In this document: positions 1-39,889 of the stretch, piece by piece
Position numbering within the stretch: the stretch's first letter is position 1
Layout: every line of letters starts with the position of its first letter
Origin: Halobacteriales archaeon QH_2_65_14
GTDB lineage: Archaea; Halobacteriota; Halobacteria; Halobacteriales; Haloarculaceae
Assembly (NCBI GenBank): GCA_003021285.1
Contig: PXQO01000099.1
Coordinates: 1-39,889 of the forward strand
Length of the DNA: 39,889 nucleotides
Direction: 5' to 3'
Notes under the pieces: model-generated
What the model was told of the DNA's origin: nothing
What the model saw: only the letters and a program-made list of their open reading frames with translations
The model's database searches: none
Program-made: the position numbers and the translations under genes

Positions 1-114
1 GAGGTAGAGCGCGACGAGTTCACGCCGGGCATCGAGCCCCAGGCGACGTGGTGTCCCGGCTGCGGCGACTTCGGCGTCCTGAAGGCGCTGAAGGGCGCCA
101 TGGCCGACCTCGGG
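1..114 (+). pseudogene. korB N-terminal fragment (plus-strand arm of an inverted pair)
   Basis: Frame 1 reads from the window edge as the beginning of the beta subunit of 2-oxoacid:ferredoxin oxidoreductase. It shows a DEFTPGIEPQ stretch followed by TWCPGCGDFGVLKALKGAM, the conserved Cys-x-x-Cys thiamine-diphosphate/Fe-S region of this family. Homology stops at about base 114, where the sequence turns into the reverse complement of a second korB start; the frame then runs on meaninglessly to a stop near 235. The two arms differ at many bases and several residues, so this is not a simple duplicated read of one copy. I infer either a true inverted rearrangement of paralogues or a chimeric assembly join. 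Confidence 0.75.
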
Positions 115-249
115 CATGGCACCTTTCAGCGCCTTCAGCACCGCGAAGTCGCCACAGCCCGGACACCACGTCGGCTGCGGTTCGACGCCGGGTGTGAAGT
201 CGTCCTTGCTCGATTCGTGCTCCTCGTGGATGGCTGAGAATGCTGTCAT
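103..249 (-). pseudogene. korB: korB start, downstream of korA, broken after about 49 codons
   Basis: The ATG at 249 begins a protein that reads MTAFSAIHEE, then DDFTPGVEPQPTWCPGCGDF and LKALKGAMPEVG. This is the N-terminus of the beta subunit of 2-oxoacid:ferredoxin oxidoreductase (full length near 290 residues). The TWCPGCGD motif binds the thiamine diphosphate/iron-sulfur region. It follows korA by 31 bases, with an AGGTGAT ribosome-binding sequence before the ATG, the usual korA-korB operon order. After codon 49 the sequence folds back into the plus-strand korB arm, so the gene cannot be completed here. The cause may be a rearrangement or an assembly chimera. Confidence 0.8.
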
Positions 250-280
250 TGGGTATCACCTGGTGTACGTTCGTCCATGG

Positions 281-2176
281 TCAGTCACCTGCCGCGGGGC
301 GAATCTCCATGTTCCCGCCCGGAAGCTGGCTGTCCTCGATGCTCGCCTCGAAGCCCTCGACGACCTCCCCGGGTTCGAAGGGTTCGCCGTCGTATTTCAG
401 GAGGCTCGACAGCTTCTCCCCGAAGCGGCCGAGTTCCTTCTGGGTGAGACCGCGGAACTGCGCCGTCGCGTTCATCTCCACGACGAGACACTCCTCGACG
501 CTTTCTAAGAACGCCGTGACCTCCATCTCGGGGTAGGGCATCAGGTCGCTGACGCCGAGCGCCTTGACCTCCGTGCCGCGGGCGTTGAGCCGGTCGACGG
601 CCTCGAAGACGGTGTCCTGCTGGCTCCCCCAGACGAGGATGCCCTGTTTCGCACCGGCGGGGCCGTGGTAGGTCTGGTTCGAGGACTCCTTTTCGTCTAA
701 GTCCTCGCGGATGGACCGGAGTTTCTCCAGCCGCCGGTCCATCTGGTGTTTGCGGTTGTCGGGGTCCTCGCTGATGTGACCGACCTCCTGGGACTCGTTG
801 CCGGTCGCCAGGAACCGGCCACCCTCCTGCCCCGGCACCGAACGGGGGTTCACGCCGTTCTCGCCGTCGTAGGCGTAGCGCTTGAACTTGCCGGAGGCGT
901 CGTGAGCCGCCTCGGCGATCTCCTCCTCGCTGAGGACCGCCCCCGGGTCGGGATCGGGTTCGCGGTCGAAGAAACTCGCCGGGACGTTGCGCATCTCGCC
1001 GCTGAGCTTCTGGTCGTAGAGGATGATGGCCGGCAGGTGGTAGTCGTAGGCGTACTCGAAGGCCTGTCGCGTCTGTTCGTAGGCCTCGCGGACGTTCCCC
1101 GGGGCGAACACGACCCGACAGGAGTCGCCCTGGCTGGTGTACAGGACGTGTTCGAGGTCGGCCTGTTCGGGCTTCGTGGGCATCCCCGTCGAGGGGCCGG
1201 CCCGCATCGCCTCCAGCAAGACGACGGGCGTTTCGGTCATCTCTGCCAGCCCCAGCGGTTCGGACATCAGCGCGAACCCGCCGCCCGAGGAGCCCGACAT
1301 CGCCTTCACGCCGGCGTGAGATGCGCCGATGGCGAGCGAGGCCGCCGCGATCTCGTCTTCGACCTGTTCGGAGATGCCGCCGAACTTCGGCAGGTTCTGG
1401 GACATGATGGTGAAGGCGTCGGTCCAGGGCGTCATCGGGTACCCCGAGATGAACCGACAGCCCGAGTCCAGCGCGGCGTAGGCGATGGCGTCGCTTCCAG
1501 TCATCAGCGCCTGCTCGCTGTCGTGGTCGCCCGACGGAATCTTCAGGTCGTGCGTGTGGTCGAACTCCTGGGCGCGCTCGTAGGCGGCGTTCAGCGTCTT
1601 GATGTTCGCTTCCGCGATGTCGCCACCCATCACCTCCTGCATCAGTTCCTCGAAGTACGACGTGTCGATGCCGAGCAGCGCCGCGGTCACGCCGACTCCG
1701 GCCGTGTTGCGCATGACGTCGCGGCCGTACTCGCGGGCGATTCCCCGCAGGTCGACCGGGTAGACGTGCCAGCCGTTCTCCTCGGCTTTCTCCTGGAGGC
1801 CGACCTCCTCGACGGCCTCGTCGTCGATGATGCCGGTGTCGTAGACGACGATGCCCCCCTCGTTGAGGTCGTCGAAGTGCTCGTAGAGCGGCTTGAGTTC
1901 CTCCTTGCCGTAGTAGGCCTCCTCGTTGGGGTTGCGGGCGAAACTGTCCCCCAGCGCGAGGAGGAAGTTGAACCCGTCACCCCGCGACCTGACCTCGTCG
2001 CTTCGAGTCCGTACCTCGACGTACGTGTGACCACCTCTGATTCGCGAGGGGTAGTGTCGGTGCGTGAAGACGTCGAGTCCCGCACGCATCAGCGCCTTCG
2101 CGAAGTTCTGACTCGTCGAGTCGATACCGTCACCCGATCCGCCAGCGATCCGCCACATCAGTTCCCCCCCGGTCAT
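281..2176 (-). CDS. korA: 2-oxoacid:ferredoxin oxidoreductase, alpha subunit (fused gamma-alpha)
   Basis: A 631-residue protein of the KorA/PorA family, which oxidatively decarboxylates a 2-oxoacid (2-oxoglutarate or pyruvate) to the acyl-CoA and passes electrons to ferredoxin in the cytoplasm. The first ~190 residues are the gamma domain (GGSGDGIDSTSQNFAKAL, then HYPSRIRGGH). The alpha domain follows, with SGYPMTPWTDAF, EDEIAAASLAIGASHAGVKAMSGSSGGGFALM and a C-terminal transketolase-like end (LVVEMNATAQFRGL). I chose ATG 2176 because GAGGTGG lies just upstream; an in-frame start 27 codons earlier has no such site. It is cotranscribed with korB, which starts 31 bases after its stop. The exact 2-oxoacid cannot be read from sequence alone. 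Confidence 0.93.
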   Translation of the reverse strand: MTGGELMWRIAGGSGDGIDSTSQNFAKALMRAGLDVFTHRHYPSRIRGGHTYVEVRTRSDEVRSRGDGFNFLLALGDSFARNPNEEAYYGKEELKPLYEHFDDLNEGGIVVYDTGIIDDEAVEEVGLQEKAEENGWHVYPVDLRGIAREYGRDVMRNTAGVGVTAALLGIDTSYFEELMQEVMGGDIAEANIKTLNAAYERAQEFDHTHDLKIPSGDHDSEQALMTGSDAIAYAALDSGCRFISGYPMTPWTDAFTIMSQNLPKFGGISEQVEDEIAAASLAIGASHAGVKAMSGSSGGGFALMSEPLGLAEMTETPVVLLEAMRAGPSTGMPTKPEQADLEHVLYTSQGDSCRVVFAPGNVREAYEQTRQAFEYAYDYHLPAIILYDQKLSGEMRNVPASFFDREPDPDPGAVLSEEEIAEAAHDASGKFKRYAYDGENGVNPRSVPGQEGGRFLATGNESQEVGHISEDPDNRKHQMDRRLEKLRSIREDLDEKESSNQTYHGPAGAKQGILVWGSQQDTVFEAVDRLNARGTEVKALGVSDLMPYPEMEVTAFLESVEECLVVEMNATAQFRGLTQKELGRFGEKLSSLLKYDGEPFEPGEVVEGFEASIEDSQLPGGNMEIRPAAGD

Positions 2177-2299
2177 CTGTACCACCTCGACTGCGGTATG
2201 GGTGCCATATCTGAACGAAGGAGCGCTCCCGACTAAATACTTGTCACACTGTAACAATCAACATGGTTAATCACCAAGAATTCCGCCCCGGCGGGCCGC

Positions 2300-3412
2300 T
2301 CACTTTCTCGTGACGATGCGAAGGACGTCCTCGTCGGCGAGTTCGTGGTCGGGTCCGACCTGCTGTTCGTCGTGTTTCGCGCTCGGGCCGGATACGCGGG
2401 CAAAGCGGAACCGTTCGTCGAAACTGCCGCCGAGTTTCTCGCAGGCGTCCGCGACGGTGTCGCCCTCGAAGAGGACGAGCGGTTCGTCGTAGTCGACGCC
2501 CCGGCCGGGCTTGTCCATGTAGACCCGGATGAGACCGAGTTCCTCCCAGATGGTCTCCCGGAGGGTATCCAGTCCCTTTCCCTCCTCGGCACTGATGAAG
2601 ATGGCCGCCTCGGGGTCGATGCCGTGGTCGCGCAACTGCTCGCGGACCGTCGACAGGTAGTCGCGGTCGATGAGGTCGGCCTTGTTGACGGTCACGAGCG
2701 AGGGCAGGTAGACGCGGTTGTCGCGGATGCCGTCGATGAGGCGGTCGAGGTCGACCTGCTCGCCGATGGTCACGTCGGCGTTGGCGTAGCCGTGTTCGCG
2801 GATGATGCTCGTGATCGTCTCTTCGTTGAGGTCGGGGTCGACGCTCGCGTTGATGGAGATGCCGTCCTTGGCCTTCGGACGGATGGAGACCCGCGGGGGC
2901 TTCTGGTCGAGGCGGATGCCGTTCTTGTACAGTTCGTCGAAGAGGCGCTCGTACTGGTCGATCTCGAACACCGAGAGCATGAAGACGACGAGGTCGGCCG
3001 TACGGACGACAGACAGCACCTCCTGGCCGTCGCCCCGGCCGCCCGCGGCCCCCTCGATGAGCCCCGGGACGTCGAGCATCTGGATGTTCGCACCCTTGTA
3101 CTGGAGCATGCCAGGGTTGACGTCGAGGGTGGTGAACTCGTAGGCACCCGTCTCGCTGTCGGCGTTCGTCAGCGCGTTCAGCAGCGTCGACTTGCCGACG
3201 CTCGGGAAGCCCACCAGCGCGACTGTCGCGTCGCCGTGTTTCTCGACGGCGTATCCCGGCCCGCCGCCCGACGAGGACTGGCGCTTGGCGAGTTCCTCTT
3301 TCTTCTCGGCGAGTTTCGCCTTCAACCGGCCGATGTGCTGTTCGGTGGACTTGTTGTAGGGGGTCTCCTGAATCTCCTCTTGAATCTCCTCGATCTCCTC
3401 TTCAAGCCCCAT
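2300..3412 (-). CDS. DRG-family GTP-binding protein with TGS domain
   Basis: A 370-residue archaeal DRG (developmentally regulated GTP-binding) protein, the usual length for the family. An N-terminal charged coiled-coil region (residues 1-45) precedes the G domain: P-loop GFPSVGKST (68-76), switch/G3 DVPGLIEGAAGGRGDG (113 on) and G4 NKAD near 250. The family-specific insert lies inside the G domain, and the C-terminal ~75 residues form a TGS domain (RVYMDKPG, then LVLFEGDTVADAC). DRG proteins bind ribosomes or translation factors; the precise role in haloarchaea is not settled. The start is the ATG of MGLEEEIEE at 3412; longer open frame upstream is not coding. The gene stands alone, downstream of the PhzF remnant. 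Confidence 0.93.
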   Translation of the reverse strand: MGLEEEIEEIQEEIQETPYNKSTEQHIGRLKAKLAEKKEELAKRQSSSGGGPGYAVEKHGDATVALVGFPSVGKSTLLNALTNADSETGAYEFTTLDVNPGMLQYKGANIQMLDVPGLIEGAAGGRGDGQEVLSVVRTADLVVFMLSVFEIDQYERLFDELYKNGIRLDQKPPRVSIRPKAKDGISINASVDPDLNEETITSIIREHGYANADVTIGEQVDLDRLIDGIRDNRVYLPSLVTVNKADLIDRDYLSTVREQLRDHGIDPEAAIFISAEEGKGLDTLRETIWEELGLIRVYMDKPGRGVDYDEPLVLFEGDTVADACEKLGGSFDERFRFARVSGPSAKHDEQQVGPDHELADEDVLRIVTRK

Positions 3413-3573
3413 TACCTGACGTTCGTCCGTCGACGGGCAAAAGCGCTTTCGTCCGTGATTGGGGTGCCGGCGTCGGGGAGAACGCCCGTCCGGACAGGAG
3501 AGTCCTTGGGCGGTCAACGAGTACGGCCGGCAGCGATTGCTCGGGTCGTGTGCTGTTCTCCGGAGAGAGGTGT

Positions 3574-3876
3574 TCACACCAGTTCGCCCCGCGCGACGGG
3601 GACGACGCTCCCGCCGACCTCGACCTCGACGTCCTCGCCCTCGGCGGTCGCGGCCAGATGCAACAGCGAGGGACGGCCCATCTCGTAGCCCTGTTCGACG
3701 CGGACGTCGATGCGGGGCGACCCGAAGAACTCGTGGCGGGCGAGGTAGTCGAACTCCGCGGCAATCGTCCCCACCGTTGCCGCGTCGAGGTCCGCCGCGT
3801 CCGTGACGACGGCCAGCTGGTTGCCGGCGTACTTCTCGCGGGCGAAGACGTCCACGATGTGGAATCTGCGAGGCAT
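3574..3876 (-). pseudogene. PhzF-family isomerase with the middle two-thirds deleted
   Basis: The 100-residue frame joins the true start of a PhzF-like protein (MPRRFHIVDVFAREKYAGNQLAVV, residues 1-24, then AAEFDY) directly to its true end (ARHEFFG, RVEQGYEMGRPSLLHL, then VARGELV). Intact PhzF-family proteins are about 300 residues, two similar halves around a catalytic glutamate. Here about 190 residues are absent, including the catalytic region expected after the EFNYSETTF-like segment, yet the reading frame is kept. The product could be made but should not be an active isomerase. The join falls between FDY and LARHEFF, near 3745. The neighbouring DRG gene is intact. Confidence 0.8.
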
Positions 3877-4043
3877 GCCCGGTGTTTTTCGTCCGGCGTT
3901 GAATTTCTCTTCGAAATGGACCTCCCCTGTGCGTGACCGCGACACTCGTGACTTCGACGGAGCCGTCTCTCGGGAGATAGTGACTCAAACTAGAGTTTAT
4001 CCTTCAAAAAGATACTTGACTGTTCTTTTCTACAGTGTAACAT

Positions 4044-4697
4044 ATGCGCCGACGAAAATTCCTCGCTGGCGCGAGTGTCGGGATCGTCGTATCAGTCACC
4101 GGGTGTCTCGAAGGCACTCCACTCGTCAACCAAACCGAGGGCAGTGATGGAACAGACGAAGATACATCTGATAATGGAGCAGATGACGAATACGAGTACC
4201 AGGCAGTCGAAGGCGAACACGAATTTGACGGAGGAACATTCACAATCAAACAATGGGGGAATCAGGAGCGTCAACTGTACCGTGAGCAGTACAGACTCGA
4301 ATATTTTGCCAATGCACAACGAGCCGTGAATTATTTCGACAATGAGCCGCTTCCCGAGAAATTACGGACCTTCGTCACAGAGACGGACTTCAATCAGGAA
4401 CGGCTCTTGTTGATTGCCTTAGAAGGATCAAATCCTGGATACCTTGACCTCATGATTCGGTCGTTCTCACTGAGCGATGAGACGCTCGCTGGGAGAACTG
4501 CTGGGTATGCCGAACAACTGTACGGTGGTAGCGGAGGCGCCCAACCAGCGGCGTTTATTCGAGTCACATTCAATGAGAAACCCGTCGAGACAGCTGAGTT
4601 TACAATCGTGGAGGGGCAATCTCCCGTTACGACCAACGGCAAATATATCGGTGGCGGCAGAGAAGTTACCCGCGAGGCGAGCACGCAGAACAAGTGA
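4044..4697 (+). CDS. Tat-exported lipoprotein of unknown function (copy 1)
   Basis: A 217-residue secreted lipoprotein that I do not recognise. The start MRRRKFLAGASVGIVVSVTGC has a twin-arginine signal (RRRKF) and a lipobox ending at Cys-21, so it is expected on the outer face of the membrane. An acidic Asp/Thr/Ser linker follows (DGTDEDTSDNGADDEYEY), then a ~150-residue globular domain with no motif I can name. The base composition is visibly less GC-rich than the neighbouring genes, which suggests acquired DNA. ATG 4044 lies about 27 bases downstream of a TATA-like gatactt. The paralogue at 5148 shares most of the sequence, including RSFSL and PAAFIRVTF segments. The integrase scrap between them suggests both arrived with a mobile element. 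Confidence 0.8.
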   Translation: MRRRKFLAGASVGIVVSVTGCLEGTPLVNQTEGSDGTDEDTSDNGADDEYEYQAVEGEHEFDGGTFTIKQWGNQERQLYREQYRLEYFANAQRAVNYFDNEPLPEKLRTFVTETDFNQERLLLIALEGSNPGYLDLMIRSFSLSDETLAGRTAGYAEQLYGGSGGAQPAAFIRVTFNEKPVETAEFTIVEGQSPVTTNGKYIGGGREVTREASTQNK

Positions 4698-4770
4698 ACT
4701 GACTCATCACACTGATTGGAGTTTTTGACTACCGGTTATCCCCGATTGGGATTGGTGTCTCGCATAAACT

Positions 4771-4869
4771 ATCGCCACATCACAGACCACATCTATCAAG
4801 AATCGCCTGTTAGAACGTCTGTATTTCCGACTAACGCGGTTTTTCGAAAGAGTGTGAGAACGGAAGATT
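4771..4869. repeat. 99-bp perfect direct repeat, copy A
   Basis: These 99 bases, from atcgccacatcacagaccac to gagaacggaagatt, recur without a single difference at 5925-6023. They lie downstream of each lipoprotein gene. The copies diverge at the next base on the right (a versus c). Flanking coding DNA of the two modules has many substitutions, so this tail is either under constraint or was recently homogenised. Confidence 0.95.
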
Positions 4870-4927
4870 AACGCATGGACACGGTGAGTTCCTGTTCTTC
4901 GGCATTCGCATACTGGTAGATTTCCGT
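4868..4927 (-). pseudogene. Unidentified C-terminal gene fragment
   Basis: On the minus strand a short frame reads EIYQYANAEEQELTVSMR and stops with a TAA that overlaps the end of repeat copy A. It has the look of the C-terminus of a real protein but is only about 20 codons long, with a stop just upstream. I cannot assign a family. It sits directly downstream of the integrase remnant in the same orientation. Confidence 0.3.
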
Positions 4928-4936
4928 TCATAATTT

Positions 4937-5116
4937 TCAGATGTCAGGAAGGTAATCGGTTCGTTGTTCGGCCTGTTCGCGGTCAGACCGGCGGTCATAG
5001 TGCCGGTCGAGAATGTCCTCGCTGGCATTGAGCCGTTCCTTTACTATACGGCGAGGCACGTCCTCTCGACAGTAGTAGGTCACGCGCCCGCTTCGGACAT
5101 CGTGGGGAGATCGAGC
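4937..5116 (-). pseudogene. C-terminal remnant of a tyrosine recombinase/integrase
   Basis: The minus strand between the two lipoprotein modules encodes only the catalytic tail of a haloarchaeal phage-type integrase. It reads SPHDVRSGRVTYY, then EDVPRRIVKERLNASEDILD, then RHYDRRSDREQAEQRTDYL and a stop. SPHDVR supplies the His-x-x-Arg catalytic pair and RHYD the nucleophilic tyrosine of the family. Intact proteins are over 300 residues; here about 57 remain and the left part ends where module copy 2 begins. It is therefore non-functional. With the broken tRNA-Arg at 6024-6077 it marks the site of a former integrated element. Confidence 0.8.
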
Positions 5117-5147
5117 GATTTAACTGTTCTTTTCTACAGTGTAACAT

Positions 5148-5852
5148 ATGCGCCGACGAAAATTCTTCGCTGGCGCGAGTGTCGGGATCATCATATCAGT
5201 CTCCGGGTGTCTCGAAAGCAATCCACTTGTCGAGCAAACAGGGAACCCTGATGGAACAGACGAAGATACATCTGATGATGGAACAGACGAAGATACATCT
5301 GATGATGGAACAGACGAAGATACATCTGATGATGGAGCAGATGACGAATACGAGTACCAGGCAGTGGAAGGCGAACACGAGGTTAGCGGAGGAACATTCA
5401 CAATCAAACAATTTGGGGAGGATCAGCGTAGCCTACACCGTGATTTTCAGTACGCCCTCGAATACTTCGCCGATGCACAGCGGGCCCTGAACTATTTCGA
5501 GAGTGATCCGCTCACAGAAGAATTGCGGGCTTTCATCACGGAGACGGATTTCAGTCAGGAACGACTCTTGTTTATCTGGACAAAGGGAGGAGATCCTGGA
5601 TACAGTGACGTCATGATTCGGTCATTCTCATTGACCGATGAGACGCTTGCTGGGAGAGCTGCTGCGTATGCCGATAAACTTATCGGCGCTGATTCAGTTT
5701 CCTATCCAGCGGCATTTATTCGAGTCACGTTCGATGAGGAACCGGTCGAGACAGCTGAGTTTACACTCGTGGGTGGTGTATATCGTGATGAAGAGAAACA
5801 TATTGGGAATGGACCCGAATATGCCCGTGAAGCAAGCACACAGAACGAGTAA
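5148..5852 (+). CDS. Tat-exported lipoprotein of unknown function (copy 2)
   Basis: A 234-residue paralogue of the gene at 4044, in the same orientation. It has the same twin-arginine start (MRRRKFFAGASVG), a lipobox with Cys-21 (SGC), an acidic linker and a ~150-residue globular domain of unknown function. The linker is longer because GTDEDTSDD is repeated three times by a perfect 27-bp DNA repeat (5250-5330). The globular domain has drifted from copy 1, with changes spread over its length, while RSFSL, ETLAGR and PAAFIRVTF are kept. ATG 5148 is about 27 bases after a TATA-like atttaact, consistent with a leaderless transcript. The gene is likely expressed at the cell surface; its role is unknown. 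Confidence 0.8.
   Translation: MRRRKFFAGASVGIIISVSGCLESNPLVEQTGNPDGTDEDTSDDGTDEDTSDDGTDEDTSDDGADDEYEYQAVEGEHEVSGGTFTIKQFGEDQRSLHRDFQYALEYFADAQRALNYFESDPLTEELRAFITETDFSQERLLFIWTKGGDPGYSDVMIRSFSLTDETLAGRAAAYADKLIGADSVSYPAAFIRVTFDEEPVETAEFTLVGGVYRDEEKHIGNGPEYAREASTQNE
5250..5330 (+). repeat. Three perfect 27-bp tandem repeats inside the lipoprotein linker
   Basis: The 27-bp unit starts gatggaacagacgaagatac and is repeated exactly three times (5250-5276, 5277-5303, 5304-5330), followed by a partial fourth copy. It encodes a nine-residue acidic repeat. Copy 1 of the gene carries the unit once (from 4146). The perfect identity points to recent slippage or unequal exchange. Confidence 0.95.
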
Positions 5853-5924
5853 CCGACTCGTTACCTTGCTTGTGGTTTTTGACTACCTGTTGTCCGCAAT
5901 TGAGATTAGTGTCGCCCATATATC

Positions 5925-6023
5925 ATCGCCACATCACAGACCACATCTATCAAGAATCGCCTGTTAGAACGTCTGTATTTCCGACTAACGCGGTTTTTCG
6001 AAAGAGTGTGAGAACGGAAGATT
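5925..6023. repeat. 99-bp perfect direct repeat, copy B
   Basis: Identical to 4771-4869 over all 99 bases. Its right end touches the broken T-arm of the tRNA-Arg fragment, so this boundary coincides with the break point of the tRNA gene. Confidence 0.95.
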
Positions 6024-6077
6024 CACGACCGTCGGATTAGAAGTCCGACGCTCTGGTCCGGACTGAGCTACGTGTCC
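6024..6077 (-). pseudogene. 5' part of a tRNA-Arg(UCU) gene, truncated in the T arm
   Basis: Read on the minus strand the 54 bases give a 7-base acceptor strand (GGACACG), TA, a D stem GCTC/GAGC with loop AGTCCGGACCA, an anticodon stem TCGGA/TCCGA around CTTCTAA (anticodon TCT), a five-base variable loop and the first three T-stem bases. The sequence then becomes the 99-bp repeat instead of the T loop and the 3' acceptor strand. The gene is therefore a non-functional remnant. The 263 bp between it and the DUF373 gene holds a 7-bp stem hairpin (6214-6220 with 6241-6247) and nothing else I can identify. Confidence 0.8.
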
Positions 6078-6340
6078 CTATTTCCCCCTCCGAACTTGCT
6101 ACAAATAGTGATTTGGGTTCGAACTTAGGGGCCTGCTATCGGCAGTGTTAACTTAGCGACCGTGCTGATGGGCGAACAAGTCCCCAGAGAGTGCTTCGAC
6201 CGGGACCTACCGCAGGAAGCCCCCGAGTCGACCGGTCAGAGGCTTCCATGCAGGTGTTCGGAGTGATTTCGGTAGCTGCTCATTCGCCGTTGTCGTCGCT
6301 TCCTCAGTTAACGGTGCCAAAAGAGTCACAACAACCACTA

Positions 6341-7426
6341 TCACGCGGTTTCGATGCTTCGCTGTGCCCAGGATTCGGCGACGGCAAACGAGAGCGTACT
6401 CGCCAGTCCGAGCAGGGTACCTCCCGAGAGCATGAACGCGAGAAACTCAAGGGAGGCTTCGCCCAGGAAGAAGCCGCTCACGCCGTGGAGGACGGCAGCG
6501 ATAGCGACGACGTAGAAGGGGGCGTTGAGGTACCGCCAGCGGAACTCGCCGGTGAGATACTCGTCGGTGACGCGCCCGAGACTGCTCATCACGCCCGCCG
6601 CGGCGAACCACTGGATGGCACCGAACAGGAGCGCGGCGATGACCTCGATGACCCCGAGCGCGTCCGGGCTGGCGGCCCGGGTCTCCTCCAGGGTCTGGAC
6701 GCCGTTGACGCCGCCGATGGCCATCAGCGCCGCGGCGACGACGGAGGTGATGAGCGTCACCCGGCCGGTAAACAGCGCCGTCCGCGTGCGCTCGACGGTC
6801 TGATCGAGCCACTGCATCACGCCGAACCCCCGAGCGAGCAGGTACAGGCCGAGCAGGCCCGAGGCGAGGCCGAACACGGTCCCCGGCAGGTTGAGCAGGT
6901 TCGCCAGAATCGTCAGCGGATAGATGAGCAGGAGGATACCCAGCGGCACGAGCAACGTCCCGCGCGTCTCCGGGTCGTCGAGCACCTGCTTGATGGTGTA
7001 GTACATCGATTCGAGGTCCTGTGCCTGCCGGACGACGACTCGCCGGACGCCGTCGATCTGGACGCGCGAGCGGATGACGGGCAGGACCGACTCGTCCTGT
7101 GCGCCGTCGGTGACGACGACGGCCCGGACGTCCTCGCCGGTAGCGAGTTCCGCCAGCACCCGGTCGACCTCCTCGCCGACCCTCCGGTTGGCCTCCACCT
7201 CGCGGCCGTCCACGCCGGCGACCGCCGCGACCTCGACTGTCTCGTCGCGGATGGTCTCGGCCAGGTGCAGCCCCTCGAACAGGACGTTCACGTCGCTGTC
7301 CTCGGGGTCGGCGGTGGCGAGCGCGACCGCGGCCTGTCGGACGGATTCCCGGCCGATGACCGGCGTCTCCGTCCCGGTCTTGCGGCCGAGGTCGTCGTCG
7401 AGGTCGACGCACAGCACCAGCAGCAT
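6341..7426 (-). CDS. DUF373 family membrane protein
   Basis: A 361-residue protein of the archaeal DUF373 family. The N-terminal ~135 residues are soluble, starting LLVLCVDLDDDLGRKTGTETPVIG and including VVVTDGAQDESVLPVI. The remainder has about six hydrophobic segments, starting at LLVPLGILLLIYPLTILANLL. No enzymatic role is established for the family; the aspartate-rich start suggests a metal- or nucleotide-binding domain, which is only inference. ATG 7426 is about 28 bases after a TATA-like agttatagg on the minus strand, fitting a leaderless transcript. Its length is normal for the family. Confidence 0.88.
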   Translation of the reverse strand: MLLVLCVDLDDDLGRKTGTETPVIGRESVRQAAVALATADPEDSDVNVLFEGLHLAETIRDETVEVAAVAGVDGREVEANRRVGEEVDRVLAELATGEDVRAVVVTDGAQDESVLPVIRSRVQIDGVRRVVVRQAQDLESMYYTIKQVLDDPETRGTLLVPLGILLLIYPLTILANLLNLPGTVFGLASGLLGLYLLARGFGVMQWLDQTVERTRTALFTGRVTLITSVVAAALMAIGGVNGVQTLEETRAASPDALGVIEVIAALLFGAIQWFAAAGVMSSLGRVTDEYLTGEFRWRYLNAPFYVVAIAAVLHGVSGFFLGEASLEFLAFMLSGGTLLGLASTLSFAVAESWAQRSIETA

Positions 7427-7561
7427 TTGTCCGAGGGTATGCTTCCATCCTATAACTGCTTTCGGGAGGGTGCCTGGCAGAGACCCCCTCCCCCCGTTCT
7501 CGAAGGTCCGTCTTTCGCTGTCTCGGTGCCCGAGCAGTCGATTATCCCGCCGACGGTACCC

Positions 7562-9304
7562 TCACCGTGATCTCCGTTCGGCCTGTTCGTCCTCGGAGCC
7601 CCTCTCGACGAGCGCGGTCAGGATTGCCAGCTCCTGTTGCAGGGACTCGTCGCCGATGGCCGCTATCTCCTCCTCGAAGTAGTCCGAGAAGCTCGCAAAC
7701 CGGTCCGCGTAGACCGGGGACACCTGGATATCCGTCGACTGACGCTCCCACTGGCCGAGACGCGGATTCTCCCCGCTCTCGATTCCATCCTCGGGGTGGT
7801 CGGGCTCGTCACCGTCGAGTTTCGCCCGCTCGTAGGCGATCCAGTTCTGCGAGAGTTCCGCGTACCGCGCCAGCGCCACGGCCTTGCGGATGCCGTCGTT
7901 CTCGAAGTACTCGGGTTCCCGGTGGTCGAACTGGACGGTCTCGGTCGTCGCGTGCTCCTCGCCGTCGCTGGTCTCGTAGGAAGCCGTCAGTTCGACGGCA
8001 TCCCCGGCCCCGACGTCGGCGAGTTTCAGCAGGATAACACCCCCTTTCGTCCGCCCGTCCTCGGTCTTCGAGGGGAACAGCGTTTTCACGTGCATGATGT
8101 CGCCGTCGAGCGCGTCGTCGGAGGGGGTTCCGTACACTTCCTGGATTTCGTAGCCCTCGGTTTCGACCGACAGCGAGAGGTCGAACACCAGCGGCGTCAC
8201 CATGTAGTCGAAGCCCTCGTCCATGCGTTCGGTGAACTGCGCCCCGGAGTGCACCGAGTAGTAGTTCGCACCACGGACGTCAGTGATGGCGTCGACCAGT
8301 TGCGCGTTGAAGTCGACGCCGACGCCGACGAACGTCGAGTGGATGCCCTCGTCGGCGTGATCGGAGAGCTGTCCGCCGAGCACCCCGGTGCTGGTCCCCT
8401 CCCGGTTGGGCATCGCGTCGGTCACGTAGACCACGCGGGTCTCCCTGTCCGATTCGTCGGCGTACTCGCTGACCATCGACTCGGCCTTGCTCATCCCCGC
8501 GTCGAGGTTCGTCCCGCCGCCAGCACGCAGGCTCTCCACCTGCTCGCGCAGTTCCGACATGTCGCGTTCGTCGACCCGCCGTAGCGGTGCGACCGTCCGG
8601 GCATTATTGTCGAACGACACGATACCGACCCGGTCGGGGCCGTCGAGCTGGTCGACCAGCGTTCCGACCGCGTCGCGCGCGGCGGCCATCTTCTGTCGCT
8701 GTTCGGTCTCGACGCGCTCGCCGTCGCTGTCGTAGTAGTACGAGTCGAACGGGGACTCCATCGACCCCGACACGTCGACCACGACCACGAGGTTCAGGTC
8801 CTTCCGCTCGAAGTCCGACTTCTCGATCCCCGAGTTGAGCCCGACGGTGAGGTACTGCTCGGCCTCGCCCGAGAGCGGGTCCGCCGACACCGCCTGGCTG
8901 TAGCTCGGGCAGAACAGCGCCTCGCAGCGCTCGCTCGCGCCGGTGTCGAAGTAGTACTCCTTGTAGACCCCTTCGGTCGTCACGTCGGCCGCGAGGGGCA
9001 GGTACCCCTCTTCGACGTTGTCCCTGAAGTTGTTGATGTCGCTCGCTCCGCCGACCGAGTAGCCGATCTGTTCGCCATCGTCCTCCGACGCGAAGGCGCT
9101 ACCCCCATCCGCGTCGCCGGAATCGCTCCCGCCGGTAAAGCTATCATCTCCGCCCCCTGCATCGGTTGAATCAGCCCCGACCTCCTCGACAGTGTCGTCC
9201 CCATTGCCGATTCCGTTGTCGCCGTCGTCGCCGAACGGCGCACCGAGACAGCCAGCGAGCAACACCAGCATCGCAACCATGCCAATTAGTAACACAGTTC
9301 GCAT
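7562..9304 (-). CDS. von Willebrand factor A domain lipoprotein (YfbK-like)
   Basis: A 580-residue surface protein. A hydrophobic start ends in a lipobox (LLAGC, Cys-19), followed by an acidic Gly/Asp linker to about residue 80. A YfbK-type N-terminal segment follows (NNFRDNVEEGYLPL). The vWA domain spans roughly 170-360, with an intact MIDAS motif DVSGS (176-180) and the later metal-site residues GGTNLDAGM and VYVTDAMPN. A C-terminal beta-rich region and helical tail follow. vWA proteins of this type bind ligands through a divalent metal; the partner is unknown. On the minus strand a TATA element tttaataa lies about 26 bases before the ATG, so it is probably leaderless. Confidence 0.88.
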   Translation of the reverse strand: MRTVLLIGMVAMLVLLAGCLGAPFGDDGDNGIGNGDDTVEEVGADSTDAGGGDDSFTGGSDSGDADGGSAFASEDDGEQIGYSVGGASDINNFRDNVEEGYLPLAADVTTEGVYKEYYFDTGASERCEALFCPSYSQAVSADPLSGEAEQYLTVGLNSGIEKSDFERKDLNLVVVVDVSGSMESPFDSYYYDSDGERVETEQRQKMAAARDAVGTLVDQLDGPDRVGIVSFDNNARTVAPLRRVDERDMSELREQVESLRAGGGTNLDAGMSKAESMVSEYADESDRETRVVYVTDAMPNREGTSTGVLGGQLSDHADEGIHSTFVGVGVDFNAQLVDAITDVRGANYYSVHSGAQFTERMDEGFDYMVTPLVFDLSLSVETEGYEIQEVYGTPSDDALDGDIMHVKTLFPSKTEDGRTKGGVILLKLADVGAGDAVELTASYETSDGEEHATTETVQFDHREPEYFENDGIRKAVALARYAELSQNWIAYERAKLDGDEPDHPEDGIESGENPRLGQWERQSTDIQVSPVYADRFASFSDYFEEEIAAIGDESLQQELAILTALVERGSEDEQAERRSR

Positions 9305-9319
9305 ATTCGTGACATCAGT

Positions 9320-9336
9320 AGATAAATTATTAAATC
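9320..9336 (-). promoter_or_regulatory. TATA region of the vWA lipoprotein gene
   Basis: On the minus strand an AT-rich gggatttaataatttat-type stretch is centred about 26 bases upstream of the ATG at 9304. This is the spacing of haloarchaeal leaderless promoters. Confidence 0.5.
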
Positions 9337-9573
9337 CCGAACAATACTCAAAGAGTTGTTTGAACCATCGATACTCAAAACGAATTTTGAGCTATCGGCG
9401 TCCCGTTGGCGAGTGAGGCGGTGTCTTCGGCGGTGTACGTCGCCCGCTCTGTTTCGCGGGAGAGACGGGAGTCCCGTGACAGTACCAGTGGTGCTGACAG
9501 TCCACCGGCGTCACAGACGAGCATCGCCGATGGCGGGAAAATATTCATTTGGCGGGGCGTCGACGTTCCGGGT

Positions 9574-9911
9574 ATGAGCGACGACTGCATCTTCTGCCAG
9601 ATAGTCGAGGGAGAGATTCCGAGCTACACCGTCTACGAGGACGAGACGACGTTCGCGTTCCTGGACGCGAACCCGCTCGCGCCGGGACACGCGCTGGTCA
9701 TCCCGAAGGACCACTACGAGCGCCTGGGCGACGTACCCGCCCCATCAACAACGGCGAGGAGGCCGGACAGGAGGTTCCCCACGCCCACTGGCACATCGTC
9801 CCCCGCTTCCCCGACGACGGCGGCCGCCCCATCCACTCCCTGTTCGGCGGTGCGGACCTCTCCGACGAGGAGATGGAAGGCGTCGCCGAGCGCATCCGCG
9901 AGAATCAGTGA
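9574..9911 (+). pseudogene. HIT-family hydrolase gene, centre deleted and frame broken
   Basis: The gene starts MSDDCIFCQIVEGEIPSYTV, with the CxxC zinc ligands, and runs in one frame to GHALVIPKDHYERLGDVP (about codon 55). From 9744 a different frame continues as INNGEEAGQEVPHAHWHIVPRF, containing the His-x-His-x-His triad, and ends RIRENQ at 9911. Intact haloarchaeal HIT nucleotide hydrolases are about 140 residues; about 30 are missing at the join (9735-9744) and the frame shifts. As written the active-site histidines cannot be translated with the N-terminus. A TATA-like aaaatattc lies about 27 bases before ATG 9574, so the gene may still be transcribed. Confidence 0.85.
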
Positions 9912-9987
9912 TACCGATGCTGTGGCCTGCTCGTCAGTCCAGCCCAACACCGCAGGTGCTTTGACTCGGGGGGCGCGAGTGCGGGGT

Positions 9988-11130
9988 ATGGACCTGACGT
10001 TCGACGGGGAACGCGTTCGCGCAGGCAACGAGGCACGCGAACGCTTCTACGATTCGCGGGGGTACGGCACCCCGCGCGACGGGGGCATCGAACTCGCCCC
10101 GGTGGAGGTCGCACACCTCCTCTTCCGTGGCGACGTCGAGACGGTCGTCGACAGGCGTCCCCGCCCCCAGCGGACTGCCGACGGCCGCCTCGACTTCCAC
10201 GCGTTTCTCGCCTCGACTGCCGTTTCCGAAGTCGACTTCTTCGTCTACAAGGAACTGCGCGACCGCGGGTTCTACCTCTCGCCTGCCCGCGACGGCGAAT
10301 CAGCGCCAGATACACCGTCGGGAGGCGAGAGGGCGGGTGAGTTCGTCGTCTATCCCCGGGGGAACGGGCCGTGGGACGACGCGGTCGCCTACCGCGTTCG
10401 CGCAGTCAGCGAGCGGGCGGACATCGCTGCCCGGACGCTCCAGCGTATTGCGCGCGGCCCGGACGGGAACCGGGGAACGAACGAGGGAGCGGACGGGGGA
10501 GCGGACGACGGCACGGGGGTCCTCGCGGTGGTCGACGAGGAGAGCGAGGTGACGTATCTCGAACTCGACGAGCCCACCATTGCGGGGTCGACCTACCACG
10601 ACCTGCCGACGGTACGTGGCAGACTGCTCTCCGACCGCGTTCTGGTGGCGGACCCGCCGGCCGCCCTCCACGACCGGGCGTTCTACGGCCAGCGTCTCGA
10701 CCGCGACGAGGGGCCGGTCCAGCTATCGCTCGTCGAGGCCGCCCACCTGGCCGGTCGCGGCCTGCTCGACCTCGACGACGTCGGCCCCGACGGGGGCGAG
10801 CGGGCAATCCTCGACCGCGGCCGGGAGGTCGAGGGCGAGCGGTTCGACCGCCGGTTGCGCGTCTACAGCGCGCTCCGGACGGCGGGTGTCGTCCCCAAGA
10901 CCGGGTTCAAGTTCGGTGCGGACTTCCGGACCTACGCCGATATCGAGTCCGTCGACGACCTGGGCCATTCGGAGTTTCTCGTGCGGGTGCTTCCCCGGGA
11001 CCGTTCGTTCGCCCCGCGCGACCTGGCGCTCGACGTTCGTCTCGCGCACGGCGTCCGCAAGCGCATGCTGTTCGCACTCACCGACGAGGACGGCATCGAC
11101 TGGCTCTCAGTCCGGCGGCTGACACCCTGA
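9988..11130 (+). CDS. endA: tRNA-splicing endonuclease (fused two-repeat haloarchaeal type)
   Basis: A 380-residue enzyme that cuts introns from archaeal tRNAs at the bulge-helix-bulge motif. Haloarchaeal EndA is a single chain with two tandem endonuclease repeats, which fits this length. The C-terminal repeat carries the three catalytic residues: Tyr-316 (FRTYADI), His-327 (LGHSEF) and Lys-358 (VRKRML), with the diagnostic KFGADFRTY segment. The N-terminal repeat has LDFHAFLAS and a VYKELRDRGFY helix. A Gly/Asp-rich stretch near 155-175 is the linker. I chose ATG 9988 because upstream codons belong to the broken HIT gene. trpS is close by on the other strand, a gene association often seen in haloarchaea. 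Confidence 0.9.
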   Translation: MDLTFDGERVRAGNEARERFYDSRGYGTPRDGGIELAPVEVAHLLFRGDVETVVDRRPRPQRTADGRLDFHAFLASTAVSEVDFFVYKELRDRGFYLSPARDGESAPDTPSGGERAGEFVVYPRGNGPWDDAVAYRVRAVSERADIAARTLQRIARGPDGNRGTNEGADGGADDGTGVLAVVDEESEVTYLELDEPTIAGSTYHDLPTVRGRLLSDRVLVADPPAALHDRAFYGQRLDRDEGPVQLSLVEAAHLAGRGLLDLDDVGPDGGERAILDRGREVEGERFDRRLRVYSALRTAGVVPKTGFKFGADFRTYADIESVDDLGHSEFLVRVLPRDRSFAPRDLALDVRLAHGVRKRMLFALTDEDGIDWLSVRRLTP

Positions 11131-11142
11131 GCGGCGAGTGTC

Positions 11143-11643
11143 TCACCCGTCCAGTTCCTTCCCGAAGACGTACGAGTCCGTGTCGATGTTCTCGTCGTAG
11201 AACGTATCCTTCTGGTGGTAGCCGGCCGCCTCGTAAAAACTGATCGCCCGGTCGTTCTCGGCCATGACGCCCAGACTGATCCGTTTCCGGCCCCGCTCGG
11301 CCACCTTCCGCTCGAAGTGGTCGAGCAGTTGCCGTCCGACGCCGTCCCTCCACCGCTCGGGGTGGACGTACACCCGGTTCAGGTTGAACGTCCCCGGTGA
11401 CTCCTCGTCGGGCCTGCCGGAGACGAAACCCACGACACTCGCGCCGGCGTCTGCGACGTCGAACACCCGCTCGGGCGCGTCGACGAGCGTTCGGAACGCC
11501 TCGGCGTCGTAGTAGGCCTCGAGGAACGCCTCGGTCGTCTCCTCCCCGATTATCGGCGCGTGGGCCTCGTACCACGCCCGCTCTGCCACGTCCTGCACGT
11601 CCGCGATGTCCTCTCTGGTCGCCGGTCGGATGTCGACGTTCAT
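11143..11643 (-). CDS. GNAT-family N-acetyltransferase
   Basis: A 166-residue acetyl-CoA-dependent acyltransferase. It begins NVDIRPATREDI, a typical GNAT first strand, and carries the core motif LNRVYVHPERWRDGVGRQLL, where the RDGVGRQLL stretch forms the acetyl-CoA pyrophosphate loop. Motif B follows as MAENDRAISFYEAAGYH. The substrate cannot be told from sequence. The start is ATG 11643; a GTG directly before it would add one residue. It converges with endA, 12 bases away from that gene's stop. Confidence 0.88.
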   Translation of the reverse strand: MNVDIRPATREDIADVQDVAERAWYEAHAPIIGEETTEAFLEAYYDAEAFRTLVDAPERVFDVADAGASVVGFVSGRPDEESPGTFNLNRVYVHPERWRDGVGRQLLDHFERKVAERGRKRISLGVMAENDRAISFYEAAGYHQKDTFYDENIDTDSYVFGKELDG

Positions 11644-11838
11644 CACCGGGGACGTTGGCGCGACGCGGGAAAAAGTGTTTTTGAACTCCCGCTGTAGGTT
11701 CCCGTGGTAGGTCCCCGCGTGGACCGCCGCCGACCGTAACCGGGTTGGGTCTCCGCTGTGAGTGCCCGCAGGACGTCGAGGCGTATCTCGTGTGCACGCC
11801 GAACACGTCTGCGGGCGTCTCGACCATGGCTTCCCTCG

Positions 11839-13488
11839 CTACCCCCGGCGGTCGACGTCGAACTCGAAGTCCAGTTCGTCGAGTTTCGTTTCCCACTCCT
11901 CGCGTTTCTCCTGGTGGTCTTCGAGGAACTCCTCCATGAGCCGGGCGGCCTGCTCCTTGCAGTCGCCACAGAGGCGCTCGCCGCCGACGCACTCGTCGTA
12001 GACTTCCTTGGCGAACTCGTCGTCGCCGGCAAGCAGGTAGGCGTACAGCTCGTAGACGGGACACTCGTCGGCCCGCCCGCCGAGTTCGCGCTGTTTCTCG
12101 GCGGTCTCCCGGCCGCCGGTCGTCGCCGCTTTGACCTTTTCGTAGCCGGTCTCGGGGTCGTCGAGCAGGCTGATGTGCGACTCGGGCACCGAGGAGGACA
12201 TCTTGCCGCCGGTGAGTCCGGTCATGAACCGGTGGTAGATCGAGGACGGCGGGAGGAAGCCGTAGCCGCCGTGGTCCAGTTCGACCTCGCGTGCGACTGC
12301 TTCGGCCTCCTCCCGGGTGAGGTCGAACGCGTCGACGTGTTCGTCGTAGACGCGTTTTTCGCCCTCGACGGCTTCGATGAGCGCCTCGAACGCCGCTTCG
12401 GTGGCGTTGCGGTCGACGATGCGGACCCGCGGCCCGAGGGGCTCCTTGCCCGCCTCGCGCAACATCGTGATGGTGCTGTCGAGCGTCGTCGCCTCGACGT
12501 CGGTCGCGCCGGGTTCGCGTTCGCTCTCTAGCATGTTGGCGGCGTCGACACACCGGACCGTCTCGTCGGGGTGGCGGTCCGAGAGCGTCTCGTAGGCGTA
12601 GGCGATGAGCGAGCGCTCGGCGTCGTCGGCCTCGAAGCTGGCGTAGGCCTCGGTCACGCCGAAAAACTGGACCCGGGCGGCGAGGTCGCGGGCCAGCCGC
12701 ATGTGGGGGTCCTGGTCGGGCCCCACCGGGATGACCGTCGGCTTTGGCTCGTCGAGTTGCGGGTAGAGGATGTCGGCCATCTGCGTGACGACCGACTGCA
12801 TGTGCGAGACGTCGGTCTCGCCGTCGAAGTCGTAGATTGCCGCGAGTTCCGAGAAGTTCGCCTCGATGCCCAGCTCGAAGGCCAGGTCCTGGACCTCGCG
12901 GTTGGTCGACTGCCGGTACAGCGTCCCCTCGTGGGGGTCGAACCCGAGCGCGAGCAGCGAGAGAACGTAGTTGCGGGTGTGCTCGTCTATCTCGTCCCAC
13001 GAGAGCCCGCGGGCGCTGTGGGCTTCGAGGTCGGCGATGAGCCCGTACGCGTCCGCGCCCTGCTGTTGGTGCCAGATGATCTCGTCGAAGACGAGTTTGT
13101 GTCCGATGTGGGGGTCGCCCGTGGGCATGAACCCCGAGAGCACAGCGAAGGGGTCGTCGTCGCGCATGGCCCGCGCGATGGCGCGGTAATCGCGGTGGCC
13201 GAAGATGACCCCGCGGCGCATCAGGTAGTGCGGAGTGGGCACCTCGTCGAGCACCTCGTCGAACGTCTCGATGCCGAACTGATCGAACAGCTTCCGGTAG
13301 TCCGAGACGGTCGAGGACCCCCACGGGTCGAGCGTGACGTCATCCGCTCCCGCCACGCCGCCGTCCGTCTCGACGGGAGTCTCGTTCGCCGGGCCGTCGG
13401 TGTCGACCGGAGACGCGTCGGTAGCGTCGGTCGACTCGGGGGGTTCGGTTCCATCACCGGCGTCTCGCTCTCCTGAATCGTGTGTCAT
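11839..13488 (-). CDS. trpS: tryptophanyl-tRNA synthetase
   Basis: A 549-residue class I aminoacyl-tRNA synthetase that charges tRNA-Trp. The first ~50 residues are an acidic, probably disordered extension. The Rossmann core follows, with the HIGH motif as GDPHIGHK (124-131) and the KMSKS loop as KMSSS (429-433, in TGGKMSSSVPES). Segments VGPDQDPHMRL and SSIYHRFMTGLTGG agree with archaeal TrpRS. Both class I signatures and the C-terminal anticodon-binding region are present, so it should be active. ATG 13488 is about 35 bases from a TATA-like gcttttt on the minus strand. Confidence 0.93.
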   Translation of the reverse strand: MTHDSGERDAGDGTEPPESTDATDASPVDTDGPANETPVETDGGVAGADDVTLDPWGSSTVSDYRKLFDQFGIETFDEVLDEVPTPHYLMRRGVIFGHRDYRAIARAMRDDDPFAVLSGFMPTGDPHIGHKLVFDEIIWHQQQGADAYGLIADLEAHSARGLSWDEIDEHTRNYVLSLLALGFDPHEGTLYRQSTNREVQDLAFELGIEANFSELAAIYDFDGETDVSHMQSVVTQMADILYPQLDEPKPTVIPVGPDQDPHMRLARDLAARVQFFGVTEAYASFEADDAERSLIAYAYETLSDRHPDETVRCVDAANMLESEREPGATDVEATTLDSTITMLREAGKEPLGPRVRIVDRNATEAAFEALIEAVEGEKRVYDEHVDAFDLTREEAEAVAREVELDHGGYGFLPPSSIYHRFMTGLTGGKMSSSVPESHISLLDDPETGYEKVKAATTGGRETAEKQRELGGRADECPVYELYAYLLAGDDEFAKEVYDECVGGERLCGDCKEQAARLMEEFLEDHQEKREEWETKLDELDFEFDVDRRG

Positions 13489-13628
13489 CGATTACCGGTG
13501 TATCACACCGACACGCGCAAAAAGCGTTCGCTTCTGGGGAGTGGGTCGCTTCAGCGCTGTTACCGCTGTCAGTCGTTTTCTTCGTCGGACCTGCTACTCC
13601 CGGTCCCCAGCATACCGAATCACGGTTC

Positions 13629-13658
13629 TTTTATACTACTCGTGTATATTACCGAGTA
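13629..13658 (+). promoter_or_regulatory. Promoter with inverted repeat before the thiB-like gene
   Basis: A TATA-like tttatact lies about 27 bases before ATG 13659, fitting a leaderless start. Between the TATA box and the ATG is a 6-bp inverted repeat, TACTCG (13637-13642) and CGAGTA (13653-13658), with a 10-base AT-rich spacer. It covers the expected transcription start, so it is a good candidate for a repressor site. The regulator is unknown. Confidence 0.5.
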
Positions 13659-14776
13659 ATGAGACGACGGAGATTCATCACGGCACTGGGAACCGGGACA
13701 GTCGCGGCAGTCGCAGGCTGTCTCGGTGACGATGACGACGATGGGTCGAGCGACGACAGTTCGATGAACGACAGTGCGACCGACGACGACAGTTCGATGA
13801 ACGACAGTTCGACCGATGACGACGGCTCGACGGACGATGGCGGGACCTCGACGCGCCGTCGATCAGTCCCGGCGAGTGGGTCAAACAGGAGTTCGAGTCG
13901 GAGTTCGACGCCACGCTCGTCTGGCAGTCGCCGCCCGGCGAGATAAACCACTACATCGAGCGTCGGAACCAGGGAGTCGGCATCGACGCCGACCTGTACC
14001 TGGGGCTCAACACCGACGAACTCGTCCGTGTCGACGAGACGGTCGACGGCGACCTGTTCGCCGAGGCCGGCGACGTCGCTGGAGTTGACGACGTCAGGGA
14101 GGGACTCGACATCGACCCCGACGGGCGCGCCATCCCGTTCAACACCGGCTACATCTGCCCGGTCTACGACAGCACGGAAATCGAGGCCCCCGAGACGTTC
14201 GAGGGACTCACCGACGAGGAGTACCGGGGCGACCTCATCACCCAGAACCCCGGCACCTCGACGACGGGGCGGGCGTTCATGCTCCATACCGTCCACAAGT
14301 TCGACGAGGACGGCTACCTCGACTACTGGGCGGACCTGCAGGACAACGACGTCCGGGTGCTCGGCTCCTGGAGCGACGCCTACAGCGCGTGGTCGGAAGG
14401 CGAGGCACCGATGGTTATCTCCTTCTCGACCGACCAGGTGTTCGCCGCCCAGGAGGGTGCCGACCTGGCCGAACACCAGATTCGCTTCCTCGACGACGAG
14501 GCGTACGCCAACCCCGAGGGGATGGCCGCCTTCGCGGACGCCAACGAACCGGACCTGGCCCGCGAGTTCATGGAGTTCATCCTCCAGCCCGACGTCCAGG
14601 GCGAAATCGCCGAGCAAAACGTCGTATTCCCGGCGACCGACAACGCCAACCTCCCCGAGGACTACGACGAACTCGCCCACGAGCCGCCACAACCAGTCAC
14701 CTTCACGTACGAGGAACTCCAGGGGTCGATTAGTGAGTGGATCGAGGACTGGGAGCGACAGTTCGCCGGCAACTGA
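13659..14776 (+). pseudogene. Thiamine-type ABC transporter binding lipoprotein, frameshifted by a deletion
   Basis: The gene starts MRRRRFITALGTGTVAAVAGC, a Tat signal with lipobox, then has an Asp/Ser linker with repeated DDSSMNDS. At about 13853 the frame breaks. The body continues in another frame as PSISPGEWVKQEFESEF, IERRNQGVGIDADLYLGLN, LGSWSDAYSAWSEGEAPMV, STDQVFAAQEG and AFADANEPDLA, ending QFAGN at 14776. This body matches the ThiB (thiamine) binding-protein family. What is missing is the first beta strand and its ligand loop, roughly 10-20 residues. The sequence cctcgacgcgccg at the join fits loss between two short tcgacg repeats. As written no complete protein is made. Alternatively a sequencing or assembly gap explains it. 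Confidence 0.8.
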
Positions 14777-16691
14777 GCGTCGACTCCGCGCCGACGGCGG
14801 TCGCCCGCCCAACGACGATAGCCAGTCGCCGGTTGTCGTAAGCGACGGCCAGCCCCAGGCGGGAGACGAGGCGGACGCAGGGAAGCAGGGTGGTGGCCGG
14901 CTGTTCGCCCCTGGGGATGGTCGGCCCATCCGCGACCGCCTCGAACGGCGCGCGCTCGCCATCTTCGGTACCGTCACCGTCGTCCTGTTGCTCGGGATGT
15001 TCTACTACCCGGTGGCGACGGTATTCGTGGAGGCGGTCGTCATCGACGGCAGTGCGACGCTGAGCGTGTTCGTGGACGTCCTCACCGACCCGTTTTACTT
15101 CAGCGATCTGGCGCGGCTGCTGTCGGGGGAACCGCCGGGCGACGTGCTCGACGATTTCCTCTCGTCGGACCGCAGGCTCGGCATCGTCGGGTTCACCGCC
15201 TACCAGGCCGCGCTGTCGACGGTCGCGAGCGTCCTCCTCGGCCTTCCGGCGGCGTACGTCCTCGCACGCTACGAGTTTCCCGGCCGCCGGACCCTCCGGT
15301 CGCTGACCATCCTCCCGTTCGTGTTGCCCTCGATCATGGTCGCGGTGGGGTTCGTCGCGGCGTTCGGAAGCACGAGTCCGATGAACCGGGCGCTCGCCGC
15401 CGTCGGGCTGCCGAAACTCGATTTCGTGTTCACGCTGGAGGCCATCATCATCGCGCACGCCTTCTACAACGCGCCGCTGGTCGCGCGCATCATGACCGCC
15501 GCCTGGGAGTCCGTCGACGCCAGCGCCGTCGAGACGGCCCGGAGCCTCGGGGCGGGCCGGTTCCGCGCGTTTCTGGACGTGGTCGCGCCACAGCTGTACC
15601 CTTCGGTGCTGATGGGGGCGGCGCTCACGTTCGTGTTCACGTTCGGGACCTTCCCCATCGTCCTCGCGCTCGGCGGCTTCGAGTACGCCACCGTCGAGGT
15701 GTTCGTCTACAGGCTGGTGCAGGACCTGAACTACACCGAGGCGGCCGCGCTGGCGCTCGTCGAACTCGCCATCTCCCTTTCCATTCTGTACGCCTACCTG
15801 CGCTACGAGGCACGCCAGTCGGTGCAATCCCGGGGTGCCCGCCCGCTCCCCCGCAAGCCGCTCTCTCCCCCGTCGCTGTCGGCTCGCGACCTGCTTTCGC
15901 GGGTCACCATCGCGGCCTATGCGGTCGTCGCGGCCGTCTTCTTCGTCGTCCCGATTGCGACCATGGTGTACGCGAGTTTCTCGGGTCCCGGCGGGCTGAC
16001 GCTCTCGAACTACGAGTTCTTGCTCGAACGCCAGGCCCAGGGGGCGGCGTTCCAGGTCCAGCCCTGGCCCGCGGTCCGGAACTCGCTGGTCTTCGGCGTC
16101 GCGTCGCTGCTCGTGGCCCTCCCGATGGGCGTCGTCGTCGCCGTCCTGACCACGCGCCGGTACCGCGGCCGGAAGCTGGTCGACGTCGTCGCGATGGCAC
16201 CGCTCGCGGTGTCGGGCATCGTCGTCGGCATCGGCCTGCTCCGCGGGCTGGTGTTCGGCGTCGAAATCAGCGGGACGCGCATCGCCATCGGCGGGGCAGC
16301 CGCAATCGTCGCCGCCCACGCGGTCGCCGGCTACCCGTTCGTCGTCAGGACGGTCGCCCCCGGGCTGGAGACGCTCGACCGGCAACTCGTCGAGTCAGCC
16401 CGCGCGCTCGGTGCGTCGCGCGTCCGGGCACTCCTCGACGTCGAGTTGCCGCTGGTCTGGCCCGGCGTCGTCGCGGGTGCGGCCTTCGCCTTTGCCATCT
16501 CCATCGGCGAGTTCTCCTCGACGGTCATCCTCGCGACGGGGACCGACCAGTACACCATGCCGGTCGCAATCGAGCGGTTCATCGGTCGCCGGCTCGGCCC
16601 TGCCACCGCGATGGGCGTCGTGTTGCTCGTCGTCACGAGCGCGAGTTTCGTCGTCATCGACCGCCTCGGGGGTGAGAGCCGTGGTCTCTGA
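14733..16691 (+). CDS. ABC transporter permease, fused two-domain (ThiP-like)
   Basis: A 652-residue inner-membrane permease with two binding-protein-dependent transport domains in one chain, each with about six membrane segments, as in ThiP. Each domain ends with an EAA-like loop that contacts the ATPase: VETARSLGAGRFRAFLDVVAPQLYP (about 270-295) and VESARALGASRVRALLDVELPLVWPG (about 555-580). There is no ATG before the first membrane segment. GTG 14733, overlapping the binding-protein gene by 44 bases, is the best start and has an AGGGG upstream, but the N-terminus is uncertain. The gene is intact although its partner genes on both sides are damaged. Confidence 0.85.
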   Translation: MSGSRTGSDSSPATERRLRADGGRPPNDDSQSPVVVSDGQPQAGDEADAGKQGGGRLFAPGDGRPIRDRLERRALAIFGTVTVVLLLGMFYYPVATVFVEAVVIDGSATLSVFVDVLTDPFYFSDLARLLSGEPPGDVLDDFLSSDRRLGIVGFTAYQAALSTVASVLLGLPAAYVLARYEFPGRRTLRSLTILPFVLPSIMVAVGFVAAFGSTSPMNRALAAVGLPKLDFVFTLEAIIIAHAFYNAPLVARIMTAAWESVDASAVETARSLGAGRFRAFLDVVAPQLYPSVLMGAALTFVFTFGTFPIVLALGGFEYATVEVFVYRLVQDLNYTEAAALALVELAISLSILYAYLRYEARQSVQSRGARPLPRKPLSPPSLSARDLLSRVTIAAYAVVAAVFFVVPIATMVYASFSGPGGLTLSNYEFLLERQAQGAAFQVQPWPAVRNSLVFGVASLLVALPMGVVVAVLTTRRYRGRKLVDVVAMAPLAVSGIVVGIGLLRGLVFGVEISGTRIAIGGAAAIVAAHAVAGYPFVVRTVAPGLETLDRQLVESARALGASRVRALLDVELPLVWPGVVAGAAFAFAISIGEFSSTVILATGTDQYTMPVAIERFIGRRLGPATAMGVVLLVVTSASFVVIDRLGGESRGL

Positions 16692-17652
16692 TCCGGCGGT
16701 CGAACTCGACGGCGTCACCAAGCGCTACGAGACGACCACGGCCGTCGCTGACCTCTCGTTTGCCGTCTCCGAGGGGGAGTTTTTCACGCTGGTCGGCCCC
16801 TCGGGCTGCGGGAAGACGACGACGCTCCGGCTCCTGGGCGGGTTCGAGTCGCCCACGGCCGGCTCGATACGGCTCCACGGCGTGGACGTCGCGGACGTCC
16901 CCCCGGAGGACCGTCACGTCGGCGTCGTCTTCCAGAACTACGCGCTGTTCCCGCACATGACCGTCGGGGAGAACGTCGCCTACGGGCTGAAGTTCTCGTC
17001 CCCGCCGGGCGACGTGACCGGCGAGGAACGCGTCGCCGACCTGCTCGAACTGGTCGACCTCGGGGGAATGGAGGAGCGGAACCCGCGGGAACTGTCCGGC
17101 GGCCAAAAACAGCGGGTAGCGATGGCCCGGGCGCTCGCGCCGGGACCGGACGTGCTGTTGCTCGACGAGACCCACGACCAGGAGGAGGCGCTGGCGATCT
17201 CGGACAGGGTAGCCGTCATGCACGACGGCCGAATCGACCAGGTCGGCACCCCCCGGGACGTCTACCCCCGGCCCGAAACCCGTTTTGTCGCCGAATTCGT
17301 CGGCGACAACAACGTCCTCTCCGGGACCGTCACGGCGATGCGAACGGACGGCGGCGGCGGCCGGGTCGCCGACGTCGATCTCGGGCCGACGACGGTCGCC
17401 GTGCGCGTCGACGGCAACCCCGCGGTCTCGACGGGCGAGACGCTCGTGTTCTGCGTCCGGCCCGAACATCTCACCGTCGACGGCACGACGAACCAGCTCG
17501 TGACGACCGTCGGGAGCGTCGAGTTCCTCGGGGGAACCACCCGCGTCCACCTCGACTGGAACGGGCGCGAACTCCTCGCCCGGACCCGGACGGCACTCGA
17601 CGGGACCGTCACTGTCGGCTTCGACCCGGCCGATGCCCACGTCGTCGGGTGA
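16681..17652 (+). pseudogene. ABC transporter ATPase lacking about 35 residues after Walker B
   Basis: The 323-residue frame has Walker A GPSGCGKTT (39-47), the Q-loop FQNYALFPHM, the signature LSGGQ (138-142) and Walker B LLLDE (ending 163). The next residues are THDQEEALAISDRVAVM, which should lie about 35 residues later. The D-loop (SALD-type) and the helix leading to the H-loop strand are gone, with the frame preserved. The C-terminal TOBE-like domain is present. Without the D-loop the dimer should not hydrolyse ATP normally, so I call it a pseudogene. The GTG start at 16681 has GGGGGTGAG before it and overlaps the permease stop, the usual operon arrangement for this transporter. Confidence 0.8.
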
Positions 17653-17718
17653 CTATCCGCCTCTCCTCGGCGCGGCGTCTCGACGCGACAGAACCGACCG
17701 TTTACCCGTGGGCTTACT

Positions 17719-18285
17719 AACGAAGCCTTCGAGGGGACTTCGGGTACGACGCCGAGGCAACGGTCGGGAAGCCGGTGGACGAACTCGTCGTCCCGCCCGA
17801 GAAACTGGCGGAGGCCCGGGACATCGACGAACGCGTCAAAAACGGGGAACTGCTCGACATCGAGGTCCGCCGCCCCACGGCCGAGGGCGACCGCTAGTTC
17901 AACTTCCGGAACATCGCCGTCCCCGGGGCGAACGTCGTCGACGGGTACGCGGTCTATGCCGACATCCACGAACGCATCGAGACGACAATCCAGGACACCC
18001 TGGTGCTCGCCAGGCAGGGCGACACGGTCGACGAGCTACGCTGATACGGACGTTCGTGATTCTTTACCGCCATGCAGTCACACATTTCCCGTTTCAGCCG
18101 CCGAAACAGGCGATAATTTCTGGTCAGGCCGAAAATAGTCACGAACGTCCGTATGAATCGACCTCGACGAGGCCGCCCGCGAGTGGTGGGACGGCGTCGG
18201 GACGGCCGATGCCAGCCTCGACGTCCGCGACGAGATGGCGGTCCGGGCCGGCCCCGACCGGCTGGTCGTCGTTGCCGAGCCGTAG
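17719..18285 (+). pseudogene. PAS histidine-kinase remnant interrupted by a small mobile element
   Basis: A PAS domain can be followed in frame from 17733 (DFGYDAEATVGKPVDELVVPP, then ARDIDERVKNGELLDIEVRR), through an amber TAG at 17895-17897, into FNFRNIAVPGANVVDGYAVYADI. The phosphoacceptor-His segment is missing; the text goes straight to LVLARQGDTVDELR. After the 109-bp element at 18045-18153 the same gene continues IDLDEAAREWW, then GTADASLDVRDEMAVRAGPDRL, the linker into a HATPase domain that is itself absent. An extra frame change occurs just before the PAS start. The sequence agrees with haloarchaeal PAS sensor kinases. It is clearly dead. Confidence 0.75.
18045..18153. mobile_element. 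109-bp MITE-like element with 15-bp perfect inverted ends
   Basis: The element begins TACGGACGTTCGTGA and ends with its exact reverse complement (18139-18153). It is flanked on both sides by TGA (18042-18044 and 18154-18156), a likely 3-bp target duplication. Removing it and one TGA joins the two kinase halves in the same reading frame. It encodes nothing; inside is a small hairpin (GTTTC/GAAAC). It probably moved by the transposase of a related full-length element elsewhere. Confidence 0.75.
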
Positions 18286-18366
18286 CTGTATTGACCCGTT
18301 TGCCCCCCTTCGATATCGGGAAGACATTTAGGTGCTGGCGGGACGTACGGACGGTAGGCGAGTCAC

Positions 18367-18561
18367 ATGCCAGGGTACACAGTCGAGATTCCGGAGGGGC
18401 GCGAGCGCGGCATCCGCGTCACCTGCCAGGACCACGACGAATCAGAGGAGTTCCAGCCCGGCTATCGAACCGTCGCCTTCCACTGCCCCAAGTGTGGGTA
18501 CGAAGTCGAGGTCACACTTCACGACCTCCACGAGTGGCGCGACCTCGGGGAACAGTGTTGA
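18367..18561 (+). CDS. Small putative zinc-binding protein
   Basis: A 64-residue protein starting MPGYTVEIPEGRERGIRV. It has one clear CPKCGY pair (Cys-40, Cys-43) and single cysteines at 20 and 64 that could complete a zinc site. It resembles the many small haloarchaeal proteins of unknown role rather than a named family. A TATA-like catttagg lies about 35 bases before ATG 18367. It is flanked by gene remnants on both sides but has no internal defect. Confidence 0.65.
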   Translation: MPGYTVEIPEGRERGIRVTCQDHDESEEFQPGYRTVAFHCPKCGYEVEVTLHDLHEWRDLGEQC

Positions 18562-18681
18562 CGACCGACGGCGGCCGCCGCGTCGTCCACAACCACGGCC
18601 ACGGCGGGCCGGTATCACCCTCTCGTGGGGCTGTGCCCTGCGGGTCGCCCGGATTCTCACGGAGCAGGTGCCAGCGGACGG
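18561..18681 (+). pseudogene. C-terminal remnant of a D-amino-acid-oxidase-type flavoprotein
   Basis: The sequence reads TTDGGRRVVHNHGHGG and, after one missing base in a G run near 18608, AGITLSWGCALRVARIL. HNxGHGGxGxTLSWG is the FAD-binding C-terminal signature of D-amino-acid/glycine oxidases. Only this ~40-residue tail remains; nothing upstream matches the rest of the enzyme because the small zinc-type gene occupies that place. It is a decayed fragment. Confidence 0.7.
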
Positions 18682-18687
18682 ACGAGG

Positions 18688-18774
18688 AGTGACTCCACGG
18701 CGGTACATAATCACAACAACCACTATGACGCCGTGCTGACCCACGTCCGGGAGATGCTGGCGCAGCGACTCTAG
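18688..18774 (+). pseudogene. Unidentified C-terminal gene fragment
   Basis: A frame ending VHNHNNHYDAVLTHVREMLAQRL and a TAG stop looks like the C-terminal helix of a real protein, but no start or upstream body exists. I do not recognise the family. It lies between the oxidase remnant and the promoter of the LEA14-like gene. Confidence 0.3.
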
Positions 18775-18843
18775 GGCCGAAACCGTCGCTCGCCTCGGTC
18801 CGAGCCACAAACAGTTTACGGGTGAACGTTCCATATCAGCGTA

Positions 18844-20079
18844 ATGAACCAGCAGCGCAAGCAGAAGGGGAAACGATACGCGAAGATTGCGGCCGTGGTG
18901 GTTCTCGGCCTCGTTTTACTCGTGGGGCTGTTGTTCCTCCTCGGAGTACTGGGGATTCCGGACGCCGGACTGGAGGACAACAGCTGGGGCGAGGTCGGCG
19001 ACGAGCGCATCGAGGTGATAACGACCGTCTGGCTGGACAACCCCAACCCCGTCGGCATCGGCGGCGACGCGGACGCCGAGTACGAAATCGAACTCCAGAA
19101 CGTCCATCTGGCGGAGGGCGAGGGAACGGGACTGGGCGTCCCGGCCGGCCAGAGCGCGCAGGAACTGCGGACCGACCTGTTTTACAACCAGCTTCCCGTC
19201 TGGTGGCACAACCACCTGACCAACGGCGAGGTGAGCGACCTGCAGGTCAACGCGACGGTCCACACCTCGGTCGGCCCGCTCTCCGGGTCGCCATCGGGCA
19301 GTTACGAGGACACCATCGAGACCGACATCGAGGGCGCGCTCGACGACGGCTTCTCCGAGTTCGAGGGGACCTACAGCGGGTCAGGAAGCGACCTGCGCCT
19401 CCCCGACGGGACGGCCATCGAGCCGACTGTCGAGGTCGAGAACGTGACGACGCAGTGGGGCGAGGTGACCGAATCCGAGACGGAGATCGTCGTCACCGCC
19501 GAGATACACAACCCCAACGTCTATCCGATTCCGACCCCGGCGTTCGCTGGACACGTGAAGATGAACGACATCCGCGTCGCCGACTGGCAGGCCGACGAGG
19601 TAGAGGTACTCGACGCCGAGGACGACGCACTAATTCCCGGCGGCGAGACCGAAGAGCGGACGTTCGTCGCCGTGATGGACAACCAGCGCGTCCCCGAGTG
19701 GTTCGCAACTCACGTCGACCGCGACGAGCGCAGTGACGTCGAGATCGCCGGCCAGTTCGCCCTCGAAATCAGCGGAAGCGAGGTGACGATGCCCAACTCG
19801 GAGGAGGCTATCTCGTGTCAGTACCATCTGACAACGGCCATCTTCGTCGACCAGGAGGCCGACATGCAGTTCGAGCAGTGCGGCGTCTCGCCGCTTGAGA
19901 TGACGAACGCCGAACTCGAACGGGCCGGCGCGACGCTCGACCTCACCGAGACCGACTGGTGGCAGGACCTCGACGGCGGGCTTCCGGGTGACGATGGAAG
20001 CGATGGCGGCGACGACGATGGCCTGCCGGGTGGCGACGACGGCGACGACGGCGACGACGATGACGGGACGCTTCCCTGA
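18844..20079 (+). CDS. LEA14-like (WHy domain) membrane-anchored protein
   Basis: A 411-residue protein with a basic start, one membrane segment (about 15-38, VVVLGLVLLVGLLFLLGVLG) and two beta-sandwich LEA14/WHy repeats on the outside. The repeats are marked by TTVWLDNPNPVGI and VTAEIHNPNVYPIPTP, the NPN-phi-Pro motif of desiccation-related LEA14 proteins. The tail from about 380 is an Asp/Gly low-complexity stretch (GDDGSDGGDDDG). Archaeal members are thought to be stress or surface proteins, but substrates are unknown. ATG 18844 lies about 29 bases after a TATA-like agtttacg, consistent with a near-leaderless transcript. Confidence 0.85.
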   Translation: MNQQRKQKGKRYAKIAAVVVLGLVLLVGLLFLLGVLGIPDAGLEDNSWGEVGDERIEVITTVWLDNPNPVGIGGDADAEYEIELQNVHLAEGEGTGLGVPAGQSAQELRTDLFYNQLPVWWHNHLTNGEVSDLQVNATVHTSVGPLSGSPSGSYEDTIETDIEGALDDGFSEFEGTYSGSGSDLRLPDGTAIEPTVEVENVTTQWGEVTESETEIVVTAEIHNPNVYPIPTPAFAGHVKMNDIRVADWQADEVEVLDAEDDALIPGGETEERTFVAVMDNQRVPEWFATHVDRDERSDVEIAGQFALEISGSEVTMPNSEEAISCQYHLTTAIFVDQEADMQFEQCGVSPLEMTNAELERAGATLDLTETDWWQDLDGGLPGDDGSDGGDDDGLPGGDDGDDGDDDDGTLP

Positions 20080-20128
20080 CCGCGGGAAATAGCAGGACTT
20101 TACCCCACGAGGACCCGACGGGGGACCA

Positions 20129-20350
20129 ATGAGCGATGCCCGGCCGTCAGGGGAACTCGGCGTGCTCGCGGATACCCGCTTCTGGACAGCGATTGCCGTC
20201 GCTACGTCCGTTCTCCTCGTTCTCGTCGCGTTTCTCGTTCTGGACGGCACCGCACGATGGCTCCTGGCCGGTATCGCCGTGCTGGACCTCGTGGTCACGC
20301 CGGTCGTGACGCGACGGACGCTCGAACGTGCCGCGGGGAGGGACCGATGA
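20129..20350 (+). CDS. Small membrane protein with two transmembrane segments
   Basis: A 73-residue protein, MSDARPSGELG then FWTAIAVATSVLLVLVAFLVL (TM1) and WLLAGIAVLDLVVTPVV (TM2), with a basic Arg-rich end. The family is unknown to me. Its stop overlaps the start of the PUA-domain gene (ATGA at 20347-20350), so the two are translated together. Coding quality and the overlap make it a real gene. Confidence 0.7.
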   Translation: MSDARPSGELGVLADTRFWTAIAVATSVLLVLVAFLVLDGTARWLLAGIAVLDLVVTPVVTRRTLERAAGRDR

Positions 20351-20817
20351 CGGCCGACGTCGAGACGCTACGGACGGTCGCGGCCTACCAGTTCGGACAG
20401 GGTGCCGGCGAGGCCCTGTTTCCCCACGACGAGGAACGGACGATCACGAGAACCAGTTCGGGCCGGCCACGACAGGTTCGCGTCGAGAGTGGGCGCGTGG
20501 CCACCTACGGGACCGACGGCCGGTTCCGACTCGGTATCGAGGGCGGGCGACGGCTCCACGACGCTCTCCCCGACGGAGCGTACCGGGTCGCCGTCGGCGA
20601 CGAGAGCGAACCGTTCGTCCGCGACGGGCGCAACGCGTTCGCCAAGTTCGTCTCGACCGCCGACGACGGCATCCGACCCCGCGACGAGGTGCTTGTCGTC
20701 CACACCGACGGACGGCTGCTCGCCGTCGGCCGCGCGGAACTCCCCGGCGAGGCGATGCTGGCGTTCGAGACGGGGATGGCGGTCAAGGTCCGCGAGAGCG
20801 CCAGCGCCCCTGAGTGA
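20347..20817 (+). CDS. PUA-domain protein
   Basis: A 156-residue protein whose second half is a PUA fold: DGAYRVAVGDESEPFVRDGRNAFAKFV, then PRDEVLVVHTDGRLLAVGRAELPGEAML. PUA domains bind RNA; archaeal stand-alone members resemble the C-terminal part of archaeosine tRNA-guanine transglycosylase. The N-terminal part (AYQFGQGAGEALFP, then RQVRVESGRVATY) also fits the domain found ahead of PUA in that enzyme. Whether it modifies tRNA or only binds it cannot be told. It overlaps the small membrane-protein gene by four bases. Confidence 0.8.
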   Translation: MTADVETLRTVAAYQFGQGAGEALFPHDEERTITRTSSGRPRQVRVESGRVATYGTDGRFRLGIEGGRRLHDALPDGAYRVAVGDESEPFVRDGRNAFAKFVSTADDGIRPRDEVLVVHTDGRLLAVGRAELPGEAMLAFETGMAVKVRESASAPE

Positions 20818-20895
20818 CGAGTCGTTTTGTCTGCTCCGTGTGTATCCTGATCTCCATACGAAATCAGGGGGGTCCGGGGAGGGTCGCCGCCCGCG

Positions 20896-22329
20896 TTACT
20901 CCGGGAGCGGGAACCGTCGTTCGCGTTCCTCCCGGACGGCGTCGGGGGGTATCGTCCGGCCGTCGACCTCGACGGGTTCGCCGTCGGCGAGGCGGCCGAA
21001 GGCCGGCCCCTCCGGGACGCCGAGCGTTCGCGCCCGCTCCGGGACGAACTCCCGTTGTCGGGCGACGACCGCGTCCTCGCGGCGGTCGACGCTATCATAG
21101 CGCCGTTCGAGGATCGGTAGCAGGGCGGCGACGACCGCCTCGCGGTCCGCTTTCGACGCGAGGACGACGGGACCAGTCGGACGCGTTCCGCCCTGATCGG
21201 TCCCGAACGCGAGCGTCGTCTCGACGAGCGCGTCGTAGGTCGCCCCGCGGTCGATGCCACGGACCTCGTCGAGCAACGCCGCCGGGAGGTCGACGACGGC
21301 GAACTCCCCGACCTCGTCCGCGTCGCGTGCCCGGTCGCCAAAACGGAGTCCCTCGTCGACGGGCAGGACGTCCGCCTCGACGGCCGCGACGAACCCGAGG
21401 TCGACGCCGTCGGTCTCCCGGACCCAGGTCTCGCTCACGGCGCGGTAGTCGAGCCCTGCAATCGCCTCCCCGAGGGCCGGCCGGTCGCCGTCGACCAGCG
21501 CGTAGGCGGCGTCGCTCGCCTCGAACGCCGCTTCGAGGACCGCCCGACACTCCGGCGTATCCAGGTCGCCCAGCGCGTCGAGTCCCCAGTCGGCCGCGAC
21601 GTGGCCGACTGCCCAGTCCGTTTCCCGGACGACGCGCTCGAACCGCGGGGCGTAGTGGCCGCCGCCGAAACCGACCAGTTGCCGGCGACCCCACTCGTCG
21701 CCTCCCGTCGGATCATCCGGGGCGTCCGGGGAGCCGTCGGCCTCTCGCGGCCGGTCGGAATCGTCAATCTCGGCCGGGCGGTGTGGGTCGATGCCGCGGA
21801 GGTCGAGAATCGCCCGGGCGACGGCCCGTGCGGCTTCGGGGTCGTCCCACTGCGGTTCGGCGCTCCCGACCTCGACGAACATCGACGGCGCGCCGACGTC
21901 GGTGGGGCCGTGGTGGGTACACTCCATGCCGACCTCGTAGCCCTCGGGCGCGTGGTCCGCGAGCGACGCGAGGACCGCGGCGTGGGCGTTCGGACAGGCC
22001 TGCGAGAGGTCGTTGTCCTCGCCGCCGTGGTCCGCAGGCCCGAAGTTCCCGGTGTGATGGGCGGTCAACAGCGCACCGGTCTCCCCCGAGTGGCGCGAGG
22101 CGAACACGAGCAGGGTCGGGTCGTCGAACGCCGCCGCCGGCCGTTCGAGGTCGAGATGGAGGTCGTCGAACTCCCGCAGTTGTGCGCCGTCGGTCTCGTA
22201 GACTGTCCCGCCGCCCGCCGCGTCGGGTCGGGTGTCGTCCTCGATTGATTCCCAGTCCGCGACGTCGAGCAGGTGCTCGCCGATGTGGACCGACGCACTG
22301 TCTGTGCGTGAAACAACGATGCCCAGCAT
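20896..22329 (-). CDS. dtdA: D-aminoacyl-tRNA deacylase (DTD2/GEK1 family)
   Basis: A 477-residue archaeal DtdA, which hydrolyses D-amino acids wrongly attached to tRNA. Diagnostic segments are VFASRHSGETGALLTAHHTGNFG near residue 75 and EVGMECTHHGPTDVGAPSMFVEVGS near 130, which carry the conserved His and Thr-His-His-Gly residues. GGDEWGRRQLVGFGGGHYAPRF follows near 210. The C-terminal third (from about 300) is an extra region found in haloarchaeal members. ATG 22329 lies about 26 bases after an AT-rich segment on the minus strand. The gene is complete and somewhat longer than non-halophilic homologues because of acidic insertions. Confidence 0.92.
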   Translation of the reverse strand: MLGIVVSRTDSASVHIGEHLLDVADWESIEDDTRPDAAGGGTVYETDGAQLREFDDLHLDLERPAAAFDDPTLLVFASRHSGETGALLTAHHTGNFGPADHGGEDNDLSQACPNAHAAVLASLADHAPEGYEVGMECTHHGPTDVGAPSMFVEVGSAEPQWDDPEAARAVARAILDLRGIDPHRPAEIDDSDRPREADGSPDAPDDPTGGDEWGRRQLVGFGGGHYAPRFERVVRETDWAVGHVAADWGLDALGDLDTPECRAVLEAAFEASDAAYALVDGDRPALGEAIAGLDYRAVSETWVRETDGVDLGFVAAVEADVLPVDEGLRFGDRARDADEVGEFAVVDLPAALLDEVRGIDRGATYDALVETTLAFGTDQGGTRPTGPVVLASKADREAVVAALLPILERRYDSVDRREDAVVARQREFVPERARTLGVPEGPAFGRLADGEPVEVDGRTIPPDAVREERERRFPLPE

Positions 22330-22596
22330 GTGCTATACCCTCGGTCACACGAGAGTGAAAACGATTTTGTCCCGTCTCGTCGTCGTGATAGTGATGACAG
22401 ACCCGACAGCACGCACAGTCCCTGTCTGTCGGTTTCTCGCGGCGACCGGCGGGTCGCTCTCCCTCGTTGCGGTGGTCGTTCGAATGGTCTGTCATTTTTT
22501 CAGTCCTTCCGGCGCAGTCGGTCGCGCCGTCGTTCGAACCACGGGGTCGCGGACGCATTCGACGGGTACACAACGCTGGGAGGAGTACGGCCGCGC

Positions 22597-23613
22597 ATGG
22601 AAATCGACGTCGAGCCCGTTGAGGACCTCGAAGCTATCGACGAGGAGACGTTGCCGTCGAGCGTCGACGCCGCGGAGTACGTCCTGTACGGTGGGAAAGG
22701 CGGCGTCGGCAAGACGACGATGGCGGCCGCGACGGCGCTGGCGAGCGCGGCCGAGGGGACGAAGACGCTGGTCGTCTCGACGGACCCCGCCCACTCGCTG
22801 TCGGACACGCTGGAGACCGACGTCCCCGAGGAGCCGGCACCGCTCCGGGAGGACATCCCGCTGTACGGCGCGGAGATCGACCCCGAGACAGCGCTGAGCG
22901 AGGGACCGCTCGGGATGGACGGGGCCAACCCGCTGGCGGGGATGCTCGGCGAGGACGTCGCCGACCCGCTCGCGGGGTCGATGCCCGGTGCGGACGAGGC
23001 GGCCGCCATCCGCCTGCTGCTGGCGTACCTCGATGACCCCCGGTTCGACCGCGTCGTCGTCGACACCGCGCCGACGGGACACACCCTGCGCCTGCTCGAA
23101 CTGCCGGAGATGCTCGATTCGATGGTCGGCAAACTGCTCACGTTCCGCGAGCACATGAGCGGCATGCTCGACATGTTCGGCGACGACCCCGACGAGGAGG
23201 GCCTCGACAGCCTCCACGAGTTCTCCGACCGCATCGAGCACCTCCGGACGCTGTTGCGCGACCCCGCGCTGACGGACTTCCGGGTCGTGATGGTTCCCGA
23301 GGAGTTGAGCGTCCTCGAATCCGAACGCCTCCTGGAGCGCCTCGACGCGTTCGACATCCCCGTCGGCACGGTGGTCGTCAACCGCGTCATGCAGGAGCCG
23401 ACGGAGGTGGCCGACCTCGACCCCGACTGGTTCGTCTCGCCCAACCACACCGACTGCGAGTTCTGCGCCCGCCGCTGGGAGGTCCAGCAGCGCGCCCTCA
23501 AGCGGTCCCAGGACGTCTTCCGCGGCCACGACGTCCGCCGTGTGCCGCTGTTCGCCGAGGAGGTCCGCGGCGAGAAACTCCTCCGCGTCGTCGCCGCGTG
23601 TCTCGCTGACTAG
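22597..23613 (+). CDS. Get3/ArsA-family ATPase
   Basis: A 338-residue P-loop ATPase of the Get3/ArsA family. It has the deviant Walker A GGKGGVGKTT (32-41), switch I TDPAHSLSD, switch II DTAPTGHTLRLL and the zinc Cys-x-x-Cys as CEFCARR near 285. The length and the single ATPase domain match Get3, which in eukaryotes inserts tail-anchored membrane proteins. Archaeal homologues bind similar proteins in vitro, while arsenite pumping would require two domains plus arsB, not seen here. ATG 22597 is chosen because the sequence before it lacks family similarity. The 267 bp upstream holds nothing else I can identify. Confidence 0.9.
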   Translation: MEIDVEPVEDLEAIDEETLPSSVDAAEYVLYGGKGGVGKTTMAAATALASAAEGTKTLVVSTDPAHSLSDTLETDVPEEPAPLREDIPLYGAEIDPETALSEGPLGMDGANPLAGMLGEDVADPLAGSMPGADEAAAIRLLLAYLDDPRFDRVVVDTAPTGHTLRLLELPEMLDSMVGKLLTFREHMSGMLDMFGDDPDEEGLDSLHEFSDRIEHLRTLLRDPALTDFRVVMVPEELSVLESERLLERLDAFDIPVGTVVVNRVMQEPTEVADLDPDWFVSPNHTDCEFCARRWEVQQRALKRSQDVFRGHDVRRVPLFAEEVRGEKLLRVVAACLAD

Positions 23614-23665
23614 GTGCCGTCGGCGGTTGCACTGCGTTCAGCGTGCTGGCTCGAAGACGTTCAGG

Positions 23666-24562
23666 TCACTCCGCCTCGCCGGTCTCGATGGGCGAGCGGA
23701 TGATGTTTCCCCACTCCGTCCACGAGCCATCGTAGTTCTCGACGTCCTCGAACCCCAGCAGTTCGTGGAGCGCGAACCACGCAATCGAGGAGCGTTCGCC
23801 GACCCGGCAGTAGGTGATGACCGACTGGTCCTCGGTGACGCCACGGTCCCTGTAGAGTTGCCGGAGTTCCTCGGCGCTCTTGAAGGTCCCGTCCTCGTCG
23901 TTCAGGACGGATGTGGTCGGCACGTTTTTCGCGCCGGGGATGTGACCGCCCCGCTGTGCGGTCTCCTGGAGGCCTTCCGGGGCGAGTATCTCGCCGGTGA
24001 ACTCCTCGGGACTACGGACGTCCACGAGGGGGATGCCGCTCTCGATGGCCTGTCCCACGTCGTCGCGGTACGCGCGAATCCCCTCGAAGGGACCGCGAGC
24101 GCTGTACTCCTGGGGGGAAAACTCCGGCACCTCGGTCGTGAGGGGGTAGTCGTTCTCGACCCAGTAGGGCTTCCCGCCGTCGATGACCCGGACGTCGTCG
24201 TGGCCGAAGTACTTGTACTCCCAGTAGGCGAACAGCGCGAACCAGTTGGGGACGCGCCCGCCGCCGTAGATGACGACCGTCGAGTCCTCAGTGATGCTGG
24301 CCTCGCTGTTCAGTCGCTCGAACGCCTCCTTGTCGAGGATGTCCCGCGTCGTCCCGTCGCTCAGGTCCTCCTCCCAGTGGAAGAATATCGCCCCCGGAAT
24401 GTGCCCCTCCTCGTAGGGCGTGTACTCGGAGTCGGCGGTGACCGTCGGGTTGTTCACCTCAAGCAGGCGGTACGATGGGTCGTCCGACTGGAACTCGTCG
24501 AGGTGCTCCTCGACCCAGTCCGCCGAAACGAGTACGTCGTTCGCGTAGTCTGTTTCTGGCAT
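23666..24562 (-). CDS. Thiosulfate/3-mercaptopyruvate sulfurtransferase (tandem rhodanese)
   Basis: A 298-residue protein with two rhodanese domains. The N-terminal domain has lost the catalytic cysteine (VIYGGGRVPNWFALFAYW). The C-terminal domain carries the active-site loop TYCRVGERSS, with the persulfide-forming cysteine near residue 250, as usual for this family. VDVRSPEEFTGE and GGHIPGAKNVP are the CH2 signatures. It transfers sulfur from thiosulfate or mercaptopyruvate to cyanide or a thiol acceptor. A TATA-like tagtttag about 26 bases before the ATG fits a leaderless transcript on the minus strand. Many haloarchaea carry two adjacent copies; only one is seen here. Confidence 0.92.
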   Translation of the reverse strand: MPETDYANDVLVSADWVEEHLDEFQSDDPSYRLLEVNNPTVTADSEYTPYEEGHIPGAIFFHWEEDLSDGTTRDILDKEAFERLNSEASITEDSTVVIYGGGRVPNWFALFAYWEYKYFGHDDVRVIDGGKPYWVENDYPLTTEVPEFSPQEYSARGPFEGIRAYRDDVGQAIESGIPLVDVRSPEEFTGEILAPEGLQETAQRGGHIPGAKNVPTTSVLNDEDGTFKSAEELRQLYRDRGVTEDQSVITYCRVGERSSIAWFALHELLGFEDVENYDGSWTEWGNIIRSPIETGEAE

Positions 24563-24601
24563 GCACCTCCAGGTAGGGTGTCACGCCCCTAAACTATCAC
24601 C

Positions 24602-24811
24602 TTGCTGGAACGAATTGCCGACGTCTACCACGCCCGGACACCGTCGATTTCGGGCCGTACAGCGCACAACTCCACTCCCTGTCCGTGTTCGAGTGGCCCC
24701 CACTGGCGTCATTGCGGGGAGGCGTCTCATAGATGGCGGCAACAATTGCCGACTATGGTCGGAGAGTGTCCCGGCATCGGTTCCAGCGTCGGGCGGGGCA
24801 TCGGACAGTAG
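24602..24811 (+). pseudogene. Possible SEC-C-motif fragment
   Basis: One frame contains STPCPCSSGPHWRHCGEA, close to the zinc-binding SEC-C motif (CPCxSGxxxxxC). The surrounding frame has no ATG (TTG 24602 would be the start) and little haloarchaeal codon character. I treat it as a possible remnant. The rest of 24563-24949 shows nothing I can support. Confidence 0.3.
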
Positions 24812-24949
24812 TCGGTCTGGGCGTCGGGTCCGTCGTCCGACCGCAGTGTCGAGTCTGGGTCCGGTCGCCCCGTTCAGGTTCGGGGCGGTGGAGGGGTGAC
24901 GGCCCCGTCGCTGGAGAGTGACGGTTCGAGCGAGGTGTGGAACACGAAA

Positions 24950-25286
24950 CGGGTACCTTCGGTCGTGTAGCCGTACTCGAAGACGCTGTCCCGGTAGGCG
25001 TCGTCGATGCCCGGACCGTCGTCTTGCACGTAAACCCGTCGTCCGTGGTCCCGACTTCGACGCTCACGCCGGGATGGCCGTGGTCGACCGCGTTGCGAAA
25101 GAGGTTCTCGAAGACCTACAGGAGTTTGCTCCGGTCGGCCGGGAACTCGTCGCCGGAGACGACGGTCAGCGTGGCGTCCGCCGTGGCGACAGTCCCCCAC
25201 GCCTCGCGAGCAACCGTCGACAGGTCAAGCATCTCGGTCTCCTCGACGGTCTTGCCCTCCCGGGCGAGCGTGAGGACGTCCCTTAC
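24950..25286 (-). pseudogene. Second histidine-kinase remnant (HATPase region)
   Basis: The minus strand reads DVLTLAREGKTVEETEMLDL, then AREAWGTVATADATLTV, an amber TAG (25116-25118), then VFENLFRNAVDHGHPGVSVEV. After one missing T it continues YVQDDGPGIDDAYRDSVFEYGYTTEGT. NLFRNAVDHG is the N-box and DDGPGI the G1 box of a histidine-kinase ATPase. The sensor and phosphoacceptor parts and the G2 box are absent. It is from the same family as the remnant at 17719 but is a different gene. Confidence 0.78.
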
Positions 25287-25302
25287 AAACAACGAAACAA
25301 TG

Positions 25303-25517
25303 GGTACCGTTCAGATAAGAGATGCTCAGCGAAGACTCTGACCAGCATGAAAGCCCCGGGCGGCTACGCTCCCGCGACTCGCTGCGGTCCTCGGCCTGCG
25401 GCCTGCGGTCCTCGCAACGAGCGCAGTGAGTGAGGAGCACAGCGAGTCCCGGATGGTCGAACGGGTGGGGGCTTTCATGCTGTTCGCAACTCCGGTACCG
25501 CTTATCTGAACAGTGCC
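25303..25517. mobile_element. 215-bp foldback MITE with IS6-like ends and 8-bp target duplication
   Basis: The ends are GGTACCGTTCAGATAAG on the left and, reverse complemented, GGCACTGTTCAGATAAG on the right. GGCACTGTT is the start of IS6-family inverted repeats. Both sides are flanked by AAACAATG (25295-25302 and 25518-25525), a perfect 8-bp duplication, the size IS6 elements make. The interior is itself palindromic (AGCATGAAAGCCCC against GGGGGCTTTCATGCT, and GACTCGCTG pairs). No transposase is encoded, so it is non-autonomous. Confidence 0.88.
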
Positions 25518-25522
25518 AAACA

Positions 25523-25636
25523 ATGACACCAAAGCCATTAACAGCCGAGAGTGACAGTATCGGGACGATGGAAGACATTGAAATGGCCCACCTTGCAGGG
25601 GTGGTGGACGGAGCCGGGTTAATCAAAGTCAGTTGA
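25523..25636 (+). pseudogene. N-terminal fragment of a LAGLIDADG-type protein
   Basis: A 37-codon frame reads MTPKPLTAESDSIGTMEDIE followed by MAHLAGVVDGAGLIKVS and a stop. HLAGVVDGAG matches the LAGLIDADG helix of homing-endonuclease-like proteins that are common near haloarchaeal proviruses. Only the first motif is left. The MITE target duplication includes the ATG, so the insertion sits exactly at the start codon. The fragment cannot be an active endonuclease. Confidence 0.55.
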
Positions 25637-25645
25637 CAGACAGAG

Positions 25646-25820
25646 TTAGTTGCTGAACAACAGAGCCTTTACTTTCTTGGCTTCTTCGCTGAGACCTTTC
25701 TCTTCGAGTTCTTCGATGTACTCCTTGAATTTCATCCTCATCGAACTCGATGATGTCGAGCATCCGGTCGTGGCCCTGTCGTATCTTCTCGAGTTCTGCG
25801 AGGTGAGCAACGCGGCCCAG
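25646..25820 (-). pseudogene. Frameshifted C-terminal fragment next to the uvrA stop
   Basis: Directly after the uvrA stop the minus strand reads LAELEKIRQGHDRMLDIIEFDED in one frame and FKEYIEELEEKGLSEEAKKVKALLFSN in the next, joined by one extra A near 25732. Together they form the helical C-terminus of a protein I do not recognise. It lacks a start. Codon use is less GC-rich than in uvrA. Confidence 0.5.
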
Positions 25821-28800
25821 TTAGTCGTCGCCGGTGCCAGTCGCGTGCTCGCGGTCAGCCCCGAGTGTGAGGTCGCGGTCGGCACGCGGCCCCTCCAGGT
25901 CGACGTCGGGGAGCAGGTCGCGCAGGTACTGGCCCGTGTAGGACTCCTCGACGCGGGCGACCTCCTCGGGCGTTCCGGCGGTGACGACTTCGCCGCCGTT
26001 CTCGCCGCCCTCCGGCCCGAGGTCGATGATGTGATCGGCATTTTTCACCAGGTCGAGTTCGTGTTCGATGACCACCACGGTGTTGCCCTCGTCGGCCAGC
26101 CGGTGGAGGACCTCGATAAGTTTGCGCTCGTCGGCCGGGTGGAGTCCCGTCGTCGGTTCGTCCAGCAGGTACAGCGTGTCGCCGGTATCTTTCTTCCCGA
26201 GTTCCTCGGCCAGTTTCACCCGCTGTGCCTCCCCGCCCGACAGCGTCGTCGAGGGCTGGCCCAGGCGCATGTATCCCAGCCCGACGTCTTTCAGGAGCTT
26301 CAGCCGCCGGCGCAACTGGCTGTGGTTCTCGAAGAAGTCATAGGCCTCGTCGACGCTCATCCCGAGTACGTCCGAGATGGTCTTGCCCTTGAACGTGACG
26401 TCGAGCGTCTCATCGTTGTAGCGCGCGCCGCCACACTCCTCGCAGGGGACGTACACGTCCGAGAGGAAGTTCATCTCGATTTTGACGGTGCCCTGGCCGC
26501 CACACTCCTCGCAGCGGCCGCCCCTGACGTTGAACGAGAACCGCCCCTTCTCGTAGCCCCGCTGGTTCGCGAGGTCGGTCCCGGCGAACAGTTCCCGGAC
26601 GAAGTCGAAGACGTTGGTGTAGGTCGCCGGGTTCGACCGGGGCGTCCGGCCGATGGGCGACTGGTCGATGAGGCGGACCGTCTCGATTTCGTCGAGGCCG
26701 TCGATGCGGTCGTGCTCGCCGGGGTCGACACTCGTGTTGTCGTTCATCTCCCGGGCGAGCCCCTTGTAGAGCACCTCGTGCATCAGCGTCGACTTGCCCG
26801 ACCCCGACACGCCAGTGATGGCGGTGAAACAGCCGACCGGAATCTCGACGTCGAGGTCCTTGAGGTTGTGTTGTCGCGCACCGCGGATAGTGACCGTCCC
26901 GTCGGGGTCACGGCGACTCTCGGGCACCGGAATCGCCTTCTCACCCGCGAGGTACTCGCCGGTGATGCTCTCGTCGCTCTCCATGACGTCCTCGATGGAG
27001 CCGTTGACGACCACCTCGCCGCCGCGCTTGCCCGGGCCGGGGCCCATGTCGATGATGTTGTCCGCCCGCCGCATCGTCTCGGTGTCGTGCTCGACGACGA
27101 GCAGGGTGTTTCCGAGGTCCCGCAACTCCGCCAGGGTGTTCAGCAGTCGGTCGTTGTCGCGCTGGTGGAGGCCGATGGACGGCTCGTCGAGGACGTACAG
27201 CACGCCGACGAGGCCGGAACCGATCTGTGTGGCCAGCCGGATGCGCTGACTCTCGCCCCCCGACAGCGTCGACGCCTCGCGGTCGAGCGTGAGATACTCC
27301 AGCCCGACCTCGCACATGAACCCGAGGCGTGCCCGTATCTCCTTGAGTATCTCCTCGGCGATTTTCGTCTCGCGCTCGTCGAGCGTCGCCTCCAGCCCCT
27401 CGAAGTGCTCCAGCGCGTCGCCGATGGACATCCGGTTGACCTCCGTGATGGATGTTCCGTCAACGAGGACGGCACGCGACTCAGGTTTGAGCCGGGTCCC
27501 CTCACACTCCGGGCAGGTGGTGACGGCCATGTACTCCTCGATGTGCTCCCGCGCCCGGTCGCTGTCGGTCTCGATGTGCCGTCGCTCCAGGTTCGGAATG
27601 ACGCCCTCGAAGCGCTCGGTCTTCTCGCGGGTGCCGTTTTTCGTCCGCCATTCGAAGTGGACCCGGTCGTCGGTACCGTACAGGAACTGGCGGCGGAGCT
27701 TCTCGTCGAGTTCCTCGAAGGGGGTGTCCAGCGAGACGCCGAAGTGCTCGGCGACGTTGTCGAGCTGACGGGAGTAGTAGGTGCGGTTGTAGCTCCAGGG
27801 TTCGAACACGTGTTTGAGCGGCTTCGAGGGGTCCTGGATGACGAGGTCCTCGCTCACCTCCTTGGTTTCACCGATGCCCTCGCACTCCCGACAGGCACCG
27901 TGCGGGCTGTTGAACGAGAACGACCGCGTCTCTATCTCGCTGATGTCGATGTGACAGTGCGTGCAGGCGAGTTCCTCCGAGAACTCGACGACGAGCCTGT
28001 CATCGCGGTCCTGTTTCTCGTCAGTCGTTTCCGCGGGACCTCGTGTCTCCCCCGACAGGTCACCCGTCGAGCGCGCCCGGGACCCGCCGACGTCCAGGTC
28101 CTCGGGCGGGTCGGGAAAGATGACTTTCAGGACCCCGTCGGCCTCCTCCAGAGCGGTCTCGACGGAGTCGGTGATGCGCGAGCGCTCCCCCTCGCTGATC
28201 TTGACGCGGTCGACGACGACGTCGACCGTGTGGTCGTAGTTCTCGTCGAGGTCGGGCCTGTCCGTGGTGAGGTCGTAGCGCTCGCCGTCGACCTCGACGC
28301 GGGTGTAGCCCTCGCTCACGAGTTCGTCCAACAGGTCCTCGAAGGCTCCCTTCTGGTCGCGGACCACCGGCGCACAGAGCTTCGCTCGTGTGCCCTCTGG
28401 CGCTTCCAGGAGGCGACGGACCATCTGCTGGGCGCTCTGGTCGTCGATCTCGCGGCCACACTCGGGGCAGTGTGGCGTGCCGATGCGGGCGTACAGCAGG
28501 CGCAGGTAGTCGTGCAGTTCCGTCACCGTCCCGACCGTCGACCGGGGATTGTTGGCCGCGTTCTTCTGGTCGATGGAGATGGCCGGCGAGAGTCCCTCGA
28601 CGTTCTCGACCTGCGGCTTGTCCATCTGCCCCAGGAAGTTCCGGGCGTAGGCCGACAGCGACTCGATGTACCGGCGCTGCCCCTCGGCGTAGACGGTCTC
28701 GAAGGCCAGCGAGGACTTCCCCGACCCCGACAGCCCCGTCACGACGGTCATCTCCTCGCGAGGAATCTCGACGTCGACGTCTTTCAGGTTGTGTTGTTCC

Positions 28801-28832
28801 GCCCCGCGAACCTGGATGTAGTCCCGACTCAT
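25821..28832 (-). CDS. uvrA: Excinuclease ABC subunit A
   Basis: A 1003-residue UvrA, the damage-recognition ATPase of nucleotide excision repair. It has two ABC modules, each with Walker A (GLSGSGKSS at 33-41; GVSGSGKST in the second half), signature ([14 protein letters not shown] and [14 protein letters not shown]) and Walker B ([11 protein letters not shown] and [11 protein letters not shown]). Three zinc modules are visible: [21 protein letters not shown] and [10 protein letters not shown] with [11 protein letters not shown]. An acidic insertion near 235-275 is typical of haloarchaea. The gene is complete and starts at ATG 28832. uvrB and uvrC are not in the window. Confidence 0.96.
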
Positions 28833-29251
28833 CTGTTATCGTTCCCAGGGACGGGGGGACTGAAACGCTGTCGGTTCGAAACGACCGCAGGAGGGAGATG
28901 GGTTCTTTGTCTCGTTCAGCCTACGTGTCTGTCTCGACGCGCCAGGTCGTCGCGCCGGTGTAGGCCCACTTCTCGACCGTGAGGTCGGGGACCGACGAAA
29001 CTGTCCCCGTAAATACCCGTCAGACAGGTGACTGACGACGCTCCCGTAGCCATCGGGCTGTTACGGCGGGGAAGCGTCCGGCCGCCGACCGAACGTGTCC
29101 GATACTCGACGGTTCACTGTCTGCAATGCCCTGTGGAGACGGCCCGCGTTGCAGGCTCTGAAACAGCGCGCCAGGCCCTTTTATGATCCGTTCCTACGAT
29201 CAGGTGGCGGCGCACTCTGCCGCCCACTCCACACTCCCGAACCCTGTTCAA

Positions 29252-29273
29252 CCCCGCCCCACCCCCAACCCCC
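29252..29273 (-). other. G-quadruplex motif on the minus strand
   Basis: The plus strand has four C tracts of 4, 4, 5 and 5 bases separated by one, one and two bases. The minus strand is thus four G tracts with loops of 1-2 bases, a textbook intramolecular quadruplex motif (and i-motif on the other strand). Confidence 0.8.
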
Positions 29274-29293
29274 TCCTGTCCACTGTTCACACC

Positions 29294-29349
29294 ACCCCTT
29301 TGCCTGTTGCACTCGGCTCCAACCCCTTTGCCTGTTGCACTCGGCTCCA
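29294..29349. repeat. Two perfect 28-bp tandem repeats
   Basis: The unit starts acccctttgcctgttgcact and is repeated exactly at 29294-29321 and 29322-29349. It lies between the quadruplex motif and the promoter at about 29400. Function unknown. Confidence 0.95.
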
Positions 29350-29425
29350 TACGGTTTCGTCCAACTTGCGCGAAAGTGGTGACGTTCCAGTCCAGAAACC
29401 CTTATGTACCGAGTAGCCGGTAGGG

Positions 29426-29557
29426 ATGAGTATGACACCGGAGGCTCGTCGCCGGTCCGCCCCGTTCCGACAGCGACGAGCCCCGCGAACGCGACGAGCC
29501 GTCCGACCGCCGCGACCACCACGCGCGGCGCGACGACCGGCCCCCCGTGGCCGATAA
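29426..29557 (+). other. Candidate arginine-rich leader ORF before argG (uncertain)
   Basis: A promoter-like gaaacccttatg is centred about 25 bases upstream of an ATG at 29426, so a leaderless mRNA could start here. The frame reads MSMTPEARRRSAPFRQRR, then APRTRRAVRPP, and stops at 29555-29557. It has 43 codons, 16 of them arginine. Arginine codons just ahead of an arginine operon suggest a leader peptide. Against this, 11 of the 16 are CGA, which is what one expects when an overlapping acidic frame (SDSDEPRERDEPSDRR) is the real coding one. I cannot decide. Confidence 0.3.
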
Positions 29558-29639
29558 CACACTTCTCCCTCGTCGCGCTCGTGCACCACGCTCCTCACAG
29601 TCGCTTCTCCCGTCCAGGTAGCGTGTGCTCTCCCATTTA

Positions 29640-29693
29640 ATTTCAAAACTAAATACGTAAAATTTAAGGGGTGGGGGCTGTTTTTCCCTGATA
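29640..29693 (+). promoter_or_regulatory. Promoter of argG
   Basis: An AT-rich block in otherwise GC-rich DNA contains aaaatttaag (29660-29669), about 26 bases before ATG 29694. This spacing predicts a leaderless argG transcript. The T-run ctgttttt between them could also end transcripts coming from upstream. Confidence 0.6.
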
Positions 29694-30926
29694 ATGACGA
29701 CAGTCGCACTCGCGTTCAGCGGCGGTCTCGACACGACCGTCTGCGTCCCACTGTTACAGGAGGAGTACGGTTACGACGAGGTCATCGGCGTGACGGTCGA
29801 CGTCGGCCAGCCAGCCTCGGAGTTCGCGGAGGCGGCGGAGACCGCCGAGGCGCTCGGTCTCGACCACCACGTCGTCGACGCGAAAGCGGAGTTCGCCGAG
29901 GTGTGTTTCGACGCGGTGAAAGCCAACGCCACCTACCAGGGCTATCCGCTCGGGACGGCGCTCGCGCGGCCGGTCATCGCGGAGGCCATCCTTGACGTGG
30001 CAGTCGAGCAGGGCTGTGACGCCCTCGCGCACGGCTGTACGGGCAAGGGCAACGACCAGCTTCGCTTCGAGGCGGTCTGGCGCGGCTCCGACCTCGACGT
30101 GGTCGCGCCGGTCCGCGAACTCGGGCTCACGCGGGAGTGGGAACAGGAGTACGCGGCGGAGAAGGACCTCCCGGTCGAGGGGGGCAACGAGGGGGTCTGG
30201 TCCATCGATACCAACCTCTGGTCGCGCGCCGTCGAAGGCGGCAAGCTCGAGGAGCCGAGCTACGTCCCGCCCGAGGACATCTACGAGTGGACCGCCGAGC
30301 CATCGGGCGAGACGACCATCGAAGTGACCTTCGAGGCGGGCATCCCGGTCGCAGTCGACGGCGAGGCGATGGAACCGGTCGAACTCGTCCAGCATCTCAA
30401 CGAGTACGCCGGGAGCTACGGCGTCGGCCGGACCGACGTGATGGAGGACCGCATGCTCGGGCTGAAGGTCCGCGAGAACTACGAGCACCCGGCGGCGACA
30501 GTGCTTCTGACCGCCCACGGCGCGCTGGAGGACCTCGTGTTGACAAACGAGGAACGTGCGTTCAAACAGCAGGTCGAACAGGAGTGGGCCGAGAAGGCCT
30601 ACGAGGGGCTGACGTTCGCGCCGCTGGTCGACGCGCTCGACGCGTTCGTCGACGAGACGCAGGACGTCGTCACCGGCACCGCGACCGTGAAAGTCGCCGG
30701 CGGGAACTGCCGCGTCGTCGCCCGCGACTCCGAGCACGCGGTCTACGCCGAGGAGATGGCGTCGTTCAACACGGAGGACGTCGCCGGCATCGCACAGGCG
30801 GACGCCACCGGCGTCGCCAAGTACCACGGCCTCCAGGAGCGCCTGGCCAACGCCGTCGCCGACGACGTCGAGAAACCCGAACTGGCCGCCGACGGCGGCG
30901 AGAAGACTGAATTCGCAGACGAGTAG
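29694..30926 (+). CDS. argG: Argininosuccinate synthase
   Basis: A 410-residue enzyme that joins citrulline and aspartate, using ATP, to form argininosuccinate. The N-type ATP-pyrophosphatase loop is FSGGLDTT (8-15), followed by VIGVTVDVGQP. ALAHGCTGKGNDQLRFE and GNEGVWSIDTNLWSR are conserved substrate-binding segments. It is full length; a short charged tail (EKPELAADGGEKTEFADE) is haloarchaeal. It is the first gene of the cluster and its stop codon directly touches the argH start. Confidence 0.96.
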   Translation: MTTVALAFSGGLDTTVCVPLLQEEYGYDEVIGVTVDVGQPASEFAEAAETAEALGLDHHVVDAKAEFAEVCFDAVKANATYQGYPLGTALARPVIAEAILDVAVEQGCDALAHGCTGKGNDQLRFEAVWRGSDLDVVAPVRELGLTREWEQEYAAEKDLPVEGGNEGVWSIDTNLWSRAVEGGKLEEPSYVPPEDIYEWTAEPSGETTIEVTFEAGIPVAVDGEAMEPVELVQHLNEYAGSYGVGRTDVMEDRMLGLKVRENYEHPAATVLLTAHGALEDLVLTNEERAFKQQVEQEWAEKAYEGLTFAPLVDALDAFVDETQDVVTGTATVKVAGGNCRVVARDSEHAVYAEEMASFNTEDVAGIAQADATGVAKYHGLQERLANAVADDVEKPELAADGGEKTEFADE

Positions 30927-32325
30927 ATGACCGACGACGAGAAAACAGACGGGCGCGAGTCCACGTCTGACACGGCCGTCCGCCGCGGGCGCTTCAGCGG
31001 CGGCCCCGCACGCGAGTTCCTGTCGAGCCTCGCGGCCGACGAGGCGCTGTTCGCGGCGGACCTGGCAGTCGACCGCGCCCACGTGGTGATGCTCGCCGAG
31101 CAGGAACTCCTCGACGCGGCAACCGCCGGCGAGATTCTCGCCGCACTCGACGACGTGGAGGCGAGCGGCCACGCGGCCCTACCCGAAGGTGAGGACGTCC
31201 ACGAGGCCATCGAGACGGCGGTCATCGACCGCGTCGGTCCCGATGGTGGGCGCATGCACACCGCCCGCTCGCGCAACGACGAGGTGGCGACCTGTCTCCG
31301 CTATCGCCTGCGCGAGGACCTGCTCTCGGCCGTCGAGGCGACGCTCGCGCTCCGCGAGACGCTGCAGTCGGTCGCCGGCGAGCACACCGGGACGGTGATG
31401 CCCGGCTACACCCACCTCCAGCCGGCACAGCCGACGACCGTCGCCCACTACCTGCTGTCCTACGAGAGCGCCGTCGCCCGCGACACCGAGCGCCTGCTCG
31501 GGGCCTACGAGCGGACGAACCGCTCGCCGCTCGGCGCGGCGGCGCTCGCGGGGACGCCCTTTGACGTCGACCGCGACCGCACCGCCGCACTCCTCGGCTT
31601 CGACGGCGTCGTCACCAACGCGATGGACGCCGCCGCGTCGCGGGATTTCCTCGCGGAGACGGCGACGGCGCTGGCGACGCTGTCGGCGACGCTGTCGGGA
31701 CTGGCCGAAGACCTGATTTTCTTCGCGAACAAGGGCTTTCTGACCCTCTCGGAGGACTACGCGTCGACGTCGTCGATCATGCCCCAGAAGAAAAACCCCG
31801 ACACGCTCGAACTGGTCCGCGGCGTCGCCGGCGACGCCATCGGCGAGGCGACCGGGACCCTCTCGTTGCTGAAGGGACTGCCCCGCGCCTACAACCGCGA
31901 CCTCCAGCGCGCCCATCCCGGCGTGTTCGCCGTCGCTGGGGACGTGACCGAGGCGACCCGGGTCGCCGCGGGTGCCGTCGGGACCGCGACGTGGAACGAA
32001 GACGTCCTCTCTACCGCCGCGGGCGAGGGGTTCGCGACGGCGACGGGCGTGGCGGACCTGCTGGCGATGGCCGGCGTTCCCTTCCGGACGGCCCACGAGG
32101 TCGTCGCGACGCGTGAGTCACGAGGAGGTCCAGGCCGCGCTCGACCCGGCGACGAGCGTCGAGAGCCGCGACTCGGCCGGCGGGCCGGCCCCTGCGTCGG
32201 TGCGCGCGGACCTACAGACCGCCTCGGCGTCACTCGCGGACGACAAAGCGACGCTCGAAGCCACGCGCGACGCGCTCGCGGCCGCCGAGGAGCAACTCCA
32301 GGCGGAGGTGACCAGCTATGTCTGA
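30927..32325 (+). pseudogene. argH: Argininosuccinate lyase with internal deletion and frameshift
   Basis: The gene begins at the base after the argG stop and reads correctly for about 395 residues: GRFSGGPAREFLSSLAADE, TARSRNDEV, PGYTHLQPAQPTT and the signature SSIMPQKKNPD. It breaks after PFRTAHEVVA at about 32108. The true C-terminus resumes in another frame from 32113 (VSHEEVQAALDPATSVESRD, then EVTSYV, stop 32323). About 35 residues of the C-terminal domain are lost and the frame changes. Argininosuccinate lyase makes arginine and fumarate, the last step of the pathway, so this break would block the route unless another copy exists or the gap is an assembly error. Confidence 0.88.
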
Positions 32326-32462
32326 ACAGCGAGGGTTCGACCCGTCGCCCCGACAACGCCGGCGACGCGGGCGACGACCGCCACGCCGGCGATGTCCGCG
32401 CCGTCGACCGGTCCCGACCCGACCACCGTCCCCGGACGGGGACAGAACACATCGAAATCTGA
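32318..32462 (+). pseudogene. Small acidic ORF between argH and lysW, apparently frameshifted
   Basis: An ATG at 32318 overlaps the argH stop (ATGTCTGA). In its own frame it gives an arginine-rich protein. One base away, the frame SEGSTRRPDNAGDAGDDRH to GTEHIEI (stop 32460) has the acidic residues and GC-ending codons of real haloarchaeal genes. I infer a ~47-residue acidic protein with a one-base frameshift after MSE; the family is unknown. The arginine-rich frame runs on to 32590 and overlaps lysW, but crosses the promoter region. Confidence 0.35.
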
Positions 32463-32545
32463 CATCGATTTCACGCTGCGGCCTGTCCGCCACCGAAACT
32501 CCGTTAGCGGAGCCTGTAGATAACATAATTTTTATGGTAAGTTCA

Positions 32546-32583
32546 AAAGACTTATGTACTGAACTCGCGTACGTCGTCGTACG
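32546..32583 (+). promoter_or_regulatory. Promoter and palindrome before lysW
   Basis: After a small hairpin (ctccg/cggag, 32500-32513) and an AT-rich stretch, aaaagacttatgt supplies a TATA box about 35 bases before the lysW ATG. Next to the start is a palindrome, CGTACG (32568-32573), TCGT, CGTACG (32578-32583). It sits at the expected transcription start, so a repressor could bind it; the regulator is not identified. This suggests lysW-argF has its own promoter. Confidence 0.5.
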
Positions 32584-32586
32584 ACA

Positions 32587-32757
32587 ATGAGCGAAGCAGA
32601 CTGCGTGGCGTGTGGCGCGGCAGTCACACTCCACGACGGCCTTGAGACAGGAGAGATACTCGACTGTGGAACCTGCGGTGTGGAACTGGAAGTGATCGAC
32701 GTCTCCCCGCCAGTCCTCGACCGAGCCCCGGAGCTCGAAGAGGACTGGGGGGAGTGA
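32587..32757 (+). CDS. lysW: Amino-group carrier protein LysW
   Basis: A 56-residue acidic zinc protein that carries the growing amino acid during lysine/ornithine synthesis. Two Cys pairs form the zinc site (CVACG at the start and CGTCG near 30). The C-terminus EDWGE ends in the glutamate whose gamma-carboxyl is joined to the substrate amino group by ArgX. In haloarchaea it serves arginine synthesis, protecting glutamate so that it does not cyclise. argX starts one base after its stop, so the two are cotranslated. Confidence 0.95.
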   Translation: MSEADCVACGAAVTLHDGLETGEILDCGTCGVELEVIDVSPPVLDRAPELEEDWGE

Positions 32758-32758
32758 G

Positions 32759-33667
32759 ATGGAAATCGGGCTCCTCTACTCGCGGATACGAACCGACGAG
32801 AAGCTACTCCTGTCAAAACTCCGCGAGCGCGGCCACGGGGTCGAGAAGATCGACGTCCGCGAGGCGTCGTTTGGCCTCGACGGAACGAACGCCGCCGTCG
32901 GAGACTGCGACCTCGTGCTGGATCGCTGTCTGGCGACCAGCCGGTCGCTGTACGCGACGGAGTTTCTCGACCACTACGGCGTTCCCGTCGTGAACAGCCC
33001 CGACACCGCCGCCGTCTGTGCCGACAAGGCAAAGACCTCCCTCGCGCTCGCGGCGGCGGGCGTCCCCACGCCCGAGACGGAGGTCGCGTTCACGACCGAC
33101 GAGGCCCTCGACGTCATCGAGGACTTCGGCTACCCCTGCGTGCTCAAGCCCGTCGTCGGGTCGTGGGGCCGCCTGATGGCGAAAATCGACTCCCGGACCG
33201 CCGCCGAGGCCATCCTCGAACACAAGGCGACGCTGGGCCACTACGAGCACAAGGTCTTCTACGTCCAGGAGTTCGTCGAGAAGCCGGGCCGCGACGTGCG
33301 CGTGCTCGCGACGGACGGCGACCCGGTCGCGGCGATGACCCGCTCGTCGGACCACTGGCTCACCAACGCCGCCAAGGGCGGCGAGACCGCCGAGTTCGAG
33401 GTTTCCGACGAGGTCCGCGCGCTCGTCGAGGCGGCCTCGGAGGCGGTCGGCGGCGGCCTGCTCGGCGTCGACCTGATGGAGGTCGACGAGGTGTCGGGCG
33501 AGTACACCGTCCACGAGGTGAACCACACCGTCGAGTTCAAGACACTGAACGGGACGACCGACGTCGACGTGCCCGCCACCGTCGTCGACTGGCTGGAGGC
33601 GAAAGCCCCGGACGGGGACGACGAATCCGGGTCGACTCCGGAGTCGGACTCGGAGGTGGTCGCGTGA
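32759..33667 (+). CDS. argX: LysW-glutamate ligase (ATP-grasp)
   Basis: A 302-residue ATP-grasp enzyme (LysX/RimK-like) that attaches the amino group of glutamate to the C-terminal glutamate of LysW. The ATP-grasp pieces are KAKTSLALAAAGVPTP, PCVLKPVVGSWGRL, FYVQEFVEKPGRDVRV and GVDLMEVDE with EVNHTVEFK. GSWGR and the N-x-T in VNHTVEF are typical of the LysX/ArgX family. The paired role with argC, argB and argD and the absence of lysine-specific genes point to glutamate as substrate. A Ser/Asp-rich tail is haloarchaeal. The stop overlaps the argC start (GTGA). Confidence 0.93.
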   Translation: MEIGLLYSRIRTDEKLLLSKLRERGHGVEKIDVREASFGLDGTNAAVGDCDLVLDRCLATSRSLYATEFLDHYGVPVVNSPDTAAVCADKAKTSLALAAAGVPTPETEVAFTTDEALDVIEDFGYPCVLKPVVGSWGRLMAKIDSRTAAEAILEHKATLGHYEHKVFYVQEFVEKPGRDVRVLATDGDPVAAMTRSSDHWLTNAAKGGETAEFEVSDEVRALVEAASEAVGGGLLGVDLMEVDEVSGEYTVHEVNHTVEFKTLNGTTDVDVPATVVDWLEAKAPDGDDESGSTPESDSEVVA

Positions 33668-34737
33668 GCACTGGCGAGGCGGTCGACGAGGACGCGGAGG
33701 CCACCTACACCGCGAGCGTCGTCGGCGCGAGCGGCTTCGCCGGCGGGGAGTTGCTCCGCCTGCTCGCCGGCCACCCGAACTTCGCAATCGAGCAGGCGAC
33801 CTCGCGGTCTGTGGAAAACAGGACCGTCGGGTACGCCCACCCGAACCTCCGCGGACTGGACCTGCGCTTTACCGACCCCGGAGACCTCGAACCGGTCGAC
33901 GTGCTGTTTGCGGCGACGCCCCACGGCGTCTCGATGGCGCGCATCGACGACTTTTTCGCGGCCGCCGACGCCGTGGTCGACCTCTCGGCGGACTTCCGGT
34001 TGCCGACGGCCACCGCTTACGACGACTGGTACGACGGCCACGACGCGCCCGAGTACCTCGACCGCGCCGCGTACGCGCTCCCCGAACTCGGCCGCGAGAA
34101 CCTCCGGGGAGCGGACCTGATTGCGAGCGGCGGCTGTAACGCCACCGCGGCCATCCTCGGGTTGAAGCCGCTGGTCGACGCCGGCGTCGTCCACGCCGAG
34201 ACGGACGTGGTCGTCGACGTGAAGGTCGGCTCCTCCGAAGGTGGTGTGGGCGGCGGCGAGGCCGCCTCGCACGTCGAGCGCTCGGGCGTCGTCCGTCCCT
34301 ACGCGCCCACGGGCCACCGCCACGAGGCCGAAATCGAGGAGTTCCTCGGGCTGGACGTCTCCTTCACCGTCCACGCGGTGGAGATGATTCGCGGCGCCTC
34401 CGCGACGTGTCACGTCTTTCCCGGCGAGCCAGTCTCGACGGGCGACCTCTGGGGTGCCTACCGCGGCCAGTACGAGGACGAACCGTTCGTCGAACTCGTC
34501 GCCGGCGGTGGCGGCGTCTACCGCTACCCCGAACCCAAGGCTGTCGCCGGGACCAACTACGCCGAGGTCGGCTTCGCGGTCGACGCCGACAGCGGGCGCG
34601 TGGTCGTCTTCTCGGCCATCGACAACGTGATGAAAGGGTCGGCAGGCCAGGCGGTCCACGCCGCCAACGTCGCGCTCGGCCTGCCCGAGACTGCCGGACT
34701 CGACTTCGCGGGACTCCACCCCGTTGGTGCACCATGA
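33664..34737 (+). CDS. argC: N-acyl-(LysW)-glutamyl-phosphate reductase
   Basis: A 357-residue NADPH-dependent reductase that turns LysW-bound glutamyl phosphate into the semialdehyde. The Rossmann start SVVGASGFAGGELLRLL, the catalytic-cysteine segment ASGGCNATAAILGL (Cys near 160) and the late His segment in PYAPTGHRHEAEIEE are present. VGSSEGGVGGGEAAS is a family loop. GTG 33664 overlaps the argX stop by four bases. The stop overlaps argB the same way. Confidence 0.94.
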   Translation: MSTGEAVDEDAEATYTASVVGASGFAGGELLRLLAGHPNFAIEQATSRSVENRTVGYAHPNLRGLDLRFTDPGDLEPVDVLFAATPHGVSMARIDDFFAAADAVVDLSADFRLPTATAYDDWYDGHDAPEYLDRAAYALPELGRENLRGADLIASGGCNATAAILGLKPLVDAGVVHAETDVVVDVKVGSSEGGVGGGEAASHVERSGVVRPYAPTGHRHEAEIEEFLGLDVSFTVHAVEMIRGASATCHVFPGEPVSTGDLWGAYRGQYEDEPFVELVAGGGGVYRYPEPKAVAGTNYAEVGFAVDADSGRVVVFSAIDNVMKGSAGQAVHAANVALGLPETAGLDFAGLHPVGAP

Positions 34738-35672
34738 CCGGGGACGAATCCGACGCCGGCAGCGCGGCCGCCGGATCGACTGGCGACGCGCCCGTCGTCG
34801 TCAAGATCGGCGGCGGGGAGGCGGTCGACCCGGCGGGCACCATCGCGAACGTCGCAAAACTGGTCGCGGACGGCCGCGAGGTCGTCGTGGTCCACGGCGG
34901 GTCGACAGTCGTCGACGAGACCATCGAGCGCCTGGGGATGGACCCCGAGTACGTCGAGTCCGCCTCGGGTGTGACCGGCCGGTTCACCGACAGCGAGACG
35001 ATGGAGGCGTTCACGATGGCGATGCCGGGCAAACTCAACACCGAACTCGTGGCGGCCGTCCGCGAGGCGGGCGTCGACGCCGTCGGACTCAGCGGCGTCG
35101 ACGGCGGCCTGCTCGCCGGGCCGCGCAAGTCCGCCGTGCGCGTCGTCGAGGACGGCACACACAGGATCAAGCGCGGCGAGCACTCCGGGCGCATCGAGAC
35201 GGTCGACGACGACCTGCTCGCGACGTTGCTGGCCGGCGGCTACGTCCCGGTCGTCTCGCCCCCGATGGCCGGCCACGAAGACGACGGCGTCACTGCGGTC
35301 AACGTCGACGCCGACCGCGCGGCGGCGGCGATTGCGGGTGCACTGGGTGCCGACCTCGTTTTCCTGACGGACGTGACGGGCGTCTACGCCGACCCCAGGG
35401 ACCCCGGGACCCGCATCGAGTCGGCGACGACGCCCGCCGAACTCGACGCCGTCGAGGCGGCCGCGGAGGGGTTCATGGGCAAGAAGGTGCTGGCCGCCAG
35501 GGAAGCGCTCGAATCGGGCGCGACCGCGGTCGTAATCGCCGCGGCGAACGACGATGAACCGGTCACCGCTGCCCTGGCGGGGGACGGAACGACCATCGCT
35601 GCGTCCGCGCTCGAACCGACAACTGAGCCGGCGGCCGAGTCGACGACAGCCACGCAGGGGGGTGACGACTGA
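34734..35672 (+). CDS. argB: LysW-glutamate kinase (acetylglutamate kinase family)
   Basis: A 312-residue amino-acid kinase that phosphorylates the side-chain carboxylate of LysW-bound glutamate. The core has VVKIGGGEAVDP, VVVHGGSTVVDET, the substrate loop TGRFTDSETMEAF and NVDADRAAAAIAGALGADLVFLTDVTGVY. The C-terminal EGFMGKKVLAAREALESGA supplies the ATP-binding lysine. A Thr/Glu tail is added. The ATG is in an ATGA overlap with argC, and the stop shares its A with the argD start. Confidence 0.94.
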   Translation: MTGDESDAGSAAAGSTGDAPVVVKIGGGEAVDPAGTIANVAKLVADGREVVVVHGGSTVVDETIERLGMDPEYVESASGVTGRFTDSETMEAFTMAMPGKLNTELVAAVREAGVDAVGLSGVDGGLLAGPRKSAVRVVEDGTHRIKRGEHSGRIETVDDDLLATLLAGGYVPVVSPPMAGHEDDGVTAVNVDADRAAAAIAGALGADLVFLTDVTGVYADPRDPGTRIESATTPAELDAVEAAAEGFMGKKVLAAREALESGATAVVIAAANDDEPVTAALAGDGTTIAASALEPTTEPAAESTTATQGGDD

Positions 35673-36808
35673 TGTCGGGGTTCGTCTTCACCGAGAAACC
35701 GATCACTATCCAGTCGGGTGACGGGCCGTACCTCTACGGCGCGGACGGCACGGAGTACCTCGATTTCGGCGCGAGCTACGCCTGCACGCCGCTGGGCCAC
35801 GCCCACCCCGCCGTCACCGAGGCGATCCAGGAGCAGGCCGCCGCGCTCACCTACGTCCAGGGCTCGTATCCCGTCGACGTCCGCACCGAAATCTACGGGA
35901 AACTGGCGGCCGTCGCACCCGGTGGCCTGGACAACGTCTGGCTGTGCAACTCCGGCACCGAGGCAAACGAGGCGGCGATGAAGTTCGCCCGCGCCGCCAC
36001 CGGCGACTCGAAGGTCGTCGCCACGAAACGCGCCTTCCACGGCCGGACGATGGGCGCGCTCGCGCTCACCTGGAAACAGCAGTACAGGGCACCGTTCGAA
36101 CCGCTCCCCGGCGGCGTCGAGTTCGTCGACTACGGCGACGGCGAGGCGCTCGCCGGGGCGGTCGACGAGGACACCGCCGCCGTCTTCCTCGAACCGATTC
36201 AGGGCGAGGGCGGCATCCACCCCGCGTCGGCCGAGTACCTCCGGACTGCCCGCGAGGTGACCGACGAAGCCGGCGCGGCGCTGGTCTTCGACGAAATCCA
36301 GACCGGCCTGGGTCGGACGGGCACGCTGTGGGCCTGCGAGGGGGCCGGCGTGACGCCCGACGTACTCACGACCGCGAAGGGCGTCGCCAGCGGCCTGCCG
36401 ATGGGTGCGACGGTCGTCGCCGACTGGGTCGCCCAGGACAGTGGCGATCACGGCTCGACGTTCTCGGGCGGTCCGGTCGTCTGTGCGGCCGCGAACGCGA
36501 CCCTGGAGACGATTGTCGACGAGAACCTGGCCGGCCACGCCGCCGACGTCGGGGCGTACCTGCGCGACTCGCTGTCGACTGTGGCCGACGACCAGGACCT
36601 CCCCGTCCGCGAGGTGCGCGGCGAGGGACTGCTGGTCGGCGTCGAGGTGAAACGGGGGGCCAACCGGGTGCTCAAGAATCTCGCGCTGGAACACAGCGTG
36701 CTCGCATTGCCTGCCGGACGGACGGTCGTGCGCCTGCTCCCGCCGCTGACGGTCGAGAAGCACCACGCCGACGCCGTCGTGGACGCGTTCGCGGAGGTGG
36801 TCGGCTGA
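35672..36808 (+). CDS. argD: LysW-glutamate-semialdehyde aminotransferase
   Basis: A 378-residue class III PLP aminotransferase that converts the LysW-bound semialdehyde to LysW-ornithine. NSGTEANEAAMKFAR binds the cofactor phosphate. ALVFDEIQTGLGRTG holds the aspartate contacting PLP nitrogen. LTTAKGVASGLPMGA carries the Schiff-base lysine. The gene is complete. TGATG overlaps join it to argB before and argE after. Confidence 0.95.
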   Translation: MSGFVFTEKPITIQSGDGPYLYGADGTEYLDFGASYACTPLGHAHPAVTEAIQEQAAALTYVQGSYPVDVRTEIYGKLAAVAPGGLDNVWLCNSGTEANEAAMKFARAATGDSKVVATKRAFHGRTMGALALTWKQQYRAPFEPLPGGVEFVDYGDGEALAGAVDEDTAAVFLEPIQGEGGIHPASAEYLRTAREVTDEAGAALVFDEIQTGLGRTGTLWACEGAGVTPDVLTTAKGVASGLPMGATVVADWVAQDSGDHGSTFSGGPVVCAAANATLETIVDENLAGHAADVGAYLRDSLSTVADDQDLPVREVRGEGLLVGVEVKRGANRVLKNLALEHSVLALPAGRTVVRLLPPLTVEKHHADAVVDAFAEVVG

Positions 36809-37980
36809 TGGTGCCCGCCGGCGCGGGCCTGTCGGCACCCGAGGTGGCCCTCGGCAGCGCACGCGACCCGGGCGAGTACCCCGACGCCTGCGACTCGGCC
36901 GTCGGCAAACTCTGTTATGACCTCGTCTCCATCCCCTCGCCCTCCGGCGAGGAGGGGAACGCGGCGGTCCGCCTCGCGGCCTTCTTCGAGGCGAACGGCC
37001 GCGACGCGTGGCTGGACGAGGCGGGCAACGTGCGCGCACCGGCGGACGATTCGGTCCTGTTGACCTCCCACATCGACACCGTGCCCGGTGACGTGCCGGT
37101 CGAGATTCGGGAGGTCGGCCCCGACGAGCAGGTCGCCGTCGGCACTGGTAGCGTCGCGACGGGCGAGGCGACGGGCGGCGAACCCATCCTGTGGGGGCGC
37201 GGGGCGGTCGACGCGACGGGGTCGCTCGCGGCGATGGCCGTCGCCGCCGTCGAAACCGGCGTCTCGTTCGTCGGCGTCGCCAGCGAGGAGACCGACTCGC
37301 GTGGCGCGCGCCACCTCGTCAGGACCCGCGAGGCCCCTGAGGCGGTCGTCAACGGCGAACCCTCCGGCTGGGACGCCGTGACGCTGGGCTACCGGGGCTT
37401 GCTTTCGGGCACCTACACCGCGACCACTGCGTCGGCACACTCCTCGCGCCCCGAACCGAACGCCATCGAGCACGCGCTCGACTGGTGGGCGGGCGTGACT
37501 GCCCGGCTCTCGGCCGCTGACGACGCCGATGGCCCCGTCTTCGAGCAGGTGACGGCAAAGCCCGTGACCGTCGAGGGTGGCACCGCCGAGGACGGCCTGG
37601 CCGTCGAGGCGACGATGGACGTGCAGTTGCGGATTCCCCCGTCGTGGACCGCCGAGGAACTCCGGAGCCTCGCGGAGGCCGAACTGGAACGCGGGGCAGT
37701 CGACTGGGACGAGCCGATTTTGCCCGTGCTGGCGAGTCCCCGCACCGACCTCGCGCGGGCGTTGCGCGTGGCTGTCCGCGAGACGGGCGGCGACCCGCGG
37801 CTCCTCCGGAAGACCGGCACGAGCGACATGAATATCTACGCCGACGCGTGGGACTGCCCGACGGTCACGTACGGCCCCGGCGACTCGGACCTCGACCACG
37901 CGCCCGACGAACGCCTCTCCCTGGTCGAACTCGACCGCGCGACGAGTGTCCTCGCTGCGGTCTGTCGAGACCGACGGTAG
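36808..37980 (+). CDS. argE: LysW-ornithine hydrolase (M20 peptidase, LysK/ArgE type)
   Basis: A 390-residue zinc peptidase that releases ornithine from LysW. Metal and catalytic residues are visible in LTSHIDTVPGD, the segment GRGAVDATGSLAAM, the catalytic glutamate pair SEETDSRGARH and the late KTGTSDMNIYAD. The N-terminal ~30 residues (MVPAGAGLSAPEVALGSARD) are an extension compared with most LysK proteins; the conserved part begins near LCYDLVSIPSPSGEEGNAA. The true start could be later, though no good alternative stands out. The TGATG overlap with argD supports ATG 36808. Confidence 0.92.
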   Translation: MVPAGAGLSAPEVALGSARDPGEYPDACDSAVGKLCYDLVSIPSPSGEEGNAAVRLAAFFEANGRDAWLDEAGNVRAPADDSVLLTSHIDTVPGDVPVEIREVGPDEQVAVGTGSVATGEATGGEPILWGRGAVDATGSLAAMAVAAVETGVSFVGVASEETDSRGARHLVRTREAPEAVVNGEPSGWDAVTLGYRGLLSGTYTATTASAHSSRPEPNAIEHALDWWAGVTARLSAADDADGPVFEQVTAKPVTVEGGTAEDGLAVEATMDVQLRIPPSWTAEELRSLAEAELERGAVDWDEPILPVLASPRTDLARALRVAVRETGGDPRLLRKTGTSDMNIYADAWDCPTVTYGPGDSDLDHAPDERLSLVELDRATSVLAAVCRDRR

Positions 37981-38071
37981 GCGTCGCGGCCCCGCGCCGT
38001 GACGCCGGCTTCGTTTCTCGACCCTGATGTGCCACGCGCACACCAATCACGCACTCATCGACAGCACACCA

Positions 38072-39031
38072 ATGCCCACAACGCACACGACTCCGACCGA
38101 CGAATCGACAGCAACCGGGTCGTCGGCTCCACAGACCGACTCACCAGCAACCGACGACTTCCTGCGCATCGACGACCTGACGCCGGCCGAACTGGCACAG
38201 GTGCTCGACCGCGCCGCGGCGATGAAAGCCGGCGAGGACGACGCACAGTTGCCCGAGGCGACGCTCGGGATGCTCTTCGAGAAGCCGTCGACGCGGACCC
38301 GGGTCTCCTTCGAGACGGGAATGACACAGCTCGCCGGGCACGCACAGTTTCTCGGTCCCGACGACATCCAGCTCGGCCACGGCGAGCCGCTGAAGGACAC
38401 CGCACGCGCCCTGGGGCGGTACGTCGACGCCGTGATGGCTCGCGTGTTCGACCACGACGACGTCGAGACGCTGGCCGAGTACGCCGACTGTCCCGTCGTC
38501 AACGGGCTGACCGACGACGCACACCCCTGCCAGACGCTGGCCGACCTGCTGACGCTCCGCGAGACGGTCGGCACCGACGCGACGGTCGCGTGGATCGGCG
38601 ACGGCAACAACGTCGGCCAGTCGTTCGTCGTCGGCGCGGCGATGGCCGGCGTCGACGTGGCGGTCGCCACCCCTGCCGAGTACGCGATGGACGAGTCCGT
38701 CCTCGACCGCGCCGCCGCGTTCGGGGCCGACGTCGAACCGACGACCGACCCCGCGGCCGCCGTCGCGGACGCCGACGTGGTCTACACCGACGTCTGGGTG
38801 TCGATGGGCGAGGAGAGCGAACGCGCCGAGAAACTGGCCCCCTTCGACGGCTTCCAGGTGAACGAGGAGTTGCTCGCCGGCACCGACGCGAAGGTGATGC
38901 ACTGTCTGCCCGCCCACCGCGGCGAGGAGATAACCGACGGCGTGCTCGAATCCGACCGCGCGCTCGTCTGGGACCAGGCCGAGAACCGCCTCCACGCACA
39001 GAAGGCACTGCTGGTCGAACTGCTCGCTTGA
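38072..39031 (+). CDS. argF: Ornithine carbamoyltransferase
   Basis: A 319-residue transferase that makes citrulline from ornithine and carbamoyl phosphate. The carbamoyl-phosphate loop is EKPSTRTRVSFE, followed by the HPCQTLADLLT motif and the ornithine-binding MHCLPAHRGEEI near the end. An in-frame ATG 15 codons earlier is open, but ATG 38072 gives the haloarchaeal Thr/Ser-rich start (MPTTHTTPTDESTA). It lies 91 bases after argE, the only sizeable gap in the lysW-argF series. It links to argG and argH, which finish the pathway. Confidence 0.95.
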   Translation: MPTTHTTPTDESTATGSSAPQTDSPATDDFLRIDDLTPAELAQVLDRAAAMKAGEDDAQLPEATLGMLFEKPSTRTRVSFETGMTQLAGHAQFLGPDDIQLGHGEPLKDTARALGRYVDAVMARVFDHDDVETLAEYADCPVVNGLTDDAHPCQTLADLLTLRETVGTDATVAWIGDGNNVGQSFVVGAAMAGVDVAVATPAEYAMDESVLDRAAAFGADVEPTTDPAAAVADADVVYTDVWVSMGEESERAEKLAPFDGFQVNEELLAGTDAKVMHCLPAHRGEEITDGVLESDRALVWDQAENRLHAQKALLVELLA

Positions 39032-39094
39032 TTCGTCCGGTCGCGGACCCGGTGCAGTCGCTGGGGAACGCGAAAAACAGGGAGCGGGGGGCGA

Positions 39095-39889
39095 TTAACT
39101 GTGGATGCCCATCGCTTCGATCTGTTCCTGGTAGCGGTTGCGGATAGTGACCTCGGTGACCTGCGCGACGTCGGCGACCTCGCGCTGAGTTTTCTTCTCG
39201 TTACACAGCAGCGAGGCGGCGTAGATGGCAGCAGCCGCGTAGCCAGTCGGGGACTTCCCGGAGAGGAGTCCCTCTTCGGCAGTCGTCTCGATGATTTCGT
39301 TTGCCTTGGTCTGTACTTCCTCGGACAGGTCGAGTTCCGAACAGAAGCGCGGAACGTACTTTTTCGGGTCGACTGGTTCCATCTCCAGGCCCAGTTCCTG
39401 TGAGATGTAACGATACGTCCGACCGATTTCCTTTCGCTCCACGCGGGAGACGTCGGATATCTCTTCGAGACTCCGTGGAATGCCCTCCTTTCGACAGGCG
39501 GCGTACAGCGCGCTCGTGGCGACGCCCTCGATGGAGCGACCCCGGATGAGGTCCTCCTTGAGCGCCCGTCGGTAGATGACCGATGCGACCTCGCGGACGG
39601 ACCGCGGGACGCCGAGTGCCGAGGCCATGCGGTCGATCTCCGACAGCGCAAACTGGAGATTCCGTTCCCCGGCGTCCTTGGTCCGGATGCGCTCTTGCCA
39701 CTTGCGCAGCCGGTGCATCTGACTCCGCTTTTTCGACGAGATGGACCGGCCGTAGGCGTCCTTGTCCTTCCAGTCGATGGTGGTGGTCAGCCCCTTGTCG
39801 TGCATCGTCTGGGTGGTCGGTGCCCCGACGCGCGATTTCTCCTGGCGTTCCTGGTGGTTGAACGCACGCCACTCGGGTCCCGGGTCGAT
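39095..39889 (-). CDS. Transcription initiation factor TFB (N-terminus outside window)
   Basis: A 264-residue partial TFB, the archaeal TFIIB that bridges TATA-binding protein and RNA polymerase. Visible are the B-finger/linker region ([11 protein letters not shown] to [18 protein letters not shown]) and both cyclin repeats: [27 protein letters not shown] with [17 protein letters not shown], and [33 protein letters not shown] ending in a helix-turn-helix ([20 protein letters not shown]). The zinc ribbon, about 55 residues, lies beyond the window edge. Haloarchaea have several TFBs, so the paralogue number cannot be given. It converges with argF. Confidence 0.95.

Follow-up and report, generated by a model that had tools for sequence, protein, structure and literature searches.

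Identification of an IS6-type MITE

The question raised by this locus is what kind of sequence a short foldback element in a haloarchaeal contig represents, which transposase moved it, and where its palindromic interior comes from. The window analysed here is the whole stretch of 39,889 nucleotides from contig PXQO01000099.1 of Halobacteriales archaeon QH_2_65_14, and the element, read directly from the window sequence, occupies 215 bp at positions 25303-25517. The first-pass annotation had described a 215-bp foldback element with a perfect 8-bp duplication and a strongly palindromic interior, and both descriptions were confirmed. The octamer AAACAATG is repeated exactly at the two boundaries, and the TIRs are complementary at 15 of 17 positions (Table 1). 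On the forward strand the right TIR reads CTTATCTGAACAGTGCC and is directly abutted by AAACAATG; in the inward orientation it is identical to the ends of IS6 elements from other haloarchaea. Within the element, the outer pair of inverted arms (18 nt each) is 94% complementary and an inner pair (25372-25392/25432-25452) is 86% complementary. The predicted single-stranded DNA fold of the element has an energy of -60.1 kcal/mol compared with -40.6 +/- 3.3 kcal/mol in shuffled sequences (z = -5.9), and 0 of the 200 shuffles folded as well. A frame check detected no transposase-like frame inside the 215 bp; the element is short, non-coding and bounded by TIRs, as a MITE is.

Table 1 Coordinates of the duplication, ends and internal segments of the element in the window
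Feature	Sequence	Positions	Strand	Basis
Target-site duplication, left copy	AAACAATG	25295-25302		Exact match to 25518-25525
Left TIR	GGTACCGTTCAGATAAG	25303-25319	+	15/17 complementary to right end; 14/17 identical to C84 IS6 left end
Left subterminal segment	AGATGCTCAGCGAAGACTCT	25320-25339	+	Lies within arm common to C43 copy
Core outer stem, 5' arm	GACCAGCATGAAAGCCCC	25340-25357	+	Pairs with 25468-25485; arm also found at core boundaries in other genomes
5' half of core hairpin A		25358-25414	+	Comparison with full cores
3' half of core hairpin B		25415-25467	+	Comparison with full cores
Core outer stem, 3' arm	GGGGCTTTCATGCTGTTC	25468-25485	+	Pairs with 25340-25357
Right subterminal segment		25486-25500	+	Alignment of 18 copies
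Right TIR, inward	GGCACTGTTCAGATAAG	25501-25517	-	16/17 identical to C84 IS6 left end
Target-site duplication, right copy	AAACAATG	25518-25525		Exact 8-bp repeat, abuts right end

The source genome is a MAG of 1.96 Mb in 113 contigs with 64% completeness, and a search of it with the element returned approximately 40 places, corresponding to about 30-40 copies. A left-end pattern derived from most copies (GTTCAGATAAGAGATTCTCAAAGAG, up to three mismatches allowed) gave 28 matches in the MAG and 0 in the reversed control, showing that the element is multi-copy and sits at unrelated sites. Copies are probably undercounted, since nine contig ends fall no more than 32 bp from one. Pairing of the ends yielded 18 two-ended copies of 164-295 bp. 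Ten of these, the window copy included, carry an exact 8-bp duplication (AAACAATG, AGCGAGCG, AGTCGTCC, GATTCGAC, CGACTTCC, CGCCGAAC, CTGTCCCC, ACGGGGTG, GGTCGCTG and GTTCGGAC), which is the duplication length of the partner family described below; the ten octamers have no evident target consensus. One further copy has a duplication matching at 7/8 positions, and three have exact duplications of 9, 9 and 7 bp. The listing of other copies and their duplications that the first-pass annotation had proposed thus returned many of them, and because the copies show duplications at the predicted place, a chance origin of the window duplication is excluded. Two copies, L018:1156-1352 (contig C43) and L029:1181-1409 (contig C27), have left arms on both sides, the latter being a perfect outer palindrome without a duplication; these copies represent either end exchange or assembly chimeras. 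The idea that the MITE came from a phage or a plasmid was rejected, as the searches gave no phage match and a single plasmid match at 31% coverage.

Mobility and insertion site

The claim that the element had recently moved was borne out in part. The perfect duplication agrees with it, as does the left arm, whose 49 bp at element positions 8-56 match one arm of the C43 copy (C43:1696-1744) with 100% identity; against it, the nearest full copy is only 78% identical to the window element, and no empty site orthologous to the window insertion was found in relatives, because the DNA on either side is not conserved. Upstream lies a histidine-kinase remnant with DNA similarity to many places in relatives. 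The downstream flank leads to uvrA, and the MITE is absent from the 1.5-kb flanks at the uvrA 3' ends of four relatives, where the intergenic DNA is not alignable. An empty site was found for a sister copy. The 240-bp copy on contig C110 sits between two genes that are still neighbours in congeners, and its joined flanks match 11 congeners with 12-53 bp between the aligned gene pieces, a gap too short for the 240-bp element, which is therefore absent there. The site is thus polymorphic, occupied in the MAG and empty in 11 congeners. In addition, the left-end pattern was detected in 0 of 96 related genomes, 17 of which belong to the same genus. For the family, an old fixed structure was accordingly rejected.

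The first-pass annotation also placed the insertion on the start of a LAGLIDADG-type frame, with duplication of the start codon. The frame in question, only weakly present, comprises 37 codons (25523-25633) and has neither a Pfam match nor a relative in 59 genomes or 72,556 plasmids. With no recognisable domain or homologue, insertion of the element at a LAGLIDADG endonuclease gene was rejected; the ATG is duplicated as letters, but a gene start there is unsupported. What does adjoin the insertion is the degraded histidine-kinase remnant (24962-25281, minus strand), whose frames are broken and whose weak HATPase_c match falls under the cut-off. Elsewhere in the window, positions 4044-5852 hold two similar adjoining lipoprotein-like genes (217 and 234 aa); a DGTDEDTSD segment is repeated in the second gene, and the pair looks like a tandem duplication.

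A putative IS6 partner transposon

A search of the MAG with the IS240/IS6 DDE model placed one element, on contig C84, above the cut-off and two, on C104 and C103, below it. The C84 element (C84:1992-2688, 697 bp) has the ends GGCATTGTTCAGATAAG / GGCATTGTTCAGATTAG, and its transposase was assigned to NCBIfam NF033587 (IS6 family transposase) with 176.6 bits against a cut-off of 125. A DDE transposase, a length of approximately 700 bp and GGCATTGTTCAG ends are characteristic of archaeal IS6 elements; the C84 copy itself lacks an 8-bp duplication, which is found on homologous copies. Similarity between the MITE and the C84 element is limited to the approximately 17 bp of the ends (Table 1). The second IS6 element, on C104, differs from both in its ends (GGTCGCGTTAA) and was ruled out as the partner. 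The transposase gene of C84 (L051:1046-1666) carries TAG in place of a Trp codon (FAFA*NQLI compared with FAFAWNQLI in homologues), five codons before the stop of the homologues, and it is the sole C84-type copy found. Given this codon and the lack of a duplication around it, the activity of the C84 copy is not assured, and a better partner may be missing from the 64%-complete MAG.

Homologues of C84, 691-699 bp in length, were found in Halorientalis, Halorussus, Halobellus, Halopenitus, Haloplanus and other haloarchaea. Most have GGCACTGTTCAGATAAG- or GGCGGTGTTCAGATAAG-type ends and several have perfect 8-bp duplications; examples with the same ends are the elements of Halorientalis regularis (87%) and of genome G050 (82%), the G050 copy being flanked by the perfect duplication ACCCCATA. 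The description of the element as non-autonomous and IS6-like, for which a search for full-length elements with the same ends had been suggested, is upheld by the C84 element in the same genome and by its homologues elsewhere. The MITE resembles the archaeal (Halobacteria) IS6 clade and its MITEs in its GG..CC ends, its TIR of approximately 17 bp with TGTTCAGATAAG and its 8-bp duplication. Known IS6-family MITEs include two with lengths of 227 and 336 bp (PMC7986276), as well as MITEBth2 and MITEHarch3 (ISfinder), which are named in PMC6807381. Like IS6 MITEs, the window element is small and lacks a transposase gene, with full-length elements sharing its ends, 697 bp long, in the same genome and in the haloarchaea named above. 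Its assignment as a non-autonomous IS6-type MITE is therefore well supported.

The palindromic core as a separate repeat

Comparison of the element with related genomes gave matches in 50 of 97, mainly to element positions 41-110 and 111-184 and not to the ends; positions 111-184 are 96% identical to a segment in another genome (G017:C20). Seven genomes examined more closely contain 15 to 48 matches each. The matches define a core of approximately 230-350 bp in which an outer stem, GCA[T/A]GAAAGCCCC...GGGGCTTTC[A/T]TGC with outermost bases that differ among lineages, encloses hairpin A, then hairpin C, then hairpin B. Hairpins A and B look like inverted copies of each other, while hairpin C has the form CCCCTTTCAGTCCC[A/G]CCC...GGG[T/C]GGGACTGAAAGGGG. 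Complete cores without IS6 ends were found in intergenic DNA of other haloarchaea. The exact hairpin C pattern is present in 66 of the 392 genomes of the class, across 27 genera and with up to 23 sites per genome, and is 0 in all genomes for the reversed control; since this pattern equals its reverse complement, forward and reverse counts refer to the same sites. Judged from these distributions, the palindromic interior is not specific to the MITE, the core repeat mostly occurring without IS6 ends. A search of open-access main texts for the end and core sequences returned no relevant paper.

One possible account, which we consider doubtful, is that selection maintains the core as a functional structured RNA or cruciform DNA and that the MITE merely spreads it; it could serve, for example, as a bidirectional terminator or as a site for the nucleoid or for replication. 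Consistent with this, the core of genome G075 (256 nt) is predicted to fold into a cloverleaf with a closed four-way junction at -172.7 kcal/mol. Stems A and B also differ in sequence between copies and remain complementary within a copy, with 12.8 and 12.3 of 14 positions paired within the copy compared with 8.0 and 7.8 of 14 when the arms are paired with those of other copies (permutation p <= 2e-4 for 14 copies, which are related, making the p value a guide only). In nearly all plasmid matches to the core, no annotated gene lies beneath. Two points weigh on the other side. Hairpin-templated correction or wholesale module exchange would also keep the arms complementary without selection, and a known structured RNA family was rejected, the window element having no Rfam match and full cores giving only miRNA-type hairpins below the gathering score.

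Among the plasmids, hairpin A and the start of hairpin C adjoin a gene annotated as 'DNA-binding protein' in L203, L204, L207 and L205. A PQQ beta-propeller gene lies on the other side of the core-like DNA in the first three, which come from several haloarchaeal families, and is unannotated in L205. These shared neighbours probably reflect related plasmids.

The distribution of the core could also be read the other way, with the interior having evolved inside a mobile family of IS6-type MITEs and the core-only copies being old MITEs whose ends have decayed. Among the haloarchaeal loci, the core at L145 in genome G059 has degraded IS6-like ends on its two sides (GTGGTGTTCAG / AGTAGTGTTCAG), and IS6 transposases are common in core-bearing genomes. 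The core at L090 lies inside a MITE whose IS6-like ends are intact but different (GGTAGTGTTTACTTTAGC / GGTCGTGTTTAGTTAAG) and whose 8-bp duplication (GTACTCAC) is perfect, and ends of this type also occur on IS6 elements of the group. However, among 33 core-boundary pairs from related loci, GG..CC ends with a 7-8 bp duplication were found only in L090, and the core-rich genomes G059, G081 and G075 have no such transposase at E <= 1e-20. Furthermore, three species of a different genus (L163:1287-1550 in G075, L188 in G018 and L190 in G061) share an orthologous intergenic site where the core is complete and has no IS6 end beside it; in two of them at least, the outer stem is intact. These results make the decay of former MITEs a rather unlikely origin for the core-only loci. 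The relation between the two may run in either direction: IS6 ends may have captured the core, or the core-only loci may be what is left of MITEs without their ends. At the orthologous site, extra hairpins are inserted in hairpin A of one species, and the loop of hairpin C varies while its stem is largely kept.

The window copy and the reliability of the assembly

Relative to a full core, the window copy joins the 5' half of hairpin A directly to the 3' half of hairpin B and is missing the rest of hairpin A, all of hairpin C and the inner halves; CTGCGGTCCTCG is present twice in the retained half of A. Other copies in the MAG keep more, with a complete hairpin A in L012 and hairpins C and B in L020. 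From these copies, a full MITE of approximately 300-340 bp is likely, probably carrying hairpins A, C and B in that order.

The assembly is unreliable inside such palindromes. Runs of N occupy the centre of five or more MITE copies, and at the end of contig C57 (L044:880-1315) a perfect palindrome reaches past the core into unique flank, a probable assembly artefact. Owing to these N runs and this palindrome, collapse of the window copy is not separable from a real deletion. The same observations, together with the nine contig ends near copies, would be expected if the 215-bp copy or its interior were itself an artefact of the MAG assembly. This is very improbable: the element's two flanks differ, its 8-bp duplication is exact, the contig extends approximately 25 kb to one side and 14 kb to the other, and the same family is found with duplications at many other sites.

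Proposed mechanism and significance

Taken together, the window element is very probably an IS6-type MITE moved in trans by a C84-type transposase, with a piece of an independent three-hairpin repeat as its cargo. In this mechanism, the 17-bp ends would be recognised in trans by an IS6-family transposase, either that of C84 or a close relative, which would insert the MITE with duplication of 8 bp of target. IS26-type and other bacterial IS6 elements form cointegrates that are resolved by recombination (PMC7986276), while for the archaeal members of the family there are no experimental data (PMC6807381). By analogy with the studied elements, the MITE would be copied in as a cointegrate, which homologous recombination between the two copies would then resolve. 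Its cargo does not derive from a transposase but is a piece of the haloarchaeal three-hairpin repeat, which also exists independently and would have been acquired by a pair of IS6-type ends. The variation in length among copies may be due to slippage in the palindrome, and the window copy would have been shortened either by deletion in the palindromic centre or by collapse in short-read assembly. A broader proposal has, in our estimation, about an even chance of being correct: that these undescribed and widespread three-hairpin, four-way-junction repeats of haloarchaea change their stems while keeping them paired, either by compensatory changes or by swapping entire hairpins, and that IS6-type transposons of differing specificity have captured them independently as MITE cargo and so spread them through genomes.

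Compared by description, the element differs from the catalogued IS6 MITEs in that its interior is a separately occurring three-hairpin repeat. It resembles the HqIRS MITEs of Haloquadratum walsbyi in its many copies, in having only terminal bases in common with its mover, and in a target duplication set by the mobilising transposon (PMC3119063). The SMRs and PATEs of Haloquadratum are likewise short non-coding mobile repeats of haloarchaea, and PATEs have near-terminal palindromes; in contrast to the IS6 ends and 8-bp duplications of the window element, PATEs are IS605-related and have no TIRs, and SMRs make no duplication (PMC3119063). As a multi-copy intergenic palindrome, the core is similar to bacterial REP/BIME sequences, from which it differs in its size of approximately 230-350 bp, its three hairpins on a four-way junction and its haloarchaeal distribution. 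Copies of bacterial MITEs whose ends are lost come to look like REPs (PMC10969869).

The MITE represents a new family within a known kind, and its cargo sets it apart as a variant. Alone it would be ordinary, yet it is cleanly documented by a partner in the same genome, by its duplications and by the empty site of a sister copy. Its interior points to a structured multi-copy repeat in at least 27 haloarchaeal genera, for which no name was found in Rfam or in the searched open literature. If the core is kept as a folded element, it would be a candidate regulatory, terminator or chromosome-structure feature of these archaea; if it is only cargo, it would illustrate how foreign palindromes come to be captured between IS6 ends and spread by them.
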